In this document: positions 1 to 64,000 of the stretch, piece after piece
Layout of the letters: every line of letters starts with the position of its first letter
How positions within the stretch are numbered: position 1 is the stretch's first letter
Assembly (NCBI RefSeq): GCF_022014595.1
Contig: NZ_CP091740.1
Coordinates: 1,302,001-1,366,000 of the forward strand
Length of the DNA: 64,000 bases
Origin: Solitalea lacus
GTDB lineage: Bacteria > Bacteroidota > Bacteroidia > Sphingobacteriales > Sphingobacteriaceae
Reading direction: 5' to 3'
Made by a program: the position numbers and the translations under genes
Notes under the pieces: model-generated
What the model saw: only the letters and a program-made list of their open reading frames with translations
Told to the model about the DNA's origin: nothing
Database searches by the model: none

Positions 1-1
1 A

Positions 2-910
2 CAGGTTAATAACTTGACTAATCAGCTTAAAGTTAGTCAGGAGCAATTGGCAATCGCAAAGAAAAAGGCTGACGTTGGTACTATTACTGAAGCAGATTAC
101 CTGCAATTTAAAGCACAGGTGGCAAACGATGAAACCAACCTAACCAGTGCTCAAAATCAATTAGAGATTGCCTCATTAGAATTGAAACAATTGCTCAATT
201 TAGAACCGCAACAAACATTCGGAATAATTCGGCCAAGCGATGCTGCAATGGTAGAGGCTTCTAAAAGTGCTTACGAGGCAGTTTATGTATACAATGAAGC
301 TTTGAAAATAAACCCAAGTATTAAGGTGGCAGAATATCAATCCTTGGCTTCAGAAAGAGCTGTAAGTGTTGCCAAAGGAGCATTTTATCCATCATTGAAC
401 CTGAGTGCCAATGTGGGTTCTTATTACTCTTGGAACTATTATTTGCCAGTTGATCCGGCTAATCCTAATGGTCCTGATTATAGACCAACCTTCAAAGATC
501 AGTATAACACCTTTTTAGGTAAGTCAATTAACTTGAGTTTAAACATTCCAATTTTTAACGGACTTCAATCTAGAAATTCGGTTAAGAAGGCAAAAATAAG
601 TTATGAAAACACTAAAGCTTCTGAAGTACTTGCCAAGAATCAGTTAAACAAAACTATTGCGCAATCAGTGGCTGATTTAAAAGCTGCAGAGAAAAAGTAT
701 GCATCGGCTCAAATTTCTTTTGAATCGCTTAAAAAAGCCTATGAATTTAGTCAAAAGCGTTTTGACGTTGGTTTGATTAATAGCTTGGACTTAAATATTG
801 CAAAAACCAATTACAGTAAAGCTGAATCGGAGGCTTTGCAGGCAAAATACGATATGGTTTTTAAAAGCAAAGTAATTGATTATTATTTAGGAAAGCCCTT
901 AACTTTATAA
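2..910 (+). CDS. TolC-family outer-membrane efflux channel, C-terminal part (5' end outside window)
   Basis: The reading frame is open to the left edge (frame beginning at base 2), so about 302 residues of a longer protein (family usually 430-500 aa) are visible. The protein consists of long amphipathic helices with the two-fold OEP repeat layout; the typical signature near the second helical hairpin is RFDVGLINSLDLNIAKTNY (RxxxGxxxxxDxLxA type). A beta-strand-like stretch (about residues 130-185 of the visible part) carries the membrane-barrel segment. It would form the outer-membrane exit duct of a tripartite pump. The adaptor gene starts 38 nt downstream on the same strand, so the two are probably one operon. 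An internal TTG at 14 is not the real start. The missing inner-membrane partner may lie upstream of the window. Confidence 0.9.
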   Translation, partial: QVNNLTNQLKVSQEQLAIAKKKADVGTITEADYLQFKAQVANDETNLTSAQNQLEIASLELKQLLNLEPQQTFGIIRPSDAAMVEASKSAYEAVYVYNEALKINPSIKVAEYQSLASERAVSVAKGAFYPSLNLSANVGSYYSWNYYLPVDPANPNGPDYRPTFKDQYNTFLGKSINLSLNIPIFNGLQSRNSVKKAKISYENTKASEVLAKNQLNKTIAQSVADLKAAEKKYASAQISFESLKKAYEFSQKRFDVGLINSLDLNIAKTNYSKAESEALQAKYDMVFKSKVIDYYLGKPLTL

Positions 911-948
911 GAAATATATATATAGGTGTAGCAATAACTAGAAACTAA

Positions 949-2313
949 ATGAAGAAGAAGAATAAAATTCTATGGTACTTGTTAGGTGCTATAGCGCTGT
1001 TAATTACTGTTGCTTTTGTTGGTAAGAAGAAAGGCTGGATTGGAGGCAAAAATGAAATAGAGGTTGGTGTTGATCAGGTAACTCGTCGTACAATTACTGA
1101 AACCGTTTCTGCCAGTGGTAAAATACAGCCAGAAGTCGAAGTAAAATTAAGCCCGGAGGTTTCAGGAGAGTTGATTGAAATTTATGTAAAGGAAGGCGAA
1201 CGTGTTAAAAAAGGTCAGCTCCTATGTAAAATTCGACCTGACTTTTATGCTTCCGATTACAGTCGTTCCGAAGCGATGGTGAATGAGGTGAAAGCTAACT
1301 TAGCTAATAGTCAAGCCCAGTTGGCTTCAGCTGAGGCCAGTTTTAAAAATGCTGAGGCTTCATACAAAAGAAACCTGCAATTATTTAAAGAAAAAGTTAT
1401 TTCACAATCAGAATATGATGCAGTCTTAGCGCAATATGAACAGTCTAAAGAAAGCGTTGCCGCTGCAAAACAAAGCGTTCAGGCTGCTAAGTATAGTGTG
1501 GCGTCAACTCAGGCCTCCTTACAGCAATCAGGAGTGAATTTGGCTAAAACTACAATCTACTCACCAATTGATGGTATTATTTCTTTATTAAGCGTTAAAA
1601 AAGGCGAACGTGTTTTAGGAACCGCCCAGATGCAGGGTACTGAAATTATGCGTATCGCAGATCTGAAAAGCATGGAAGCTGTTGTAGACGTAAATGAGAA
1701 CGATATTAACCGTGTTTCTATTAATGACACGGCAGATGTAGAAGTAGATGCATTCTTAGGTAAGAAATTTAAAGGAATCGTTACGTCAATTGCTAATTCC
1801 GCTTCTACAGCCAGTTCAACGGCAACTACTGATCAGGTTACTAACTTCCAGGTTAAAGTTCGTTTGTTGCCTTCATCATATGAAGCATCATTAAAGGTAG
1901 GGCAGGAATCACCATTCCGTCCGGGGTTGTCTACAACAGTTGATATTCAAACTAACAAGGTAACTAAAGTGTTGGCAGTTCCAATTCAGTCGGTAACTAC
2001 TCGTGAAGCAGAGAAAAAGACTGAGAGTAAGGATGAAATGCCTCAACAAGCAGCCGGAGATGATAAAAAGAAAGCTGATAAAAATGAAAAGGTACAAGCT
2101 TTAGTTTTTGTCATGCGTAATGGAGCGGCTCAATCAGTTAATGTTTCTACTGGTATTCAGGATGATTCTTATATTGAAATTATATCAGGTTTGAAAGATG
2201 GAGATGAAGTGATATCGGCACCTTATCTAGCAGTTTCTAAGACACTTAAAAACGGAGACAAGGTTAAAAAAGTAGAAAAAGACAAGCTTTTTGCTAGCGA
2301 TAAGAAAAAATAG
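949..2313 (+). CDS. Efflux pump periplasmic adaptor subunit (MacA/HlyD family)
   Basis: The 454-residue protein begins with an N-terminal signal anchor (hydrophobic residues about 8-25), then the barrel-sandwich/lipoyl half-motif (SGKIQPEVEVKLSPEVSGEL), a long Ala/Ser/Gln-rich coiled-coil hairpin (about residues 95-195), the second lipoyl half (TTIYSPIDGIISLLSVKKGE) and a beta-barrel domain. This is the domain order of MacA-type membrane fusion proteins that link an inner-membrane transporter to TolC. A Lys/Glu-rich hydrophilic insertion (about residues 347-382) interrupts the membrane-proximal region; such tails are common in Bacteroidota members but its role is unknown. It follows the TolC-type gene closely and is followed by a hairpin terminator, so it is the last gene of its operon. 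No MacB-like permease is seen here, so the pump type (ABC versus RND) is undetermined. Confidence 0.9.
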   Translation: MKKKNKILWYLLGAIALLITVAFVGKKKGWIGGKNEIEVGVDQVTRRTITETVSASGKIQPEVEVKLSPEVSGELIEIYVKEGERVKKGQLLCKIRPDFYASDYSRSEAMVNEVKANLANSQAQLASAEASFKNAEASYKRNLQLFKEKVISQSEYDAVLAQYEQSKESVAAAKQSVQAAKYSVASTQASLQQSGVNLAKTTIYSPIDGIISLLSVKKGERVLGTAQMQGTEIMRIADLKSMEAVVDVNENDINRVSINDTADVEVDAFLGKKFKGIVTSIANSASTASSTATTDQVTNFQVKVRLLPSSYEASLKVGQESPFRPGLSTTVDIQTNKVTKVLAVPIQSVTTREAEKKTESKDEMPQQAAGDDKKKADKNEKVQALVFVMRNGAAQSVNVSTGIQDDSYIEIISGLKDGDEVISAPYLAVSKTLKNGDKVKKVEKDKLFASDKKK

Positions 2314-2330
2314 TTTTTAATTTTTAGTTT

Positions 2331-2368
2331 AAAATGGCCTAATTTGATGTAAAATTGGGCCATTTTTA
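2331..2368 (+). terminator. Terminator of the efflux operon
   Basis: The stem AAAATGGCC (2331-2339) pairs with GGCCATTTT (2358-2366) and is followed by T residues, just after the adaptor stop codon. Confidence 0.7.
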
Positions 2369-2550
2369 TTTGTGCAATTTGCTTTTTCCGAAAGTTATCG
2401 GGGAATACCTACATCGGCTTAGTTGCATTTGTGTTGCATCATTTAAGTTTATGTAGGTTTTTATTTCAGTTTAGTTTGTAAATTAATAGAAGCATTTAAG
2501 TTGAAGAAGGACATCTAATTTTTTCTATCTTAAATAATTCGGTTTAAATA

Positions 2551-3558
2551 ATGTCAACAGAAGAGAAGAAAATACTAGTTATTGGCGGAGGAAGTTGGGC
2601 TACCGCAATTGTGAAAATGTTAACAGATAATAGCAGGAAACATGCTGTTTATTGGTGGATGCGAAATCCTGAAGATATCGAGCATTTAAAAAAGTACAGG
2701 CATAATCCCAGGTACTTAAGTTCTGTTGAGATAAACATTCAGCCTGAAAATATTACAGACGATTTAAAAGGATCGGTTGCAATTGCAGATGTGATTATTA
2801 TGGCCGTACCAGCCGCTTTTTTGAAAAGTGCTATTGCTGAGCTCACAGAGGAAGATTTTAAAGACAAGATAATAGTCTCAGCCATTAAGGGGTTTGAGCC
2901 TTCAGATAATTTGATTATCGGAGAGTACTTAAATACGCGTTATAATATTCCATTGAGTTGTATAGCGGTAATTACAGGGCCTTGTCATGCGGAGGAGGTT
3001 GCCCTTGAAAAATTATCATATTTAACAATTGCTTCTCAAAATCATGAAGTAGCCGAGCTTATTGCGCTTGCTTTATCTAACAGGTATATTAAGACGACCA
3101 TTTCAGATGATATTTACGGAACCGAATATGCTGCAGTTCTGAAGAATATTTTTGCTGTGGCTAGTGGTATTTGTCATGGCTTAGGTTATGGAGATAACTT
3201 CCAAGCTGTATTGATTGCAAACGGTTTACAGGAGATAAAACGGTTTGTAGATGCGGTGCATCCTATTGATAGAGATATTAAGGACTCAGCTTATTTGGGG
3301 GATTTGTTGGTAACTGCCTATTCTCAATTCAGCAGGAACAGAACTTTTGGAAACATGATAGGGAAGGGCTACTCAGTGAAATCAGCCCAGCTGGAAATGA
3401 ATATGGTGGCTGAAGGATATTATGCCGTAAAATGTTTACATGAGATTAACCGGGTTCACAAGGTTTATATGCCAATTAGTCGAGCTGTTTATGCTATTTT
3501 GTATGAAAACATCTCGCCTCGAATGGAAATTAGGTTGTTGGCGGAGAAATTGAGCTAA
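2551..3558 (+). CDS. gpsA: Glycerol-3-phosphate dehydrogenase [NAD(P)+]
   Basis: The 335-residue protein is the usual size for GpsA, the cytosolic enzyme that reduces dihydroxyacetone phosphate to sn-glycerol-3-phosphate for phospholipid synthesis. Visible hallmarks are the N-terminal Rossmann motif VIGGGSWATAIVKML, the substrate-domain stretch AVITGPCHAEEVA, the conserved lysine segment EYAAVLKNIFAVASGICHGL, and NRTFGNMIGKG near the C-terminus. The start ATG at 2551 directly precedes the nucleotide-binding strand, leaving no room for an alternative. The gene stands alone, converges with the helicase gene and ends in its own terminator. Confidence 0.95.
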   Translation: MSTEEKKILVIGGGSWATAIVKMLTDNSRKHAVYWWMRNPEDIEHLKKYRHNPRYLSSVEINIQPENITDDLKGSVAIADVIIMAVPAAFLKSAIAELTEEDFKDKIIVSAIKGFEPSDNLIIGEYLNTRYNIPLSCIAVITGPCHAEEVALEKLSYLTIASQNHEVAELIALALSNRYIKTTISDDIYGTEYAAVLKNIFAVASGICHGLGYGDNFQAVLIANGLQEIKRFVDAVHPIDRDIKDSAYLGDLLVTAYSQFSRNRTFGNMIGKGYSVKSAQLEMNMVAEGYYAVKCLHEINRVHKVYMPISRAVYAILYENISPRMEIRLLAEKLS

Positions 3559-3585
3559 CGATTTGGAATAAATAATACAGGAATT

Positions 3586-3618
3586 AAAAGGCGGGAAGTT
3601 TTACTTTTCGCCTTTTGT
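3586..3618 (+). terminator. gpsA terminator
   Basis: AAAAGGCG (3586-3593) pairs with CGCCTTTT (3609-3616); the interior can extend the stem with G-T pairs. It lies 28 nt after the gpsA stop codon. Confidence 0.7.
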
Positions 3619-3634
3619 TTGAGCTTAGAAAATA

Positions 3635-3662
3635 AAAAACTCCGGGGGATTCCCGGAGTCTG
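3635..3662 (-). terminator. Terminator of the DEAD-box helicase gene
   Basis: Read on the minus strand, a GC-rich stem ACTCCGGG/CCCGGAGT (3639-3646 with 3652-3659) is followed by a T run. It is back to back with the gpsA terminator, insulating the two convergent genes. Confidence 0.75.
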
Positions 3663-3690
3663 TATGATTTGGAAAGATATTCTAATTAGA

Positions 3691-5529
3691 TTACCAACGA
3701 CCTTTTCTTTCGTCGCTATTGCTGTTTGAAGGACGACGTTCACGATTGCCTCCGTTGAAACTTCTGCGTTCGCCTCTGTCATTTCGATCGCCACGATCAC
3801 GGTTGCCACTAAAGCCTCCTCGGCGCTCACCTCCACCTTCACTGCGACGGCCTCCGCCAAAGCCCGAACGACGTTCTTCGCGTTTCCGGTCGCCATCTTG
3901 GGAAATCTCAATACGAACCTGACGACCATTGAAGTCTTTTGATTTAAAGCCTTCAAAGATTTTGTCAACATTATCGCTTTCAATCTCGAAGAAAGAGTAT
4001 ACGCCTTTAACATCAATACGGCCAATTTTGCTACCGCTTACATGTGCATTGTCGCAAATGTAACGTAACATGTCACCACGTGTAAAGTCATCAAGAGAAC
4101 CCAAGTTAACGAATAAACGAGTAAACTTACCGGCTCCACCGCGCATTGAATGGCGATCACCTCTTTCACCACGTTCACCACGTTCACGACCTTCGCGCTC
4201 GTCTACACGGGCGTTCAAATCAGGAGCGTTTTTATAGTAATCAAGGAAACGGTTGAACTCTAAGGATGCAAAACGTTTGATGATATCCTCTTTGCTAACA
4301 TCAGCAAATTCGGCATTTATGCGTTCCAGGTACTGATCGATCTGGTCGTTCACTTGTACGTTGTGTACTTTGTGAATAAGGGCAAATAATTGTTTTTCAC
4401 AAACATCAAATCCGTTAGGAATATCACATTTAGTGAATTTCTTTTTGATGATACGCTCGATCTGACGGATTTTACCCATTTCTTTGCTATTAACAATAGC
4501 CATAGAAACGCCAGTTTTACCAGCACGAGCAGTACGTCCACTTCTGTGAGTGTAGCTTTCTACATCATCAGGAAGTGAATAGTTGATTACGTGAGTTACA
4601 TCGTTAACATCAATACCACGGGCAGCAACATCAGTAGCAATCAATAACTGTAAAGAACGATCGCGGTAGCGTTTCATTACTTTATCGCGTTGTTGTTGTG
4701 ATAAGTCACCATGTAAAGCATCAGCATTGTATCCATCACGGATTAAAGCTTCAGCAATTTCCTGGGTTTCAATTTTGGTACGACAGAAAACAATACCGAA
4801 AATCTCAGGGTTAAAGTCAACTAAACGTTTAAAAGCAGCATATTTATCACGTGCTTTAGCAACGTAATATTCGTGCTCAATATTGGCGTTACCTTCGTTA
4901 CGATTACCTACGGTTAATTCAAATGGGTCGGTCATGTAATTTTGTGAAATACGACGTACCTCATTTGGCATAGTTGCCGAGAATAACCAAGTGTTTTTAG
5001 TGTCAGGAGTGTGAGAAAGAATAGCATTGATGTCTTCCTGGAAACCCATGTTCAACATCTCATCAGCTTCGTCTAATACAGAGATTTTAACATTATCAAA
5101 GTTGATAACATTGCGGTTGATAATATCCAACATACGGCCTGGGGTAGCTACAATGATATGAGCTCCTCGTTTCAGGTCGCGCATTTGGTTAATAATGCTG
5201 GCGCCGCCATAAACAGCTACAACATTAACTTGGCCTAGGTATTTACTGAAATTTACTAAGTCGTTAGTAATTTGTAAGCAAAGTTCGCGGGTTGGACATA
5301 ATACCAACGCTTGTGGCTGACGCAAATCAAGGTTGATAAGCTCCAGCATTGGCAAGCCAAATGCTGCAGTTTTACCGGTTCCGGTTTGTGCAAGTCCAAC
5401 AAAGTCGCGATTGCCTTTTAAAAGTTCCGGGATTGCTTGTTCCTGAATAGGAGTAGGCGCTTCGAATCCCAGCTCAGTAATAGCTTGGACAGTTTTGGGG
5501 CCAATGCCCAATTGTTCAAATAAATTCAT
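3691..5529 (-). CDS. DEAD-box ATP-dependent RNA helicase (DeaD/CsdA-like) with DbpA-type RNA-binding domain and RG-rich tail
   Basis: This is a 612-residue cytosolic RNA helicase of the kind used in ribosome assembly and mRNA turnover, especially in the cold. Motifs in order: Q-motif GFEAPTPIQEQAIP, motif I AQTGTGKTAAF, DEAD box (VLDEADEMLNMG), SAT in motif III, and motif VI HRSGRTARAGKTG. After the two RecA domains (to about residue 370) come a linker rich in GERGERGDR, a DbpA-type RNA-binding domain (about 460-535, KFTRLFVNLGSLDD...), and a low-complexity Arg/Gly/Asn-rich tail (about 545-612) ending in RKGRW. The ATG at 5529 is preferred over the TTG one codon upstream. It has its own promoter and a leader of about 120 nt with two hairpins, which suggests post-transcriptional control. 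Confidence 0.93.
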   Translation of the reverse strand: MNLFEQLGIGPKTVQAITELGFEAPTPIQEQAIPELLKGNRDFVGLAQTGTGKTAAFGLPMLELINLDLRQPQALVLCPTRELCLQITNDLVNFSKYLGQVNVVAVYGGASIINQMRDLKRGAHIIVATPGRMLDIINRNVINFDNVKISVLDEADEMLNMGFQEDINAILSHTPDTKNTWLFSATMPNEVRRISQNYMTDPFELTVGNRNEGNANIEHEYYVAKARDKYAAFKRLVDFNPEIFGIVFCRTKIETQEIAEALIRDGYNADALHGDLSQQQRDKVMKRYRDRSLQLLIATDVAARGIDVNDVTHVINYSLPDDVESYTHRSGRTARAGKTGVSMAIVNSKEMGKIRQIERIIKKKFTKCDIPNGFDVCEKQLFALIHKVHNVQVNDQIDQYLERINAEFADVSKEDIIKRFASLEFNRFLDYYKNAPDLNARVDEREGRERGERGERGDRHSMRGGAGKFTRLFVNLGSLDDFTRGDMLRYICDNAHVSGSKIGRIDVKGVYSFFEIESDNVDKIFEGFKSKDFNGRQVRIEISQDGDRKREERRSGFGGGRRSEGGGERRGGFSGNRDRGDRNDRGERRSFNGGNRERRPSNSNSDERKGRW

Positions 5530-5544
5530 CAAGTTTTTTAAGTT

Positions 5545-5560
5545 TTAACCGAATGGTTAA
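5545..5560. repeat. Small perfect hairpin in the helicase leader next to the start codon
   Basis: TTAACC GAAT GGTTAA is a perfect 6-bp stem with a 4-nt loop, 16 nt before the helicase ATG. In the mRNA it would sit over the translation initiation region. Confidence 0.6.
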
Positions 5561-5623
5561 CAGGAGGGTAGCTTGGGATTTAAAAAGGGAATGATCGCCA
5601 GATCAAAATACCTCTCTACCTAT

Positions 5624-5639
5624 CCCGATAAACATCGGG
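5624..5639. repeat. GC-rich hairpin near the 5' end of the helicase transcript
   Basis: CCCGAT AAAC ATCGGG forms a perfect 6-bp stem-loop about 14-18 nt downstream of the predicted transcription start on the minus strand. On the plus strand it is followed by a T run, so it could also act as a weak terminator for plus-strand transcription, but no plus-strand gene ends here. Confidence 0.6.
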
Positions 5640-5656
5640 TGTTTTTTAAACAGGTG

Positions 5657-5664
5657 CAAATGTA
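5657..5664 (-). promoter_or_regulatory. Promoter -7 box of the helicase gene
   Basis: On the minus strand the sequence reads TACATTTG followed by C, a full match to the Bacteroidota TAnnTTTG consensus. It implies a leader of about 120 nt. No good TTG is seen 18-19 nt upstream. Confidence 0.6.
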
Positions 5665-5793
5665 AGGTTATTTTATTTTAAAAACGAAATTTGTTTTTAG
5701 TGTAGTTGTTTGATTTTCAGTATTTAATTTGGTTTTAATTAAAGCTAGGGTAGCTTGTTTGGGTTTTAAAAAGCTGTTTGAAAGGCTTAAAAA

Positions 5794-5842
5794 CAGAAAA
5801 TGAGGATTATCAAATCGTTGATAATCCTCATTTTCTGAAGTT
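5794..5842 (-). terminator. Strong terminator of the DUF4293 gene
   Basis: A perfect 20-bp stem (5794-5813 with 5818-5837) with an ATCG loop is followed on the minus strand by a T run. It lies 40 nt past the DUF4293 stop codon. Confidence 0.8.
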
Positions 5843-5878
5843 AATTTATTTCTCGCGTATTTGAAATTTTAATGCTTA

Positions 5879-6364
5879 TTAACGCAAGCGATCAGCCGAT
5901 CGTATTAGATTTTCGTCTTTTCTGATGCTACGTAAGGCAAGCATCAAGGTAATGATAATTACAGTAAATAGATAAGAGCCAATTTTGGCACTCCAATTAG
6001 AAACGTTGCCAATGCTTTCAGGTTGAGCTTTCATCATCATGAAAACAGATAACCCTAAAGCAATAAATGCATTAATCCAGCATAAGCTAATTTGAAGTTT
6101 TCTGTTCTTATATAAAAAAATGGTGGCTAAGGCCATGGCAGCTATTGCAATGGTTAGGACAATTCCAATAATATAGGTTTCCACCTGGTTTGGTCCGGCC
6201 ATTGACATAATGTATTTGCCAGAGGTTTTAATTTCTACCAATTCTTTAATACTACCTTGTCCGTTATTATCCATGTCGACAAAGCTTACTACAGGTACAA
6301 AAAATAAAGCTGATGCGGCCACAAAAGCAATGGCTAGGTAAATTGATTGAATACGTTGTATCAT
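5879..6364 (-). CDS. DUF4293 family four-helix membrane protein
   Basis: The 161-residue protein begins MIQRIQSIYLAIAFVAASAL, the characteristic start of the DUF4293 family, which is largely limited to Bacteroidota. Four hydrophobic segments are visible (about residues 8-28, 62-84, 92-112 and 121-142), and the tail is basic (RSIRKDENLIRSADRLR). The function of the family is not known. The predicted promoter box TATATTTG ends 5 nt before the ATG, so the mRNA is expected to be almost leaderless. It is divergent from truA and shares a short intergenic region with it. Confidence 0.85.
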   Translation of the reverse strand: MIQRIQSIYLAIAFVAASALFFVPVVSFVDMDNNGQGSIKELVEIKTSGKYIMSMAGPNQVETYIIGIVLTIAIAAMALATIFLYKNRKLQISLCWINAFIALGLSVFMMMKAQPESIGNVSNWSAKIGSYLFTVIIITLMLALRSIRKDENLIRSADRLR

Positions 6365-6369
6365 GATGT

Positions 6370-6377
6370 CAAATATA
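6370..6377 (-). promoter_or_regulatory. Promoter -7 box of the DUF4293 gene
   Basis: TATATTTG on the minus strand ends 5 nt upstream of the ATG, predicting a leader of only about 2 nt. Confidence 0.55.
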
Positions 6378-6458
6378 AAAACGAATTAGAGAATTTGGAC
6401 AGATTTGAACAAATTCAATTCGTGAAATTTGATTGATTAGTGGAAGATGTGATTTCTC

Positions 6459-6466
6459 TATCTTTG
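6459..6466 (+). promoter_or_regulatory. Promoter -7 box of truA
   Basis: TATCTTTG followed by C is a full consensus match ending 8 nt before the truA ATG. It lies inside the 5' extension that would be translated if an upstream start were used, and so argues for the ATG at 6475. Confidence 0.6.
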
Positions 6467-6474
6467 CGGGATCA

Positions 6475-7308
6475 ATGGAAGAACAAACGAAGTACCGATA
6501 TTTTATAGAATTAGCCTATAAAGGCACTCATTTTCATGGATGGCAAATTCAACCCAATGCAGTTAGTGTTCAGGAAGTGTTGAACAAAGCACTTACAACT
6601 GTGTTGCGTGAAGAAATTGAAACTGTCGGTTGCGGACGGACTGACACTGGCGTGCATGCCACTAATTTTTTTGCTCATTTTGATACTGCGACAGAAGTCA
6701 AAGGACAGTTATTAGATGTCAGAAGTAAGAAGGAAGAGAGTGGACTGTCCAGTGATGAAACTCGAAAGGTAATTGATAGTTTGCGCCTGGTGAAGGCGGT
6801 AAATGCTCTGGTAGGGTACGATATTGCTGTTAAGAGATTTATTTCGGTGGCACCTGAGGCACATGCTCGCTTTGATGCCATAAGCCGTTCGTATGAGTAT
6901 CATGTTTACTTTGATAAGAATCCGTTTAAAAAGGAGTTTGGCTTTTTGTTGAATTATAATCCAAACATTGTTGCTATGAATAAAGCTGCGGAACTAATCA
7001 TGACATACACTGATTTTAGCTGCTTTAGTAAAAGCAATACTCAAACTTTTACTAACAACTGCAAAATTACCAAGGCTGAATGGGTCAAAGTAGATGGCGG
7101 GCTGGTGTTTCATATTACCGCTGATAGGTTTTTAAGAAATATGGTAAGAGCAATTGTAGGTACTTTACTTCAGGTTGGCAGGGGAGAATTGTCGATGGAT
7201 GAAGTAAAGCAAGTTTTGGAAAGTAAAAGTAGATCCCAAGCAGGAGAATCAGTGCCTGCAGAAGGATTGTTTCTAACCACCATTACCTACCCATATATCA
7301 ATAACTAA
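6475..7308 (+). CDS. truA: tRNA pseudouridine(38-40) synthase
   Basis: TruA isomerises uridines 38-40 in the tRNA anticodon stem. The catalytic aspartate lies in GCGRTDTGVHA, and the family signatures KYRYFIELAYKGTHFHGWQ, ARFDAISRSYEYHV and RFLRNMVRAIVGTLLQVG are all present. The ATG at 6475 (277 aa) is chosen because the promoter box lies at 6459-6466; a longer frame from 6433 would cross it. Compared with E. coli TruA there is a charged insertion of about 20 residues (around VRSKKEESGLSSDETRKV) between the catalytic loop and the next conserved helix, probably a surface loop. The gene is monocistronic or co-transcribed with the ABC exporter that starts 80 nt downstream. Confidence 0.95.
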   Translation: MEEQTKYRYFIELAYKGTHFHGWQIQPNAVSVQEVLNKALTTVLREEIETVGCGRTDTGVHATNFFAHFDTATEVKGQLLDVRSKKEESGLSSDETRKVIDSLRLVKAVNALVGYDIAVKRFISVAPEAHARFDAISRSYEYHVYFDKNPFKKEFGFLLNYNPNIVAMNKAAELIMTYTDFSCFSKSNTQTFTNNCKITKAEWVKVDGGLVFHITADRFLRNMVRAIVGTLLQVGRGELSMDEVKQVLESKSRSQAGESVPAEGLFLTTITYPYINN

Positions 7309-7388
7309 AAACAATTTAACAGTTTTGCTACTTAACAATTAACCGGTTATCATTTCTTATTTTTAAAAATCTAATTTGAAAACTATTT

Positions 7389-9149
7389 ATGGCTGTAACG
7401 GGCAATGCTCTTGATTTAAAACTTACCAGCAGAGTATTTAATTATGCAAAACCCTATAAAGGGATTTTTTATTGGGCGGTAATTTTAACTATTGGTTTGG
7501 CTCTTGTTGCTCCATTACGACCCTATTTGGTTGAATATACTGTTGATCATTTTATTCTTAATAATGATATGAATGGTTTGATGAAAATGACCGGATTGAT
7601 GATCGGAGTCATTTTAATTCAAACCATTCTGCAATATAATCATACATTTTGCACAAACTGGCTAGGTCAGTCGGTGATTAAAGACATACGCAGAGACACG
7701 TTCAATCATATAATGAACCTTCGTCTTAAGTATTTTGATAACACGCCTATTGGTACACTGATTACTCGTACTGTTTCTGATTTGGAAACCATTGCCGATG
7801 TGTTTTCGGAAGGTCTAATCTCTATTATTGGTGATATTTTGCAAATAGTAACTATAATAGCCTTTATGCTTTATACCGATGCAACATTAACATTAGTTGT
7901 ATTGGCACCAATGCCTCTGCTTATTGTGGCAACATACATTTTTAAAGAAGCTATAAAGTCAGCTTTTCAGGAGGTTAGGCAGCAGGTTACTCGTTTAAAT
8001 ACCTTTTTGCAGGAGCACATAACAGGAATGTTCGTTACTCAGCTGTTCGGACGGGAAGAACAGGAGTTTAACAAGTTTAAAAGCATTAATCGTGTGCACC
8101 GCAAAGCTCATATTCGTTCTAATTGGTATTATTCTATTTTTTTTCCGGTGGTGGAGTTAATTTCAGCCATGTCGGTTGGCTTGTTGGTATGGTGGGGGGC
8201 CAAAGAAATTATAGATAATGAAATTTCGCCAGGAGTAGTGGTGTCTTTTATAATGTATATCAACATGCTTTATCGACCAATAAGAGAACTTGCTGATAAA
8301 TTTAATACCCTGCAAATGGGGATGGTGAGTGCTGAGCGGGTTTTTAAAGTAATTGATACTGATGAAGTAACTCCCAATACCGGAACGTTGAAGCCTGATC
8401 ATTTGAATGGAGCGGTATCATTTGAGAACGTGTGGTTTGCTTATAACGATGAACAGTGGGTTTTAAAAGATATTTCGTTTGATATTAAGCCTGGAGAAAC
8501 GCTTGCATTGGTAGGAGCTACAGGGGCTGGAAAATCATCAACAATAAATATTTTAAATCGTTTTTATGAGATTGGAAAAGGTTCTGTGAGGCTTGATGGG
8601 GTGGATATACGTGAGTATGACTTGAACTACCTTCGTTCGTGCATTGCTACCGTTTTACAAGATGTTTTCTTGTTTTCTGATTCCATATACAAAAACATCA
8701 GTTTAAATAATGATGAAATTACCCGATCACAAATTGAGGAGGCTGCCAGGGCTGTAGGAGCAGAAGAATTTATTAAACGTTTGCCCGGTGGATTTGATTA
8801 TAATGTGATGGAGCGAGGTGCTACTCTTTCGGCAGGACAGGCTCAATTAATATCGTTTATTCGTGCATTGGTTTATGATCCTAAAATTTTGGTTCTAGAT
8901 GAGGCTACATCTTCGGTTGATACTGAAACCGAAGAGCTTATTCAAAGCGCTATTTTAAAATTAATGCAAGGTAGAACTACCATTGTTATAGCGCATAGAT
9001 TGTCGACGATTCAAAATGCTGATAAAATTATTGTGCTAGATAAAGGAGAAATTAAAGAGATGGGAAATCATCAGGAGTTGTTGAAATTGAATGGCTTTTA
9101 TAAGCGATTGTATGACTTACAATTTAATTCAGTAGGCATAAAAGTATAA
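7389..9149 (+). CDS. ABC exporter, fused permease and ATPase (MsbA/lipid-multidrug type)
   Basis: This 586-residue half-transporter has an N-terminal six-helix membrane domain (about residues 20-310) and a C-terminal nucleotide-binding domain. Visible ATPase motifs: Walker A GATGAGKSS, Q-loop ATVLQDVFLFSD, signature LSAGQ (variant of LSGGQ), Walker B KILVLDEATSSVD and H-loop IVIAHRLST. It should work as a homodimer, or with another half-transporter, at the inner membrane. The domain order and size match the MsbA/BmrA type rather than a two-gene importer, but the substrate cannot be read from the sequence. It ends in a strong terminator. Confidence 0.9.
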   Translation: MAVTGNALDLKLTSRVFNYAKPYKGIFYWAVILTIGLALVAPLRPYLVEYTVDHFILNNDMNGLMKMTGLMIGVILIQTILQYNHTFCTNWLGQSVIKDIRRDTFNHIMNLRLKYFDNTPIGTLITRTVSDLETIADVFSEGLISIIGDILQIVTIIAFMLYTDATLTLVVLAPMPLLIVATYIFKEAIKSAFQEVRQQVTRLNTFLQEHITGMFVTQLFGREEQEFNKFKSINRVHRKAHIRSNWYYSIFFPVVELISAMSVGLLVWWGAKEIIDNEISPGVVVSFIMYINMLYRPIRELADKFNTLQMGMVSAERVFKVIDTDEVTPNTGTLKPDHLNGAVSFENVWFAYNDEQWVLKDISFDIKPGETLALVGATGAGKSSTINILNRFYEIGKGSVRLDGVDIREYDLNYLRSCIATVLQDVFLFSDSIYKNISLNNDEITRSQIEEAARAVGAEEFIKRLPGGFDYNVMERGATLSAGQAQLISFIRALVYDPKILVLDEATSSVDTETEELIQSAILKLMQGRTTIVIAHRLSTIQNADKIIVLDKGEIKEMGNHQELLKLNGFYKRLYDLQFNSVGIKV

Positions 9150-9170
9150 AGTGCTATTCTTGAAGATAAA

Positions 9171-9207
9171 CAAAAGGGAGCCTAAAGTGGCTCCCTTTTG
9201 TTTATAA
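9171..9207 (+). terminator. Terminator of the ABC exporter gene
   Basis: A perfect 12-bp stem CAAAAGGGAGCC / GGCTCCCTTTTG (9171-9182 with 9189-9200) is followed by a T-rich stretch. Confidence 0.8.
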
Positions 9208-9297
9208 ATGTTTTTTTTCATGTGGTTGATTATCAGAAAATTGTTTGTGTTTGTTTGTGGTGATTTTGTAAATTTAAGCTAACCAACTTTACTAAAT

Positions 9298-9882
9298 ATG
9301 AAAAAGTCTGCATTATTAATTGCATTAGCAATACTGTTATCAGTTTGTTATAAAGTGCAAGCACAAGACACTACTGAAAAGGATGCTGCAATGAAAGCCT
9401 GGCAAGCCTACATGACTCCAGGGGAGGTTCATAAGATGCTAGCTAAAGACAATGGTGAATGGACCTATGAAATGACCGCCTGGATGTCTCCCGATGCTCC
9501 TCCTACCAAAAGTACTGGTACATGTGTTAACAAAATGATCTTAGGTGGACGTTATCAGCAATCAACCTACAAAGGAACGTTCATGGGGCAACCATTTGAA
9601 GGTATTGCAACTACAGCGTATGATAATGCCAAAAAAACCTTCTACAGTACCTGGATTGACAATATGGGAACAGGCATTATGTGGTCGGAAGGTCAATGGG
9701 ATGAGGCTTCCAAGACGCTAACTTGCATGGGGTCAGGTTATGATCCTGCTAAAGGCAAAGATTGTAAGTCAAAATCTGTAATGAAATGGCCTGATCCTAA
9801 TACCCAGTTGATGGAGATGTACATGATAACGGATGATGGCAAGGAAGTGAAAACAATGGAACTTAAGGCGAAAAGAAAGTAA
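9298..9882 (+). CDS. Secreted DUF1579 family protein
   Basis: The 194-residue protein has a signal peptide ending in KVQAQ (about residues 1-23), then the DUF1579 fold: LAKDNGEWTYEMTAWMSPDAP, CVNKMILGGRYQQSTYKGTF, PFEGIATTAYDNAKKTFYSTWIDNMGTGIM. DUF1579 proteins are predicted lipocalin-like barrels of unknown function that occur in many bacteria. Here the mature protein should be periplasmic. It is transcribed alone and ends in a long terminator hairpin. Confidence 0.85.
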   Translation: MKKSALLIALAILLSVCYKVQAQDTTEKDAAMKAWQAYMTPGEVHKMLAKDNGEWTYEMTAWMSPDAPPTKSTGTCVNKMILGGRYQQSTYKGTFMGQPFEGIATTAYDNAKKTFYSTWIDNMGTGIMWSEGQWDEASKTLTCMGSGYDPAKGKDCKSKSVMKWPDPNTQLMEMYMITDDGKEVKTMELKAKRK

Positions 9883-9898
9883 GGCTTAAGTGAATATT

Positions 9899-9950
9899 AA
9901 AAAGTGCGTAGATAACCTATTTGTAGAGGTTGTCTGCGCACTTTTTATTT
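9899..9950 (+). terminator. Terminator of the DUF1579 gene
   Basis: A 20-bp stem with two G-U pairs (9899-9918 with 9927-9946) is followed by TTT and starts 17 nt after the stop codon. Confidence 0.8.
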
Positions 9951-10018
9951 ATTAGAGATTATTAGGAATACGGTTAAACTAAAAAAGGAAAATTACCTGT
10001 ACATCTACTCATTCTCAC

Positions 10019-10048
10019 TTGCACATTGGTAAAATAAACTTAGCTTTG
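10019..10048 (+). promoter_or_regulatory. Consensus promoter of sucD
   Basis: TTG (10019-10021), a 19-nt spacer and TAGCTTTG (10041-10048) match the Bacteroidota sigma consensus fully. The implied leader is about 110 nt. Confidence 0.7.
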
Positions 10049-10161
10049 CACCGGACTTTTAATCCTGCCTGTAAAAGTGGTTTGCCATTTGAAATTCTTA
10101 AGAATAGATTTTCCAAGCAGTAAGTAACGAATCAACAAAACACTTCATAAATAAGCTTAAA

Positions 10162-11046
10162 ATGAGCGTACTTGTTAATAAAAACTCAAAAGTTATTGTT
10201 CAGGGGTTCACCGGTAGCGAAGGTACTTTTCATGCTTCGCAAATGATTGAATACGGAACAAACGTAGTGGGTGGCGTAACGCCTGGAAAAGGCGGACAAT
10301 TTCACCTTGAATTGCCTGTATTTAACACTGTGACAGATGCGGTAAAAGAAACCGGTGCCGATGTGTCAATTATTTTTGTTCCACCTGCATTTGCTGCTGA
10401 CGCTATTATGGAAGCTGCTGCTGCTGGTATTAAAGTGATTATTTGTATTACTGAAGGTATTCCAACCAAGGATATGATTCAGGTTAAAGAATATTTAAAA
10501 GACAAAGATTGCCGCTTAATCGGTCCTAATTGCCCAGGCGTTATGACTGCCGGTGAAGCAAAAGTAGGTATCATGCCGGGCTTTATCTTCGCTTCGGGTC
10601 GCGTTGGTATTGTTTCTAAATCAGGAACATTAACCTATGAGGCGGTAGATCAAATTACAAAACAAGGCTTAGGCCAATCAACTGCAATTGGTATTGGTGG
10701 TGACCCAATTATTGGTACTACAACAAAAGAAGCTGTTGAATTATTAATGAACGATCCTGAAACTGACGGTATCATCATGATTGGTGAAATTGGAGGCGGA
10801 ATGGAAGCTGAGGCTGCTCGTTGGATTAAAGAAAATGGAAGTAAACCTGTAGTAGGTTTTATTGCAGGCCAAACAGCGCCTCCGGGCCGCCGTATGGGTC
10901 ATGCCGGAGCTATTGTAGGTGGAGCTGATGATACTGCTGCTGCAAAAATGAAAATTATGCGAGAGTGCGGTATTCGTGTAGTTGAGTCTCCAGCCGAAAT
11001 TGGCGAAGCCATGGCTGATGAACTTAAGAAAGCTGGAAAAATCTAA
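10162..11046 (+). CDS. sucD: Succinate--CoA ligase (ADP/GDP-forming), alpha subunit
   Basis: The 294-residue protein is the catalytic alpha subunit of succinyl-CoA synthetase in the TCA cycle. It has the CoA-binding Rossmann domain ([20 protein letters not shown]), the stretch [19 protein letters not shown], and the phosphohistidine segment [13 protein letters not shown] with the active-site histidine. The beta subunit gene sucC is not adjacent, as is common in Bacteroidota. The gene has a consensus promoter and a perfect terminator and is therefore a single-gene unit. Confidence 0.96.
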
Positions 11047-11057
11047 AATCAAATAGG

Positions 11058-11102
11058 AGATATGCGATGTGAGATATGAGACACATCGCATATCTTTTTT
11101 TA
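11058..11102 (+). terminator. sucD terminator
   Basis: A perfect 14-bp stem AGATATGCGATGTG / CACATCGCATATCT (11058-11071 with 11082-11095) is followed by eight T residues. Confidence 0.85.
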
Positions 11103-11204
11103 TTGTATTGGAGAACATTGTTTGTTGATGATTTCTCATACCATTTCCAATATTTTTGGAAGTCAGTCTCTCACCTCAAATCTCCATTCTCAAATCTAAA
11201 CAGT

Positions 11205-11951
11205 ATGAAACTTCTTGACGGAAAAGTAGCGCTAATTACTGGTGCATCTAAAGGTATCGGTAGAAAAATTGCCGAATTGTATGCAAAGAATGGTGCACAA
11301 GTGGCGTTTACTTACTTATCATCAGTTGAAAAAGGACAGGCTTTAGAGCAAGAATTACAACAATTTGGCACTAAAGTAAAGGGCTATCGTTCAGATGCAT
11401 CTGACTATACAGCTGCTGAACAATTGATTAATGATATTGTTGCTGAGTTTGGTAGAATTGATATTGTTGTAAACAACGCCGGCATCACCAAAGATGGCTT
11501 GTTAATGCGTATGACAGAAGAACAATGGGATGAAGTGTTACGTGTTAATTTAAAATCAATCTTTAACTTAACTAAAGCTGCTTCAAAACCAATGATGAAA
11601 CAGCGTTCTGGTGTATTTGTAAACATGAGTTCAATCGTTGGTTTGCAAGGTAACGCTGGTCAGGCTAATTATGCCGCTTCAAAAGCTGGTATTATTGGTT
11701 TTACCAAATCAATTGCTAAAGAGTTAGGGTCACGTAATATCCGCGCAAACGTAGTTTGTCCTGGTTTTATTAAAACAGAGATGACTGATGTATTGCCGGC
11801 TGATCAGGTAGCTAAATGGGCCGAATCTATTCCTTTAAAACGTATGGGCGAAACTGAGGACGTGGCTAATTTAGCGGTGTTCTTGGGCTCTGATATGAGT
11901 GCTTACATCACCGGACAGTCAATCGCTGTTTGTGGTGGTATGGAATCATAG
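11205..11951 (+). CDS. fabG: 3-oxoacyl-ACP reductase
   Basis: The 248-residue short-chain dehydrogenase carries the cofactor motif ITGASKGIGRKIAELYA, NNAG (VVNNAGITKDGLLMRM), the catalytic Ser in NMSSIVGLQGNAGQ and the YxxxK dyad in NYAASKAG. The stretch ITKDGLLMRMTEEQWDEV is typical of true FabG of fatty-acid elongation, so the fatty-acid role is well supported although no fab cluster surrounds it. The start at 11205 is chosen because the sequence upstream holds the sucD terminator and the family begins at this Met (MKLLDGKVALITG). Confidence 0.92.
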   Translation: MKLLDGKVALITGASKGIGRKIAELYAKNGAQVAFTYLSSVEKGQALEQELQQFGTKVKGYRSDASDYTAAEQLINDIVAEFGRIDIVVNNAGITKDGLLMRMTEEQWDEVLRVNLKSIFNLTKAASKPMMKQRSGVFVNMSSIVGLQGNAGQANYAASKAGIIGFTKSIAKELGSRNIRANVVCPGFIKTEMTDVLPADQVAKWAESIPLKRMGETEDVANLAVFLGSDMSAYITGQSIAVCGGMES

Positions 11952-11977
11952 TTTGCTGTAAAATAGTATTTTAAAAT

Positions 11978-12024
11978 AAAAGGGAGGGTCGAAGTTCAAA
12001 TGAATTTCGACCCTCCCTTTTATC
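11978..12024. terminator. Bidirectional terminator between fabG and the NTF2-like gene
   Basis: A 16-bp stem (AAAAGGGAGGGTCGAA, 11978-11993, with 12006-12021) is flanked by A and T runs on both sides and so serves both convergent genes. Confidence 0.8.
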
Positions 12025-12052
12025 CAGGTGTTGCAGATTGCTTTGCATGGTA

Positions 12053-12484
12053 CTATACAAGCTCAATGTTTCCATTGATGTATTTTAAATTATATCTAAA
12101 GCTATTTAATCGCCAGCCTTTAGGTGATTTAATAGCCCCAAGGTTATAACTTCCTATAAATTCGCGAACTTTTCCTTCTTTGGCAGCCTCCTTAAAATGG
12201 GTGGCAATTGCATAGCAATAAATTTCTGCTTGGTCTCCGGTTATAGTTACTAAAAAATTACCAGATTGATGATGAACTGCATCGATACCTTCAAAACCCC
12301 TATTCCAAAGTTCGCATAAGTCCTTGGCTAAAATATCGGTAGCCTTTCCGGCTCCCAAGGTTGACATGTCGAAATGCACAGTTTCGCTGAAGACCTCATC
12401 TAAAAGTTTCTGCCATTCCTTGTAATCAGTATAAATAAACAATTTGTTGCTTAGTTCTATAAGCTGTTCTCTTTCTGTTGTCAT
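12053..12484 (-). CDS. SnoaL/NTF2-like small protein
   Basis: The 143-residue protein has the SnoaL-type NTF2 cone-fold pattern: an N-terminal helix pair (EQLIELSNKLFIYTDYKEWQKLLDEVF), a central WNRGFEGIDAVHHQSGNFLV strand with a conserved His pair, and C-terminal strands ending in WRLNSFRYNLKYINGN. Members include small hydrolases, isomerases and proteins of unknown role. No neighbour points to a substrate, so only the fold is assigned. It lacks a signal peptide and is probably cytosolic. Confidence 0.75.
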   Translation of the reverse strand: MTTEREQLIELSNKLFIYTDYKEWQKLLDEVFSETVHFDMSTLGAGKATDILAKDLCELWNRGFEGIDAVHHQSGNFLVTITGDQAEIYCYAIATHFKEAAKEGKVREFIGSYNLGAIKSPKGWRLNSFRYNLKYINGNIELV

Positions 12485-12522
12485 AGTTAAAAGATATGGT
12501 TTTTGATGTTGTGTTTACTTAA

Positions 12523-12571
12523 AGAAACTTCTTCACTTTCAAAAGTGCTTTCGAATTTTGAAGAAGTTTCT
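12523..12571. repeat. Inverted repeat, probable terminator of the barrel gene
   Basis: AGAAACTTCTTCA (12523-12535) and TGAAGAAGTTTCT (12559-12571) form a perfect 13-bp stem, with a nested alternative pairing TTCAAAA/TTTTGAA. On the minus strand it lies between the Omp85-type gene and the NTF2-like gene and is followed by a short T stretch. Confidence 0.55.
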
Positions 12572-12688
12572 AAGGTAAGGATTAATTTTTAGCTCCGCCT
12601 CGTTTTTTGAGCAGGGTGAAATGGAATCAAAATATTAAAATTAAGTAGGTTGGGAGGGTAAGCTTTCAACCGGCTTAATTTTTTTCAT

Positions 12689-13864
12689 CTACTTAAACCA
12701 CGAATTACCGAAAATGATGTAGTAGGCCCATTGCTCGGGGCCTCTGGCAATGTCTACTCCCATGCGTAAACCAAATTTTCTGGCCATCAAATACCTGAAG
12801 CCAGTACCATAGCTATAAGCCCAGTCTGCTGATCCGAAGTCATTCCAATTGTCAAAAGCTTTTCCTGTTCCACCGTAAGCCATTATGCTCCAGCGTTTCT
12901 TGAAATCCCAACGTAATTCTGCTTCAGTTAAAATATCAGCTTGCCCCTGATAGCGGTTTATTGGGATTCCTCGCATGTCTATATAGGGTAGTAGGTAAAA
13001 TGGAGTGTCGTCAAAAGCTTGTTGACCATCAAGTCGGATCCCTCCGGTCAGGTTAGGTAGTAACGGTTTATAAGCATTTATGAAATAATTAATACGGTAA
13101 TAGTTATAATCGCTGCCAATAACATCATTCGACCAATAGGTATCAATCCGAGCCTTCAACCCTTTGTTAGGTGTGAAAACATTGTCTCTGTTGTCAAATT
13201 CAATTACCGGGCCGAGGGAAGAAACAGTGCTTTTAATGTCTTTAGGCTGAACAAAGTCGGGTAACTGGCCGCCATAACCCACTTTTGTAAATAATAATAA
13301 ATCCTGGAGGCCGATGCGCCATTTAGGGTTTTTCAGTTGTTTTAATCCATAGCCATAAAATAGAAATGTTTTAAAATTGAATTCAAATGCTTGTTCGCCA
13401 ACAATTGCTAAGGTTCTATAAAAATCCATGTTAATGTCAGCATAGCCGGTTGCGAGCCGATATTTAACACGCTGTTTTTTCCAGGTTCCAGCACGAAAAG
13501 CAATTGCACCAAAAGTGTTATTGGCAGTATAAAAAAGTGCAGCTCCGGTAATGTCAGGAGATACAGGATTAATTTTTCTTTTATCTCCGATAGAGTCGAT
13601 ATAGGGTGTCCTGGGCTTTAAAAAAATGGGAACTATCGCAAGTCCGAAGTTGCCCAATGAGGGCTCGGTAATAATATTGGGAACGGGTATAAATCCATGT
13701 GCGTCAATCAACCAATCACTCACATCAAAAGTGTGGTCTAACGAATCTTTTAATGATATTTTCTTTTTCTGGGCAGAAGAATAAAATGGAAGGATAAAAA
13801 AAATGACTGAAATAAGGATTACTATAAAAAGAAAGCTGCTGTATTGCTTTAATCTTTTTTTCAT
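12689..13864 (-). CDS. Outer-membrane beta-barrel protein of the Omp85/surface-antigen superfamily
   Basis: The protein has 391 residues from the preferred ATG at 13864; an upstream in-frame start at 13915 would add 17 residues in front of an otherwise typical signal peptide (SFLFIVILISVIFFILPF, then SSAQ). The C-terminal two-thirds has the alternating pattern of a BamA/TamA-type barrel, with GPVIEFDNRDNVFTPNKGLKA (the surface-antigen motif), RLDGQQAFDDTPFYLLPYID followed by MRG, and a final aromatic strand. No POTRA domains are present, so it resembles the short patatin-less or POTRA-less barrels common in Bacteroidota rather than BamA itself. It is a predicted outer-membrane protein of unknown cargo. 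Confidence 0.85.
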   Translation of the reverse strand: MKKRLKQYSSFLFIVILISVIFFILPFYSSAQKKKISLKDSLDHTFDVSDWLIDAHGFIPVPNIITEPSLGNFGLAIVPIFLKPRTPYIDSIGDKRKINPVSPDITGAALFYTANNTFGAIAFRAGTWKKQRVKYRLATGYADINMDFYRTLAIVGEQAFEFNFKTFLFYGYGLKQLKNPKWRIGLQDLLLFTKVGYGGQLPDFVQPKDIKSTVSSLGPVIEFDNRDNVFTPNKGLKARIDTYWSNDVIGSDYNYYRINYFINAYKPLLPNLTGGIRLDGQQAFDDTPFYLLPYIDMRGIPINRYQGQADILTEAELRWDFKKRWSIMAYGGTGKAFDNWNDFGSADWAYSYGTGFRYLMARKFGLRMGVDIARGPEQWAYYIIFGNSWFK

Positions 13865-14278
13865 AGAGCGTATTAGGAAATATATTTTCCTTAAAGTAAA
13901 ATACTTATTAATCAATAAACTTCAAAGTAGCTATGGAAGGAAATTAAAGTCAGTCTATTAATAACTGACTTTGATTTTTTGCGACATGTTTAACCAGCTG
14001 TTAGCGCTTTATCTTTTTGCTGTTGAGTTTTACTTGTTAATTTCTTTAACCAGTTGCGAACCGGTTCGTTATAAAAGCGTAACGCAAGCCATCCAGAAGT
14101 ATAAAGAAGATAAATAAACTTGTTGCAACCAATTGGATTGACACTGTTGAATAACCGATAAGTAACTTCATTGGTACTTAGGTTTGTAAAATGATGGCTA
14201 TTTTGTAAGTGAGTTTCCAGAATGCAGGTTTTTTTAATATTTTAAAACCCTGTTAGCAAATATGACTCTCGGTAAAAT
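13865..14278. other. Intergenic region with no recognisable gene
   Basis: This 414-nt stretch separates the divergent barrel gene and VWA-type gene. It is AT-rich, has stop codons in all frames, and shows no clear TAnnTTTG box or strong hairpin. It presumably holds both promoters. Confidence 0.5.
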
Positions 14279-16405
14279 TTGAGTGTGATATCGTGCATAC
14301 ATTTATCATTAAAAGAATTTTCAGTGATTATCTTTAGTAGTGTTTCGCCGTTTTGGATTATTCCTTGTTTGTTTCTCGGTTTGGCTTACGCCTGGCTGCT
14401 TTATCATAAATCTAACTCGTTTACGCAGCTTTCACGTAAAGTATTATTTGCAATACGTGCAATCACTGTATCAATAATTGCTTTTTTGCTGCTTGCCCCA
14501 CTCATAAAAACGATCTCGCGTTCTGTAGAAAAGCCACTTATCATTATTGCAAAAGATAACTCATCTTCTGTATTGCTTTTTAAAGATAAAGCAAGTTATA
14601 CAACAGCTCTTCCTTTAGCTTTAAAAGAACTAGTAGAAAAGTTGACTAATGATTATGAGGTTAAAATATTTTCCTTTGGAGATAAGTTAGAAGATGGCCT
14701 AAAAACAGATTTTTCGGCTAAAAGGACAGATTTTAGTCAGTTATTTGATGAACTCAATAGCAGATATACGAATAGGAATGTAGGAGCTGTTATTATTGCC
14801 AGTGACGGTTTGTATAACAGAGGGCAAAATCCAGTTTACCAGAAGTTGAATTTTAATACTACTGTATTTACAATTGCTTTAGGTGATACTACTCCTAAAC
14901 GCGATGTTTTGGTTTCCTCGGTTGAGTATAATAAAATAGCTTACTTGGGAAATAGTTTTCGTATCAATGCAACAGTAGCAGCAATTGGTTATCAGGGGCA
15001 AAAAACGAGACTAAGTGTTACACACGCAGGTAAAGTAAGCTTTGTAAAGGATGTGATTATTAATTCTGCTGATTACAGACAATCTTTTACGATTGATTTG
15101 GAGGCCGATAAAGCAGGTACGCAGCAATATGTAGTAAATGTTCAACCGCTTTCTGGAGAAATTACGACAAAGAATAATGCCCAAAGCATCTTTATTGATG
15201 TTCTTGACTCTCGCCAAAAAATTTTAGTCTTGGCAGATGCTCCACACCCGGATTTGGGAGCCATCAAACAAACACTTGAAAACAACAAAAACTATGAAGT
15301 GGAAATTGAGTTGGCTGAGAAAGGGGCGGGTTTAAAATTAGGTGATTATAGTTTAATTATTTTACACCAATTACCTTCTGCCGATGCCAATAATACTGGT
15401 ATAGTTTCAAAAGTTGTTGCATCGGGCATTCCAGTTTGGTATATAATTGGTAATCAAACCTATATTGATCTGTTTAATAAAACCCAAAATAATGTCGTTA
15501 TAACTAATTTCAGAAACAGTTATAATGAAACGCAGCCAGTCCTTCAAGGTGATTTTTTTCAGTTTACTTTTTCCGAAGCGGCGCAAAAGCAATTTACGGA
15601 TTACCCGCCGTTAAGCTCCCCTTTTGCCAAAATTGAATTGAAAAATCAAACAGGAACTTTACTTACTCAGCAAATTGGCTCTGTAAAAACGGAAGAGCCT
15701 TTGTTAAGCTTTACGGATAATAACGGCGTGAAAAATGGTTATTTGTTTGGTGAAGGTTTGTGGCGTTGGCGATTGGCTAATTTTCAGCAAACTGGAAATC
15801 ATGAAGCATTTAATGAGTTTCTTACAAAAACTGTTCAGTACATTACTGCTCGTGATGATAAACGAAAGTTTAGAGTTACACAACTTAAGAAGGTTTTTGA
15901 TGAGAATGAGTCAATTATTTTTAATGCCGAATTGTATAATAATAGTTATGAGCCGGTAAATGATCCGGAAGTAACCATCATTTTGAAAAATAAAGACGGA
16001 AAGAACTATAATTTCTCATTTAGTAAATCTGAAAAAGCATACTTCCTAAATGCAGGAGTTTTGCCTGTTGGCGAATACAGTTACACTGCTAAAACTAGGT
16101 TAGGGGATAAGGATCATCAATTTACAGGCGTTTTTATCATTAATGCTTTAAATATTGAAGAGTTGCAAACCACAGCTAATCATCAGTTGCTGTATAATTT
16201 AGCTAAGAATAACGGCGGTGAAATGGTAACTGCTAATAATATTGCCCAATTGGCTTCAATTATAACAAAGAAAGAAACCATTAAAACGATTACTTATGAA
16301 GACAAACAGCTTAGCGAGTTAATTAACTTGAAATGGTTATTTGGGCTGATTTTAGCATTGTTGAGCATTGAATGGTTTGTTCGGAAACGAAACGGTGATT
16401 ATTAG
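14279..16405 (+). CDS. VWA-type membrane protein, unknown function
   Basis: Up to 708 residues. Two N-terminal transmembrane helices (about 23-40 and 55-75) precede a Rossmann-like region with a MIDAS-like DxSxS motif (KDNSSSV, Asp at about residue 93) and VIIASDGLYNRGQNPVY, followed by Ig-like and alpha/beta segments (including a glutamine-amidotransferase-like stretch around 310-400) and one C-terminal helix (LKWLFGLILALLSIEWF). This BatA-like arrangement is found in large Bacteroidota membrane proteins whose roles are unknown; most of the protein should face the periplasm. The start is uncertain: a TTG at 14279 gives the full length, and a GTG at 14324 would remove 15 residues. A TRIC-channel gene follows after 73 nt. 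Confidence 0.7.
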   Translation: MSVISCIHLSLKEFSVIIFSSVSPFWIIPCLFLGLAYAWLLYHKSNSFTQLSRKVLFAIRAITVSIIAFLLLAPLIKTISRSVEKPLIIIAKDNSSSVLLFKDKASYTTALPLALKELVEKLTNDYEVKIFSFGDKLEDGLKTDFSAKRTDFSQLFDELNSRYTNRNVGAVIIASDGLYNRGQNPVYQKLNFNTTVFTIALGDTTPKRDVLVSSVEYNKIAYLGNSFRINATVAAIGYQGQKTRLSVTHAGKVSFVKDVIINSADYRQSFTIDLEADKAGTQQYVVNVQPLSGEITTKNNAQSIFIDVLDSRQKILVLADAPHPDLGAIKQTLENNKNYEVEIELAEKGAGLKLGDYSLIILHQLPSADANNTGIVSKVVASGIPVWYIIGNQTYIDLFNKTQNNVVITNFRNSYNETQPVLQGDFFQFTFSEAAQKQFTDYPPLSSPFAKIELKNQTGTLLTQQIGSVKTEEPLLSFTDNNGVKNGYLFGEGLWRWRLANFQQTGNHEAFNEFLTKTVQYITARDDKRKFRVTQLKKVFDENESIIFNAELYNNSYEPVNDPEVTIILKNKDGKNYNFSFSKSEKAYFLNAGVLPVGEYSYTAKTRLGDKDHQFTGVFIINALNIEELQTTANHQLLYNLAKNNGGEMVTANNIAQLASIITKKETIKTITYEDKQLSELINLKWLFGLILALLSIEWFVRKRNGDY

Positions 16406-16478
16406 GAAGTTTCAGAGTCGTAAAATAAGTTGTTAATTTTTTTAATGAATTAATTGTCTATGGAATGACCGTAGGCTT

Positions 16479-17108
16479 ATGAAAGAAAGTATGTCAATTT
16501 TAACCGTTTTTGATATTTTGGGTACCATTGCATTTGCCATTTCAGGAGCGCTGGCCGCAATGAATAAACGGCTTGATATATTTGGGGTTTTGATCTTGGC
16601 TTTTGTAACCGCTGTTGGAGGAGGTACTTTACGTGATGTATTAATTGGATACACTCCGGTAGCCTGGATGCGAAATTATACTACAATTACAGTTATATTG
16701 GGTTCATACCTAGTGGTTTTGTTTGCTAAACCGTATTTGAAGCACCTGAAGAAACCACTATTCTATTTCGACTCATTTGGATTAGGGGCCTTTACAATTA
16801 CAGGTATTGCGCAAGGTATGGCTTTTGGACTTCATCCGGGATTATGCGTGGCTTTAGGCACTATGACAGGTGCTTTTGGAGGGGTAATACGTGATATATT
16901 GATCAATGAAATTCCGCACGTTTTTAGAAAGGAAATATATGCCACAGCGTGTATTATCGGAGGGGTCGTTTTCTTTCTATTGCTCAGTCTTAATGTTGAG
17001 CGTCATTATGCAGAGGTGGCTGCTGCTGTTGCTGTTGTTGTAGTTCGAATAGTTGCAATTCGTTATCATTTATATCTTCCCAAAATATATGATCGGGATC
17101 AAGTATAA
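16479..17108 (+). CDS. TRIC-type cation channel family protein (UPF0126/YicG-like)
   Basis: The 209-residue integral membrane protein has the internal two-fold repeat of bacterial TRIC channels: first unit with ISGALAAMNKRLDIFGVLIL and VGGGTLRDVLIG, second unit with TGIAQGMAFGLHPGLCVALG and TGAFGGVIRDILINEIP. The glycine-rich GGG/GGV kinks and the RD pairs are the pore-lining hallmarks. Seven hydrophobic segments are visible. Prokaryotic homologues form trimeric channels permeable to K+ and Na+; the physiological role in this organism is not known. It may be co-transcribed with the preceding VWA-type gene. Confidence 0.88.
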   Translation: MKESMSILTVFDILGTIAFAISGALAAMNKRLDIFGVLILAFVTAVGGGTLRDVLIGYTPVAWMRNYTTITVILGSYLVVLFAKPYLKHLKKPLFYFDSFGLGAFTITGIAQGMAFGLHPGLCVALGTMTGAFGGVIRDILINEIPHVFRKEIYATACIIGGVVFFLLLSLNVERHYAEVAAAVAVVVVRIVAIRYHLYLPKIYDRDQV

Positions 17109-17419
17109 ATGGAAACTTTAACCAGTGAAAGTCTGTTTTTGATGCTTGCCAGATTAATTGAGTGGCTTTTTTTTAAAAAAAATACTAAATATTTAGTTAA
17201 ATAACTTAGGATAAAAATAAACGACAGTTTTTTCCTGTTTTACCTATAAAAACATTCCGCTACTTTAAAAAACAACTCTTTCTTTTAGTGAAAATTTTGG
17301 CAAAACTTCATGAATTAATTGAAGGTTGGGCTTTGCTCTCAATTGTGTAGAACGCTCACAAGATTAAATTAATAATTATACTTTTGCGGCCTTTTTGCTA
17401 TTTAAAAGTTTGATTATTA
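17109..17419. other. Intergenic region with promoter
   Basis: This 311-nt AT-rich stretch contains no gene. It holds the predicted promoter of the glycosyltransferase fusion at 17379-17386. Confidence 0.5.
17379..17386 (+). promoter_or_regulatory. Promoter -7 box of the glycosyltransferase fusion
   Basis: TACTTTTG followed by C is a full match to TAnnTTTG, 34 nt upstream of the ATG. No TTG lies at the ideal spacing. Confidence 0.5.
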
Positions 17420-19360
17420 ATGATTTTTGCTTTTCCTGTTGAAGTCTATTTTATTTCTCTCCTCATTATTGTTCTTGTAGATGGTCTTAAAATGCTGGTA
17501 GAAGCAACCCGACGCTCATGCATTCCTATCAAAGAAAACTCCTTTAAGGATATTACGGTAATTATGTCGGCTTTTAATGAAGAGCGACATATTGTACGGA
17601 CCATTGAATCGTTTTTGAGAAATGGATTTTCACAAAATCAGTTATACATAGTTGATGACGGTAGTACCGATAATACCTATGGTGTAATAAAGTCTGCTGG
17701 TTATGATCAAGTGAACTTATTCAAACGTCAAAATGCCGGAAAGGCCAATCAGCTTGAGTGGTTAATGAAACGAGTTACTACCAGGTACTTGATGATTGTT
17801 GATGCTGATATTTACCTGCAAAATAATTTTCATATTCCTGTTGATCGGTTCGAGTCTCATGAAGTAACTGGTATAGCCTTTAATATTGAACCTTATAATA
17901 TTGGTAGAGGCTTTTTTAGTAGGCTGGCTGTGAACTTGCAGAAGTATGAATATGCTAAATCAATGCTTATTGGCAGGGCTAGTAAAAACCGAACACAATC
18001 TGTATCCTGTATTAGTGGAGCTGCCGGAGTTTTTAAGACAGAGCGACTTAAGTATTTAACTGAAGTGCATAGCGGTGTGTTTAGTGGTGAAGATCTACAG
18101 CGAACGCTTATTGACTTGATTAATGACGGAAATATTATTTTCTCTGAAAGTGTTGTTTATACCGATGTGCCTGAAACTTTTAAATCCCTTACACGCCAGC
18201 GGGTTATAGGTTGGTGGGGAGGTTTGTTTCATTGCTTTCCTCTTTTATTTAAGGTAATGCTTAACCGGAACTCGCCACTCTATCTTCGCTACGAAATGGC
18301 TTATGAATCCGTATCATTAGTGCTTGATCCTCTTAAATTTATCTCCTTTTGCTGTTTGTTGTTTTGGCGTGAGTGGGAGCAATTGACTATGCTGTACTGC
18401 ACTTATACTGTATTTGAAGTAATACTTTTCTCTACCATTTTTAATAAAATGAAGCTCAATGTTTCTCCTGGTATTATTCTTTTACTCTATCCTGTTTATT
18501 CAGTTTATCAAATGATATTGCGTTTAGTTGCATTTGTTTATTATTTGCACAAGCGATTTGTCGCTCAAGAATGGAACCCGGTTTTTCAAACCATAAAAAT
18601 TCTAAGTTTGGTTTTGGGATTACTATTAGTCAGTATAAATAGTAGTGCCCAGGATAAGACTCTTACCGGAAGGATGCTTGTAGGAGAAAAGGAAAATATG
18701 CTTGGTTCGTCAACAGATACAACAATTGCGGATAAACCAAAAGTAAAAAGCATTTTAGGTAAGAAGGATTGGATTGTAAGTACAGCGTTTAATTACCTAT
18801 CACATAATTACCATGATTTTTCGAAAAGCTTGTCTAATGTGAATGTTTATGCAGGGTATAAAAACTACTGGACAGAATTGAGTTTAATAACTGATGAACG
18901 TTTTACTGTAGGCACTTATTTCAAGAAGGGTTATGCATGGGCTCGCTATCGTGATAATGATATGGCGGCGTACGGCAATTACAGTTTACGTGTTTCGCGA
19001 TCATTTCCACATGCAATAAATATCACTTATCAGCATATTTACCAATTTTATGATAGTAAGAACATATTTATTCCAGGAGCTGAAATTGAGCAGTATTTTG
19101 GAGATAATACCAGAGTAAACTTGAGCTTACGGCAGGAAATTGGGCGTTTAGGTGATTTTAGTGGCATGCTTAGGGCTTATTACCGAAAGAATAAATGGAA
19201 TATTAGTGGTGGTGCCGGGGTTAATAGTTACTTGCACAAAACCGGATTTATAAGTTTAGGATACGGGCCTATTTACCTGATTGGATCTTATATCGAAAAA
19301 TTTGATTACTCTAACTTTGATCGAACATCGATAGGCTTGGGTATAAAGCAAACTTTTTAG
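17420..19360 (+). CDS. Fusion of an inner-membrane GT2 glycosyltransferase with a YaiO-like outer-membrane barrel
   Basis: The 646-residue single frame holds two proteins' worth of domains. Residues about 1-25 are a transmembrane helix and about 44-250 a GT2 domain with VDDGSTDNT, DADIYL, ISGAAGVF and SGEDLQRT; QRVIGWWGG stands where canonical processive synthases have QxxRW. Several transmembrane helices follow (about 290-390). Residues about 393-411 form a textbook Bacteroidota signal peptide (ILSLVLGLLLVSINSSAQ) with a likely cleavage after Gln411. The last 235 residues are an aromatic, alternating-strand beta-barrel like YaiO/PgaA-type export porins, ending in the strand IGLGIKQTF. The simplest inference is a polysaccharide synthase and its outer-membrane exit pore made as one polypeptide and separated by signal peptidase. 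Neither the polymer nor the cleavage is shown by sequence. Confidence 0.8.
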   Translation: MIFAFPVEVYFISLLIIVLVDGLKMLVEATRRSCIPIKENSFKDITVIMSAFNEERHIVRTIESFLRNGFSQNQLYIVDDGSTDNTYGVIKSAGYDQVNLFKRQNAGKANQLEWLMKRVTTRYLMIVDADIYLQNNFHIPVDRFESHEVTGIAFNIEPYNIGRGFFSRLAVNLQKYEYAKSMLIGRASKNRTQSVSCISGAAGVFKTERLKYLTEVHSGVFSGEDLQRTLIDLINDGNIIFSESVVYTDVPETFKSLTRQRVIGWWGGLFHCFPLLFKVMLNRNSPLYLRYEMAYESVSLVLDPLKFISFCCLLFWREWEQLTMLYCTYTVFEVILFSTIFNKMKLNVSPGIILLLYPVYSVYQMILRLVAFVYYLHKRFVAQEWNPVFQTIKILSLVLGLLLVSINSSAQDKTLTGRMLVGEKENMLGSSTDTTIADKPKVKSILGKKDWIVSTAFNYLSHNYHDFSKSLSNVNVYAGYKNYWTELSLITDERFTVGTYFKKGYAWARYRDNDMAAYGNYSLRVSRSFPHAINITYQHIYQFYDSKNIFIPGAEIEQYFGDNTRVNLSLRQEIGRLGDFSGMLRAYYRKNKWNISGGAGVNSYLHKTGFISLGYGPIYLIGSYIEKFDYSNFDRTSIGLGIKQTF

Positions 19361-19548
19361 CATGTTGTTCAATCCTTAATCGGTAACTTTAAATTCCTTA
19401 TAAAATTGAATAATGTGTAACTAAATTGTGTTTTAGGTGTTAATTATGCAATTATTCAAAGTTATCGTTGATAAATATTAAACTGAGTATCTGTCTTAGT
19501 TGATGATGTGAGTATTTTTAACTACTTTCGGCTGCTTCTTTTGAGTAG

Positions 19549-20877
<1,329 letters not shown>

Positions 20878-20900
20878 TTGTTCGACAGATATATTTATTG

Positions 20901-20936
20901 AAAACGGATTCGGTACTTGCTGAATCCGTTTTTGTT
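20901..20936 (+). terminator. eno terminator
   Basis: AAAACGGATTC (20901-20911) pairs with GAATCCGTTTT (20922-20932) and is followed by a T-rich tail. Confidence 0.8.
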
Positions 20937-21072
20937 TTATTGCTTTAAAAGTGTCCGGTAATTGTATCGAATACTTTTATTTTATTTTACGAATACAATA
21001 GCTTTTCAATCATTTCTTTACATTTGAATAAATATTTACACTCTACCTTAAATATTCTGAACAAACTACTTT

Positions 21073-23091
21073 ATGAAAAAAATTAGGCTGCTATTTATTG
21101 CAGTTTTTAGCTTTGTTGGCGCTTTTGCCCAAGAAAACCTCTCTTTTGTCAAAGAAATACCCTATAAATTCGGCAATGTTTCAATGAATGAACTGCTTCT
21201 AGAGAAGTATGATAAGGATACATCAGCGAATGCGATCGTGCTGGATGAATTTGGAGAATCTTATATTGATGATCAGGATCCCAGTATGTTAATAGTTGAC
21301 TATTATGGTAAATTGAAAATTTTTAATCAAAAAGGTCAGCCTGAGTCCACAATTGTAATTCCGTTATATGTAGGAGGATTTGGGGAAGAAAAGGTTGATG
21401 CTATCCAGGCTTGGACATACAATCTGGAGAATGGTAAAATAATAAAAGCGAAACTGGCCTATAAGGACTTTGTCATGGAAAAGCAAAACGACAAATACAA
21501 TGTTCTAAAGTTCACCTTTCCGATGGTAAAACCAGGCTCAGTTCTAGAATATAAATACACGCTAAAGACTCCGTATTACTTTTATAATTTTAAAGAATGG
21601 CATTTTCAGGCGGCAATACCTAAAGTTCGAAGTGAATATTGGGCGAAAATTCCAGGGTATTTTACCTATAAAATTACTCTTAAAGGTTTGGAGAAATTAA
21701 CCAAGAATTCCTCAACCGTGCAAAAAGAATGCTTCAACCCTCCAGGGCGACTGGCTGCTGATTGTTTATTCTTGCAAGTTGCAATGGATTCGGTCCCGGC
21801 ATTAAAAGCTGAAGAATTCATGACCACTTTAAGAAATTACCTTTCTCGAGTGGAGTTTGAAATTGAAGAATTTCAGTATACTAATGGCAGTAGAAAAAAG
21901 TTTACTAATACATGGGAAGACGTGGAACGACAGTTATTGTCAGATCCTAAGTTTGGTCCGATATTTCAGAAAAATCAAAAGTTTTATCAGCAATTGCTAA
22001 AGCCTGAGTTCTTAACAATAACTGATTCGTTGAAAAGAGCAACTGTAATTGTAGATTTCTTGAAAAAAGAACTTTCATGGAATGGTAAGCATGGTGTTTT
22101 GGCAGAAAATGAACCTAAAGATATTTGGAGTAAAAAAGAAGGTTCAGTAGCTGAAATCAATTTGTTTTTGATTGGAATGTTAAAAGCTGCTGGATTGAAG
22201 GCCGAACCCGTAATTCTCTCCACTCGAGAAAATGGATATGTTAATAACCTGTACCCGGTATTAACTGATTTCAATTATGTTGTGGCAAGAGTAATGATCA
22301 ACAATAAAGAGTATTTATTAGATATTACTGAAAAGATGCTGCCGTTTGGCCTTTTACCATTGCGTTGTATCAATAATGAAGGTCGACTAATTGTGCTGAA
22401 AAAATCAGGATGGATAAAGCTCGTTCCAAATTTTTATGATATGAGTCAATCTATTATTAATATGGCTGTAAAGCCCAATGGGTCGGTACAAGGGACCTGT
22501 CAGATGAGTAAGCTCTATTATCAGGCATTAAATGATCGAAAAGAAATTGCTAGATTTTCGACACTGGATGATTATGTTAAAGCATATCAGAAAAAACTTA
22601 CTCCAGTAAAGATAAGTGACTTTAAAATTGAAAATGTTGATAGTTTATCTGAAACGTTAAATACAATGTTTTCTTTCGAGATGGAAAATGAAGAATCAAC
22701 TGTAGTCGATAAAATCTATGTAAATCCTTATCTGTTTGATAAGCTATCGGCAAATCCCTTTAAACAGCATTTGCGTTCATATCCAATAGAGTTTGGAACA
22801 AAAAAGCGTTTGGGTGCAACCATAGCCATTAGTATTCCTGATGGATATGAGGTAGAATATGTTCCTCAGAATAAGAAAATTGTTCTTCCGGAAAGAAATG
22901 CCTCTTATTCAGCTGACTATAAAATTGATGATAACATTGTTGTAATTCAAAGTGTTCTAAAGCTCGGTAATGATGTATACGAGCGAGAGTATTATCAATA
23001 TTTTAAAGAGCTCTTTGGGCAGATAATAAAAGAACAAAACGAAACAATTATACTTCGTAAAAGACAAAGCGGATCAACTAAATCAAAATAA
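21073..23091 (+). CDS. Secreted DUF3857 / transglutaminase-like protein
   Basis: The 672-residue protein has a signal peptide (MKKIRLLFIAVFSFVGAFAQ), an N-terminal DUF3857 domain (about residues 60-235; VLEYKYTLKTPYYFYNFKEW), a transglutaminase-like core (about 300-420; WSKKEGSVAEINLFLIGMLK and FNYVVARVMINNKEYLLDIT) and a C-terminal beta-rich domain. The usual catalytic Cys-His-Asp triad is not intact: the position before the helix carries Ser/Ala (EGSVAEIN) instead of Cys, so it is probably a non-enzymatic binding domain. Such proteins are frequent in Bacteroidota envelopes but unassigned. A decayed copy of its C-terminal part lies 1.4 kb downstream, beyond the NCS2 gene. It converges with that gene with only 4 nt between stops. 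Confidence 0.88.
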   Translation: MKKIRLLFIAVFSFVGAFAQENLSFVKEIPYKFGNVSMNELLLEKYDKDTSANAIVLDEFGESYIDDQDPSMLIVDYYGKLKIFNQKGQPESTIVIPLYVGGFGEEKVDAIQAWTYNLENGKIIKAKLAYKDFVMEKQNDKYNVLKFTFPMVKPGSVLEYKYTLKTPYYFYNFKEWHFQAAIPKVRSEYWAKIPGYFTYKITLKGLEKLTKNSSTVQKECFNPPGRLAADCLFLQVAMDSVPALKAEEFMTTLRNYLSRVEFEIEEFQYTNGSRKKFTNTWEDVERQLLSDPKFGPIFQKNQKFYQQLLKPEFLTITDSLKRATVIVDFLKKELSWNGKHGVLAENEPKDIWSKKEGSVAEINLFLIGMLKAAGLKAEPVILSTRENGYVNNLYPVLTDFNYVVARVMINNKEYLLDITEKMLPFGLLPLRCINNEGRLIVLKKSGWIKLVPNFYDMSQSIINMAVKPNGSVQGTCQMSKLYYQALNDRKEIARFSTLDDYVKAYQKKLTPVKISDFKIENVDSLSETLNTMFSFEMENEESTVVDKIYVNPYLFDKLSANPFKQHLRSYPIEFGTKKRLGATIAISIPDGYEVEYVPQNKKIVLPERNASYSADYKIDDNIVVIQSVLKLGNDVYEREYYQYFKELFGQIIKEQNETIILRKRQSGSTKSK

Positions 23092-23095
23092 GTAA

Positions 23096-24391
23096 TTACG
23101 CCCAAAACAACTTTAGTATAAACAAGATGGCAGTTACATATACTGTAATGCTAATTTGGGAAGCCCTGCCCGTAAACAGTTTGATGAAAACGAAGGAAAG
23201 CATTCCAAAAACAATGCCTTGTGCAATACTATAGGTAAAAGGCATCATTACCATTGTCATAAATGCAGGAATGGCCTCTGTAAGGTCGTCGAAGTTTATA
23301 GTTAAGATAGAAGAAACCATAAATAGACCCACAATTATGAGGGCGGGTGCGGTTGCTGCCGAGGGGATCATGAGGAATAACGGCGCAAAGAACATGGCTA
23401 TAAAAAACATACAAGCAGTACTTAAAGCTGTCAGCCCTGTTCGGCCACCTGCAGCAACTCCTGATGCACTTTCTACATAAGCCGTTATGGTACTTGTTCC
23501 TAAAATAGCTCCAATTGTAGTTCCAAATGCATCGGCAAATAAGGCTTGTTTAACTTTAGGAAAACTGCCGTTTTTGTCAATCAGTCCCGCCTTGGCTGCA
23601 AGGCCTAAAAGGGTTCCTACCGTATCAAATAGGTTAACAAACAGAAACGTTAGGACAACCATAAGCATGTCGGTGGAGAATAAGTCATTCCAAACAAACT
23701 TTGCGAAAATAGGAGATATTGAAGGCGGAATACTAATTAGATGTTCTTTAGGTATTATTGTTATACCTAATGGAATACCAATTATTGTTCCTGCAATGAT
23801 TCCTATTAAAATGGCCGATTTGATATTTAAGGATACTAAAACTCCTGTAATTAGTAAACCAACTAACCCAATCCAAACTTTTGAGTCAGTCATTTTTCCA
23901 AGTGTTACCAGGGTTTCAGTATTGCCAGTAACCATTCCAGTATGTTGAAGTCCAATGAATGTTATAAATAAACCGATGCCGACAGGTATGGCATCTTTTA
24001 AGGTTTGGGGTATACTGTTAATAATTAACTCACGAACATTAAAGAAGGTTAAAACTAAAAATATCAGGCCCTCAATAAATACAGCTGTTATGGCCATTTG
24101 CCATGAATACCCCATGATTTGTACCACGGTAAAAGCAAAAAAAGCATTAAGGCCCATGCCCGGAGCTGCGGCAATAGGTAAGTTTGCCAAAAAAGCCATT
24201 GTTAGTGTGGCAATAATGGTAGACAAGGCAGTGGTTGTAAACAATGCTGCTTTGTCCATGCCGGTCGTGCCTAAAATGGAAGGGTTAACAGCCAAAATAT
24301 AGGCCATTGTCATAAATGTGGTTATTCCAGCTAATACTTCAGTTTTTACAGTTGTGTTATGAGCAGAAAGTTGAAATAGTTTTTCAAACAT
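23096..24391 (-). CDS. NCS2 family nucleobase permease (AzgA/PbuG-like)
   Basis: The 431-residue transporter has about 12-14 hydrophobic segments and the AzgA-subfamily signatures TEVLAGITTFMTMAYILAVN at the N-terminus, NLPIAAAPGMGLNAFFAFTV, and LGTSTITAYVESASGVAAGG with TGLTAL. Family members import adenine, guanine or hypoxanthine with protons. No purine-salvage gene is adjacent and no purine riboswitch is visible in the 70-nt leader. It lies inverted between the intact DUF3857 gene and a decayed paralogue of that gene. Confidence 0.92.
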   Translation of the reverse strand: MFEKLFQLSAHNTTVKTEVLAGITTFMTMAYILAVNPSILGTTGMDKAALFTTTALSTIIATLTMAFLANLPIAAAPGMGLNAFFAFTVVQIMGYSWQMAITAVFIEGLIFLVLTFFNVRELIINSIPQTLKDAIPVGIGLFITFIGLQHTGMVTGNTETLVTLGKMTDSKVWIGLVGLLITGVLVSLNIKSAILIGIIAGTIIGIPLGITIIPKEHLISIPPSISPIFAKFVWNDLFSTDMLMVVLTFLFVNLFDTVGTLLGLAAKAGLIDKNGSFPKVKQALFADAFGTTIGAILGTSTITAYVESASGVAAGGRTGLTALSTACMFFIAMFFAPLFLMIPSAATAPALIIVGLFMVSSILTINFDDLTEAIPAFMTMVMMPFTYSIAQGIVFGMLSFVFIKLFTGRASQISITVYVTAILFILKLFWA

Positions 24392-24465
24392 AACATGTAG
24401 GATAGTAATACTGAATTTAAGAAAAAAAGAAGAAGAAAGTTGGATTTAAATTTTGACAGTGATAA

Positions 24466-24747
24466 ACCATTAAGTATAATTTATTTAAATTCCTATTTTT
24501 CGATAGAAACACAAAGAATCCGTTTAATCAGAATTTGCGATCATTTCCTATTGATTATAGTTTAAAAAAATCAGTATCGTTGTTATCAATATTAAACATT
24601 CAAGGTTTGTTAAAGCTTGATCAGGAGATTTATCCAATGGAATATTATGAAGCCATAAAAGGACAGTTCGGTTTAATGATTAAAAAGCAAAATGAGCCAA
24701 TTGTTTTGAAGCTTAAATCTTCAATAAATAGTCTAAAAAACAAGTAA
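24466..24747 (+). pseudogene. Decayed C-terminal remnant of a DUF3857 paralogue
   Basis: In one frame 24473-24499 reads SIIYLNSYF, matching KIYVNPYLF of the intact protein at 21073-23091. Then the frame shifts by one (five instead of six T residues at 24496-24500) and continues FDRNTKNPFNQNLRSFPIDY, matching FDKLSANPFKQHLRSYPIEF. About 45 residues are then missing in frame, and the match resumes with IQGLLKLDQEIYPMEYY against IQSVLKLGNDVYEREYY, to the stop codon at 24747. It is thus a broken second copy of the upstream gene with a frameshift and an internal deletion. The stretch between 24535 and 24747 is an open frame of 70 codons but is not expected to make a functional protein. Confidence 0.85.
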
Positions 24748-24790
24748 TATGTAAATACACCTAGATCTTTACTTCATTGAAGTTCGTGTA

Positions 24791-25507
24791 TTATTTTATT
24801 CCAAAGTTATGCCATACCGGATCTTTAGGTAAAGGAGCAACTATCTCCATTAGCTCTTTTTTCACTGGATGTTCGAAAGTGATTTTGCGTGCATGGAGGT
24901 TAATGCTCCAATCGGGGTTAGATCGTTGGAAACCATACTTGCGGTCTCCTCGTATAGGACATCCCATATGAGATAACTGAACCCTGATTTGGTGATGACG
25001 TCCGGTTACGGGCTTAACTTCGAGCAAATAGTAAGTGTCCGATTTGGCAATTACTTTATAGCTTAATTCACAACGTAAAGCGCCTTCCACTTCTGATTCA
25101 GTATTATATGCTTTCGAGGTATTCGTTTGTGGATTTTTTCTCAAATAATTAACAAGTGTAGCTTCGAGTTTGGGAGGCTGATTTTTAACAATAGCCCAAT
25201 AAGTTTTCTGAATATCACGCTCTTTGAAAAGTTTATTGAAGCGCTCCAACGCCTTACTTGTTTTGGCAAATAAAATAACACCACTGACAGGTCGATCCAA
25301 ACGATGAATTAATCCAGCAAAGGCCGCTCCCGGCTTGTTATAAGTGTATTTTATATAGTCTTTTACAAAGTCAATTAATGGTTTGTCTCCTGATTCGTCA
25401 GCTTGCACAGCAATACCTGCAGGCTTATTAATGGCTAGTAAGTGATTGTCTTCGTAAAGTACTTCAATGTCTTTGTATGTATAGGTATTTGCTAGGCCTT
25501 TTCCCAT
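24791..25507 (-). CDS. RluA-family pseudouridine synthase
   Basis: The 238-residue protein has the RluA catalytic motif GLIHRLDRPVSGVILFAKT with the active-site Asp, the start YEDNHLLAINKPAGIAVQ and the C-terminal KPVTGRHHQIRVQLSHMGCP. It isomerises uridine in rRNA or tRNA. There is no N-terminal S4 domain, so it is of the short, RluA/TruC-like type; the target site cannot be assigned. The gene is transcribed alone towards the DUF3857 remnant. Confidence 0.92.
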   Translation of the reverse strand: MGKGLANTYTYKDIEVLYEDNHLLAINKPAGIAVQADESGDKPLIDFVKDYIKYTYNKPGAAFAGLIHRLDRPVSGVILFAKTSKALERFNKLFKERDIQKTYWAIVKNQPPKLEATLVNYLRKNPQTNTSKAYNTESEVEGALRCELSYKVIAKSDTYYLLEVKPVTGRHHQIRVQLSHMGCPIRGDRKYGFQRSNPDWSINLHARKITFEHPVKKELMEIVAPLPKDPVWHNFGIK

Positions 25508-25600
25508 TCCGTTATCATTTTAGATTTTAGATTTCAGAATTACAAGAGGTGTCTCAATTGGAAAACGTAAATCCAAAATCACATATCAATTCCCTTATTC

Positions 25601-25617
25601 CCGTAATTTTATTACGG
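25601..25617. repeat. Short perfect inverted repeat upstream of the RluA-type gene
   Basis: CCGTAAT TTT ATTACGG is a 7-bp stem with a 3-nt loop in the region between panB and the RluA-type gene. It could be an operator or a weak terminator; nothing favours either. Confidence 0.4.
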
Positions 25618-25690
25618 ATTTATGGTCATAGAAATTCAAATAGGTTTAATTTGTAAATGTAAAGTTAGGTTAATAGTAAACCTATACTGT

Positions 25691-26506
25691 TTAATATTGT
25701 TCTTTTTTATTAGGAAAATCCTGACTTTTTACGTCGGCAATGTATTTCTTTACAGCCCCTCCAATTTCCTCAAATAAGTTTAAGTATTGACGTAAAAAAC
25801 GAGGACGGAATCCTTTTGTTATACCCAACATGTCATTTATAACCAATACCTGACCATCAACATCTGGTCCTGCTCCAATTCCAATGATTGGGATTTTTAC
25901 TAAAGAGGTCGCTTCTTTGGCCAGTTTTGCGGGTATTTTCTCTAAAACAGCTGCAAAGCACCCCGATTGTTGTAGCAATTGAATATCGTCCAGTAGTTTT
26001 TTAGCTTCAGCTTCTTCTTTTGCTCTTACTGTATAAGTACCAAATTTATAAATAGACTGTGGTGTTAAGCCTAAATGTCCCATAACAGGAATTCCAGCTG
26101 AAATAATCCGCTCAATTGATTCCTTTACTTCTGCTCCTCCTTCAAGTTTTACTGCATGCGCACCCGATTCTTTCATGATGCGAATGGCAGAGGCAAGAGC
26201 CTCTTTTGAATTACCTTGATACGAACCGAAAGGTAAATCAACTACCACCAACGCGCGCTTGGCCCCCCTTACTACAGACGATGCATGGTAAATCATTTGG
26301 TCGAGCGTAATAGGGAGCGTGGTTTCATGGCCTGCCATTACATTTGATGCAGAGTCGCCCACTAAAAGAACGTCAATGCCGGCGTTGTCGAGGATTACTG
26401 CGGTGGAATAATCATAAGCGGTAAGCATTGAAATTTTTTCTCCGTTCATCTTCATTTCCTGAACGGTATTGGTGGTAATGCGTCTGATTTCGGTATTGAC
26501 TGACAT
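25691..26506 (-). CDS. panB: 3-methyl-2-oxobutanoate hydroxymethyltransferase
   Basis: The 271-residue protein is the first enzyme of pantothenate synthesis (ketopantoate from alpha-ketoisovalerate and methylene-THF). It has [40 protein letters not shown] with metal-binding Asp, [10 protein letters not shown] with the second metal-binding Asp, [22 protein letters not shown] and [16 protein letters not shown]. panC/panD are not adjacent. The gene diverges from carA; a TACTTTCG box on the minus strand about 28 nt upstream of the start may be its promoter. Confidence 0.96.
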
Positions 26507-26553
26507 TTTGTGGAATTTTTGTGTAAAAGCAAGCGAAAGTACCTGATTTTTTC

Positions 26554-26561
26554 TACCTTTG
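26554..26561 (+). promoter_or_regulatory. Promoter -7 box of carA
   Basis: TACCTTTG followed by C ends 7 nt before the carA ATG, predicting a leader of about 4 nt. The -33 region is not conserved. Confidence 0.55.
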
Positions 26562-26568
26562 CAACTTA

Positions 26569-27666
26569 ATGAGCACGTTCGAGAAAATCCCTGCTGTACT
26601 GTTGCTTGAGGATGGTACAGTATTCCACGGAAAAGCTGCCGGTAAAATAGGAACCACCACCGGCGAAATATGTTTTAATACCGGAATGACCGGTTATCAA
26701 GAAATTTTCACTGACCCTTCTTATTATCGGCAAATCATGGTTACTACCAATGCACATATTGGTAACTATGGTATTTCTGATGAGGAAGTTGAATCAGATT
26801 CAGTAAAAATTGCTGGGTTGGTTTGTAAAAATTTTACGTCAAATTATTCGCGTAAAATGGCCGACGAATCAATTCAGGAATATTACTTGAATGAAAATGT
26901 AGTTGCCATTAGTAATGTTGACACCCGTCAGTTGGTGCGCCACATTCGTGATAAAGGCGCTATGAACGGTATTATTTCTTCTGAGATTCTTGATATTGAA
27001 GAGTTAAAGAAAAAGTTAGCTGAAGTTCCTTCTATGGAAGGTTTAGAACTATCGTCAGAAGTAAGTACAACTGAGCCTTATTTCTACGGAAATTCAGAAG
27101 CTGCTTACCGTGTTGCGGTGTTGGATTTAGGGGTGAAGAAAAATATCCTTCGAAATTTTGATGATCGTGATGTTTACTGCAAGGTATTCCCGGCTAAAAC
27201 TTCTTTTGAAGAAATGGAGCAATGGAAACCACACGGTTATTTTATTTCAAATGGTCCTGGTGATCCTGGTGCTATGCCTTACGGGGTTGAAACTGTAACT
27301 AAAATTTTAGCCGCTAACAAACCTATGTTCGGTATTTGTTTAGGTCACCAAATGTTAGCACAGGCAAACGGTATATCAACTTATAAGATGAAAAATGGTC
27401 ACCGCGGATTAAACCACCCGGTTAAGAACATAATTAAAAATCACTGTGAAGTAACTTCTCAAAACCACGGCTTTGCTGTAAACCCTGATGAAGTGAAAGC
27501 CTCGGATAAAGTGGAGATTACTCACCTTAACCTTAACGACGGTACCATTGAAGGTATTCGCGTAAAAGGTAAAAAAGCATTTTCGGTGCAATACCATCCA
27601 GAATCGTCTCCAGGTCCGCATGATTCACGTTATTTGTTTGATGATTTTGTAGCTATGCTGAGCTAA
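26569..27666 (+). CDS. carA: Carbamoyl-phosphate synthase small (glutaminase) subunit
   Basis: The 365-residue protein supplies ammonia from glutamine to carbamoyl-phosphate synthetase for pyrimidine and arginine synthesis. It has the N-terminal CPSase small-chain domain ([36 protein letters not shown]) and a class I amidotransferase domain with the nucleophile in [16 protein letters not shown] and the His-Glu pair in [13 protein letters not shown]. carB is not adjacent. The predicted mRNA is nearly leaderless. Confidence 0.97.
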
Positions 27667-27726
27667 AAGATATATCTAAGAAGTAAGATGCAAGAGCGAG
27701 GATTTGGCTTGTGTTAACTTCTGAAT

Positions 27727-27770
27727 AACAAAAGCGGGCTGTTGTAAATAACAGCCCGCTTTTGTTTATT
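27727..27770. terminator. Bidirectional terminator between carA and the ArsC-like gene
   Basis: A perfect 17-bp stem (27727-27743 with 27750-27766), core AAAAGCGGGCTGTT, with T or A runs on both flanks serves both convergent genes. Confidence 0.85.
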
Positions 27771-27784
27771 GGAATAATTATAAC

Positions 27785-28138
27785 TTACTTTAATTTACCT
27801 ATCATTTCCTCTACAACTTTTGGACTGTTGCCTACAAAGATTTTATCTCCTGAAACTACAACCGGGCGTTTTAAAAACGTGTACTCTTGTAAAATTAAAT
27901 CACGGTAATCGTTTTCTGTCAGGGTCTTTTCATGTAAGCCCATAGGCCTGAATTTTTGTGACCGGCGGCTAAACAAAGCTTCGTAAGATCCTGCTAATTT
28001 CATCATTGCTTCTAATTGGTCGGTACTTATGGGCTGGGTTTTAATGTCTTGCTTTTCAAACTTAACACCTGCGTATTCGGCGTTTTTAATAATCTTACTG
28101 CATGTACTACAGGTTGAAAGGTGATATATCTTGTTCAT
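27785..28138 (-). CDS. ArsC/Spx-type thioredoxin-fold protein
   Basis: The 117-residue protein belongs to the ArsC/Spx family: IYHLSTCSTCSKII carries a CxxC pair at residues 10 and 13 in the thioredoxin-fold N-terminus, and FLKRPVVVSGDKIFVGNSP is the typical cis-Pro strand followed by a helix. Members are arsenate reductases or Spx-like regulators. No arsenic genes are adjacent and the classic ArsC residues cannot be confirmed, so a general redox role (YffB/Spx-like) is as likely as arsenate reduction. Confidence 0.82.
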   Translation of the reverse strand: MNKIYHLSTCSTCSKIIKNAEYAGVKFEKQDIKTQPISTDQLEAMMKLAGSYEALFSRRSQKFRPMGLHEKTLTENDYRDLILQEYTFLKRPVVVSGDKIFVGNSPKVVEEMIGKLK

Positions 28139-28222
28139 CTTAATGCTAAAATGTTTGCTGGGAAATTAAGTATTTACAGGTTTTTTTATTGGATTTAATT
28201 TTGCATGCCACTCTTTTAATAA

Positions 28223-28261
28223 GGTACACTTCTTAAATCTAAAACATTTAAGAAGTGTACC
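28223..28261. repeat. Perfect 16-bp inverted repeat between the stress-protein and ArsC-like genes
   Basis: GGTACACTTCTTAAAT (28223-28238) and its complement (28246-28261) form a perfect stem with a 7-nt loop. On the minus strand it lies 24 nt past the universal-stress stop codon, but neither side has the run of T residues expected of an intrinsic terminator. Confidence 0.7.
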
Positions 28262-28284
28262 GAATTTATGTTGTTGGAGTTATC

Positions 28285-29103
28285 TTAACCGTGGTAGGCT
28301 AGTAAAGGAATGTCAGAATGTTCAGCCAGTTTTTTGGTAAGGCTAGGAGTAAAGAACTTTTCAAGTAAGGTGCGTTTGTGTGTTACCATTACCAGTAAAT
28401 CGGCACCATATTTTTGTGCATATTCTATTATTCCTGTTGATTCAGATACTGCAGTATAAGTTTCAATACGACATTTGTGAGTTGAAGACACAAGTTTAAG
28501 CTTGTTAATCAACGACTCTTCTTGCTTTTCATTAGTGTTTATTTTTAATACCGTTGTTTCTGCATTAATAGCATTGCCAAATTCAATGATTCGTTCAACA
28601 AACGGGAGTTCCTCTCCATGAAATTGTGTAGCATAAACAATCTTCTTTATTGACTTACCTGGATTTGCAGCTGTGGGAACAACAAGTACCGGACAGGTTG
28701 CACGCTCAATGATTGAAGAAGCATTGCTGCCCAATAATTTTTCAACCAGGTCATTCGCACCTTTAGTTCCCATAATAATCAGGTTAATATTATCCTGGGT
28801 AAGTTCTTCCAAAATTTCACTTTCAATCAAAAAACCGCGACGGGTAATGCTTTCTACTTCAATGCCGGCACTTTCAAGTTCTCGCTTCAATTGCTCGTTA
28901 TGCTCTCTGGCTTCTTTTTCCTGAGTGGTGAGTACATCGTCAATTATTTCAGGGGGCATATTAGGATCAACCATAGTTTGCACAATATGCAGTAACTTGA
29001 TTTTATAATCATGAGTAATCGCTAATTGCTTCGCAAACTCAAGCGCATTTGAGGCAGATTTAGAAAAGTCAGTTGGAAGTAATATGGTTTTCATTTTAAG
29101 CAT
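28285..29103 (-). CDS. Tandem-domain universal stress protein
   Basis: The 272-residue cytosolic protein has two USP domains. The first (about 1-147) keeps the ATP-binding pattern G-x2-G-x9-G-S in MGTKGANDLVEKLLGSNASS. The second (about 150-272) ends VMVTHKRTLLEKFFTPSLTK, where those glycines are missing, so only the first domain is expected to bind nucleotide. USP proteins respond to nutrient and oxidative stress by unclear mechanisms. From MKTILLPTDFSKSASNALEF the frame is a classical USP start; the Met three codons upstream (MLKMKT) is an alternative start. Confidence 0.9.
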   Translation of the reverse strand: MLKMKTILLPTDFSKSASNALEFAKQLAITHDYKIKLLHIVQTMVDPNMPPEIIDDVLTTQEKEAREHNEQLKRELESAGIEVESITRRGFLIESEILEELTQDNINLIIMGTKGANDLVEKLLGSNASSIIERATCPVLVVPTAANPGKSIKKIVYATQFHGEELPFVERIIEFGNAINAETTVLKINTNEKQEESLINKLKLVSSTHKCRIETYTAVSESTGIIEYAQKYGADLLVMVTHKRTLLEKFFTPSLTKKLAEHSDIPLLAYHG

Positions 29104-29333
29104 TTTGTTATTTATAAAGATATATTATCAATTTAACTAAAATTATGATTTATGTCAGTTTAATCCTCGGTACAGGCATTGATAATACTTTTGCGTAATA
29201 ACAATTTACCTATAATAGTTGAAAAATTAATTAATGATTTACGAATGAGTGCAGAATCTAACTAGATTCATTGATTCTTTAAATGGGATGAAAGTATAAT
29301 GAACAGAGTTGAAGGTTTGATGTTATTACTACA

Positions 29334-29642
29334 TCATTTGTTTTTCATTTCTTCATTTTCGGATACAATGACAAAAATATCTTCACCATCTTTTTTCATA
29401 AGGTATTTCTCTCGGGCAAATTTTTCGAGCTGTTGAGGGTCGGTAGAGAGCTCTTTTAAGTCTTTTTTTACCTTAATGATTTCTTCTTTATAATAATCCT
29501 GGTCTTTACGTATTTGGTGAAGTTTTTGGCGGTATTCATACTGAGAAATAAAGTCATTGCGGTCTAAAAATAGCATCCATACGAAAAACAACACCAGTGT
29601 TAGGTAGTATTTGTTTTTGATGATAGATACGATTTTTTGCAT
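29334..29642 (-). CDS. Septum formation initiator family protein (FtsB/DivIC-like)
   Basis: The protein has 102 residues from the ATG at 29642; an upstream in-frame start at 29657 is less likely. It shows the DivIC/FtsB layout: a short cytosolic N-terminus, one transmembrane helix (YYLTLVLFFVWMLFLDRNDF), then a heptad coiled coil (LHQIRKDQDYYKEEIIKVKK) and the conserved FAREKYLMKKDGEDIFVI. FtsB-like proteins join the FtsQ-FtsL divisome sub-complex. In many Bacteroidota such a gene lies next to eno, but here it lies alone, 8 kb away. Confidence 0.88.
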   Translation of the reverse strand: MQKIVSIIKNKYYLTLVLFFVWMLFLDRNDFISQYEYRQKLHQIRKDQDYYKEEIIKVKKDLKELSTDPQQLEKFAREKYLMKKDGEDIFVIVSENEEMKNK

Positions 29643-29864
29643 AGTCCTGATCCTCAATGTAATGTTTTTTGCTTTTGATGCAAATTACTTCCTTCAAATT
29701 TAATGATTAGAAGTAAAAGAACAAGAGAGATTAGGTGTAACTTTTTCTTTTTTAATCTGTTAATACAGATGGGATTGTGGTTAGTGTTAATTTATTAACA
29801 AATAATTAAACTAAATTTTAATTAGTTTGTTTAAATAATCAATTTGCAAGTTAATTAATTAATA

Positions 29865-31040
29865 GTGTTTATGTTGGATATTGTAAAAGTTCGTAAGGAT
29901 ACTGCCGGAGTTGCTAATCAAATTCATTTGAATAATGCGGGAGCATCTCTTCCTGTTGATAAGGTGCGGGAAACAATGATCAGCTATATAAATGAAGAAA
30001 TGTTATATGGAGGATATGAAACAGCCGATAAATCCGCAGCTGCCTTGAACGAAACTTATGAACTTGCAGCCAAGTTGATTAATTGTAGTGGAGATGAAAT
30101 TGCTTTTACTCAAAATGCATCGCTGTCCTGGAATCTAGCATTTTATTCAATTCCTTTTGAAAAGGGTGATTTAATTCTAACATCTGATGTTGAATACGTA
30201 TCGAACTTTATTAATTTTTTAAAGCTGAAAAAGGAGAAGCAAGTTGACATTGTTTTAATTCCACAGGATGAATATGGAATGGTGGACTGTCTCAAGCTTG
30301 AGCAAATGATAACGAACAAGGTTAAATTGATTGCCATTACTCATATTCCCTCTAATAGTGGATTAATAAACCCTGCTGAAGAAATTGGTGCAATTGCTGC
30401 GAAATATGGCATTTTATACTTGTTAGACAGCTGTCAGTCGGTAGGTCAGTTACCTATTGATGTAAAAAAAATACAATGCAGTTTTTTAACTGCAACAGGG
30501 CGGAAATACTTGAGAGGTCCGCGCGGTACAGGTTTTTTGTTTGTGGATAAGAATGTTTTACCTAAGCTGAATCCTGTTTATTTGGATAGTTATTCAGCTT
30601 CATGGACGTCTTCTGATGAATTTATAATAAACCCAACAGCCAAAAGATTTGAAACTTTTGAACGCAACATTGCTGGACAGTTAGGCTTAGGAGAAGCAAT
30701 TAGGTATGCTTTAGCTATTGGCGTGGAAAACGGGTGGCAACGGATAAAAGAACTTTCTGCCTACTTAAGGGAAGGTTTGGCCAGTATTGACTCAATTAAA
30801 CTCCAAGATATAGGTAATGAAAAATGCGGGATGGTTACATTTACTCACAACCGAATTGAACCTTTGGTAGTGCAGAAACTACTTCATCAGCAAGGAATTA
30901 ATATTAATTCGCCTGGTAAACAAAGTGCATTGCTCGATATGGAGAAGCGTAACTTAGAGAGAGTTAACAGGGCTTCAGTTCATTATTATAACACCAAGGA
31001 AGAACTGGATGTATTATTGGAGAAGTTGAAAAAAATGTAA
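29865..31040 (+). CDS. Class V aminotransferase-fold PLP enzyme
   Basis: The 391-residue protein resembles the cysteine desulfurase/isopenicillin-N-epimerase group: HLNNAGASLPVD at the N-terminus, ITHIPSNSGLINPAEEIGAI, LLDSCQSVGQLPIDVK with the PLP-ring Asp and Gln, and the Schiff-base lysine in LTATGRKYLRGPRGTGFL. There is no nearby Isc/Suf scaffold and no conserved active-site Cys loop, so a true IscS is unlikely. The reaction (epimerase, lyase or desulfurase) cannot be settled. The ATG at 29868, one codon into the frame, is also possible (MLDIVKVR). Confidence 0.85.
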   Translation: MFMLDIVKVRKDTAGVANQIHLNNAGASLPVDKVRETMISYINEEMLYGGYETADKSAAALNETYELAAKLINCSGDEIAFTQNASLSWNLAFYSIPFEKGDLILTSDVEYVSNFINFLKLKKEKQVDIVLIPQDEYGMVDCLKLEQMITNKVKLIAITHIPSNSGLINPAEEIGAIAAKYGILYLLDSCQSVGQLPIDVKKIQCSFLTATGRKYLRGPRGTGFLFVDKNVLPKLNPVYLDSYSASWTSSDEFIINPTAKRFETFERNIAGQLGLGEAIRYALAIGVENGWQRIKELSAYLREGLASIDSIKLQDIGNEKCGMVTFTHNRIEPLVVQKLLHQQGININSPGKQSALLDMEKRNLERVNRASVHYYNTKEELDVLLEKLKKM

Positions 31041-31061
31041 GTAGGTACGAGCTTTATTAAG

Positions 31062-31098
31062 TAAAAGAGCCACCTTCATTAAAGGAGGCGCTTTCGTT
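31062..31098 (+). terminator. Likely terminator of the aminotransferase gene
   Basis: An imperfect hairpin AAAAGAGCCACCTT / AAAGGAGGCGCTTT is followed by a T-rich stretch, about 20 nt after the stop codon. Confidence 0.5.
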
Positions 31099-31170
31099 TC
31101 TTTGGTTTTATTGTGTGTGTGTGTTGTGGTTAAGTTGAGTTAAAGTGCTGTAAATAAGATGTATATAGAG

Positions 31171-31178
31171 TAACTTTG
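31171..31178 (+). promoter_or_regulatory. Promoter -7 box of the PKD lipoprotein gene
   Basis: TAACTTTG followed by T matches TAnnTTTG about 37 nt before the start region of the lipoprotein gene. The -33 element is weak. Confidence 0.45.
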
Positions 31179-31214
31179 TGAGTTAATTAACTTTCATTTT
31201 TACCTAACATCTAT

Positions 31215-31934
31215 TTGAATGAAAGCTTTTTTAAATGGTACTTACTTGCAATAGTTGTAAGTATGGCCTTTGGCTCATGTAGTGATGATACAGATATGTC
31301 GCAAACTTTTGATATTCCGCCGCTAGATTCTTCACGAAAAACCAAGGTTAATGTTAATTACCCGCCTACTGTTTCAGCAGGTGATGATTTAATAACAGTT
31401 CTGCCAGATGATACAGTTACCTTAGAAGGAACTTTTTATGATGAACAGGAAAAGCGGGGACAATATCGATGGACTCAATTGGAGGGGCCATCTGCTGCTA
31501 CGATTGAAAAACCTGACGAAATAGCAGTTACCATCACTAATTTGGTAAGTGGTATTTACAAATTTGAATTTGAAGGCAAAGACAGTAGCGGCCTGACGGG
31601 GAAAGATACAGTAACAGTAAATGTAATTGAAGAATCACTGTTCAAGAATAAAGTGGTTTTTAATAAAATTAGTTTTGATTGCAATGACAGACCTGGTGGT
31701 GGTTCCAGCTACTGTGTCGGTATAATCACTAATATTTATGAAACTATACCGCAAAATCAACCAATTCTTGTGTTTGTTAGTATTAAATCTAATTGGCAAG
31801 AGCTTAAAAACGAGTATTTCTACTGGGCAAACTTTTCAAAGCCAACGAGTATGCTTTATATGATCAACGACAATGGAGATTTATATATAATGGTCGATAA
31901 TTCTTCTGAAGGCAATGTGATAGTATTTTATTGA
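31215..31934 (+). CDS. PKD/K319L-like domain surface lipoprotein
   Basis: The 239-residue protein begins with a lipoprotein signal (FFKWYLLAIVVSMAFGSC; acylated Cys at about residue 22). The mature part has one PKD-like Ig domain (about 50-140: PTVSAGDDLITVLPDDTVTL, GQYRWTQLEGPSAATI, GIYKFEFEGKDSSGLTGKDT) and a unique C-terminal domain ending VIVFY. It is probably anchored on the cell surface or outer membrane. The in-frame start is TTG at 31215. An ATG at 31219 is one frame off and would read MKAFFKWYLL only if the T6 tract at 31227-31232 had seven T residues. A tandem paralogue follows directly. Confidence 0.75.
   Translation: MNESFFKWYLLAIVVSMAFGSCSDDTDMSQTFDIPPLDSSRKTKVNVNYPPTVSAGDDLITVLPDDTVTLEGTFYDEQEKRGQYRWTQLEGPSAATIEKPDEIAVTITNLVSGIYKFEFEGKDSSGLTGKDTVTVNVIEESLFKNKVVFNKISFDCNDRPGGGSSYCVGIITNIYETIPQNQPILVFVSIKSNWQELKNEYFYWANFSKPTSMLYMINDNGDLYIMVDNSSEGNVIVFY
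31300..31350 (+). repeat. Direct repeat, copy 1 (5' part of the mature lipoprotein region)
   Basis: A stretch of about 50 bp, starting CGCAAACTTTTGATAT and running through CTAGATTCTTCACG to CCAAGGTTA, is nearly identical to 31977-32024. The second copy is 3 bp shorter. It marks the tandem duplication of the two PKD genes. Confidence 0.85.
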
Positions 31935-32480
31935 AATATCGGTATTTATGGTTTGGTTTTTTTTAGTTTTTTGAACCGCAAACTTTTGATATGCCGCTAG
32001 ATTCTTCACGAAAAACCAAGGTTAATTACCCTCCGATAGTTTCCGCAAGTGGCGATATGGAAATTTTGCTTCCCACAGAACCGCTTAAACTTGTTGGTAA
32101 TTTTCAAGATGGAGAATCACAAAAGGGAACTTATTTGTGGCGACAAGTTTCAGGGCCATCTACTGCTAAAATTGATGACTCTACAACTCATTCAATCCAG
32201 ATAACCAATTTGAAAACTGGTAACTATATATTTGAGTTTAAGGCAGAAGACAGTGGTGGTTTAAGCAATAGTGCTTTCGTTAAAGTTAATATAATTGATG
32301 TATCCTCTTTTCAACATCAAGTATTATTTGATAAGGTTCATTGGAGCTGTCCTTGGGGGTGTTCAGCCTCTATAAATAATTTTTTTGAGCAATTACCACA
32401 ATACAAGCAAGGCGATTCGCTTATGGTATTTATTAGCTATAATTCAGTTTGGCATTTGATAAAGTTAACAGTTTGGGATG

Positions 32481-32488
32481 ATTTGTCT
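32481..32488 (+). repeat. IS66 target-site duplication, left copy
   Basis: ATTTGTCT abuts the left inverted repeat and is identical to 34770-34777. Eight bp is the expected length for IS66. Confidence 0.92.
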
Positions 32489-32513
32489 GTATCCGCCCGA
32501 CGAACCCCGTCTT

Positions 32514-34055
32514 TTAAAGTTCAGTTAATTTCTTAAAGTTCTGGGGATAGAGGTCCCGGATATTCTTGTGGTTGATGGTCATGATGTTTTCCAGTGCGTA
32601 TTTTAACCACCCGAAAGGATTGACCTCATTTTTCTTGCAGATGGCAAAGAACGAATAGATCATCCCCGCCCGCGCAGCAGCCTCATGCGTTCCTGCAAAC
32701 AAAAAGTTTTTGCGTCCCAAAGCGATGGGGCGTATGGCATTCTCGATGGCATTATTGTCGATCTGCAGGCTGCCATCCTGGAGATACACGCTGAGCTTAT
32801 CCCATCGTGCCATGGCATAGCGCATCGCCTTTCCAATCTGGCTTTTGGGCAAGGTGTTTTTTACCTCGGCGAAGATCCATTTACCGAGCTCGTTGAGTAC
32901 CGGAAGTGCTTCATCCAGACGTAATTGCTTGCGTTGATCGGCCGGCAGCTGTGCTTCTTTAGCTTTGCGCTCCACCGCGTAGAGCTGCTGGATCAACTCG
33001 AGTGCTTTAGCGGCCCTGACCTTATCGTTTTCCAGTGCCCGTTCAAATTCCCTTCGGGCATGCGCCCAGCAGGCTACCGGGATGACCTCGGGCCGCTGGC
33101 CTATTTTTTCGTATACGCCGTAGCCATCACTTTGGAGATACCCCTTAAAGTGCGCCAGCATTTCTTTGGTAGCTACTGCACCGCGAGTAGGCTGATAGTC
33201 CATCAGGACCAGTCCGTCCAGTGGAGCATGATACACCCAATACCAGCCCAGGTGACAAGCTCCTTTCTTATCACTTTCTAGCACCTTGATGGTCGTTTCA
33301 TCGACCTGCAAATAACCCTTGGCTTTGATGTCGAACTTGAGTTGCTCAAAGAGCGGTTCGAGTCGTTCCAGCCCTTGTTTGACCCAGCCTTCGAGCGTAG
33401 AGGAGGCAATGGGGATGTTTTCCCGGGCAAACCGCTGCTTTTGTCGGTACAGCGGCAAGTGATCCACATATTTATCGGTCAGGATCATGGCCAGCAGGCC
33501 TGCGCCCGGAATGCCCTTGTCGATTACTCGTTCGGGAAGCTCTCCGGTGGTGACCCCTTCACCGCTTTTGGCAGCATATTTATAGCGGATATAACGGCGG
33601 ATGAAGAACCGGGCAGGTTCACACTCCAGCTCTTCAGTAACTTCTTTGCCGATGCATACCATTTCCGACAGATCACCCTGGGGATAGATCTCCACTTCCT
33701 CTACCGGTAAATGAGCCGGAAGGGCGGCGCGGCCTTTATGGGCAGACTGGCTTTTACGGGTATAGGTAATCTGTTCTTTGATGGTTTCTTCCTGAAGGGC
33801 CACTGCTTCTGCCGGAGCTTCAAATGGCAACACACCTTGTGCGGGATCGCCTTCGAAGCGTTCACGCTTCTGACCGAATTGCATTCGCTTGAAAAGCTCA
33901 ACCTGCTGTTTAAGGTAGTCGACCTCTTCCTGAAGGGAAGAGTTGATTTTTTGGTAGGATTCAATGGCGGCATCTCTCCTTTCAATGGAGGTATCTTTCT
34001 CCTTCAAAAGAGCAATCAGGTTCTCTTTTGAGAGGTTTTCCAGTGCCATATCCAT
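32514..34055 (-). CDS. tnpC: IS66 transposase TnpC
   Basis: The 513-residue DDE transposase has an N-terminal leucine-zipper segment (LIALLKEKDTSIERRDAAIE), a linker with MQFGQKRERF, and the IS66 DDE domain: LQVDETTIKVLESDKKG (first Asp), GYLQSDGYGVYEKI (second Asp) and NAIENAIRPIALGRKNFLFA (Glu region), followed by the IS66 C-terminal domain (YSFFAICKKNEVNPFGWLKY). The zinc-finger block seen in many relatives is not evident as a four-Cys motif. The length is normal and the frame intact, so the element may be active. Confidence 0.95.
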   Translation of the reverse strand: MDMALENLSKENLIALLKEKDTSIERRDAAIESYQKINSSLQEEVDYLKQQVELFKRMQFGQKRERFEGDPAQGVLPFEAPAEAVALQEETIKEQITYTRKSQSAHKGRAALPAHLPVEEVEIYPQGDLSEMVCIGKEVTEELECEPARFFIRRYIRYKYAAKSGEGVTTGELPERVIDKGIPGAGLLAMILTDKYVDHLPLYRQKQRFARENIPIASSTLEGWVKQGLERLEPLFEQLKFDIKAKGYLQVDETTIKVLESDKKGACHLGWYWVYHAPLDGLVLMDYQPTRGAVATKEMLAHFKGYLQSDGYGVYEKIGQRPEVIPVACWAHARREFERALENDKVRAAKALELIQQLYAVERKAKEAQLPADQRKQLRLDEALPVLNELGKWIFAEVKNTLPKSQIGKAMRYAMARWDKLSVYLQDGSLQIDNNAIENAIRPIALGRKNFLFAGTHEAAARAGMIYSFFAICKKNEVNPFGWLKYALENIMTINHKNIRDLYPQNFKKLTEL

Positions 34056-34106
34056 GACGTGAAAATAAGCAAAAAACCGCGTTTAGGCAAATAAAAAGGC
34101 ACTTTT

Positions 34107-34436
34107 TTATACTTGGTAGCGGCGTAACTGTCGACTCTTTTGCACCTCGACCCCTTCGATCATCAGCACCAGATCCGCCCAGCTCAGCTGCCCTTTGGAC
34201 GATGCCGGGAAGGTCCCCTCTTCCAGGCGCTTATAGTACAACACAAAGCCTCCGTGTTCCCAATGCAGCAGCTTGATATGGGTGCGCTGCCGGTTTAGAA
34301 AGACGAAGACGTCCCCACTGGTAGCATTCCCCTTGAGCTCCGAAGCAACCAAGCCACACAAGCCGTCGAATGATTTGCGCATATCGCAGTGTCCCTGGTA
34401 CAGCAAATACCGATGAGAAGAGTTCAGGCTAAACAT
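34107..34436 (-). CDS. tnpB: IS66 accessory protein TnpB
   Basis: The 109-residue IS66 Orf2 protein shows YLLYQGHCDMRKSFDGLCGL, VFVFLNRQRTHIKLLHWEHG and GFVLYYKRLEEGTF, all typical of the family. It is needed for IS66 transposition by an unknown mechanism. Its ATG overlaps the tnpA stop codon by one base, which indicates translational coupling. It is unrelated to the RNA-guided nuclease also called TnpB. Confidence 0.95.
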   Translation of the reverse strand: MFSLNSSHRYLLYQGHCDMRKSFDGLCGLVASELKGNATSGDVFVFLNRQRTHIKLLHWEHGGFVLYYKRLEEGTFPASSKGQLSWADLVLMIEGVEVQKSRQLRRYQV

Positions 34437-34711
34437 CAGTAGAGGCGGATCAGTTCAGCAAGGAGATGCACAGGAGCGAAACTTGCGTTAAGCCGTACGC
34501 CATTAGGATAGATGATCTCAAGGGTTGCTGAGACCGCTTCAGTTGGGGGAGTGATGGCAATAAAACCTGTTTCAGTCCTTGCTTTACATCGTGCCACCCA
34601 GTTGGCAAACGTAGTTCGCTTTACCCCGATCATTTCACAATAAGCTTGCTGGGTTAACCCGCTTTCTTTCCATTGCTGCACGGCTAGGCGCATTTGCTCT
34701 ATTTTTTTCAT
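34436..34711 (-). CDS. tnpA: IS66 accessory protein TnpA (Orf1)
   Basis: The 91-residue protein has an N-terminal helix-turn-helix of the IS3/IS66 OrfA type (LAVQQWKESGLTQQAYCEM, then IGVKRTTFANWVARCKA). It likely binds the element ends. It is the first gene of the IS66 operon and starts about 40 nt inside the right inverted repeat. Confidence 0.9.
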   Translation of the reverse strand: MKKIEQMRLAVQQWKESGLTQQAYCEMIGVKRTTFANWVARCKARTETGFIAITPPTEAVSATLEIIYPNGVRLNASFAPVHLLAELIRLY

Positions 34712-34769
34712 CCAACAAAGAAAAGATACCAGGAGGAAACTGTAAAGATGGGGTTGGTCGGGTGCTTAC

Positions 34770-34777
34770 ATTTGTCT
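34770..34777 (+). repeat. IS66 target-site duplication, right copy
   Basis: ATTTGTCT is identical to 32481-32488 and directly abuts the right inverted repeat. Confidence 0.92.
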
Positions 34778-34884
34778 AGCTATTATATTGATGATAAAGG
34801 CAATTTAGTTTTATACTCTGACATTGATATCGATAATGATACTGATGTTAAAGTTTTTTATTAGTTATTTTAACCTGGTATAAC

Positions 34885-34921
34885 AAAAAATGCCCTTCGT
34901 TCTCCGAAGGGCATTTTTTGT
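34885..34921. terminator. Bidirectional terminator between the PKD pseudogene and icd
   Basis: A 15-bp stem AAAAAATGCCCTTCG / CGAAGGGCATTTTTT (34885-34899 with 34905-34919) has A and T runs on its two flanks. Confidence 0.85.
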
Positions 34922-34940
34922 TATTAATGAATTTTATTTC

Positions 34941-36182
34941 TTATGCAGAAACTTGAACTAATTTTGCTTTTAAATTTTCGTCAATTGCTGCTAAGAAATC
35001 TTCAGTGTATAAGTATTGATCTGGAGTAACGCTGTTGCCATAGATACAAACTGCTAAGTCTTTGGTCATTTTACCTGACTCTACAGTTTCAACACAAACT
35101 TGTTCTAAAGTTTGGCAGAAATCAATTAATGCCTGGTTGCCATCTAATTTACCACGGAACTCTAAACCACGAGTCCATGCGAAAATTGAAGCAATTGGGT
35201 TGGTTGAAGTGCGTTTACCTTTTTGGTGTTCGCGGTAGTGACGGGTAACTGTACCGTGAGCTGCTTCTGCCTCCATCGTTTTGCCATCAGGAGTAACTAA
35301 TGTTGAAGTCATCAAACCTAATGACCCAAAACCTTGGGCGACAGTATCAGACTGAACGTCGCCATCGTAGTTTTTACAAGCCCAAACAAAGTTGCCGTGC
35401 CATTTTAAGGCCGATGCAACCATGTCATCGATCAAACGATGTTCATAAGTTATACCTAATTTATCCATCTCAGCCTTAAATTCGTTTTGATAGATTTCTT
35501 CGAAAATATCTTTGAAGCGACCGTCGTATTTCTTCAAAATGGTGTTTTTTGTAGAAAGGTACAATGGCCATTTTTTCATGATAGCCTGGTTAAAACATGA
35601 ACGTGCAAAACCACGGATCGATTCATCAGTGTTGTACATTGCCAACGCAACACCATCTCCTTTGTAGTTATATACTTCGTGCTCGATCACTTCACCGTTT
35701 TCACCTTCAAATTTGATAGTTAACTTACCTTTTCCTTTAGTCACGAAATCGGTAGCACGATATTGGTCACCAAAAGCATGACGACCAACACAAATAGGAG
35801 CAGTCCAGTTTGGAACCAAACGAGGAACGTTGTTACAAACAATCGGCTCACGGAAAACAGTACCATCCAAAATGTTACGGATGGTTCCGTTAGGTGATTT
35901 CCACATTTGTTTTAATTTGAATTCTTCAACGCGTTGCTCATCCGGAGTGATGGTGGCACACTTGATACCTACGTTATATTTTTTGATAGCTTCAGCTGCA
36001 TCAATAGTAACCTGATCGTTGGTTGCATCACGGTGCTCAATACCAAGGTCATAATATTTAATATCAAGATCCAAGTATGGGAGAATAAGCTTGTCCTTGA
36101 TGAATTTCCAAATAATGCGGGTCATTTCGTCGCCATCCAACTCTACTACAGGGTTGGCAACTTTAATTTTTTCTATTGACAT
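34941..36182 (-). CDS. icd: NADP-dependent isocitrate dehydrogenase (eukaryote-like type)
   Basis: The 413-residue protein catalyses oxidative decarboxylation of isocitrate in the TCA cycle. It belongs to the homodimeric eukaryotic-type IDH subfamily: [59 protein letters not shown] with the substrate-binding Ser and Arg, and [20 protein letters not shown] with the metal-binding Asp and catalytic Lys. [17 protein letters not shown] carries the NADP-binding residues. This type is common in Bacteroidota and differs from E. coli Icd. Confidence 0.96.
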
Positions 36183-36359
36183 AATCTATTTATGATAGTT
36201 TTTCAAATCGACCCCAAATTTATAAAAATATGCGGATGTGAGGGGGGAGAAATTAGAGAATTTGAAAAAATATATGACTTTACCTTGGTGAAATGTGATA
36301 AATATGATACAGGTTAATTGTGTTCACTATCAGTTAGTTTTTGATTAAAGAGGAAGGGA

Positions 36360-36388
36360 TTGTTTGCATAATAAATTTTCTATTTTTG
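36360..36388 (+). promoter_or_regulatory. Promoter of the S41 protease gene
   Basis: TTG (36360-36362), an 18-nt spacer and TATTTTTG (36381-36388) match the Bacteroidota consensus. Its position supports the ATG at 36433 rather than the in-frame start at 36364. Confidence 0.6.
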
Positions 36389-36432
36389 GAGTCGAAGAAA
36401 GAAATTTTAACCGCTGTTTTCTAAACTTGCTT

Positions 36433-37857
36433 ATGAAGAAAAAAAATACAAAATCAATTAAATTGATTTTGCCATTATTGATTGCTACTGTTTTTACTTA
36501 TTCGTGTAAAAAAGATAATCCATCACCAAACAATAATCAATTAATTAATGATTGGGTTTATGAAAACATGCAAACTTATTATTATTGGAATGATAAGTTG
36601 CCAGGTGGTCCGGATAGGAGTTTAAGTCCTAAATCATTTTTTAGTTCATTAATTTATAAAACTGAGGATAGATTCTCATGGATTCAGGAGAGTGCTGAAG
36701 AGCTTCAAAATAATTTAAACGGTATTTCTAAATCTTTTGGTTATGAAATAAAACTATACAGAACGGGAAATAATGCAGATCTAGTGGGGCAAGTACTTTA
36801 TGTGTTATCAAACTCTCCGGCTTCAAAAGCAGGAATTAAGCGAGGGGATATATTTACGAAAGTTAATGGTCAACAGCTAACTATGCTGAATTATAATAAT
36901 TTACTATTTGGTTTAGATAGTTTCAGTATCACCTTCGTCAATTTCAGTAATGGTACATTTTCAGACAAGGAAACGAAAAGTCTTACAGCAATTGAAATTC
37001 AGGAGGATCCCGTTTTTCTTGATTCTGTTTATTCAATTAACGGTAAAAAGATCGGTTATTTAGTTTATAATCAGTTTGTACCTGGGCCAAGTGAAAATTC
37101 GCTTGTATATAATACTAAGTTGAATGCTGTTTTTGGGAAGTTTAAAGCGCAGGGAGTTAATGAATTGGTGATGGATTTGCGCTATAATACAGGAGGAGAC
37201 TCACGGTCAACGCTTTTGTTAGGTAGCTTAATTGTAAAAGATTTTGATGCACAAAAGGTGTTTTATAGGCGGGAGTACAACAAGCAATTACAGCAAGCGC
37301 TGTTAAACGATCCTAAATATGGTGAAGCCTTTCTAGTTACAAAATTCTCAGAACAAGCTAATAATATTGGTAGTTCACTTCAAAAATTATACGTACTTAC
37401 CAGTAGTAGAACTGCATCTGCAAGTGAGCTGTTAATAAATGGCTTGAGGCCGTATATGCCGGTAGTATTAGTTGGAGATACGACTTACGGTAAAAATGTT
37501 GGATCAATTACAATAGCTGATGAAACTGGTAAAATTAAATGGGGGATTCAGCCAATTGTAACCAAATCATTTAACTCTTTAGGAAAGTCTGATTATACAA
37601 ATGGTTTTGCTCCTGATATACTTGATTTCGACAACAGCATATCGTTAAAACAATTGGGTGATATTAATGAGTCGATGTTAAATAAAGCTTTGGTTCAAAT
37701 TACCGGAGGTGTAGTTGCAAGTGCCAGAGCCACAGAAGCCGATAGAGAAGCTACAAAACTCTTTATGAAAGATATAACATCTTCAATAGACAGAAAATCA
37801 ATGGCATATAAATTTTTGTTGGATGATTATCCTAAGTTAAAAAAGCTTGATAATTAA
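36433..37857 (+). CDS. S41-family (C-terminal processing type) peptidase lipoprotein
   Basis: The protein has 474 residues from the ATG at 36433. A lipoprotein signal (KLILPLLIATVFTYSC) anchors it in the envelope, probably the outer or inner membrane facing the periplasm. It contains an N-terminal S41 helical segment (NDWVYENMQTYYYWNDKLPG), a PDZ-like domain (VLYVLSNSPASKAGIKRGD, then IFTKVNGQQL) and the tail-specific protease core with the catalytic Ser in SSRTASASELLINGL and Lys in DTTYGKNVGS. The upstream in-frame start at 36364 would overlap the promoter. It is followed by a strong terminator. Confidence 0.9.
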   Translation: MKKKNTKSIKLILPLLIATVFTYSCKKDNPSPNNNQLINDWVYENMQTYYYWNDKLPGGPDRSLSPKSFFSSLIYKTEDRFSWIQESAEELQNNLNGISKSFGYEIKLYRTGNNADLVGQVLYVLSNSPASKAGIKRGDIFTKVNGQQLTMLNYNNLLFGLDSFSITFVNFSNGTFSDKETKSLTAIEIQEDPVFLDSVYSINGKKIGYLVYNQFVPGPSENSLVYNTKLNAVFGKFKAQGVNELVMDLRYNTGGDSRSTLLLGSLIVKDFDAQKVFYRREYNKQLQQALLNDPKYGEAFLVTKFSEQANNIGSSLQKLYVLTSSRTASASELLINGLRPYMPVVLVGDTTYGKNVGSITIADETGKIKWGIQPIVTKSFNSLGKSDYTNGFAPDILDFDNSISLKQLGDINESMLNKALVQITGGVVASARATEADREATKLFMKDITSSIDRKSMAYKFLLDDYPKLKKLDN

Positions 37858-38211
37858 TCAGGGCTTTTTCTATAACCTATATTTAAAGGCCATCCACTGA
37901 TGCTAATCGGAGGATGGCCTTTTTTCTTTTTTTAATTCCAAGTAAAATACTTTGCTGATTGATGGATTATTTAATGGTTTTGTTGTAAAGTGGCTAATAA
38001 TTTACCAATTTTTGTTAAAATATTACAATGTTAAGTTTATCTTTATTGACAATTCAATTCATTGGATTATGATGCTGTTGGCTACAGTTTTTTCTTTGGG
38101 AGTGGTAAAAAGCTAAATCGTTTTTCTGTTAGCAGGGCATAAAGAATTGTTATCAAACTAATATTAAATAATTTTAATCCTTAAACCGTTCATTTTTTAA
38201 AACCAAATTTA
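37858..38211. other. Intergenic region between the S41 peptidase and GH20 genes
   Basis: This 354-nt AT-rich stretch holds the S41 terminator and otherwise no gene, RNA or clear promoter box. Confidence 0.5.
37885..37925 (+). terminator. Terminator of the S41 peptidase gene
   Basis: AAAGGCCATCC (37885-37895) pairs perfectly with GGATGGCCTTT (37912-37922) and is followed by a T run. Confidence 0.85.
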
Positions 38212-39882
38212 ATGATGAAAACTACAAAGAAGGTGATTGGGTTTGTTTTTTGTGTGATAATTACGGCGTTTTCCGTTAAAGCACAAACAAATGCAGACCG
38301 TTATCCTATTATCCCGAAACCCAAACAGTTAATTGCTCAGAAGGGTGAATTTGTTATCGATAAGGGAACTAAAATTAATGTTAATTCAAAAGATGCAAAT
38401 CTTCAGAAGGCTGTAAGCTTTTTAGTTGACCTACTAGAGCCTTCAACTGGGATTAAATTAGGCTCTAACAAGGGTTCTGGTAAAAATGTAATCGCTTTTA
38501 CATTGGATCCAACATTGGAAAATGCTGAAGCTTACCGTATTGCTATTACAACTAAAAATATTAATGTTCGTTCTAAAACTGCGGCAGGAGCATTTAGAGC
38601 TATTCAAACTTTGCGTCAGTTAATGCCTGTAGAAGTTGAGCAAAAGCAAGCTGCAAATGTAGCTAAATGGTCAGTTCCTTGTGCTATTATTGAAGACGCT
38701 CCTCGCTTTGAATACCGTGGTATACATTTAGACGTAGGTCGTCACATGTTCCCGGTAGAGTTTATCAAAAAGTATATCGATTTGTTAGCCTTATTTAAAT
38801 ACAATAACTTCCATTGGCACTTAACAGAGGATCAGGGCTGGCGTATTGAAATTAAAAAATATCCTAAGCTAACAACCATTGGTTCTTATCGAGAGGAAAC
38901 TGCAGTAGGTAAAACTACAACAGGAACCTCTATTATTGACCGTAAATATGACTGTACTCCTTACAAGGGTTTTTATACACAAGACGAAGTTCGTGAGGTA
39001 GTAAAATATGCTCAAGACAGATTTATCAATGTTATTCCTGAGATTGAGATGCCTGGCCATGCATTAGCAGCCCTTTCTGCATATCCTATTCTTGGATGTA
39101 CCCATGGTCCTTATGATGTGGCAACCCACTGGGGCGTATTTAATGACGTGTTTTGCCCTCGCGACACTACTTTCAAATTCCTGGAAAATGTGTTAACAGA
39201 GGTGATGGATCTTTTCCCAAGCAAGTACATTCACATCGGTGGTGATGAGTGCCCTAAAGAACGTTGGAAAACATGTTATCATTGCCAAACAATGATCAAA
39301 GAAAAAGGATTTAAGGATGAGCATGAATTGCAAAGTTATTTTATTCAGCGCATTGAAAAGTTCCTGAATGGAAAAGGTCGTCAAATTATTGGTTGGGATG
39401 AAATTTTAGAAGGAGGACTGGCTCCAAATGCAACAGTTATGTCGTGGCGAGGTATAGAGGGTGGAATTGCGGCAGCCAAGCAGCAACACGATGTGATTAT
39501 GACTCCTGGAGGCTTCTGTTATTTCGATCATTATCAATCAAAAGATAAAAGTGAACCATTAGCAATTGGTGGATTCACCAATGTGGAAAAAGTATATTCT
39601 TTTGAGCCGATTCCAACTGAATTATCAGCGGATCAAGCCAAGTATATTAAAGGTGCTCAGGCAAACGTATGGACTGAATATATTAAAACAAGTGATCATG
39701 TTGAGTATATGGTGTTTCCTCGTGCATTGGCTTTGTCTGAAGTTGTTTGGTCTCAAAAAGCGAGTAAAAACTATGCAGATTTTTTACTTCGTTTACAAAA
39801 ACAAGCATTGCGTTTAGATCAATTGAAAGTGAACTATGCAAGACATGCATTAACTAAATTAGAGGACACAACTTCTAAGTAA
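38212..39882 (+). CDS. GH20 beta-N-acetylhexosaminidase
   Basis: The 556-residue secreted enzyme has a signal peptide ending FSVKAQ, an N-terminal GH20b domain (RYPIIPKPKQLIAQKGEFVI) and a GH20 catalytic barrel starting at APRFEYRGIHLDVGRHMFPV. The catalytic Asp-Glu pair is in HIGGDECPKERW. Other subsite residues appear in FHWHLTEDQGWRIEIKKYP, PEIEMPGHALAAL, VMSWRGIEGG and ANVWTEYI. It removes terminal beta-GlcNAc/GalNAc, for instance from chitin oligosaccharides or glycans. No susC/susD pair lies nearby, so it is not part of an obvious polysaccharide-utilisation locus here. Confidence 0.95.
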   Translation: MMKTTKKVIGFVFCVIITAFSVKAQTNADRYPIIPKPKQLIAQKGEFVIDKGTKINVNSKDANLQKAVSFLVDLLEPSTGIKLGSNKGSGKNVIAFTLDPTLENAEAYRIAITTKNINVRSKTAAGAFRAIQTLRQLMPVEVEQKQAANVAKWSVPCAIIEDAPRFEYRGIHLDVGRHMFPVEFIKKYIDLLALFKYNNFHWHLTEDQGWRIEIKKYPKLTTIGSYREETAVGKTTTGTSIIDRKYDCTPYKGFYTQDEVREVVKYAQDRFINVIPEIEMPGHALAALSAYPILGCTHGPYDVATHWGVFNDVFCPRDTTFKFLENVLTEVMDLFPSKYIHIGGDECPKERWKTCYHCQTMIKEKGFKDEHELQSYFIQRIEKFLNGKGRQIIGWDEILEGGLAPNATVMSWRGIEGGIAAAKQQHDVIMTPGGFCYFDHYQSKDKSEPLAIGGFTNVEKVYSFEPIPTELSADQAKYIKGAQANVWTEYIKTSDHVEYMVFPRALALSEVVWSQKASKNYADFLLRLQKQALRLDQLKVNYARHALTKLEDTTSK

Positions 39883-39903
39883 TACGTAATGTGTTAAGAA
39901 AAT

Positions 39904-39936
39904 AAAAAAAACCAGGAAACTTCCTGGTTTTTTTTC
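39904..39936 (+). terminator. Terminator of the GH20 gene
   Basis: AAAAAAACCAGGAA with TTCCTGGTTTTTTT, followed by eight T residues; the core stem is CCAGGA/TCCTGG. Confidence 0.85.
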
Positions 39937-39939
39937 TGA

Positions 39940-40172
39940 AAATTAGATATGTGTTTGCGGCCTGAAATACTCGTGTTCCTTGCTGAATGGGCTGTATTTC
40001 ACCCTTTCAGCCTTAGCCTACAAGTATAAGTCACCAACATTGTTATAGAATTATATTTTTTTCTTCGTGCTCAGGGCAACAACCGTTGGTTCTTAATGAA
40101 TTAAATCAGTTTTATTTACAGGATTGATAATCACCAATAAAAGCCCGATCTTTATATTACTTTGAGACAGCC
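39940..40172. other. Non-coding flank downstream of the IS110 transposase, possible guide-RNA region
   Basis: About 230 nt without an open frame lie past the transposase stop codon. A hairpin GCTGAATGGG / CCCTTTCAGC (39982-39991 with 40002-40011; one T-T mismatch) sits in it. IS1111-type members of the IS110 family carry a non-coding region on this side that encodes a guide (bridge/seek) RNA. The assignment here is only inferred from position, and the exact end of the element was not found. Confidence 0.35.
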
Positions 40173-41387
40173 TTATTGATGGCTGAGCTCGTTCAAACGC
40201 TTGTGGTAATATGCCTCAAGCGTTTGCCTTTTTCTGGCTTCCCAGCGTTGCAGGTCCACTTCCCTGTATTCTACCTGATCTTTTAAGATAAAATAGACGG
40301 CTTTAATGATTTTATGCGCAATGGCCACAATTGCTTTTTTCGGCCCCCTTCGGACAACCAGCGCATGATACTTGCGTTGATAAAAAGTGTTTTTGGTATG
40401 CACAGCTGACCAAGCAGCCTCCACCAATGTGGTTTTTAAGAGCTTGTTGCCTTTTACGGTGCGCTCACTTTTCTTTTTACCGGCGCTTTCATTGTTGCCC
40501 GGACAGACCCCGGCCCAGGAGGCCAGGTGATGCTCATCGGGAAACGTCTGCACATTCGGTCCGATTTCTCCCAAAAGGTTCATGGCGATGGCCTCGCTTA
40601 TCCCCGGTACCGTTTTTAACCGGTTCACCACTGCCCGATGCTCTTGTTTGTACAGGTCGATACGAGTTTGGATGACTTCAATTTGATTGTCGACCTCCTT
40701 GATGGCAGTTTTAATGGCGAATAGCATAAACCGATGATGGTCAGTCAAGCGTCCCGACAGGGCTTTGAGTAGTTCTGTTTTTTTGTTTTTAAGCATTCCT
40801 TTGGCCAGTTGGTATAATTGTTCGGGGTCGGTAAGGCCTTGAATAATGGCCTCTATCATCGCCGTGGCACTTACTCCCCGTACATTGCTGACCACACTGG
40901 CCAGCTTGATGTTGCCATCCTGCAAAACTTTATGAAGCCGGTTCACATGCCCTACGCGTTGATTAATGAGCTTTTTCTTGTAGCGCACCAATTCTCGGAG
41001 TTCGCGAATAGATTGCTGGGGGATAAAACTGGGTTTTAGTAAGCCACTGGCCAGCAGTTTGGCAATCCAGGCACTATCCTTCTTGTCGGTTTTATGCCCA
41101 GGGACATTTTTAACATGCCGGGCATTGACCAGGATGACCCTGAAATGGGTGTCCAGAATCGTAAAAATCGGTTTCCAGTAAATCCCGGTACTCTCCATGG
41201 CCACATCGGTAACGCCTAAGGATTCAAGCCAGTAACAAAGGGATTCCAAATCCGGCGTGAAGGTGAGAAACGTACGGGTGCATTCTGTAATACCGGTGCC
41301 CCTGACGGTTGCTACAACCGTTTTTTGATGAACGTCTAAGCCACAGCAACGTTCGATTTGAAGAGGAAATTCAACAACTTGTTCCAT
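40173..41387 (-). CDS. IS110-family transposase (DEDD RuvC-like)
   Basis: The protein has 404 residues from the preferred ATG at 41387 (MEQVVEFPLQIERCCGLDVH). The N-terminal RuvC-like DEDD domain shows CGLDVHQKTVVATVRG (first Asp), VAMESTGIYWKPIF (Glu) and KTDKKDSAWIAKLLASG (Asp pair). The C-terminal Transposase_20 domain has RLKTVPGISEAIAMNLLGEI, WAGVCPGNNESAGKKKSE (the conserved Ser region) and KKAIVAIAHKIIKAVY. Such enzymes recombine DNA guided by a structured RNA from the element's non-coding end. The frame is intact. Confidence 0.92.
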   Translation of the reverse strand: MEQVVEFPLQIERCCGLDVHQKTVVATVRGTGITECTRTFLTFTPDLESLCYWLESLGVTDVAMESTGIYWKPIFTILDTHFRVILVNARHVKNVPGHKTDKKDSAWIAKLLASGLLKPSFIPQQSIRELRELVRYKKKLINQRVGHVNRLHKVLQDGNIKLASVVSNVRGVSATAMIEAIIQGLTDPEQLYQLAKGMLKNKKTELLKALSGRLTDHHRFMLFAIKTAIKEVDNQIEVIQTRIDLYKQEHRAVVNRLKTVPGISEAIAMNLLGEIGPNVQTFPDEHHLASWAGVCPGNNESAGKKKSERTVKGNKLLKTTLVEAAWSAVHTKNTFYQRKYHALVVRRGPKKAIVAIAHKIIKAVYFILKDQVEYREVDLQRWEARKRQTLEAYYHKRLNELSHQ

Positions 41388-41411
41388 GAGAAGTGTTTTA
41401 GGTAGTAACAA
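40173..41411 (-). mobile_element. IS110-family insertion sequence (transposase-bounded extent; ends not resolved)
   Basis: The interval covers the transposase frame. IS110 elements make no standard target duplication and often lack terminal inverted repeats, and I could not fix the ends within the flanks 39940-40172 and 41412-41466. The element is GC-richer than its surroundings, and both flanking genes are intact. Confidence 0.75.
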
Positions 41412-41466
41412 TTTTCATGGCCGTTGGTGAATTCCCAATTCATGTATGTTTTATTTTCTTATGATT

Positions 41467-42177
41467 TTATTCTGCTTTTCTAACCTTCCCAGAACCACTG
41501 GTATGCGTATTAACATTGGTTGGAGACCCAGAATATATTACGCTACCAGAACCACTAATTGTAGCATTCAATTCCTCATCAGTATGAATGCTTGCCGATC
41601 CTGAGCCACTTATAACCACAGAAGCTTTTGATGTTTTTAATTGTTGCCCTTTAAACGTCCCTGAACCGCTAACTGTAATATCCGATTGGTCAGAGGTTCC
41701 GGCAATTTGAATACTTCCCGATCCACTTACAGTACTTTCAATCGATGAAGTGTTAACAGATATTTGAATACTACCTGAGCCACTCACCGTCAACTCAATA
41801 TCGTCCGATTTTATTTCGTTTTCAACCTTTAGTGAGCCAGAGCCTCCAACTGTAATGTTTTTCAACTGCTTGGCAGTTACAAAAATGTTTATCTTTTGAT
41901 AATTTTTTTTCCAGGTTTGATAAGAGTTTTTAAGCTTAAGACGGAGTGTATGGTCTTTTACTTCAACAATAATGTCTTTTACGTCTTCGCTTGTTGCCTC
42001 AACTCTAACTGATTCTTCATTGCCCATTTTAACAACTACATTGAACGGCCCTCCTAGAGCAATTGAATTAAAATCGCGTACGCTAGGGCTAATGCCTGGG
42101 GCATCTTGACTAAATGCAATATTGGTAATACCGACTCCTAATAGTAAAGCAAGTGTGAAGTTTTTCAATTGTTTCAT
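41467..42177 (-). CDS. Secreted GIN-domain (DUF2807) protein
   Basis: The 236-residue protein has a signal peptide (FTLALLLGVGITNIAFSQ) and a DUF2807 beta-helix: FNSIALGGPFNVVVKMGNEE, then repeated GSGS turns (VSGSGSIQI, SGSGSASIHTDEELNATISG, SGSGKVRKAE) at about 20-residue spacing. This putative auto-transporter head-type fold is abundant in Bacteroidota; its role may be adhesive or structural but is not established. It lies 55 nt from the IS110 frame and seems undamaged. Confidence 0.88.
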   Translation of the reverse strand: MKQLKNFTLALLLGVGITNIAFSQDAPGISPSVRDFNSIALGGPFNVVVKMGNEESVRVEATSEDVKDIIVEVKDHTLRLKLKNSYQTWKKNYQKINIFVTAKQLKNITVGGSGSLKVENEIKSDDIELTVSGSGSIQISVNTSSIESTVSGSGSIQIAGTSDQSDITVSGSGTFKGQQLKTSKASVVISGSGSASIHTDEELNATISGSGSVIYSGSPTNVNTHTSGSGKVRKAE

Positions 42178-42322
42178 AGCAGGTTTTAATGAATTTGTAT
42201 TGGGTTGATAGTTAGCTTTATGACGCTACTTTTATGCTGAGTGTTGCATGTGCTTCTAAATTAATTTAAAAACAATATAGCAATTACCCTGTTACAATTT
42301 ACGGGTTTGAGTAAGATGACTC

Positions 42323-42330
42323 TATCTTTG
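42323..42330 (+). promoter_or_regulatory. Promoter -7 box of the MFS gene
   Basis: TATCTTTG followed by T lies 38 nt before the MFS start codon. Confidence 0.5.
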
Positions 42331-42368
42331 TAGTCCCACATTGATTTTAATCCATTCCCATTAAGTTA

Positions 42369-43562
42369 ATGATTCAACATTTAAACAAAGGGCAGGTGTT
42401 GCTTATGGCTTCTGCTACTGGTCTTATTGTGGCAAATATTTACTATAGCCAGCCGTTAGTAGTTTTAATTAGTAGAGAGTTTAATGTTACAGAAAGTAAC
42501 GCCGGGCAAATTAATTTTTATACACAATTAGGGTATGCATTGGGACTGTTCTTTTGTACTCCTTTGGGTGATAAAATTGAGCGGAAAAAGCAAATTATTG
42601 TGATGACGCTCACTTCTGTTATTGCATTGGTTGGAGCTGCTATCACCCAAAATATAATGGTTCTTAAAATAGCAGGCTTATTAATCGGATTTACCTCAAT
42701 GGTTCCTCAATTAATAATTCCAATGGCCGCCAATTTGGCATCTCCTGAACAAAGGGGTAAAATTATTGGCGTTATTATGAGCGGGCTGTTGGTCGGTATT
42801 TTGCTCTCTAGAACCTTAAGTGGCTTTGTTGGAGCATTTTGGGGTTGGAGAGCAATGTTTTTTATTGCGGCAGGAATCTGTTTGGCATTGGCTTTTGTTA
42901 TGATTTTTGCTTTTCCTGTAAGTATTCCTACGTTTAGAGGGTCATATGCTGAACTTATGGGCTCATTGTTTCAATTGGTAAAAGAACAACGAGTTTTGCG
43001 CGAAGCCACCGCAATTAATTCTCTAGCATTTGCATGCTTTGGTATGTTTTGGACAACTATGGTGCTGTTGCTTTCAGCTGAACCGTTTCATTTCAATGCT
43101 AATACCATCGGATTATTTGGTTTGGCTGCTGGAGCCGGAGCTTTAATGGCTCCTTTGGTAGGCAAGATAGCAGATAAAAGTAATCCTCGAATAACCATTG
43201 GGATTGGTATAGTATGCATGTTATTGTCGTTTGTATTGTTTTATTTATTTAGAATAAGTGTTTTGGGGTTAATAGTTGGAATTGTAGTGCTTGATCTGGG
43301 CATGCAAAGCATTCATGTTTCAAACCAAACGCGTATTTATGCTTTAATTCCTGAAGCCCGCAATAGGTTAAATACTGTGTTCATGACCGGTAGTTTTATT
43401 GGTACTGCGCTGGGATCGGCAATCGGGTTGTGGGTTTGGAATTGGAATCAATGGGCCTCTGTATGCCTTGTTGGCGTTTTGTTTGCAATTGCTGCAATGA
43501 TAATTTATATCGCTACCTATCCGGTTAAAAATAACGCGGCAAAGTCATTGAAAATAAACTAG
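42369..43562 (+). CDS. MFS transporter
   Basis: The 397-residue protein has 12 hydrophobic segments and the MFS loop-2 motif GYALGLFFCTPLGDKIERKK (G-x3-D-K/R-x-x-R-K-K pattern). The half-repeat appears in the second half as APLVGKIADKSNPRITI. TRIYALIPEARNRLNTVFMT is typical of the DHA1/YgaY-like subgroup of drug or metabolite exporters. The substrate is not predictable. It is transcribed alone. Confidence 0.9.
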   Translation: MIQHLNKGQVLLMASATGLIVANIYYSQPLVVLISREFNVTESNAGQINFYTQLGYALGLFFCTPLGDKIERKKQIIVMTLTSVIALVGAAITQNIMVLKIAGLLIGFTSMVPQLIIPMAANLASPEQRGKIIGVIMSGLLVGILLSRTLSGFVGAFWGWRAMFFIAAGICLALAFVMIFAFPVSIPTFRGSYAELMGSLFQLVKEQRVLREATAINSLAFACFGMFWTTMVLLLSAEPFHFNANTIGLFGLAAGAGALMAPLVGKIADKSNPRITIGIGIVCMLLSFVLFYLFRISVLGLIVGIVVLDLGMQSIHVSNQTRIYALIPEARNRLNTVFMTGSFIGTALGSAIGLWVWNWNQWASVCLVGVLFAIAAMIIYIATYPVKNNAAKSLKIN

Positions 43563-43698
43563 AGTATTGGGTTTGTTTTACAGGGTTTTACCAGTTAATT
43601 CCGTGTAAATGAATTTTATTTAGGTAAATTTATTTAATGGTATAATCATTGTTGTTTGTCGCTGAAGTTTTTCTTCTTATTAAGATATTTTCTTCCTT

Positions 43699-46600
43699 AT
43701 GAGTTTAAATTTGCGCCGCATCTTGTTTAAAACATTAAAGTTTACCGGGATAGGACTTCTTTCTTTCTTTTTGCTGTTATTTATTTTGCCGTTCTTTTTT
43801 AAGGATACAGTATCTGGAAAAATAAAAAAATGGGCAAATAAAAACTTAAAGGGAGAGCTAAATTATTCTGATGTCAGCCTTTCTTTTTTTAACCACTTTC
43901 CCGCACTAACACTTACTCTATATGATTTTAATTTAAATGGTTCTCGTCCTTATTCAAACGAAACTTTGGTGGGAGCTAAAGAAATTGCCTTAGGAATCGA
44001 CCTTGAAAGCGTTTTTGCGGAAAGCCTACAGGTCGATGAAGTGTACCTTTCTAATGCCAAGATAAATATTTTAGTTAATGAAGCCGGAGAAGCCAACTAT
44101 AACGTTTATGTTGCAAGTGAGGATACTTCCAAAACAAATAAAGCTGATAGCGCCAGCATGTCGTTGAAAATTGAGCAGATTTTAATTGAAAATAGCCATT
44201 TAGTATACAACGATAAGTCATTGCCATTGATTATCAATGCAAAAGGATTTAAATATGTTGGTAAAGGAGATTTAAGCAAGGACTTGTTTGATTTGTATAC
44301 GAATGCAAAAGTTGATTCGTTGGATTTTTACTTTGACGGTGTTCCTTACTTTTTGAGAAAGGAGGTGAATGCTAACTTGGTAACACGTATTAATACTGTT
44401 TCTTTAGCCCTGTTGTTTCAAAAGAATGATTTGAAAATAAATAAGTTGCCGGTTCAGTTTAATGGTAGGTTTGAGTTTTTGGAAGAGGGTTATGATATGG
44501 ATTTTAACCTAACGACCAAGGGAGCGAATCTTTATGATTTATTCACAGCACTTCCTCCCGAGTATCTAAAATGGTTGGATAAAACTCAGGTGGATGGAAT
44601 TACTGACGTGGTTGCAAGTTTGAAAGGAAAGTATAATTCAGATGCCAAGTTGATGCCTGATTTTAATCTGAATATGAAGGTTAGAAACGGACTGATTGCT
44701 AATCAGAAAGTTCCTTCTCCTGTTAAAAATCTTTTTTTGAACATGGATGTGCGTTTGCCGATGCTTAACCCCGATAATGCATTTCTGCAAATTGATTCAT
44801 TGTTTTTTAACATTGATAAAGATTATTTCAGTTCAATTATTAGGTTAAAAGGACTTGAAAATCCTTATATCTATGCAGATATTAATACCGAAATTGACTT
44901 GGAAAAGTGGCAAAAGGCTTATGGTTTCAGTGAGTTTCTTGTCAGAGGACGTTATAGCTTGCATTTATTTGCAGATGGACAGTACCTTATTGGTCGTGAT
45001 CCCAATAGCATGCGTAAGGATACTGCAATATTGAGTGTGCCGAAGTTTACACTTAAGTCTTCGCTCAAATACGGCTATTTTAAATATGCTTCATTGCCGC
45101 AATCAATTAATAACATCAGTTTTGATCTAAATGGCAGCTGTCCGGATCATAACATCCAAAATGCCAAATTCTCTATTTTGAACCTGAACGCCAATATTCG
45201 TAAAAACTTCATCAATGGGTTTTTGAAAATCAATGGGGCTAAAGGTTTTCCAATGGAGGCTAATTTAAAAGCTGATTTTAATCTGGCAGACCTAAAGCAA
45301 GTTTATCCACTTGATAGTATTGATTTAAAGGGATTGATCAAATTCGATGTGTCAACTCAAGGGAAGTATGATCCTCAAAAAAGACAGTACCCTAAAACTC
45401 AGGCCAAAATTTCATTAAAGGATGGATCGGTAAAAACCAAATACTATCCGAATCCTATTGAAAATATCCAGGTGCAATCAGTAGTAACTAATAACAGTGG
45501 TTCCTTGCGTGATATGAAAGTTGTAATTCAGCCTTTAACGTTTTTATTTGAAGGAAAGCCATTTACTCTTAGTGCCAATTTGGTAAATTTTGATGACCTG
45601 GATTACAGTATAAAAGCGCAAGGGCAAATTGACCTCGGTAGAATTTATAAGGTTTTTTCAAGAAAAGGTTTAAATGTTAGCGGTAGGGTCGATGCTAATT
45701 TTGCTTTGAGCGGCCGCCAAAGTGATGCACAAAAGGGTAATTATAGCCGCTTACATAATTCAGGAATATTAAAGTTATCTAATATTAACTTGATTTTTGA
45801 GATTTTTCCGAAGCCATTTGAGATTAAAACTGGTGTTTTTAGGTTTAAGGATGATAAAATATGGTTTGAACAATTTGAATCTCAGTTCGGGCAATCTGAT
45901 ATTACATTGAATGGTTATATGAGTAACGTCATTAATTACACACTCAAAGATGAATTGTTGGTAGGAACCTTTGATTTAAAATCTAAATATTTATTGGTAG
46001 ATGAATTTATGGCATTTTCAGGAGATACTGTTGCTGCTCCAAGTGGGGAGAGCGGAGTGGTTATTGTTCCTAAAAACTTAAACATGACATTTAATGCACT
46101 GGTCAATAAAGTTAAATTCAATGAGCTTAGTTTAGATAGCTGCAAAGGTCAAATGATTATAAATAACGGGCAATTATTTTTGAAGGAGACTGGTTTTAAT
46201 TTGATAGGCTGCAAGGTTGTTATGAATACTTCTTATAGCAGCCTTAGCCCCAAACGTGCCTTTTTTGAGTATAGTATAGATGCCAAGGATTTTGATGTTC
46301 AAAGAGCTTATCGAGAAATTAAGATTTTTCATGATTTAGCACCGGCTGCAGCCAAGGCTCAGGGGATAATTTCGTTGAATTACCAGTTGAAAGGGCGTTT
46401 AAATGCAGAGATGATGCCAATTTATCCATCTTTGGAGGGTAGCGGTGTATTATCAATCAAGGATGTAAAAGTTGCTGGTTTAAAAATGTTTACCGCGGTT
46501 AGTAAAAGTACCGGGAGAGAAGATATCAATAATCCGAACTTGAAGAAGGTAGAAGTAAAGACATCTATTAAAAATAATGTAATTCATGTTTCGCCGACAA

Positions 46601-46839
46601 AGTTCAAAATAGCCGGGTTCAGACCTAAAATTGAAGGGCAGACAACCTTTGATGGAAAGTTGAATCTTAAATTTAGATTGGGCTTGCCTCCGTTTGGTTT
46701 GTTAGGAATACCTATGACTGTTACAGGTACCCGTGATGACCCCAGAGTTAAATTGGGAAAAGAAACAAAAGATGAAAAAGAATTGGAAACAGAGTATAAA
46801 GAGGAAGGGATACAGGACACCGTTAAAAAGAATAAGTGA
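43699..46839 (+). CDS. AsmA-like large membrane-anchored protein
   Basis: The 1046-residue protein has one N-terminal helix (about residues 15-35, IGLLSFFLLLFILPFFF) and a long beta-rich periplasmic body. The N-terminus (LNYSDVSLSFFNHFPALTLT, ETLVGAKEIALGIDLESV) and the C-terminal region (about 870-1010; GVLSIKDVKVAGLKMFTAV, LNLKFRLGLPPFGLLGIPM) are typical of AsmA-family proteins. These resemble the bridge-like lipid-transport proteins (TamB/YhdP group) proposed to carry phospholipid between membranes; that role is inferred, not shown. The tail is highly charged. An IS1380 element lies 88 nt after the stop. Confidence 0.88.
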   Translation: MSLNLRRILFKTLKFTGIGLLSFFLLLFILPFFFKDTVSGKIKKWANKNLKGELNYSDVSLSFFNHFPALTLTLYDFNLNGSRPYSNETLVGAKEIALGIDLESVFAESLQVDEVYLSNAKINILVNEAGEANYNVYVASEDTSKTNKADSASMSLKIEQILIENSHLVYNDKSLPLIINAKGFKYVGKGDLSKDLFDLYTNAKVDSLDFYFDGVPYFLRKEVNANLVTRINTVSLALLFQKNDLKINKLPVQFNGRFEFLEEGYDMDFNLTTKGANLYDLFTALPPEYLKWLDKTQVDGITDVVASLKGKYNSDAKLMPDFNLNMKVRNGLIANQKVPSPVKNLFLNMDVRLPMLNPDNAFLQIDSLFFNIDKDYFSSIIRLKGLENPYIYADINTEIDLEKWQKAYGFSEFLVRGRYSLHLFADGQYLIGRDPNSMRKDTAILSVPKFTLKSSLKYGYFKYASLPQSINNISFDLNGSCPDHNIQNAKFSILNLNANIRKNFINGFLKINGAKGFPMEANLKADFNLADLKQVYPLDSIDLKGLIKFDVSTQGKYDPQKRQYPKTQAKISLKDGSVKTKYYPNPIENIQVQSVVTNNSGSLRDMKVVIQPLTFLFEGKPFTLSANLVNFDDLDYSIKAQGQIDLGRIYKVFSRKGLNVSGRVDANFALSGRQSDAQKGNYSRLHNSGILKLSNINLIFEIFPKPFEIKTGVFRFKDDKIWFEQFESQFGQSDITLNGYMSNVINYTLKDELLVGTFDLKSKYLLVDEFMAFSGDTVAAPSGESGVVIVPKNLNMTFNALVNKVKFNELSLDSCKGQMIINNGQLFLKETGFNLIGCKVVMNTSYSSLSPKRAFFEYSIDAKDFDVQRAYREIKIFHDLAPAAAKAQGIISLNYQLKGRLNAEMMPIYPSLEGSGVLSIKDVKVAGLKMFTAVSKSTGREDINNPNLKKVEVKTSIKNNVIHVSPTKFKIAGFRPKIEGQTTFDGKLNLKFRLGLPPFGLLGIPMTVTGTRDDPRVKLGKETKDEKELETEYKEEGIQDTVKKNK

Positions 46840-46922
46840 TAATTGTTTCTTGTTTTGTTAACCAACTGTGGAAAACATTTAGTTACTAAGCTTTATTGTG
46901 TTTTTATTTTAGGTTTATTAAT

Positions 46923-46927
46923 TTAAT
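46923..46927 (+). repeat. IS1380 target-site duplication, left copy
   Basis: TTAAT is identical to 48390-48394, next to the left inverted repeat. Confidence 0.85.
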
Positions 46928-46948
46928 CCCAAAAAAGTCATTAGGGAT

Positions 46949-48316
46949 TTAAGTTTTTGTCAAGTCAAATGTTTTATTACAATTCCAAAGGCCGGTAAAC
47001 CATTCTCTTCGTTTCATGGCCAGCGACAGTTTTAGGATTTTCTGGCTGCCGTTTTTTACCATATACCCGCCAATGGCAAACACCTTGTAGCGTAATGTTT
47101 TCAGGCGTTGTTCTACTTGGGTATTAAGCACGACCTGCCTGAAAAGGCTGATGAAGTTATAGGCCATCATCACCCAGTTCAGGGCCGCTTCGGTGGCATC
47201 AAAGTTTTTAAGATTGAAGCTGTCTGCCCCAAAATCGTATTTCAGTTCTTTGATCCGGTTTTCGCAATTGGCCCTTTGCCGGTACAGATTCCACACCTGA
47301 AGTGCCGGCAGGGTTAAATCGGTGACAAAACAACTGTAGCGGTAATTTTTATAAATGCCCTCGTCTTCAAATAGTTTCAGCGTTTTGCCCGTTGCACAGG
47401 GGCGTTCACTGACTTGCTGGCGGACCATGACCAGCCTTCTGGGTTGATCCCACAGGGGACTTTGATAAGTGCTTTCGGCCACTTCGATACCAGCAGTAAC
47501 TTTTACCCACAGGTGTTGTGCGGCGAGTTTTTGTTGGATCGGTTTGTACTGCCGGGCGGCAATGATGTAGTTGCCCACTTGTGGACTTTGCTCCAGATAC
47601 TCAAATACTTCTTTACCGTAAAATCCACTGTCGGCCCTGAATAAGCCTATTTTTTTACCGTTTAGTTTTTCGATCGTATCGGCTAAAAAGCCCTGAAAAT
47701 TATTGCTCGTATAGCTGTCGCCGCTTCGCAGCCAAAAGTTGGCGACCATTTTTGTTTCCTCTATAAAGGCGATTAAAGGATGATGACTGTTGCGGCCGGG
47801 CTTAAGGGGGTTGTATCCTTTTTTACTACCCTGTTGCCCGCCGTATCGGGTAAGGATGGTGGAGTCGACATCCAGCGTGTAATTATCATACTGCAGATTG
47901 CCAAAAAACCATTGGTATAAAGGGGTGAAGATCTGCTGGTTGGTGGCCAGGGTATGTTTGTTGAAAAAGCGCTGGATGGCTTTACTGCCTGCCATTTGTT
48001 TGAAACCCCAGCATTGTTTCATGGCCGCATCATGGCGCGTTACCTCGCAATGTTCAAACTTGTTGGCCCCACACCATATACTGGTCATAAACTGTTGGAT
48101 GAGTTGATGCGGAGAATACCCCCGGTTTGACCCTGGGGCTGGCAATGGCAACTGATCCAATGCAGCTTCAAAATCCATCCTGTCCAACATTTTTTTCATC
48201 AAAATAATACCCGACCAAGGAGTTATTTCTTTGTCTGTAAAGTCAATTTTCAGGTCCAAGTTCAAATAAGTTTTACTTACTGCAATTTCCTCCAATTTAC
48301 ATTGGTATAAAACCAA
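46949..48316 (-). CDS. IS1380-family transposase
   Basis: The 455-residue DDE transposase has TLDVDSTILTRYGGQQGSKK with the first Asp, a conserved KGYNPLKPGRNSHHPLIAF block, IGLFRADSGFYGKEVFEYLE (second Asp) and the C-terminal NRIKELKYDFGADSFNLKNF with the Glu. These are the features of the IS1380 subgroup of the IS4-like superfamily. The start is uncertain: a TTG at 48316 gives the full length; the sequence GGAGGAAATT downstream of it could also serve an internal start. The frame is undisturbed. Confidence 0.93.
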   Translation of the reverse strand: MVLYQCKLEEIAVSKTYLNLDLKIDFTDKEITPWSGIILMKKMLDRMDFEAALDQLPLPAPGSNRGYSPHQLIQQFMTSIWCGANKFEHCEVTRHDAAMKQCWGFKQMAGSKAIQRFFNKHTLATNQQIFTPLYQWFFGNLQYDNYTLDVDSTILTRYGGQQGSKKGYNPLKPGRNSHHPLIAFIEETKMVANFWLRSGDSYTSNNFQGFLADTIEKLNGKKIGLFRADSGFYGKEVFEYLEQSPQVGNYIIAARQYKPIQQKLAAQHLWVKVTAGIEVAESTYQSPLWDQPRRLVMVRQQVSERPCATGKTLKLFEDEGIYKNYRYSCFVTDLTLPALQVWNLYRQRANCENRIKELKYDFGADSFNLKNFDATEAALNWVMMAYNFISLFRQVVLNTQVEQRLKTLRYKVFAIGGYMVKNGSQKILKLSLAMKRREWFTGLWNCNKTFDLTKT

Positions 48317-48341
48317 TAGTTATCAACAAGTTAACACTCTT

Positions 48342-48368
48342 AATTTCTAATGGCGGTCATTAGAAATT
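48342..48368. repeat. Perfect hairpin inside the right end of IS1380
   Basis: AATTTCTAATG GCGGT CATTAGAAATT is an 11-bp perfect stem between the right inverted repeat and the transposase start. In read-through transcripts it would fold ahead of the transposase initiation region, a known way for insertion sequences to block expression from outside promoters. Confidence 0.7.
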
Positions 48369-48389
48369 GAGGCTAATGACTTTTTTGGG

Positions 48390-48394
48390 TTAAT
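48390..48394 (+). repeat. IS1380 target-site duplication, right copy
   Basis: TTAAT is identical to 46923-46927. Confidence 0.85.
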
Positions 48395-48415
48395 TACAAC
48401 TTAAAATTATTAACT

Positions 48416-48949
48416 ATGGAGAATGAAAACGTAGAGATAGGGCAACCTGTAGTATTGCAAAGTGCATCGCTTTCAGATGAAAGAATTACCGATTTTACGG
48501 AGCGTAAAAAAGCTGAACAAAACTTGTTTGGTGGAATTATGGGATGTGTTGTAGCAGCTTTTGTTGGTGCTATTATTTGGGCTGCAATTACGGTCCTTAC
48601 CAATTATCAAATTGGATACATGGCTGTAGGAGTGGGATTTCTGATTGGATACGCCAATAGGGTTGTAGGTAGAGGTATTGACGTGATTTTTGGTATAATT
48701 GGGGCTGTTTTTGCCTTGATTGGATGTTTGATGGGAAACTTTTTTAGTGCTGTTGCGGTTTTTGCCAACCAGGAAAATGTCAGTTACATTCAAATTTTAG
48801 TAAATACAAATATGAGTATAATTGTTGATGTGCTCACCGAAACCTTTGGCGTTATTGATTTGTTATTTTATGCAATTGCAGTTTATCAAGGATATCGCTT
48901 TTCTTTCCGACAATTTACTGAAGAAGAACTAAGTAGGTTAAATGCATGA
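48416..48949 (+). CDS. Small membrane protein of unknown function
   Basis: The 177-residue protein has a charged N-terminus (SDERITDFTERKKAEQNLFG), three or four hydrophobic segments (about 40-62, 66-84, 90-115 and 140-160) and a charged tail ending FTEEELSRLNA. A glycine-rich stretch GVGFLIGYANRVVGRGIDVI lies between the second and third helix. I do not recognise the family. Its upstream region was cut by IS1380, which ends 26 bp before its start codon, so expression may now depend on the element. Confidence 0.7.
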   Translation: MENENVEIGQPVVLQSASLSDERITDFTERKKAEQNLFGGIMGCVVAAFVGAIIWAAITVLTNYQIGYMAVGVGFLIGYANRVVGRGIDVIFGIIGAVFALIGCLMGNFFSAVAVFANQENVSYIQILVNTNMSIIVDVLTETFGVIDLLFYAIAVYQGYRFSFRQFTEEELSRLNA

Positions 48950-48970
48950 TTTTCTGAAATACAGAATAAA

Positions 48971-49005
48971 AAAAATGGGGCTAAATTCTTGCCCCATTTT
49001 TATTT
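48971..49005. terminator. Bidirectional terminator between the membrane-protein gene and dnaX
   Basis: A perfect 11-bp stem AAAAATGGGGC / GCCCCATTTTT (48971-48981 with 48991-49001) has A and T runs on its two sides. Confidence 0.85.
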
Positions 49006-49022
49006 ATAGATCTTTTTAAATC

Positions 49023-50825
49023 CTAAAAGTCAATTTCTAGATCCAAACGTCTTCTAAGTTCAAGCAAGTTTGGATTTTTATCTGCAAGGTATTTAAACTT
49101 ATCAGTAGAAGTATAAAGTGTTTTCTTTACTTGTTCCTCTCCTTGACCTATAACAGCATCAATCTTAATTCCACTATTCTGTAATTTGTTCTTTAAAAAC
49201 CGCAACATGTGCACTTGTTCAGACTGAATAATATCAGTCTGGTATTTATCGATTACAGTTACTTCAATAGAATAATCTGGACGAAGCTTCGGCTTGTTTA
49301 CCGTCATTATTGTATGCAAACCAATTTTTGACTCGTTTTGAGCTTGTTCTGCATACTCATTCCAGTAGCGAAGTAATTGTTCTTGTGTAAACGGCTGATT
49401 ACCTTTTACCTCTTGGTATTCGGTTGGACTCGGAATTACCACTTCTTCCTCTATGGAACTTGGTGTATTGCTACTCAAATTCTTTATGGAAGGAATTTTC
49501 AAAGATGGAATTCCTGTTGATATTGGAGTTTTGGCAACAGAAGCAGCCGGTTGTTTTGATTCTTTAGAAGCTGCAACAATAGGTGCTTGATCATTAACTT
49601 TATTGTCAGCCTTAGGTGCTGGATTGGGATTTGAAACAGTAGAACTACTTTGAGTATCAATGTTTGTTGTTACGGTATCAGGTTTTTTTTTTACCTCCGC
49701 TTGCGGAAGTTGTCCATTTGATAAGTTAAGGGCAGCTCGTATATGACACATTTTCATTAAGGCAAGCTCAACCTGTAAACGTTGATTTTTACTTCCTTTA
49801 TAGTTTAAGTCGGCCTGATTGCCGATGTTTAAACCTGATAATAAAAATGACACCGGAGCTTTTTGTGATTGCTCCAAATATTTTTGCTTAATCCCTTCGC
49901 TTACTTCTAACAGTTTAATGGTAGCAGAATCTTTGCAAACCAATAAATCACGGAAATGATTGCATAAACCATTAATAAAGTTGTTGCCATCAAAACCTTT
50001 GTCTAAAATCTCATCAAAAATCAATAAACTTTTGGTGATATCTTCCGCTAAAAGAGCATCTGTTACCCTGAAATAATAATCATAATCAAGGATGTTAAGG
50101 TTATCAATAGCGGCTTTATATGTGATATTCCCCTGTGAAAACGAAGTGATTTGATCGAACATTGAACATGCATCACGTAATGCTCCATCTGCTTTTTGGG
50201 CAATAATGTGTAGAGCATCAGGCTCGTAACTAATATTCTCGGTCTTAGCTATGTATTCAAGGTGGTGAGCAATGTCTTCAACCTTAATTCTATTAAAGTC
50301 AAAAATTTGACAACGCGACAAAATTGTAGGAAGAATTTTGTGCTTTTCAGTTGTTGCCAAAATAAAGATTGCATACGAGGGAGGTTCTTCCAATGTTTTC
50401 AGAAAGGCGTTGAATGCGCTGGTTGAAAGCATATGCACCTCGTCGATGATGTAGATCTTGTACTTTCCTGCTTGCGGTGCATAACGCACTTGTTCAACCA
50501 GGCTTCTGATGTCTTCTACTGAATTGTTAGATGCAGCGTCAAGCTCGTGAATGTTCATGGAGCTTCCATGCTTAAATGAAAGGCATGATTCGCATTCACC
50601 ACAAGCTTCATAATCGGCAGTAGGCGATTGGCAATTGATGGTTTTCGCCAGTACACGGGCACAGGTAGTTTTACCAACACCTCGAGGTCCACAGAATAAA
50701 AAGGCCTGAGCTAGTTGGCCTGTTTTAATTGCGTTTTTTAGCGTATTGGTAATATGCGCCTGACCTACAACACTATTAAACTTGTCGGGTCTGTACTTAC
50801 GAGCCGATACAATGAAGTTTTCCAT
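49023..50825 (-). CDS. dnaX: DNA polymerase III subunit gamma/tau
   Basis: The protein has 600 residues from the ATG at 50825 (the TTG two codons upstream is less likely). It is the ATPase of the clamp loader. Domain I shows ARKYRPDKFNSVVGQAHITN, Walker A CGPRGVGKTTCARVLAK, a zinc-binding Cys set (CQSP...CGECESC), Walker B YIIDEVHML and sensor 1 (FILATTEKHKILPTILSRCQ). Domains II and III follow to about residue 370; a low-complexity Ser/Pro-rich linker (about 378-470) leads to the tau-specific C-terminal domain that contacts the polymerase. A run of ten A residues on the coding strand (49683-49692, codons 378-381) lies exactly at the domain III-linker junction. Slippage there would give a gamma-length product of about 382-384 residues. 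Confidence 0.95.
   Translation of the reverse strand: MENFIVSARKYRPDKFNSVVGQAHITNTLKNAIKTGQLAQAFLFCGPRGVGKTTCARVLAKTINCQSPTADYEACGECESCLSFKHGSSMNIHELDAASNNSVEDIRSLVEQVRYAPQAGKYKIYIIDEVHMLSTSAFNAFLKTLEEPPSYAIFILATTEKHKILPTILSRCQIFDFNRIKVEDIAHHLEYIAKTENISYEPDALHIIAQKADGALRDACSMFDQITSFSQGNITYKAAIDNLNILDYDYYFRVTDALLAEDITKSLLIFDEILDKGFDGNNFINGLCNHFRDLLVCKDSATIKLLEVSEGIKQKYLEQSQKAPVSFLLSGLNIGNQADLNYKGSKNQRLQVELALMKMCHIRAALNLSNGQLPQAEVKKKPDTVTTNIDTQSSSTVSNPNPAPKADNKVNDQAPIVAASKESKQPAASVAKTPISTGIPSLKIPSIKNLSSNTPSSIEEEVVIPSPTEYQEVKGNQPFTQEQLLRYWNEYAEQAQNESKIGLHTIMTVNKPKLRPDYSIEVTVIDKYQTDIIQSEQVHMLRFLKNKLQNSGIKIDAVIGQGEEQVKKTLYTSTDKFKYLADKNPNLLELRRRLDLEIDF
49683..49692 (-). promoter_or_regulatory. A10 slippery tract in dnaX
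   Basis: The coding strand reads GGAGGT then ten A then CCTGATACC. One extra A (or a -1 ribosomal shift) leads to ACC TGA; one A fewer leads to AAC CTG ATA CCG TAA. Both alternative frames therefore stop within one to four codons. A GGAGG Shine-Dalgarno-like motif abuts the tract, and a small TCCG CAAG CGGA hairpin precedes it. Confidence 0.65.
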
Positions 50826-50881
50826 CCGCAACGAAAATAGAAATAGTTTGAGCTAACTGCAAGTCTAGTTTTTGATAGGTG

Positions 50882-52103
50882 TTAATTTACTACAGTATTG
50901 CCAGGTTTGGTTACTGCCTTGATGAGTTTTTTATCACCAACAATCCAAATAATATCTCCTTTTTCGAACTGAAATGAACTTTCAGGATTAAGAATTCGTT
51001 CGTTTTATCGTTCAATACCAACGATTAGACTCCGAGCATTTTCTTTGATGCCTGAACTTTTAATAGTTTTTCCTAAAAGCGGAGAATGATTGCTGATTGT
51101 TATTTGTTGCAGTGATATTTCCTGCTCATTTTCAGTGTTTTCAAACTCCTTGCTTAGTGGAATAGTTTCGATAAATTTCTCGAAGCCCTTGAGTTGATCA
51201 TCAGTGCCAATAACTGCAATGCGGTCGTATGGGAAAATACGCTCAATTTTTTCAGGAATCTTAATTTTTTTTGTCCCACGTTCAATCATTGCAACGTTTA
51301 CTCCAAATTGTTCTCTTAATGCCAGATCAATTAAAGTTTTTCCAACTGCAGCAGATTCCGGATTTACAGTGAAAAATGCAAGATGTGAATCCCTAGGCAT
51401 AAGGTCGTCTGAACGTTTGGCAGCCTCACAAATCTCACGGTCATTCAAATTGGCCAGGAAACGAGATTCTATTTTGGAGTAAAAAGATTGTAGTCTCTTT
51501 GAGAAAATCATTGCACTAATACCGAAAACGGTCACAGCTGAAATTATTGCGGCATTTGTTGAATAGAATTGATCAATTAATGTTCCAATGAAAATTATTG
51601 CTAACAATATTCTTATTATTTCAAGGGTAATCAGTGACCTTCGATTATATTTAGTGTCCATCCAAAGCTGTTTGTAGGCGGTACTGTGTATTCTTTTTAC
51701 AGACAGGGCCCATAGAAAAGATGCCATTAATGCTATTGCAATAATAATGGCTAATTGTCCGTAGCCTCTGTCTGTAATTTCAGTGCTTATTTTTTGGTGC
51801 CAAATATTTGACAGAGAAAAGTATTCCTGTAATGATAATGGAATTGCTAATAATTGTGGTAAGGTATCTTTTAAGAAATTCTTTCCAATTATTGGTTTGG
51901 GAGATACTTTGAGCACCTGAACTATACCTGGCAAGCGAATCGCGAACTTTGGGTGGTAAAATTTGATCGATAGCATTATAAACCGGCTCAGCAATCAAAG
52001 CCAGTACCACAAGGCTGTTTGAGTTTTTAAAAACAAGAATTGTTACACCCGCAGAAGCCAGGATGAGAGCTAAGTCTGTAATTAAATGAGGTAAGTGAAT
52101 CAT
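50882..52103 (-). pseudogene. Decayed KefB-like monovalent cation:proton antiporter
   Basis: The ATG at 52103 starts MIHLPHLITDLALILASAG and VTILVFK, the usual N-terminus of Bacteroidota KefB-type CPA2 antiporters. Most of the transport domain (several hundred residues) is then missing and the sequence jumps to LARYSSGAQSISQTNNWKEF, the segment after the transport core. A frameshift follows near 51783-51800 (an A6 tract), after which the other frame continues with DRGYGQLAIIIAIALMASFL, a TrkA-C-type domain (NPESAAVGKTLIDLALREQF) and GIER. A TAA at 51005-51007 interrupts the second regulatory domain, which goes on in frame as NERILNPESSFQFEKGDIIW to a natural stop at 50882. Three lesions make a functional product very unlikely. 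Confidence 0.85.
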
Positions 52104-52230
52104 TAACTCTTATTATAGTACTTAATTTAAGCTGTTCACCTAAATATACTATCCTTAAAGTAAAGTTTGACGCTTTCTTAAAGCTTGAGGAGGTTATAAC
52201 TAAATAGAGAGTTTGATAAGTGCTTAAAAA

Positions 52231-52270
52231 ACAAAGAGGTAAAGCATTTGCTTTACCTCTTTGTAAAATG
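52231..52270 (-). terminator. Terminator of the repeat-protein gene
   Basis: A perfect 15-bp stem ACAAAGAGGTAAAGC / GCTTTACCTCTTTGT (52231-52245 with 52250-52264) has a T run following on the minus strand. Confidence 0.85.
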
Positions 52271-52296
52271 GGAGTTACTTAACTCTTGTTCTTGAT

Positions 52297-53001
52297 TTAT
52301 TTAGTTACCAATGTTGAGTTACAATTATCTGTAGGTTCTACTACTAATTGGTTTTCATCCACAATGGGTTTGAATTTAATCATCTCTGTGAAATCAACAG
52401 GCTCTTCAATTTCAGAGATTATTACATTTGAAGGCTTGAATTTGATCAATTCTTTGAATGAAGAAGCTGGCTCAATAATCTCATCATAATCATTTGCAGA
52501 AGGACTGAACTTAATTAATTGCTCAAAGCTTACAGGTTCAACAATTTCTTCAACTGCAATTTCACTTGGAACAAATGCTATTACACTATTTAATACTGCT
52601 TCATTAACATCAATATCAGCAGGTTTAAATTTTATTAACTCATTAAATTTTTGATCTTCAGCAGAAACAGGTTCTAGAGCTACTTCAATTTCTGAAGCAG
52701 GAGTAAAATAAAACCCTGCTTTTGTTTTGGTTTGTGCCGGGGTAAGTAAGTTTGTTGTCTCTAAATCAGAAGCAACCTTCATATTGTCGGCAATTATTTT
52801 TCTTTCAGCTGAAGTAATTGCGGCTGCTTCAGTTGCCATTACTTTAATTTTTGATTCTTTAGGAATGTAAATATTCAGAGCACTGGTGTTTTCTTGTTTT
52901 TTTGTAGTACCACTATAGGTATTGATATTTAATTTAGTTGTTCCTATGGCAGTTAACGTTGCGATACTTACAACAGTTACGGTTTTAAATAGCGTTTTCA
53001 T
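52297..53001 (-). CDS. Secreted repeat protein of unknown function (LIKFKP repeats)
   Basis: The 234-residue protein has an N-terminal signal-like segment (TLFKTVTVVSIATLTAIGTT) and no recognised domain. From about residue 105 a unit of roughly 22-26 residues recurs with consensus EPVxFxELIKFKPSxxxxxEI: FNELIKFKPADIDVNEAV, NSVIAFVPSEIAVEEIVEPV, FEQLIKFSPSANDYDEIIEP, FKELIKFKPSNVIISEIEEP and FTEMIKFKPIVDENQLVVEP. Each unit has a basic IKFKP core and an acidic tail. It is acidic overall and probably periplasmic or surface-exposed. I do not recognise the family. Confidence 0.65.
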   Translation of the reverse strand: MKTLFKTVTVVSIATLTAIGTTKLNINTYSGTTKKQENTSALNIYIPKESKIKVMATEAAAITSAERKIIADNMKVASDLETTNLLTPAQTKTKAGFYFTPASEIEVALEPVSAEDQKFNELIKFKPADIDVNEAVLNSVIAFVPSEIAVEEIVEPVSFEQLIKFSPSANDYDEIIEPASSFKELIKFKPSNVIISEIEEPVDFTEMIKFKPIVDENQLVVEPTDNCNSTLVTK

Positions 53002-53600
53002 ATCGTGTTAAGTTGTTAGTTTTCAAATAATTCGTTTAGTACTATGACCCAAATTTACATCAATAGGTTGCACCCGATTGCATTTTTTTTGTAACATGAC
53101 TATTGTGTTGTTGTAACGTCGGTATTACTGGAATTTGTGTCATATTATTGTGTTTTTCAGTTGATTATAATTCTGTTTTGATAGGGTTGGGCAAAATTCT
53201 TTTTTGTGTTTTAGGGCGATAAAAAACCGGCTCATTTTGCCAATGTTGTAAATTGCCCATACTGCTACCATTTTTATATTCAATTAGTCTGTGCTAATGA
53301 ATTTTTGTTACAGGTTATCTGTAATATTTTTATAGGTTGATGATTTGAGTGAGAGTGATGCGAAAGAAGTTTAAAAGCGAGGAGTCTAATTATGTCAATT
53401 CTGATTAATACCCCATCAACCTTATTTAGAACAATTGATCAGTGGTAAGGTTTTATAACTGGTTATATTCTAGCGTAATTGATTAGCCTTTTAGGGCCTT
53501 TGAAAAAGTAAGTTTACGCCTTATATATAATAGCCCGTTCTTGAAGGGTGGATAGCTGTTAGTTTTTTGGTGAGATGCTTGAAAATCAAAATTAAATAGC
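53002..53600. other. Long intergenic region without a recognisable gene
   Basis: About 600 nt separate the repeat-protein gene (minus) from the ribosomal operon (plus). A TAAATTTG box on the minus strand (53050-53057) fits a promoter for the repeat-protein gene. An 18-codon frame at 53392-53448 is not convincing. The composition is AT-rich and no stable RNA fold stands out. Confidence 0.45.
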
Positions 53601-53608
53601 TACATTTG
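53579..53608 (+). promoter_or_regulatory. Consensus promoter of the rpsF operon
   Basis: TTG (53579-53581), a 19-nt spacer and TACATTTG (53601-53608) followed by C match the Bacteroidota consensus fully. The leader is about 39 nt. Confidence 0.75.
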
Positions 53609-53650
53609 CAGCCCCGTAAATGGGAAATAACTAAAATATTTAAACAACAA

Positions 53651-54016
53651 ATGAAGAATTACGAAACCGTAATCGTTCTTACCCCGTTGTTATCAGAAGA
53701 AGCTTCGAAAGAAGTTGTTGCCAAATTCAGGAAAATCCTGACTGATAACGGAGCCGAGATTGTCCACGAAGACAATTGGGGTTTGAAAAAACTGGCTTAC
53801 CCAATCCAGAAAAAAACTACTGGTTACTACACTGTAACTGAGTTTAAGGCTTCAGGCGAGTTAATTAACAAATTAGAAGTGGAGTACAAACGTGATGAGC
53901 GTGTTATGCGTTTCCTAACCATTGCGTTAGACAAACACTCTGTTGCTTATGCTGAGCGTAAACGTAAAGGCGAGTTTGCTCCTAAAGCTAAAAAAACTGA
54001 AGGGGAGGTTGCATAA
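53651..54016 (+). CDS. rpsF: 30S ribosomal protein S6
   Basis: The protein has 121 residues from the ATG at 53651 ([20 protein letters not shown]), matching the family start; an in-frame TTG at 53606 would run through the promoter and is rejected. The stretch [20 protein letters not shown] is typical. S6 pairs with S18 on the platform of the 30S subunit. The C-terminus carries a Lys-rich extension ([15 protein letters not shown]). It overlaps rpsR by one base (TAATG). Confidence 0.97.
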
Positions 54017-54279
54017 TGGCTAATCAAAACATTTCATACGTTACTCCTCCAAAAGTTGAGGATAACCGCAAAAAGTACTGCCGTTTCAAGAAAAATGGTA
54101 TCAAGTACATCGACTACAAAGATGCTAACTTCCTGTTAAAATTTGTTAATGAGCAAGGTAAAGTATTACCTCGTCGTTTAACAGGTACTTCGTTAAAATT
54201 CCAACGCAAAGTAGCTCAGGCCGTTAAACGTGCCCGTCATATCGCTATTTTGCCTTACGTAACCGATGGTTTAAAATAA
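54016..54279 (+). CDS. rpsR: 30S ribosomal protein S18
   Basis: The 87-residue protein shows the S18 core [40 protein letters not shown] and [13 protein letters not shown]. It binds rRNA together with S6. Its ATG overlaps the rpsF stop, so the two are translationally coupled. Confidence 0.98.
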
Positions 54280-54291
54280 GGAGGCGCTACA

Positions 54292-54735
54292 ATGGAAGTA
54301 ATTTTAAAACAAGACGTTAAAGCGCTAGGCGAAAAAGACGATATCGTAAATGTGAAACCTGGTTACGCACGTAACTATTTAATTCCTCAAGGTTTTGCAG
54401 TTATCGCGAACGAAAGTAATCGCAAAATTTTGGCTGAAAACTTACGCCAAATTGCGTTCAAACAAGATAAATTGAAAAAAGATGCTGAAGCTATTGCTAC
54501 AGGCTTAAAAGATGTGAAGCTTACAATCGGTGCTAAAGCCGGTGAAAGCGGTAAAATCTTTGGTGCTGTAAACGCATTACAAGTAGCTGAGGCTATTAAA
54601 AAATTAGGCTTTGAAGTTGATCGTCGTAAGATCACTTTCGAAACTGACGTTAAATTCATTGGAGAGTACGTTGCTAACGTAAACCTGCACAAAGAAGTTA
54701 AAGTTCAGGTGCCTTTTGAAGTTGTTGCTGAATAA
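54292..54735 (+). CDS. rplI: 50S ribosomal protein L9
   Basis: The 147-residue protein has the N-terminal L9 motif MEVILKQDVKALGEKDDIVN, then VKPGYARNYLIPQGFAVIA, a connecting helix and the C-terminal domain (GKIFGAVNALQVAEAIKKLG). The start lies 12 nt after rpsR with a GGAGG upstream. It completes the S6-S18-L9 operon. Confidence 0.98.
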   Translation: MEVILKQDVKALGEKDDIVNVKPGYARNYLIPQGFAVIANESNRKILAENLRQIAFKQDKLKKDAEAIATGLKDVKLTIGAKAGESGKIFGAVNALQVAEAIKKLGFEVDRRKITFETDVKFIGEYVANVNLHKEVKVQVPFEVVAE

Positions 54736-54753
54736 CTTTGAAACTCTTTACTT

Positions 54754-54792
54754 GAAAAGGTGCCTGATTGATTCAGGCACCTTTTCTTTTTT
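54754..54792 (+). terminator. Terminator of the ribosomal protein operon
   Basis: GAAAAGGTGCCTGA (54754-54767) pairs with TCAGGCACCTTTTC (54773-54786) and is followed by T residues. Confidence 0.85.
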
Positions 54793-54863
54793 GTGACCTT
54801 TTATTTTTCCTTCCTTCTATATAATTTAAGGTCGATTATAACACATCATAAATTGCTATCTAA

Positions 54864-57110
54864 GTGCTTTTAAAAACATATATATCCAACCCCCGCACGT
54901 TTATTCAACGAGAACAGCAAAATCCGGATATCACCCGCGCACTGATTTCCATGATTTCGTTAGTATCCTTTCTTATTGTTGCTGAAAGGATCGGATATAT
55001 ACATTTGGCCGTATTTGGAGGACTTGCTGCTGAACTGATTTCCTGGGCGCGTGTAACGGGGTCTTTTGCTCAACGTTTATGGGTGATTATTTTAGGATCT
55101 TTGGCCGTATCCATCGCCGCATTTTTAGGAACCATTGCAGGAGGAAATATGGCAACCGCTATGGCATTCCTGTTGATTGTTGCATTCTTGTCGGGGATGG
55201 CCCGTGGGTTGGGAGACCATGGACTTACTTTAGGAACTCTTGCGGTTGTATTGTTTTTACTTTCGTTGAATGGTCCCAATACCATCGAATCGGCCTTGCA
55301 TAGAGCTTTTGCTGTTTCACTGGGCGGTTTATTGGCAATTATATTAAGAGTACTCATTCTTTGGTTTCTTAAGCCTATGCTACCTTATGATGTAGCCATC
55401 TCTAAACCATGGACAGTTGGTGCCGGTATGATGGGAATGATACCGAATCTGGCAACCATTGATGAACGGGAGGCAGAATCTAGGCTTAATGATGAAGAAG
55501 TAAACCTAAGACTGGCAATAAATGGCTTACTACCTTATTTGCGCAAAGGAGACTCTAAGCTCGTTTCAGTTAGGCGAGAGTTGTTGAAAGTGGTAAGGGC
55601 AGGCTCAAGATTTGGCTCTACGGCTATGGCCCTTTTTTATGAGATGAATGAGATCAATAAGCATGAGCGCTTGCGGTTCATCTTACCTACTTTAAATAAT
55701 ACTTTTCAATCATTAGAGCTTGCAGGTTCAACGGTTTCTCATTATTTATTATCTAGATCAGCTGAGGATGAGGAATTGTTAAAAATACGCATCCAGCGAG
55801 TAGAGAATATGATTGTTATCATTCGTAAGCGACTTGATGCCGCAGGTTTACCTTTGTATGATAAGGTGGAAGTTCTTAAAGTAATAAACATGTTTGAACT
55901 TTCAGTTCGTTATCTGCATACTGCATTATCATGGGCGGAACGTATTGATGAAAAAAGAAAGCAACTTTCATTTATTACCCATTTTCAGCCGGCAATATCT
56001 ATTCGCACACAATGGAGAAATACGATTTCAGAGTTTACGGCAGATTCTGAATTGTTTAGGCATAGTTTGCGCTTGGCGGTAATTGCAGTTCTGGGTATTT
56101 TCTTATTTTATTTTTTTGATATTCCCAGAGGATATTGGATATCTCTAACAATAATGGTAGTGCTGCAACCCGACTATAGTTCTACCCGTTTAAAAGCTTG
56201 GGATCGTTTGTTAGGAACTTTAGGCGGTGTCATGGTCGGCAGTTTAATAATTCACTTTGTTCAGTTTCATTACATTGTTTTTATAATAATTGCCATTTGT
56301 TTGTTTCTATACCTTTATTTCGTGTCGCGTAATTATGCTCTTGCAGTTTTCTTTTTAACAATTGAGCTTGTTGCTCTTATAGATTTAACTCTACCTTATG
56401 ATTGGCATATTGGGTTTTACCGGGTGATGAACACTGTTTTGGGCGGAGTTATTGCCGTTGCATCGGCTTATTTGCTTTGGCCCAAATGGGAACATATAAG
56501 GCTTAATCAATACTTGGCAAAAGCACTTATTGCCAATAAGGCTTATCTATTGCAAGTAGGGCATGAGTTTAAAGAAAAAACAGGTTTTCATGCTCGTTTA
56601 ATTGCTTTAAGGCGAAAAGCAGAAGTGGCCAATTTGAATATGGCAGAAGCTTTGAAACGAATTAAATACGAGCCTGGAGCTAGTAAAGTGAATTTGAAGT
56701 TAGGAGAAGAGTTAGCTTATTATAATGCGAAGCTAACTCGAGAGATTACTTCTTTTGGAGCAATTTTACCGGGAATTAGAAAGCAGTTTGAATACCCAAT
56801 TACATTTAGTTTAATTGAAGAATCAGGAAGTCTTCTAAATGATTTGGCAGAGGCAATTGAACAGGATCAGTTAATTTGCGTGCGACATACATTTACCAGG
56901 TTTTTTCTTGAAATTGAACAGAAAGTAGTTAGGGTAAAGGAAAGCAATCCTGAAAACGATCCAAAAAAGCAAAAAGAGATTGAGTATCAACTTACAGATC
57001 TTGATTTAATCCGTTCTCAGTTGGAAAAAATTACAACAGAAATAGCGGCAATGTGTAATATTTCTGGGAAGATAGAATTGCAAGCAATAGAAACACATGC
57101 AGTTGTTTAA
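54864..57110 (+). CDS. FUSC-family membrane transporter (YccS-like)
   Basis: The 748-residue protein has two membrane blocks of about six helices (about 28-170 and 400-545), each followed by a large cytosolic region, the fold seen in FusC/YccS/AaeB-type exporters of aromatic acids and other small molecules. Features are DIPRGYWISLTIMVVLQPDY, STRLKAWDRLLGTLGGVMVG (the FUSC signature) and YNALAVFFLTIELVAL-like segments. The start codon is GTG at 54864; there is no nearer ATG in front of the first helix. It is followed by mtgA with its own promoter. Confidence 0.85.
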   Translation: MLLKTYISNPRTFIQREQQNPDITRALISMISLVSFLIVAERIGYIHLAVFGGLAAELISWARVTGSFAQRLWVIILGSLAVSIAAFLGTIAGGNMATAMAFLLIVAFLSGMARGLGDHGLTLGTLAVVLFLLSLNGPNTIESALHRAFAVSLGGLLAIILRVLILWFLKPMLPYDVAISKPWTVGAGMMGMIPNLATIDEREAESRLNDEEVNLRLAINGLLPYLRKGDSKLVSVRRELLKVVRAGSRFGSTAMALFYEMNEINKHERLRFILPTLNNTFQSLELAGSTVSHYLLSRSAEDEELLKIRIQRVENMIVIIRKRLDAAGLPLYDKVEVLKVINMFELSVRYLHTALSWAERIDEKRKQLSFITHFQPAISIRTQWRNTISEFTADSELFRHSLRLAVIAVLGIFLFYFFDIPRGYWISLTIMVVLQPDYSSTRLKAWDRLLGTLGGVMVGSLIIHFVQFHYIVFIIIAICLFLYLYFVSRNYALAVFFLTIELVALIDLTLPYDWHIGFYRVMNTVLGGVIAVASAYLLWPKWEHIRLNQYLAKALIANKAYLLQVGHEFKEKTGFHARLIALRRKAEVANLNMAEALKRIKYEPGASKVNLKLGEELAYYNAKLTREITSFGAILPGIRKQFEYPITFSLIEESGSLLNDLAEAIEQDQLICVRHTFTRFFLEIEQKVVRVKESNPENDPKKQKEIEYQLTDLDLIRSQLEKITTEIAAMCNISGKIELQAIETHAVV

Positions 57111-57133
57111 TCCCCCTATTTTTAATTAATGAT

Positions 57134-57162
57134 TTGCAGCCTCATCTCAATTCTTATTTTTG
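57134..57162 (+). promoter_or_regulatory. Promoter of mtgA
   Basis: TTG (57134-57136), an 18-nt spacer and TATTTTTG (57155-57162) followed by C. The box ends 7 nt before the ATG, predicting a leader of about 4 nt. Confidence 0.65.
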
Positions 57163-57169
57163 CCTCATT

Positions 57170-57856
57170 ATGTCAAAAGTCTTTCGTTTTTTAGGGAAGT
57201 CAGCACTTTGGTTTTTCGCTGTAACTATTTTATGGGTTATTGTATACCGTTTTATTCCTGTGCCGATTACTTTCTTGCAGATTCAGCGTTGTTTTGAACA
57301 AAAAACTGATGGTAAAGAAATGAAATTGGAGAAAGACTGGGTTGCATTCAATCAAATCTCATCGAATCTTAAACGTGCTGTAGTGGCTTCAGAGGATCAG
57401 TTGTTCATGGAGCACATGGGTTTTGATTGGGATGCAATACAAAAGGCATGGGTGTATAATGCTAAAAAGAAGGGTAAAAAAGTAAAGGGAGGAAGCACAA
57501 TTTCGCAACAAGTTGCAAAAAATGTATTCCTATGGTCAGGTCGTTCCTACATTCGTAAAGGGTTTGAAGCATATTTTACTTTCTTGATTGAGATATTTTG
57601 GTCGAAGAAAAGGATAATGGAAGTGTATTTAAATGTTATTGAGATGGGAGATGGGATATATGGTGCAGAAGCTGCCTCCAGGGAATATTATAATAAATCC
57701 GCTATTGATTTGTCAAAACGAGAGGCCGCTTCTATTGCTGCAATTTTACCTAGTCCGTTAAAATGGTCTCCAATAAAGCCCTCTTCACAGGTAAAAAGAA
57801 AAATTAAACGAATTATGCGGTTTATGAGAATTTTGGGGCCAATTGAATTTGAATAA
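57170..57856 (+). CDS. mtgA: Monofunctional biosynthetic peptidoglycan transglycosylase
   Basis: The protein has 228 residues from the ATG at 57170. It has one N-terminal membrane helix (GKSALWFFAVTILWVIVYRF) and a GT51 domain: the catalytic Glu in VVASEDQLFMEHMGFDWDAI, KGGSTISQQVAKNVFLW, RIMEVYLNVIEMGDGIYGAE (second Glu) and REAASIAAILPSPLKWSP. It polymerises lipid II into glycan strands at the outer face of the inner membrane. An in-frame start at 57134 overlaps the promoter and is rejected. Confidence 0.95.
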   Translation: MSKVFRFLGKSALWFFAVTILWVIVYRFIPVPITFLQIQRCFEQKTDGKEMKLEKDWVAFNQISSNLKRAVVASEDQLFMEHMGFDWDAIQKAWVYNAKKKGKKVKGGSTISQQVAKNVFLWSGRSYIRKGFEAYFTFLIEIFWSKKRIMEVYLNVIEMGDGIYGAEAASREYYNKSAIDLSKREAASIAAILPSPLKWSPIKPSSQVKRKIKRIMRFMRILGPIEFE

Positions 57857-57878
57857 CATTTACAAGTGTTTATAATAT

Positions 57879-57922
57879 AAAAAAGCAGCTCATGAACGTT
57901 AACTCATGAGCTGCTTTTTTAT
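57879..57922 (+). terminator. mtgA terminator (first of two)
   Basis: A perfect 17-bp stem (57879-57895 with 57904-57920), core GCAGCTCATGA, is followed by a T run. Confidence 0.85.
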
Positions 57923-57924
57923 GT

Positions 57925-57952
57925 AAAAAATACCAAGAAGTTGGTATTTTTT
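57925..57952. terminator. Second hairpin in tandem behind the mtgA terminator
   Basis: AAAAAATACCAA GAAG TTGGTATTTTTT is a perfect 12-bp stem only 4 nt behind the first. It is symmetrical and could serve transcripts from either side. Confidence 0.7.
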
Positions 57953-58100
57953 ACTAGTTCAATTTGTTATAAACTTGGTCGGTTCATTATAATTTATGAA
58001 GATCAAAAGGAATAATTACCAACCAAAAGTTTATTATATCATTTTCAGTGTTTTTTTTGTTGCTTTACAAGCGTTTTTGCTTTACTTGTTGAGGTGAAAA

Positions 58101-58589
58101 TTAAAGCTCTAGTGCACTCGCAAAAACTTGATTATGCCAGCTATCTTTTAAAGCTATTTCCCATTTAGTTTCAAATTCCTTTTTAGTAGAAACAAGATTG
58201 TTAAATACTATTGTTTCCAAACCAACAGTTTTGTTTTTTAGTAATTCTTCAAACTCTTCCCTCGAAACAGATTCCACTTTGTGTTCGCTGCGGAATGCAA
58301 TGTTAAATCTGTCAAAAAGATTGATCTTAAACAATTGCTCAATCTCTTTCATCAATCTTACTGATTTGTCAATAGAACAGCCGCTTGCATTATGTTGAGC
58401 TTCGTCAACCATCAAAATAATAAATCGGTTATACTTTACTTCGCTATGAGCTTTCAAAAGATTATCATGAGCTGTCCACTCAATTGTAAACTGATTAAGC
58501 TTTTGTTCTAATTCTAGAGTTTCACCAGCCGTTAATTCACGGTTAGACTGATAAATCCAAACTCTTGAAGAGTCATTAAATATATTCAT
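58101..58589 (-). CDS. Conserved Bacteroidota protein of unknown function
   Basis: The 162-residue cytosolic protein begins MNIFNDSSRVWIYQSNRELT and contains FTIEWTAHDNLLKAHSEVKY and NRFIILMVDEAQHNASGCSI, then ETIVFNNLVSTKKEFETKWE and DSWHNQVF. This pattern recurs in a small-protein family of Bacteroidota that is often labelled 'ABC transporter ATPase' in databases; no Walker motifs are present here, so that label is wrong for this sequence. The predicted promoter box ends 4 nt before the ATG. Confidence 0.8.
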   Translation of the reverse strand: MNIFNDSSRVWIYQSNRELTAGETLELEQKLNQFTIEWTAHDNLLKAHSEVKYNRFIILMVDEAQHNASGCSIDKSVRLMKEIEQLFKINLFDRFNIAFRSEHKVESVSREEFEELLKNKTVGLETIVFNNLVSTKKEFETKWEIALKDSWHNQVFASALEL

Positions 58590-58593
58590 AATG

Positions 58594-58601
58594 CAAAGAT
58601 A
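58594..58601 (-). promoter_or_regulatory. Promoter -7 box of the conserved hypothetical gene
   Basis: TATCTTTG followed by C on the minus strand ends only 4 nt before the ATG at 58589, predicting a leaderless transcript. Confidence 0.55.
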
Positions 58602-58722
58602 ATGATAGAGATAATTGATATTGCTTTTACCTGAAAATATGCTTATCGTTAATGGTAACAGAAAAAAGTAGCCAAGGGTTTTATTTTGCCCTCATTTTTC
58701 CCTCAACAAGGTTTTATTAAGT

Positions 58723-58730
58723 TATATTTG
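58723..58730 (+). promoter_or_regulatory. Promoter -7 box of the rRNA methyltransferase gene
   Basis: TATATTTG ends 3 nt before the ATG at 58734, predicting a leaderless transcript and ruling out the upstream in-frame start. Confidence 0.55.
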
Positions 58731-58733
58731 GCT

Positions 58734-60101
58734 ATGAAACTACCTCCTCCATTTAAATTACGCATGACTGAATTTTTGGGCCCGGAACTCGATCAATTTA
58801 TTGAGGCTTTGAGTTCAGAGTCGCCCGTTAGCATTCGCATTAATCAATATAAATACCCTTTTGATATTGCTTTCAAATCAATACCCTGGACACAAACAGG
58901 ATATTATTTGCCCGCTCGGCCCTTGTTTACTGCAGATCCCTTATTGCATGGTGGAGGATATTATGTACAAGAGGCAAGTTCTATGTTTCTTGAGCAGGCA
59001 ATTTTACAAGCCTTGCCAGAGCGCGAAGGCTTAAATGTTCTTGATTTATGTGCAGCACCTGGAGGGAAGTCAACTCATTTGGCCTCGCTATTTTCCAACG
59101 GATTGTTAGTGTCAAATGAAGTTATCAAAAGCAGGGTTACCATTTTGGCTGAGAATATTCAAAAGTGGGGCACCGGGAATGTTGTTGTTACCAATAACGA
59201 TCCAAAGGACTTTAAAGAAGTCAAATCTTTTTTTGATTGTATTGTTGTTGATGCACCTTGTTCAGGAGAAGGCATGTTTCGTAAGAATCAGAACGCAATA
59301 GGAGAGTGGTCAGAAGAAAATGTACAATTGTGCGCTCAGCGTCAAAAAAGGATTTTGGCTGATATTTGGCCTGCTTTAAAACCTGGAGGCATTTTGGTTT
59401 ACAGTACTTGCACATATAGTTTGGAGGAAAACGAACATAATCTTGCATGGGTTTGCGATCAGTATGATGCTGAAAATGTAAAGCTTAATTTAAATCCGGA
59501 CTGGTGTGTGAAGGAAACGGAATACTCAAAATGTATCGGATATCGTTTTTATCCACATAAAGCAGAAGGTGAAGGTTTCTTCTTAGCGGTGGTAAGAAAA
59601 AAAGGCGGGACTCAGAATGAATTTAAGTTTCCCAAAAAACGAGGTAAAACCACGTTAATTCCAATGGATGATAAGTCAGGCATGTTTAATGAGATCTTAA
59701 ATAACTTTGATCAATGGAAGTTGTATGCCAAAGGTGAAGAAGTTATGGCGTTTCCTGCTTTAAAAACTAGAGAGATCGAGTATCTTTTTGATGCTCTTGA
59801 TGTTAATTATGCAGGGGTGTCAATAGGTCAAGTTACAAAGAAAGAGTTACGGCCAGATCATGCACTGGCATTATTTATTGGTTTAAATGATAAGTATTTT
59901 CCTGAGATATCTGTAACTAAAGAAGATGCATTAAAATTCTTACGTAAGGATGATCTGGTGTTTAGTAATGCACAAGACGGATGGAATAGAATTTTGTATA
60001 ATGGATTAGGATTAGGATGGGTTAAAAAAGTGGGACACCGTTTTAATAATTATTACCCTAAAGAATGGCGTATTCGTTTAGCAATGGATAAACTGCAATG
60101 A
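58734..60101 (+). CDS. rRNA/tRNA (cytosine-5-)-methyltransferase, RsmF-like
   Basis: The protein has 455 residues from the ATG at 58734. The NOL1/NOP2/Sun methyltransferase core shows the SAM motif NVLDLCAAPGGKSTHLASLF, VVDAPCSGEGMFRKN with one catalytic Cys and LVYSTCTYSLEENEHNLAWV with the second. The C-terminal part (about 290-455) holds RsmF-type and PUA-like RNA-binding domains (ALDVNYAGVSIGQVTKKELR, LGLGWVKKVGHRFNNYYPKE). It methylates cytosine in rRNA or tRNA; the exact target is not readable. An in-frame start at 58686 overlaps the promoter. Confidence 0.92.
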   Translation: MKLPPPFKLRMTEFLGPELDQFIEALSSESPVSIRINQYKYPFDIAFKSIPWTQTGYYLPARPLFTADPLLHGGGYYVQEASSMFLEQAILQALPEREGLNVLDLCAAPGGKSTHLASLFSNGLLVSNEVIKSRVTILAENIQKWGTGNVVVTNNDPKDFKEVKSFFDCIVVDAPCSGEGMFRKNQNAIGEWSEENVQLCAQRQKRILADIWPALKPGGILVYSTCTYSLEENEHNLAWVCDQYDAENVKLNLNPDWCVKETEYSKCIGYRFYPHKAEGEGFFLAVVRKKGGTQNEFKFPKKRGKTTLIPMDDKSGMFNEILNNFDQWKLYAKGEEVMAFPALKTREIEYLFDALDVNYAGVSIGQVTKKELRPDHALALFIGLNDKYFPEISVTKEDALKFLRKDDLVFSNAQDGWNRILYNGLGLGWVKKVGHRFNNYYPKEWRIRLAMDKLQ

Positions 60102-60280
60102 TTTTAGAGTTCACTTTAAATTATCAATGAGTAAAAAAATACCTAAAAGTAGGTATTGTGCCCCTATTTTACAAAATGTATTTTTACCGCCAGTTTATTG
60201 CGACCTCACCAAATCTTCGGATGCTGTTAGCGAAACTACCAGTTACTCAGGTTTGAGTACCTATTCAAAAACATTTTAAG

Positions 60281-60311
60281 GCTGTTTAGTTTTTTTAAAC
60301 AGCTTTTTTTT
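60281..60311 (+). terminator. Terminator of the methyltransferase gene
   Basis: GCTGTTTA (60281-60288) pairs with TAAACAGC (60296-60303), followed by eight T residues. Confidence 0.75.
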
Positions 60312-60337
60312 AAATACTTTCTCTAAAGCTAATAAAG

Positions 60338-60370
60338 AAAAGAGCTCATGTATTCACCATGAGCTCTTTT
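60338..60370 (-). terminator. Terminator of the Fe-S oxidoreductase operon
   Basis: AAAAGAGCTCATG (60338-60350) pairs with CATGAGCTCTTTT (60358-60370); read on the minus strand it follows the HdrB-like stop codon. Confidence 0.8.
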
Positions 60371-60393
60371 GTGATGCCAAATAGTAGTTTAAA

Positions 60394-61188
60394 TTAGGTC
60401 CAGCCGTTTGCCTTGGTAGCAATTTCTGCAATATCCAATACTTGCACTATCTCTTCCTTTTCTGCTAGTTTTACCCCATCTCTGATCATAGTCATGCAAA
60501 ATGGGCATGATACAGCAATAACATCAGGCTTTAATGCTAATGCTTCTTCTGTACGTTCAATATTAATGTCTTTATTGCCTTTTTCAGGTTCCTTAAACAT
60601 TTGTGCGCCGCCGGCTCCACAGCATAAACCGTTGCTTCTGCAGCGCTTCATTTCTGTTAGTTCTGCGTCCAACTGTTCAATCACAGCACGCGGAGCTTCA
60701 TAAACGCCGTTTGCTCTGCCTAAATAACAAGGGTCATGATAGGTGATCTTTTTTCCTTTAAACGTCTCTCCATTTTCAATTTTAAGACGCCCCTCATTAA
60801 TGAACTGTTGAATGAGTTGAGAGTGGTGAATTACTTCGTAATTGCCTCCTAAGCCTGGATATTCGTTTTTAAGTGTGTTGAAGCAATGTGGGCAAGCCGT
60901 TACTATTTTTTTGATATTATAGGCATTTAACAACTCGATATTTGTCATCGCCATCATTTGAAACAGAAACTCATTGCCGGCACGTTTTGCAGGGTCGCCG
61001 GTGCAGCTTTCTTCTGTCCCTAAAATGGCAAATTTGATTCCTATGTTATTTAAAATTGTGGCAACTGCTTTTGTGATTTTTTGCGCGCGTTCATCAAAAC
61101 TTCCTGCACAACCAACCCAAAATAATATTTCAGGCTCTTCCCCTGCGGCCATATAATCGGCCATGGTTTTTATATGTAATTCGTTCAT
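60394..61188 (-). CDS. CCG-domain Fe-S oxidoreductase subunit (HdrB/GlcF/LutA-like)
   Basis: The 264-residue protein has two cysteine-rich (CCG) domains: CPHCFNTLKNEYPGLGGNYE, CCGAGGAQMFKEPEKGNKDI and a terminal CPFCMTMIRDG. Such domains bind a non-cubane 4Fe-4S cluster in heterodisulfide reductases and relatives. It pairs with the membrane 4Fe-4S protein encoded 76 nt upstream in the same direction, a conserved Bacteroidota arrangement, so the two likely form a membrane-linked electron-transfer complex. The electron donor and acceptor are unknown. Confidence 0.88.
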   Translation of the reverse strand: MNELHIKTMADYMAAGEEPEILFWVGCAGSFDERAQKITKAVATILNNIGIKFAILGTEESCTGDPAKRAGNEFLFQMMAMTNIELLNAYNIKKIVTACPHCFNTLKNEYPGLGGNYEVIHHSQLIQQFINEGRLKIENGETFKGKKITYHDPCYLGRANGVYEAPRAVIEQLDAELTEMKRCRSNGLCCGAGGAQMFKEPEKGNKDINIERTEEALALKPDVIAVSCPFCMTMIRDGVKLAEKEEIVQVLDIAEIATKANGWT

Positions 61189-61264
61189 TAGTTATCTCTT
61201 AATAGATGAGTATAAGAATAGATTTTTGCTCATTTTATTTCAACTGTCAAGTCTTATACACGGT

Positions 61265-62560
61265 TTAATTGTTAATCCAATTTGTACGGTCAGCTGGAGA
61301 ATATTTCCAAGGAGCTTGGTTGTTTTCAATATTTCCAAACATATTATTAATGCTGGACGGAGCATTTGATTCTTCCATTACTAAATAGCGACGTAATTCA
61401 ACAATAATAGAAAGTGGATCAATGTTCACCGGGCAAGCCTCAGTACATGCATTACAAGTTGTACAAGCCCATAGTTCTTCAGGTGTTATATAGTCACCTA
61501 ATAAAGCTTTGCCGTCCTGATAATCTTTGCCATGTTTATCAATATTGTTGCCCACTTCTTCTAATCTGTCGCGAGTATCCATCATGATTTTGCGTGGAGA
61601 AAGTAATTTGCCAGTCATGTTAGCAGGACAGTTAGAAGTACAGCGCCCACATTCAGTACATGAATAAGCATTAAGTAAGTTAACCCATGTCAAATCTGTT
61701 ACATCCTTTGCTCCAAAGCGACCAGGTGTGGCATCTGCAGGGGGAGTAAAGCTTGGGTCAAGCATTGCCTTTACTTCATTGGTAACTGAAGTCATGTTGT
61801 TGAATTTGCCTTTATTATTTAGGTTGGAATACCATGTGTTCGGAAATGCAAGTACAATATGGAAGTGCTTTGAGTAAGGGATATAATTCAGAAAAGCGAA
61901 AATTCCTACAATATGAAACCACCAACATGTACGCTCGATAAGCACTAATGTTGATTCATTATTTGGTAATAGGGATGCTAAAGCTGAAGTAACGGGAAAA
62001 GATCCTGCTGTATGGTAATGCGCGGCTTCTAGTTGTTGAAGTTTGTTGTCGGTTGCATTCATCAACAAAAAAGCAGTCATTAGTAGTATTTCGGCAATAA
62101 GGATATAATTGGCATCACTTACTGGCCAACCTTTCATCTCAACTCCAGAAAAGCGTTTTAAATGAATTATGTTTCGTCGAATTAGAAAGATTATGCAGGC
62201 TAATAATACGCCTACGGCCAGAAATTCAAATGAACCAATAAGGAAATTATAGAGCCCTCCGGCAAAGGATAAAATACGGTGTGTGCCGAATATTCCATCA
62301 ATAATAATTTCCAAGACTTCAATGTTAATGATAATAAATCCTGCATAAATCAGGATATGGAAGAATCCGGCAATAGGTCTAGTCATCATTTTCGACTGTC
62401 CTAAGGCTACCATCGCCATTGTTCTCCAGCGTTCGGAAGGGTTGTCGGAACGATCAATGTCTTTTCCTAGTAAAATATTCCTTCGGATTGTTTTTACATT
62501 ACGTGCAAAAAGCCAAATAGCGGCTATTGCAATGAGTACGAATAATAGCTGTTCAAGCAT
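61265..62560 (-). CDS. Membrane Fe-S protein with HdrC-type ferredoxin domain
   Basis: The 431-residue protein has an N-terminal helix (LLFVLIAIAAIWLFARNVKT) and about five further helices (about 65-240) with histidines that may ligate haem b (NarI-like). The C-terminal part carries two 4Fe-4S motifs, CTECGRCTSNCPANMTGKLL and CTTCNACTEACPVNIDPLSI. It resembles the HdrC/GlpC type coupled to a membrane cytochrome. With the CCG protein downstream it probably passes electrons to or from the quinone pool. The substrate is unknown. Confidence 0.88.
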   Translation of the reverse strand: MLEQLLFVLIAIAAIWLFARNVKTIRRNILLGKDIDRSDNPSERWRTMAMVALGQSKMMTRPIAGFFHILIYAGFIIINIEVLEIIIDGIFGTHRILSFAGGLYNFLIGSFEFLAVGVLLACIIFLIRRNIIHLKRFSGVEMKGWPVSDANYILIAEILLMTAFLLMNATDNKLQQLEAAHYHTAGSFPVTSALASLLPNNESTLVLIERTCWWFHIVGIFAFLNYIPYSKHFHIVLAFPNTWYSNLNNKGKFNNMTSVTNEVKAMLDPSFTPPADATPGRFGAKDVTDLTWVNLLNAYSCTECGRCTSNCPANMTGKLLSPRKIMMDTRDRLEEVGNNIDKHGKDYQDGKALLGDYITPEELWACTTCNACTEACPVNIDPLSIIVELRRYLVMEESNAPSSINNMFGNIENNQAPWKYSPADRTNWINN

Positions 62561-62797
62561 AAGGTTTTTTGATCAGAGTATGTCGCTAAAATAATAATTC
62601 ATAAAAATAAACCAATTTTTAAAACGGTCTATTTTCTACTTAGAATCGATATAAATTGCTGGTTTGTCTTAATGTGATTATTAAATATTCTTTTGTTTGG
62701 ATTACTTTTTAATTTAAATATACCAGTTTTGGTAAAATTATTTGTGCAGATAATCTGATACTTAAGGGTAAACTGTATTAAAAATGCGAAAAACCTT
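62561..62797. other. Intergenic region upstream of the tRNA genes
   Basis: This AT-rich stretch between the membrane Fe-S gene and the tRNA promoter holds no credible gene; a 72-codon minus-strand frame here has no recognisable features. Confidence 0.45.
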
Positions 62798-62798
62798 T

Positions 62799-62827
62799 TT
62801 GATTTGAACAAAAAGATACTACATTTG
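62799..62827 (+). promoter_or_regulatory. Promoter of the tRNA-Phe pair
   Basis: TTG (62799-62801), an 18-nt spacer and TACATTTG (62820-62827) followed by C, 51 nt before the first tRNA. Confidence 0.65.
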
Positions 62828-62878
62828 CAGTCCCAAAACAAACCCAAAAAGATTCTCTTAAAGAGGTTTGTTAAAGGA

Positions 62879-62951
62879 GGTGATGTAGCTCAGTTGGTAG
62901 AGCAAAGGACTGAAAATCCTTGTGTCGCTGGTTCGATCCCGGCCATCACCA
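62879..62951 (+). tRNA. tRNA-Phe (anticodon GAA), copy 1
   Basis: The 73-nt cloverleaf has acceptor arms GGTGATG and CATCACC, D-arm AGCTCAGTTGGTAGAGC, anticodon stem-loop GGACTGAAAATCC with GAA, and T-arm GCTGGTTCGATCCCGGC, ending in discriminator A. The 3' CCA is not encoded in the DNA (the sequence continues CAAAA), so it is added after transcription. Confidence 0.95.
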
Positions 62952-62964
62952 CAAAACACCGAAA

Positions 62965-63037
62965 GGTGATGTAGCTCAGTTGGTAGAGCAAAGGACTGAA
63001 AATCCTTGTGTCGCTGGTTCGATCCCGGCCATCACCA
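62965..63037 (+). tRNA. tRNA-Phe (anticodon GAA), copy 2
   Basis: This gene is identical to the first copy over all 73 nt and separated from it by 13 nt, so both belong to one transcript. CCA is again not encoded. A tandem pair of identical tRNA genes is probably a recent duplication. Confidence 0.95.
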
Positions 63038-63040
63038 CAG

Positions 63041-63066
63041 AAAAAGCCCCATTGGGGCTTTTTTTC
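63041..63066 (+). terminator. Terminator of the tRNA transcript
   Basis: AAAAAGCCCC (63041-63050) pairs with GGGGCTTTTT (63054-63063) and is followed by T residues, directly after the second tRNA. Confidence 0.85.
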
Positions 63067-63106
63067 TTTAATGTCTTTTCGTTAATAATCTCCAGCAAGT
63101 AGAATA

Positions 63107-63316
63107 TTAAATACGCCCGAACCTGCGTTTGTATCCATAAAGCTTTCTTTTTTGTACAAAAACGATCATAACCAGAGTTGGAATGACCAAAAACGATAAC
63201 CATTTAAATACAAAATAGGAATCAACGTTGTAAAGGGCATTTAAGGTTTCTTCTGAAAAACCGATTTTAACAAGGAGAGCGCTTACTTTTGATGATAAAT
63301 CTGAAAGTAGCAACAT
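63107..63316 (-). CDS. Small single-pass membrane protein, hypothetical
   Basis: The frame from the ATG at 63316 encodes 69 residues: a short amphipathic start (MLLLSDLSSKVSALLVKIGF), one hydrophobic helix (FVFKWLSFLVIPTLVMIVFV) and a strongly basic tail (QKRKLYGYKRRFGRI). An in-frame start at 63370 would add 18 residues without features. The positive-inside tail predicts an outside N-terminus. I do not recognise the family. It lies between the tRNA genes and tdk. Confidence 0.5.
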   Translation of the reverse strand: MLLLSDLSSKVSALLVKIGFSEETLNALYNVDSYFVFKWLSFLVIPTLVMIVFVQKRKLYGYKRRFGRI

Positions 63317-63411
63317 ATTTTTGGTGTTTGGGTTTGATTGTCTCCTAAAATAGGAAAATAATTTAACCAAAAATAAAATTTTTTGTTAAATTATTTTCCT
63401 ATTAGCTATGT

Positions 63412-63987
63412 TTATCTGTCAAGATTGAAACAAACCCGACAACGTGGTTCATAACTTCCTTTTTCGCCCAATAGTATTGTAGTTTCATTTTCAGTGAGCC
63501 GGTAGGAACGGCTTGCAGGAACTCCACAGCGAACGCAAACTGCAGTGATTTTGGTAACAAACTCAGCTATTGCCATTAATTTAGGGATGGGGCCAAACGG
63601 TTTACCAGTATAATCCATGTCTAAACCTGCAACAATTACTCTAACACCTTTGTTAGCCAATGATTCACACACATTAGGTAGTTCATCGTCAAAAAACTGC
63701 GCTTCATCAATACCTACTACCTGGGTAGTACTGCCTAATAACAGTATTGAAGAGGCGTTTTCTACAGGGGTTGATTGAATTGAATTTAAATCGTGTGAAA
63801 CAACGGCACTAGCATCATAACGGATATCAATGGTAGGTTTAAATATTTCCACTTTTAGCCTTGCAATTTGTGCCCGTCGCAAACGTCTTAATAACTCTTC
63901 GGTTTTTCCAGAAAACATAGGGCCGCAAATAATTTCGATACTGCCACGTTGAAATATTTTTGGTCGTTCAATTCCCTCGTTTATCAT
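63412..63987 (-). CDS. tdk: Thymidine kinase
   Basis: The protein has 191 residues from the ATG at 63987. It is a type II thymidine kinase of nucleotide salvage: P-loop [34 protein letters not shown] with the Walker B-like Asp-Glu, [14 protein letters not shown] (lasso region) and zinc-binding Cys pairs in [14 protein letters not shown] and PRCRVCF. The coding region seems complete, but its promoter may lie beyond the window. Confidence 0.95.
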
Positions 63988-64000
63988 CCACAATCAAATT

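Follow-up and report, generated by a model that had tools for sequence, protein, structure and literature searches.

A single open reading frame in Solitalea lacus joins a membrane GT2 glycosyltransferase to an internal signal peptide and a putative outer-membrane barrel

The window, by which we mean the whole 64,000-nucleotide stretch of Solitalea lacus DNA analysed here (contig NZ_CP091740.1, positions 1,302,001 to 1,366,000), carries on its forward strand an open reading frame of 646 codons (17420-19360, 646 aa) that starts with ATG, stops with TAG and reads as a single coding sequence; all features of the gene given below lie on this strand. A codon-usage score trained on 16 other ORFs of the window was applied to 32 overlapping windows along the gene, and its frame beat the other two forward frames in every one, indicating one coding frame throughout. 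The score of the frame itself was slightly negative in five of the 32, one of which covers codons 381-420 over the junction described below, and the frame is unchanged across that junction. The GC content of the gene resembles that of its surroundings. At 17379-17386, 33 bases upstream of the ATG, lies TACTTTTG, which resembles the Bacteroidota -7 promoter consensus, a weak match because such elements are no commoner than chance in the window (82 found versus 94.3 expected).

The first half of the protein had been read from the sequence as a GT2 synthase with several membrane helices, and this description holds. Residues 46-171 (17555-17932) match PF00535 at 67.8 bits against a Pfam cut-off of 23.3. 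In an AlphaFold2 model of the full protein, built with 29 aligned GT2 relatives, the catalytic core of residues 41-160 is confident (pLDDT block means 81-93), and helices are modelled at lower confidence at residues 4-32 (17429-17515), 287-314 and 319-343 (together 18278-18448), 350-381 (18467-18562, a long hydrophobic stretch that is more polar in the relatives shown) and 387-410. When the model was compared with structures in the PDB, its closest fold was hyaluronan synthase (E 1.7e-12), with the Chlorella virus and Xenopus enzymes on top, followed by chitin synthases, a mannosyltransferase and cellulose synthase; the TM-scores of these matches were poor (0.40 when normalised by query length) and their rmsd values large, since confidence is low over much of the model. 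Among NCBIfam models PgaC_IcaA (TIGR03937) comes nearest, and its 67.7 bits fall so far under the curated cut-off of 422.3 that membership of the PgaC/IcaA PNAG synthases was rejected. A Pfam search of the fused protein matched GT2 families only, which is a warning for annotation: profile searches detect nothing but the glycosyltransferase here. This half, residues 1-391, is a membrane GT2 glycosyltransferase, its predicted fold closest to the hyaluronan synthases.

Two marks of a processive synthase are present in this half: the DxD motif D128-A129-D130 (17801-17809), both Asp of which are invariant in 30 aligned sequences, and D225 (18092-18094), which aligns with the Asp of the TED motif and is likewise invariant. 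Further invariant columns include N53, E54, D80, D84, Q260, R261 and W265. The QxxRW motif is absent, being replaced at residues 260-266 (18197-18217) by QRVIGWW, with Arg changed to Gly and one residue added; comparison with 17 aligned relatives, 16 of them carrying QRxRW and one QRNWW, confirms the replacement that the sequence-only reading had pointed out. This alteration weakens any claim to an ordinary processive synthase. The relative with QRNWW is a GT2 gene near a YaiO barrel gene in another genome (locus L143, 8066-9550), and in it, too, the Arg of this motif has been lost.

The position at which the enzyme ends was read from an alignment of 17 of the 21 GT2-like ORFs found in the fetched stretches, leaving out L142 (cut by the end of its locus), L144 (long, with QIMRW kept) and the remote L147 and L148, both without Q..RW. 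In all 17 the protein continues for a tail of 12-55 residues past the equivalent of W385, which is Trp in 16 and Tyr in one, and the GT2 half stops where these relatives stop, its natural C-terminal tail being residues 385-391 (W385-N-P to T391, 18572-18592); W-N-P at this point is common to L150, L151 and L152. Tail hydropathy reaches at most 0.42 among the nine relatives whose tails are long enough to score, versus 2.59 in the window, and the three complete ORFs left out of the alignment (L144, L147 and L148) have no hydrophobic end above 0.48. As the relatives' tails are also short past the W385-equivalent and none of those scored is so hydrophobic, the enzyme half is complete as judged from the alignment.

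Directly after it, without a linker, a Bacteroidota-type signal peptide, IKILSLVLGLLLVSINSSA followed by Q, runs from codon 392 (residues 392-411, 18593-18652). Its first residue, I392, is encoded by ATA, K393 precedes the hydrophobic segment, and the segment closes on NSSA/Q, with the expected cut between A410 and Q411. A home-made signal-peptide scan of 419 ORFs (152,397 aa) from the window and the fetched loci, the window's own copies left out, gave six matches past residue 70, the junction scoring highest; in two of the remaining five the signal looks N-terminal, the start of the ORF having been set too early. The junction score of 3.07 lies among the values for N-terminal signal peptides of the same window (2.42-3.38), and the earlier recognition of an internal Bacteroidota-like signal peptide is thus supported, both by this top score and by the NSSA/Q site. 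No ATG or GTG occurs in frame between codons 365 and 419; in-frame TTG codons stand at 367, 376, 397 and 399.

The charge distribution bears on how this segment would enter the membrane. Lys and Arg outnumber Asp and Glu by three to one over residues 374-395, and they are also in excess around the Trp in 16 of 17 relatives, L137 being the exception. Because such an excess fits the positive-inside rule, the C-terminus of the enzyme would be cytoplasmic, which in turn would orient the internal signal peptide rightly. The orientation would be correct provided that the segment 350-381 is not simply membrane-spanning; were that helix to span the membrane, the signal peptide would begin in the periplasm and be unable to function. 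That a whole GT2 membrane enzyme is joined to a signal peptide and a secreted domain is well supported, since the enzyme half stops where its separate relatives stop and the signal peptide starts there.

The region beyond the expected cut, residues 412-646, had been described as a 235-residue aromatic beta-barrel, a description of which the composition stands and the fold does not follow from any profile or model. Residues 412-450 (18653-18769) read as a polar linker (pLDDT below 50 at 405-444), and residues 451-646 (18770-19357, ending in RTSIGLGIKQTF) form a putative outer-membrane barrel by composition, to which AlphaFold2 gave no fold. This last segment contains 19.4% Tyr, Phe and Trp, versus 10.4% in control pieces and 18.2% in YaiO barrels, has no Cys and ends in Phe, the last residue also of 23 of 30 YaiO pieces (five end in Trp and two were cut before their end). 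A composition classifier trained on 30 YaiO domains versus 222 pieces of neighbouring proteins, which in cross-validation placed 30 of 30 YaiO domains and seven of 222 controls above 0.5, gave residues 451-646 a value of 0.90, exceeding all 222 controls; for residues 412-646 it was 0.58, with four controls higher, so that the value depends on the piece chosen. The C-terminal half has therefore three marks of a barrel protein, namely the signal peptide, an aromatic-rich sequence and the C-terminal Phe.

Other measures of this half are less favourable to a barrel. Its strand-alternation score lies under those of all 30 YaiO barrels and is equalled by 17% of control pieces, and in a cruder alternation test 123 of 500 shuffles scored as high. 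No Pfam, NCBIfam or PHROGs family matches it (best Pfam E 0.24). In the full AlphaFold2 model block means over residues 411-646 range from 24 to 70, mostly below 50, and residues 448-491 are modelled as a helix (471-490 at pLDDT 64-70) that either counts against a barrel or is the noise of a stretch without homologues. Residues 441-646 modelled alone, without homologues, gave six short strands at a mean pLDDT of 30.9. Membership of the YaiO family (TIGR04390/PF19413) was rejected, as no NCBIfam or Pfam YaiO model matched at E<=1 and hhalign against our own profile gave probabilities of 0.2-0.4%. Shuffle tests for a likeness to YaiO beyond composition were marginal at best. In HMMER searches the C-terminal half outscored 389 of 400 shuffles when one YaiO profile was used and 382 of 400 when a second was used; of four hhalign set-ups, one ranked it higher than 78 of 80 shuffles, with 41, 20 and 23 of 80 shuffles higher in the others, and the reversed sequence scored higher in two set-ups. 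Taking composition and ending together, we think it reasonably probable that the last part is a barrel, and from its sequence it looks like one of another, or very diverged, family.

No second example of the fusion was found among the genomes sampled, either with the whole protein or with barrel-side queries, and conservation in Bacteroidota, which had been suggested as a check, was not seen. The full-protein searches covered 60 relatives, 399 family genomes and 395 phylum genomes, with the window's own genome included each time; in the latter two sets three candidates per genome were scored, and a barrel-only relative could escape. Among the matches listed only the GT2 half was aligned, none extending past query residue 403 except in the own genome. 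Outside the own genome the best barrel-side E-values were 0.0042 (60 relatives), 0.0013 (query residues 301-646, 395 class genomes) and 0.0044 (query residues 406-646, 399 family genomes), which is chance level for so many genomes. Ten loci behind barrel-side matches were inspected and set aside as unrelated by reading, except L157, where a hairpin region from a TonB-type receptor is matched, and L055, which may encode an envelope beta-protein; L157, L158, L159 and L055 reach E ~1e-5 in a tiny set, which is not significant versus the search size. Plasmids, viral contigs and genome contigs searched with a single-sequence query yielded no second fusion, and a search of genome contigs with an alignment returned at least 582 stretches, the matches listed being general GT2s. 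A literature search, with most subscription papers outside its reach, found no report of such a fusion. As a single genome among those sampled carries the fusion, selection for it cannot be shown.

Unfused counterparts are common. Of 198 phylum genomes sampled, 48 contain YaiO (TIGR04390), at 52 listed places, none of them in the window's own genome. Among the best 30 of these places, ten have a GT2 gene immediately before YaiO on its strand, two have one downstream and one has it on the other strand, and no GT2 gene lies within 1.5 kb in 17. Across all fetched loci, 17 GT2 ORFs are followed by a signal-peptide ORF with an aromatic last residue, and 15 of these followers are YaiO; without three duplicate loci the 15 become 12, eleven from sampled Bacteroidota and one from a proteobacterial MAG. 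The gap between the two genes is between -3 and +38 bases in 13 of the 15, the others being -84 and +116. A GT2 gene and a signal-peptide barrel gene are thus a recurrent neighbour pair in Bacteroidota, usually within 40 bases, and the window gene looks like a fused case of such a pair. The likeness extends to size: in three pairs a GT2 of 468-473 aa is followed after 4-6 bases by a barrel gene of 249-251 aa, as compared with 255 aa including the signal peptide here. The pairs differ from the fused gene in being separate genes and in their YaiO match; of the 185 GT2 ORFs examined, a count that includes duplicates and ORFs cut by locus ends but excludes the window's copies, not one is at the same time a YaiO match.

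The surroundings of these pairs offer some further observations. In all three GT2-YaiO pairs tested (L137, L141 and L154) a gene for a HEAT-repeat protein lies directly upstream of the GT2 gene, preceded at L137 by a response-regulator receiver gene, and the neighbourhood looks like a regulated glycan operon. At two other loci (L135 3404-6445, L136 3397-6210 (-)) YaiO barrels end proteins of 937-1013 aa beside GT2 genes; their size and layout are, by eye, NfrA-like.

The site itself is empty in three of three congeners, in which the upstream gene (PF03458) adjoins enolase with 274-298 bp between the matched parts, versus 2473 bp in the window. The DNA absent from them spans approximately 17205-19506, with no strand assigned and a left edge uncertain by about 100 bases. 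Its right side is marked by an element before enolase (19507-19535) that is conserved at 93-97% identity over 25-29 bases in the three congeners, within a spacer that is otherwise largely diverged, and that is perhaps the enolase promoter. Since the site is empty in all three, the whole gene probably arrived in one piece in its own lineage, which is more economical than three losses. Scans for repeats, terminators and promoters at the edges recognised no mobile-element ends, target duplication or transposase. Elsewhere in the window an IS66-type transposase gene (PF03050, 32514-34055, minus strand) overlaps with its end that of the second of two tandem PKD-domain genes (31215-31934 and 31991-32536), which it may have truncated.

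We propose a model for this gene that starts from the single frame, the complete GT2 half, the signal-peptide-like junction, the unfused pairs elsewhere and the empty congener site. The gene is real and unusual, and cleavage, barrel and function are putative. In the model, to which we give a nearly even chance, a two-gene synthase/barrel cassette has been fused in frame into a polyprotein that is split by signal peptidase, its parts being a GT2 polysaccharide synthase of the membrane (residues 1-391) and an outer-membrane barrel secreted by means of its own signal peptide (residues 392-646). The chain would be translated as one polyprotein. Its GT2 half would insert into the inner membrane so that the C-terminal tail of this half faces the cytoplasm, and the internal signal peptide would engage the Sec translocon in the manner of an N-terminal one. 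A cut by signal peptidase I after A410 would leave the signal peptide on the GT2 half as its last membrane helix, and the C-terminal half would pass through the periplasm to the outer membrane, into which BAM would fold it. The two products, made 1:1, would serve one surface glycan, the first as its synthase and the second as its exit (or anchoring) barrel. Of the earlier proposal of a synthase/porin pair on one chain, cut internally, the join is supported by the data given above, and the barrel, outer-membrane location, exit-porin role, glycan export and cutting are inferred. The fuller version, in which one chain delivers synthase and exit barrel through a single signal-peptidase cut and the altered QxxRW marks an adapted synthase variant, we regard as possible though doubtful; if true, a single chain would fix the ratio of synthase and exit barrel and couple their synthesis.

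An accidental or decaying fusion is a rather unlikely explanation, in which a pair was gained and the stop between its genes, the ATG of the second gene (now ATA) and the QxxRW were then lost, leaving a poor or non-working product. The broken QxxRW, the ATA standing where a separate gene would have ATG, the single occurrence of the fusion and its absence from three of three congeners would all suit it, but the gene runs for 646 codons without stop or frameshift, has coding signal in both halves and keeps the DxD, the TED Asp and a strong signal peptide. We think it unlikely that the C-terminal part is instead a periplasmic domain tethered by an uncleaved helix 387-410. AlphaFold2 does draw that helix as continuous, together with the one at 448-491 (both at low confidence), and the unrecognised barrel and weak strand alternation are in keeping with this reading; the junction, however, has an A/Q site like the N-terminal signals of the window, and a sequence that is rich in aromatic residues, lacks Cys and ends in Phe suits an outer-membrane barrel. 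Decidedly unlikely, in our view, is the production of two separate proteins by an in-frame start for the barrel. The best such start would be TTG376 (18545-18547), by codon reading the sole non-ATG start that keeps the charged region before the hydrophobic stretch; it precedes that stretch by 16 codons, giving a usable signal peptide with a 17-residue charged n-region, and genes in GT2-barrel pairs do overlap or almost touch. However, TTG is uncommon as a start and no purine-rich ribosome site precedes TTG376 by eye. The alternatives are less likely, as TTG397 or TTG399 would remove the charged region and ATA392 and ATT394 would be very weak start codons. Even with a start at TTG376 the fused product would also be made, because the GT2 stop is missing. 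An assembly or sequencing error joining two adjacent genes is highly improbable: one genome only carries the fusion, but that genome is one contig with completeness 100, and besides losing the stop the error must have changed a base of the second start codon, unless TTG376 is used.

Returning to the cleaved polyprotein, the proposed arrangement can be set beside several known systems. In the PgaC system the outer-membrane exit, PgaA, is a separate protein; the fused gene shares a GT2 synthase and has PgaC_IcaA as its best NCBIfam model, albeit at 67.7 bits versus a cut-off of 422.3, and no pga-like neighbour was seen among the ORFs around it. A parallel in processing is Bradyrhizobium fbcH, which encodes a cytochrome b/c1 polyprotein that signal peptidase cuts at an internal signal peptide, and which likewise places an inner-membrane and an exported protein on one chain, although it serves an electron-transport complex and both of its products remain in the inner membrane. 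Fusions are described within synthase-dependent polysaccharide systems, namely BcsZC, BcsAB and GT-PgaB (PMC7112194), joining hydrolase to pore, subunit to subunit and glycosyltransferase to deacetylase; none of those in the accessible part of that source joins a synthase to an outer-membrane pore. The systems described in the accessible parts of PMC8669469 and PMC7112194 use one protein as synthase and another as outer-membrane exit. Among described pairs the closest is NfrB/NfrA of E. coli, in which nfrB, for a GT2 synthase of the inner membrane, overlaps nfrA, for an outer-membrane TPR-barrel, by 14 nt, with evidence, in the part of the report available, for a secreted polysaccharide (PMC8669469). 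NfrB and NfrA differ from the window gene in being two proteins, in the TPR repeats of NfrA and in the QxxRW, which is broken here, and the marks of that pair, MshEN on the synthase and TPR on the barrel, are absent from the fused protein, which matched GT2 families only. Should the internal signal peptide of this natural fusion prove to work, a single chain would be seen to supply both membranes at a fixed 1:1 dose, and the gene would argue on genomic grounds that neighbouring GT2 and barrel genes, among them NfrB/NfrA and the GT2-YaiO pairs, work together.
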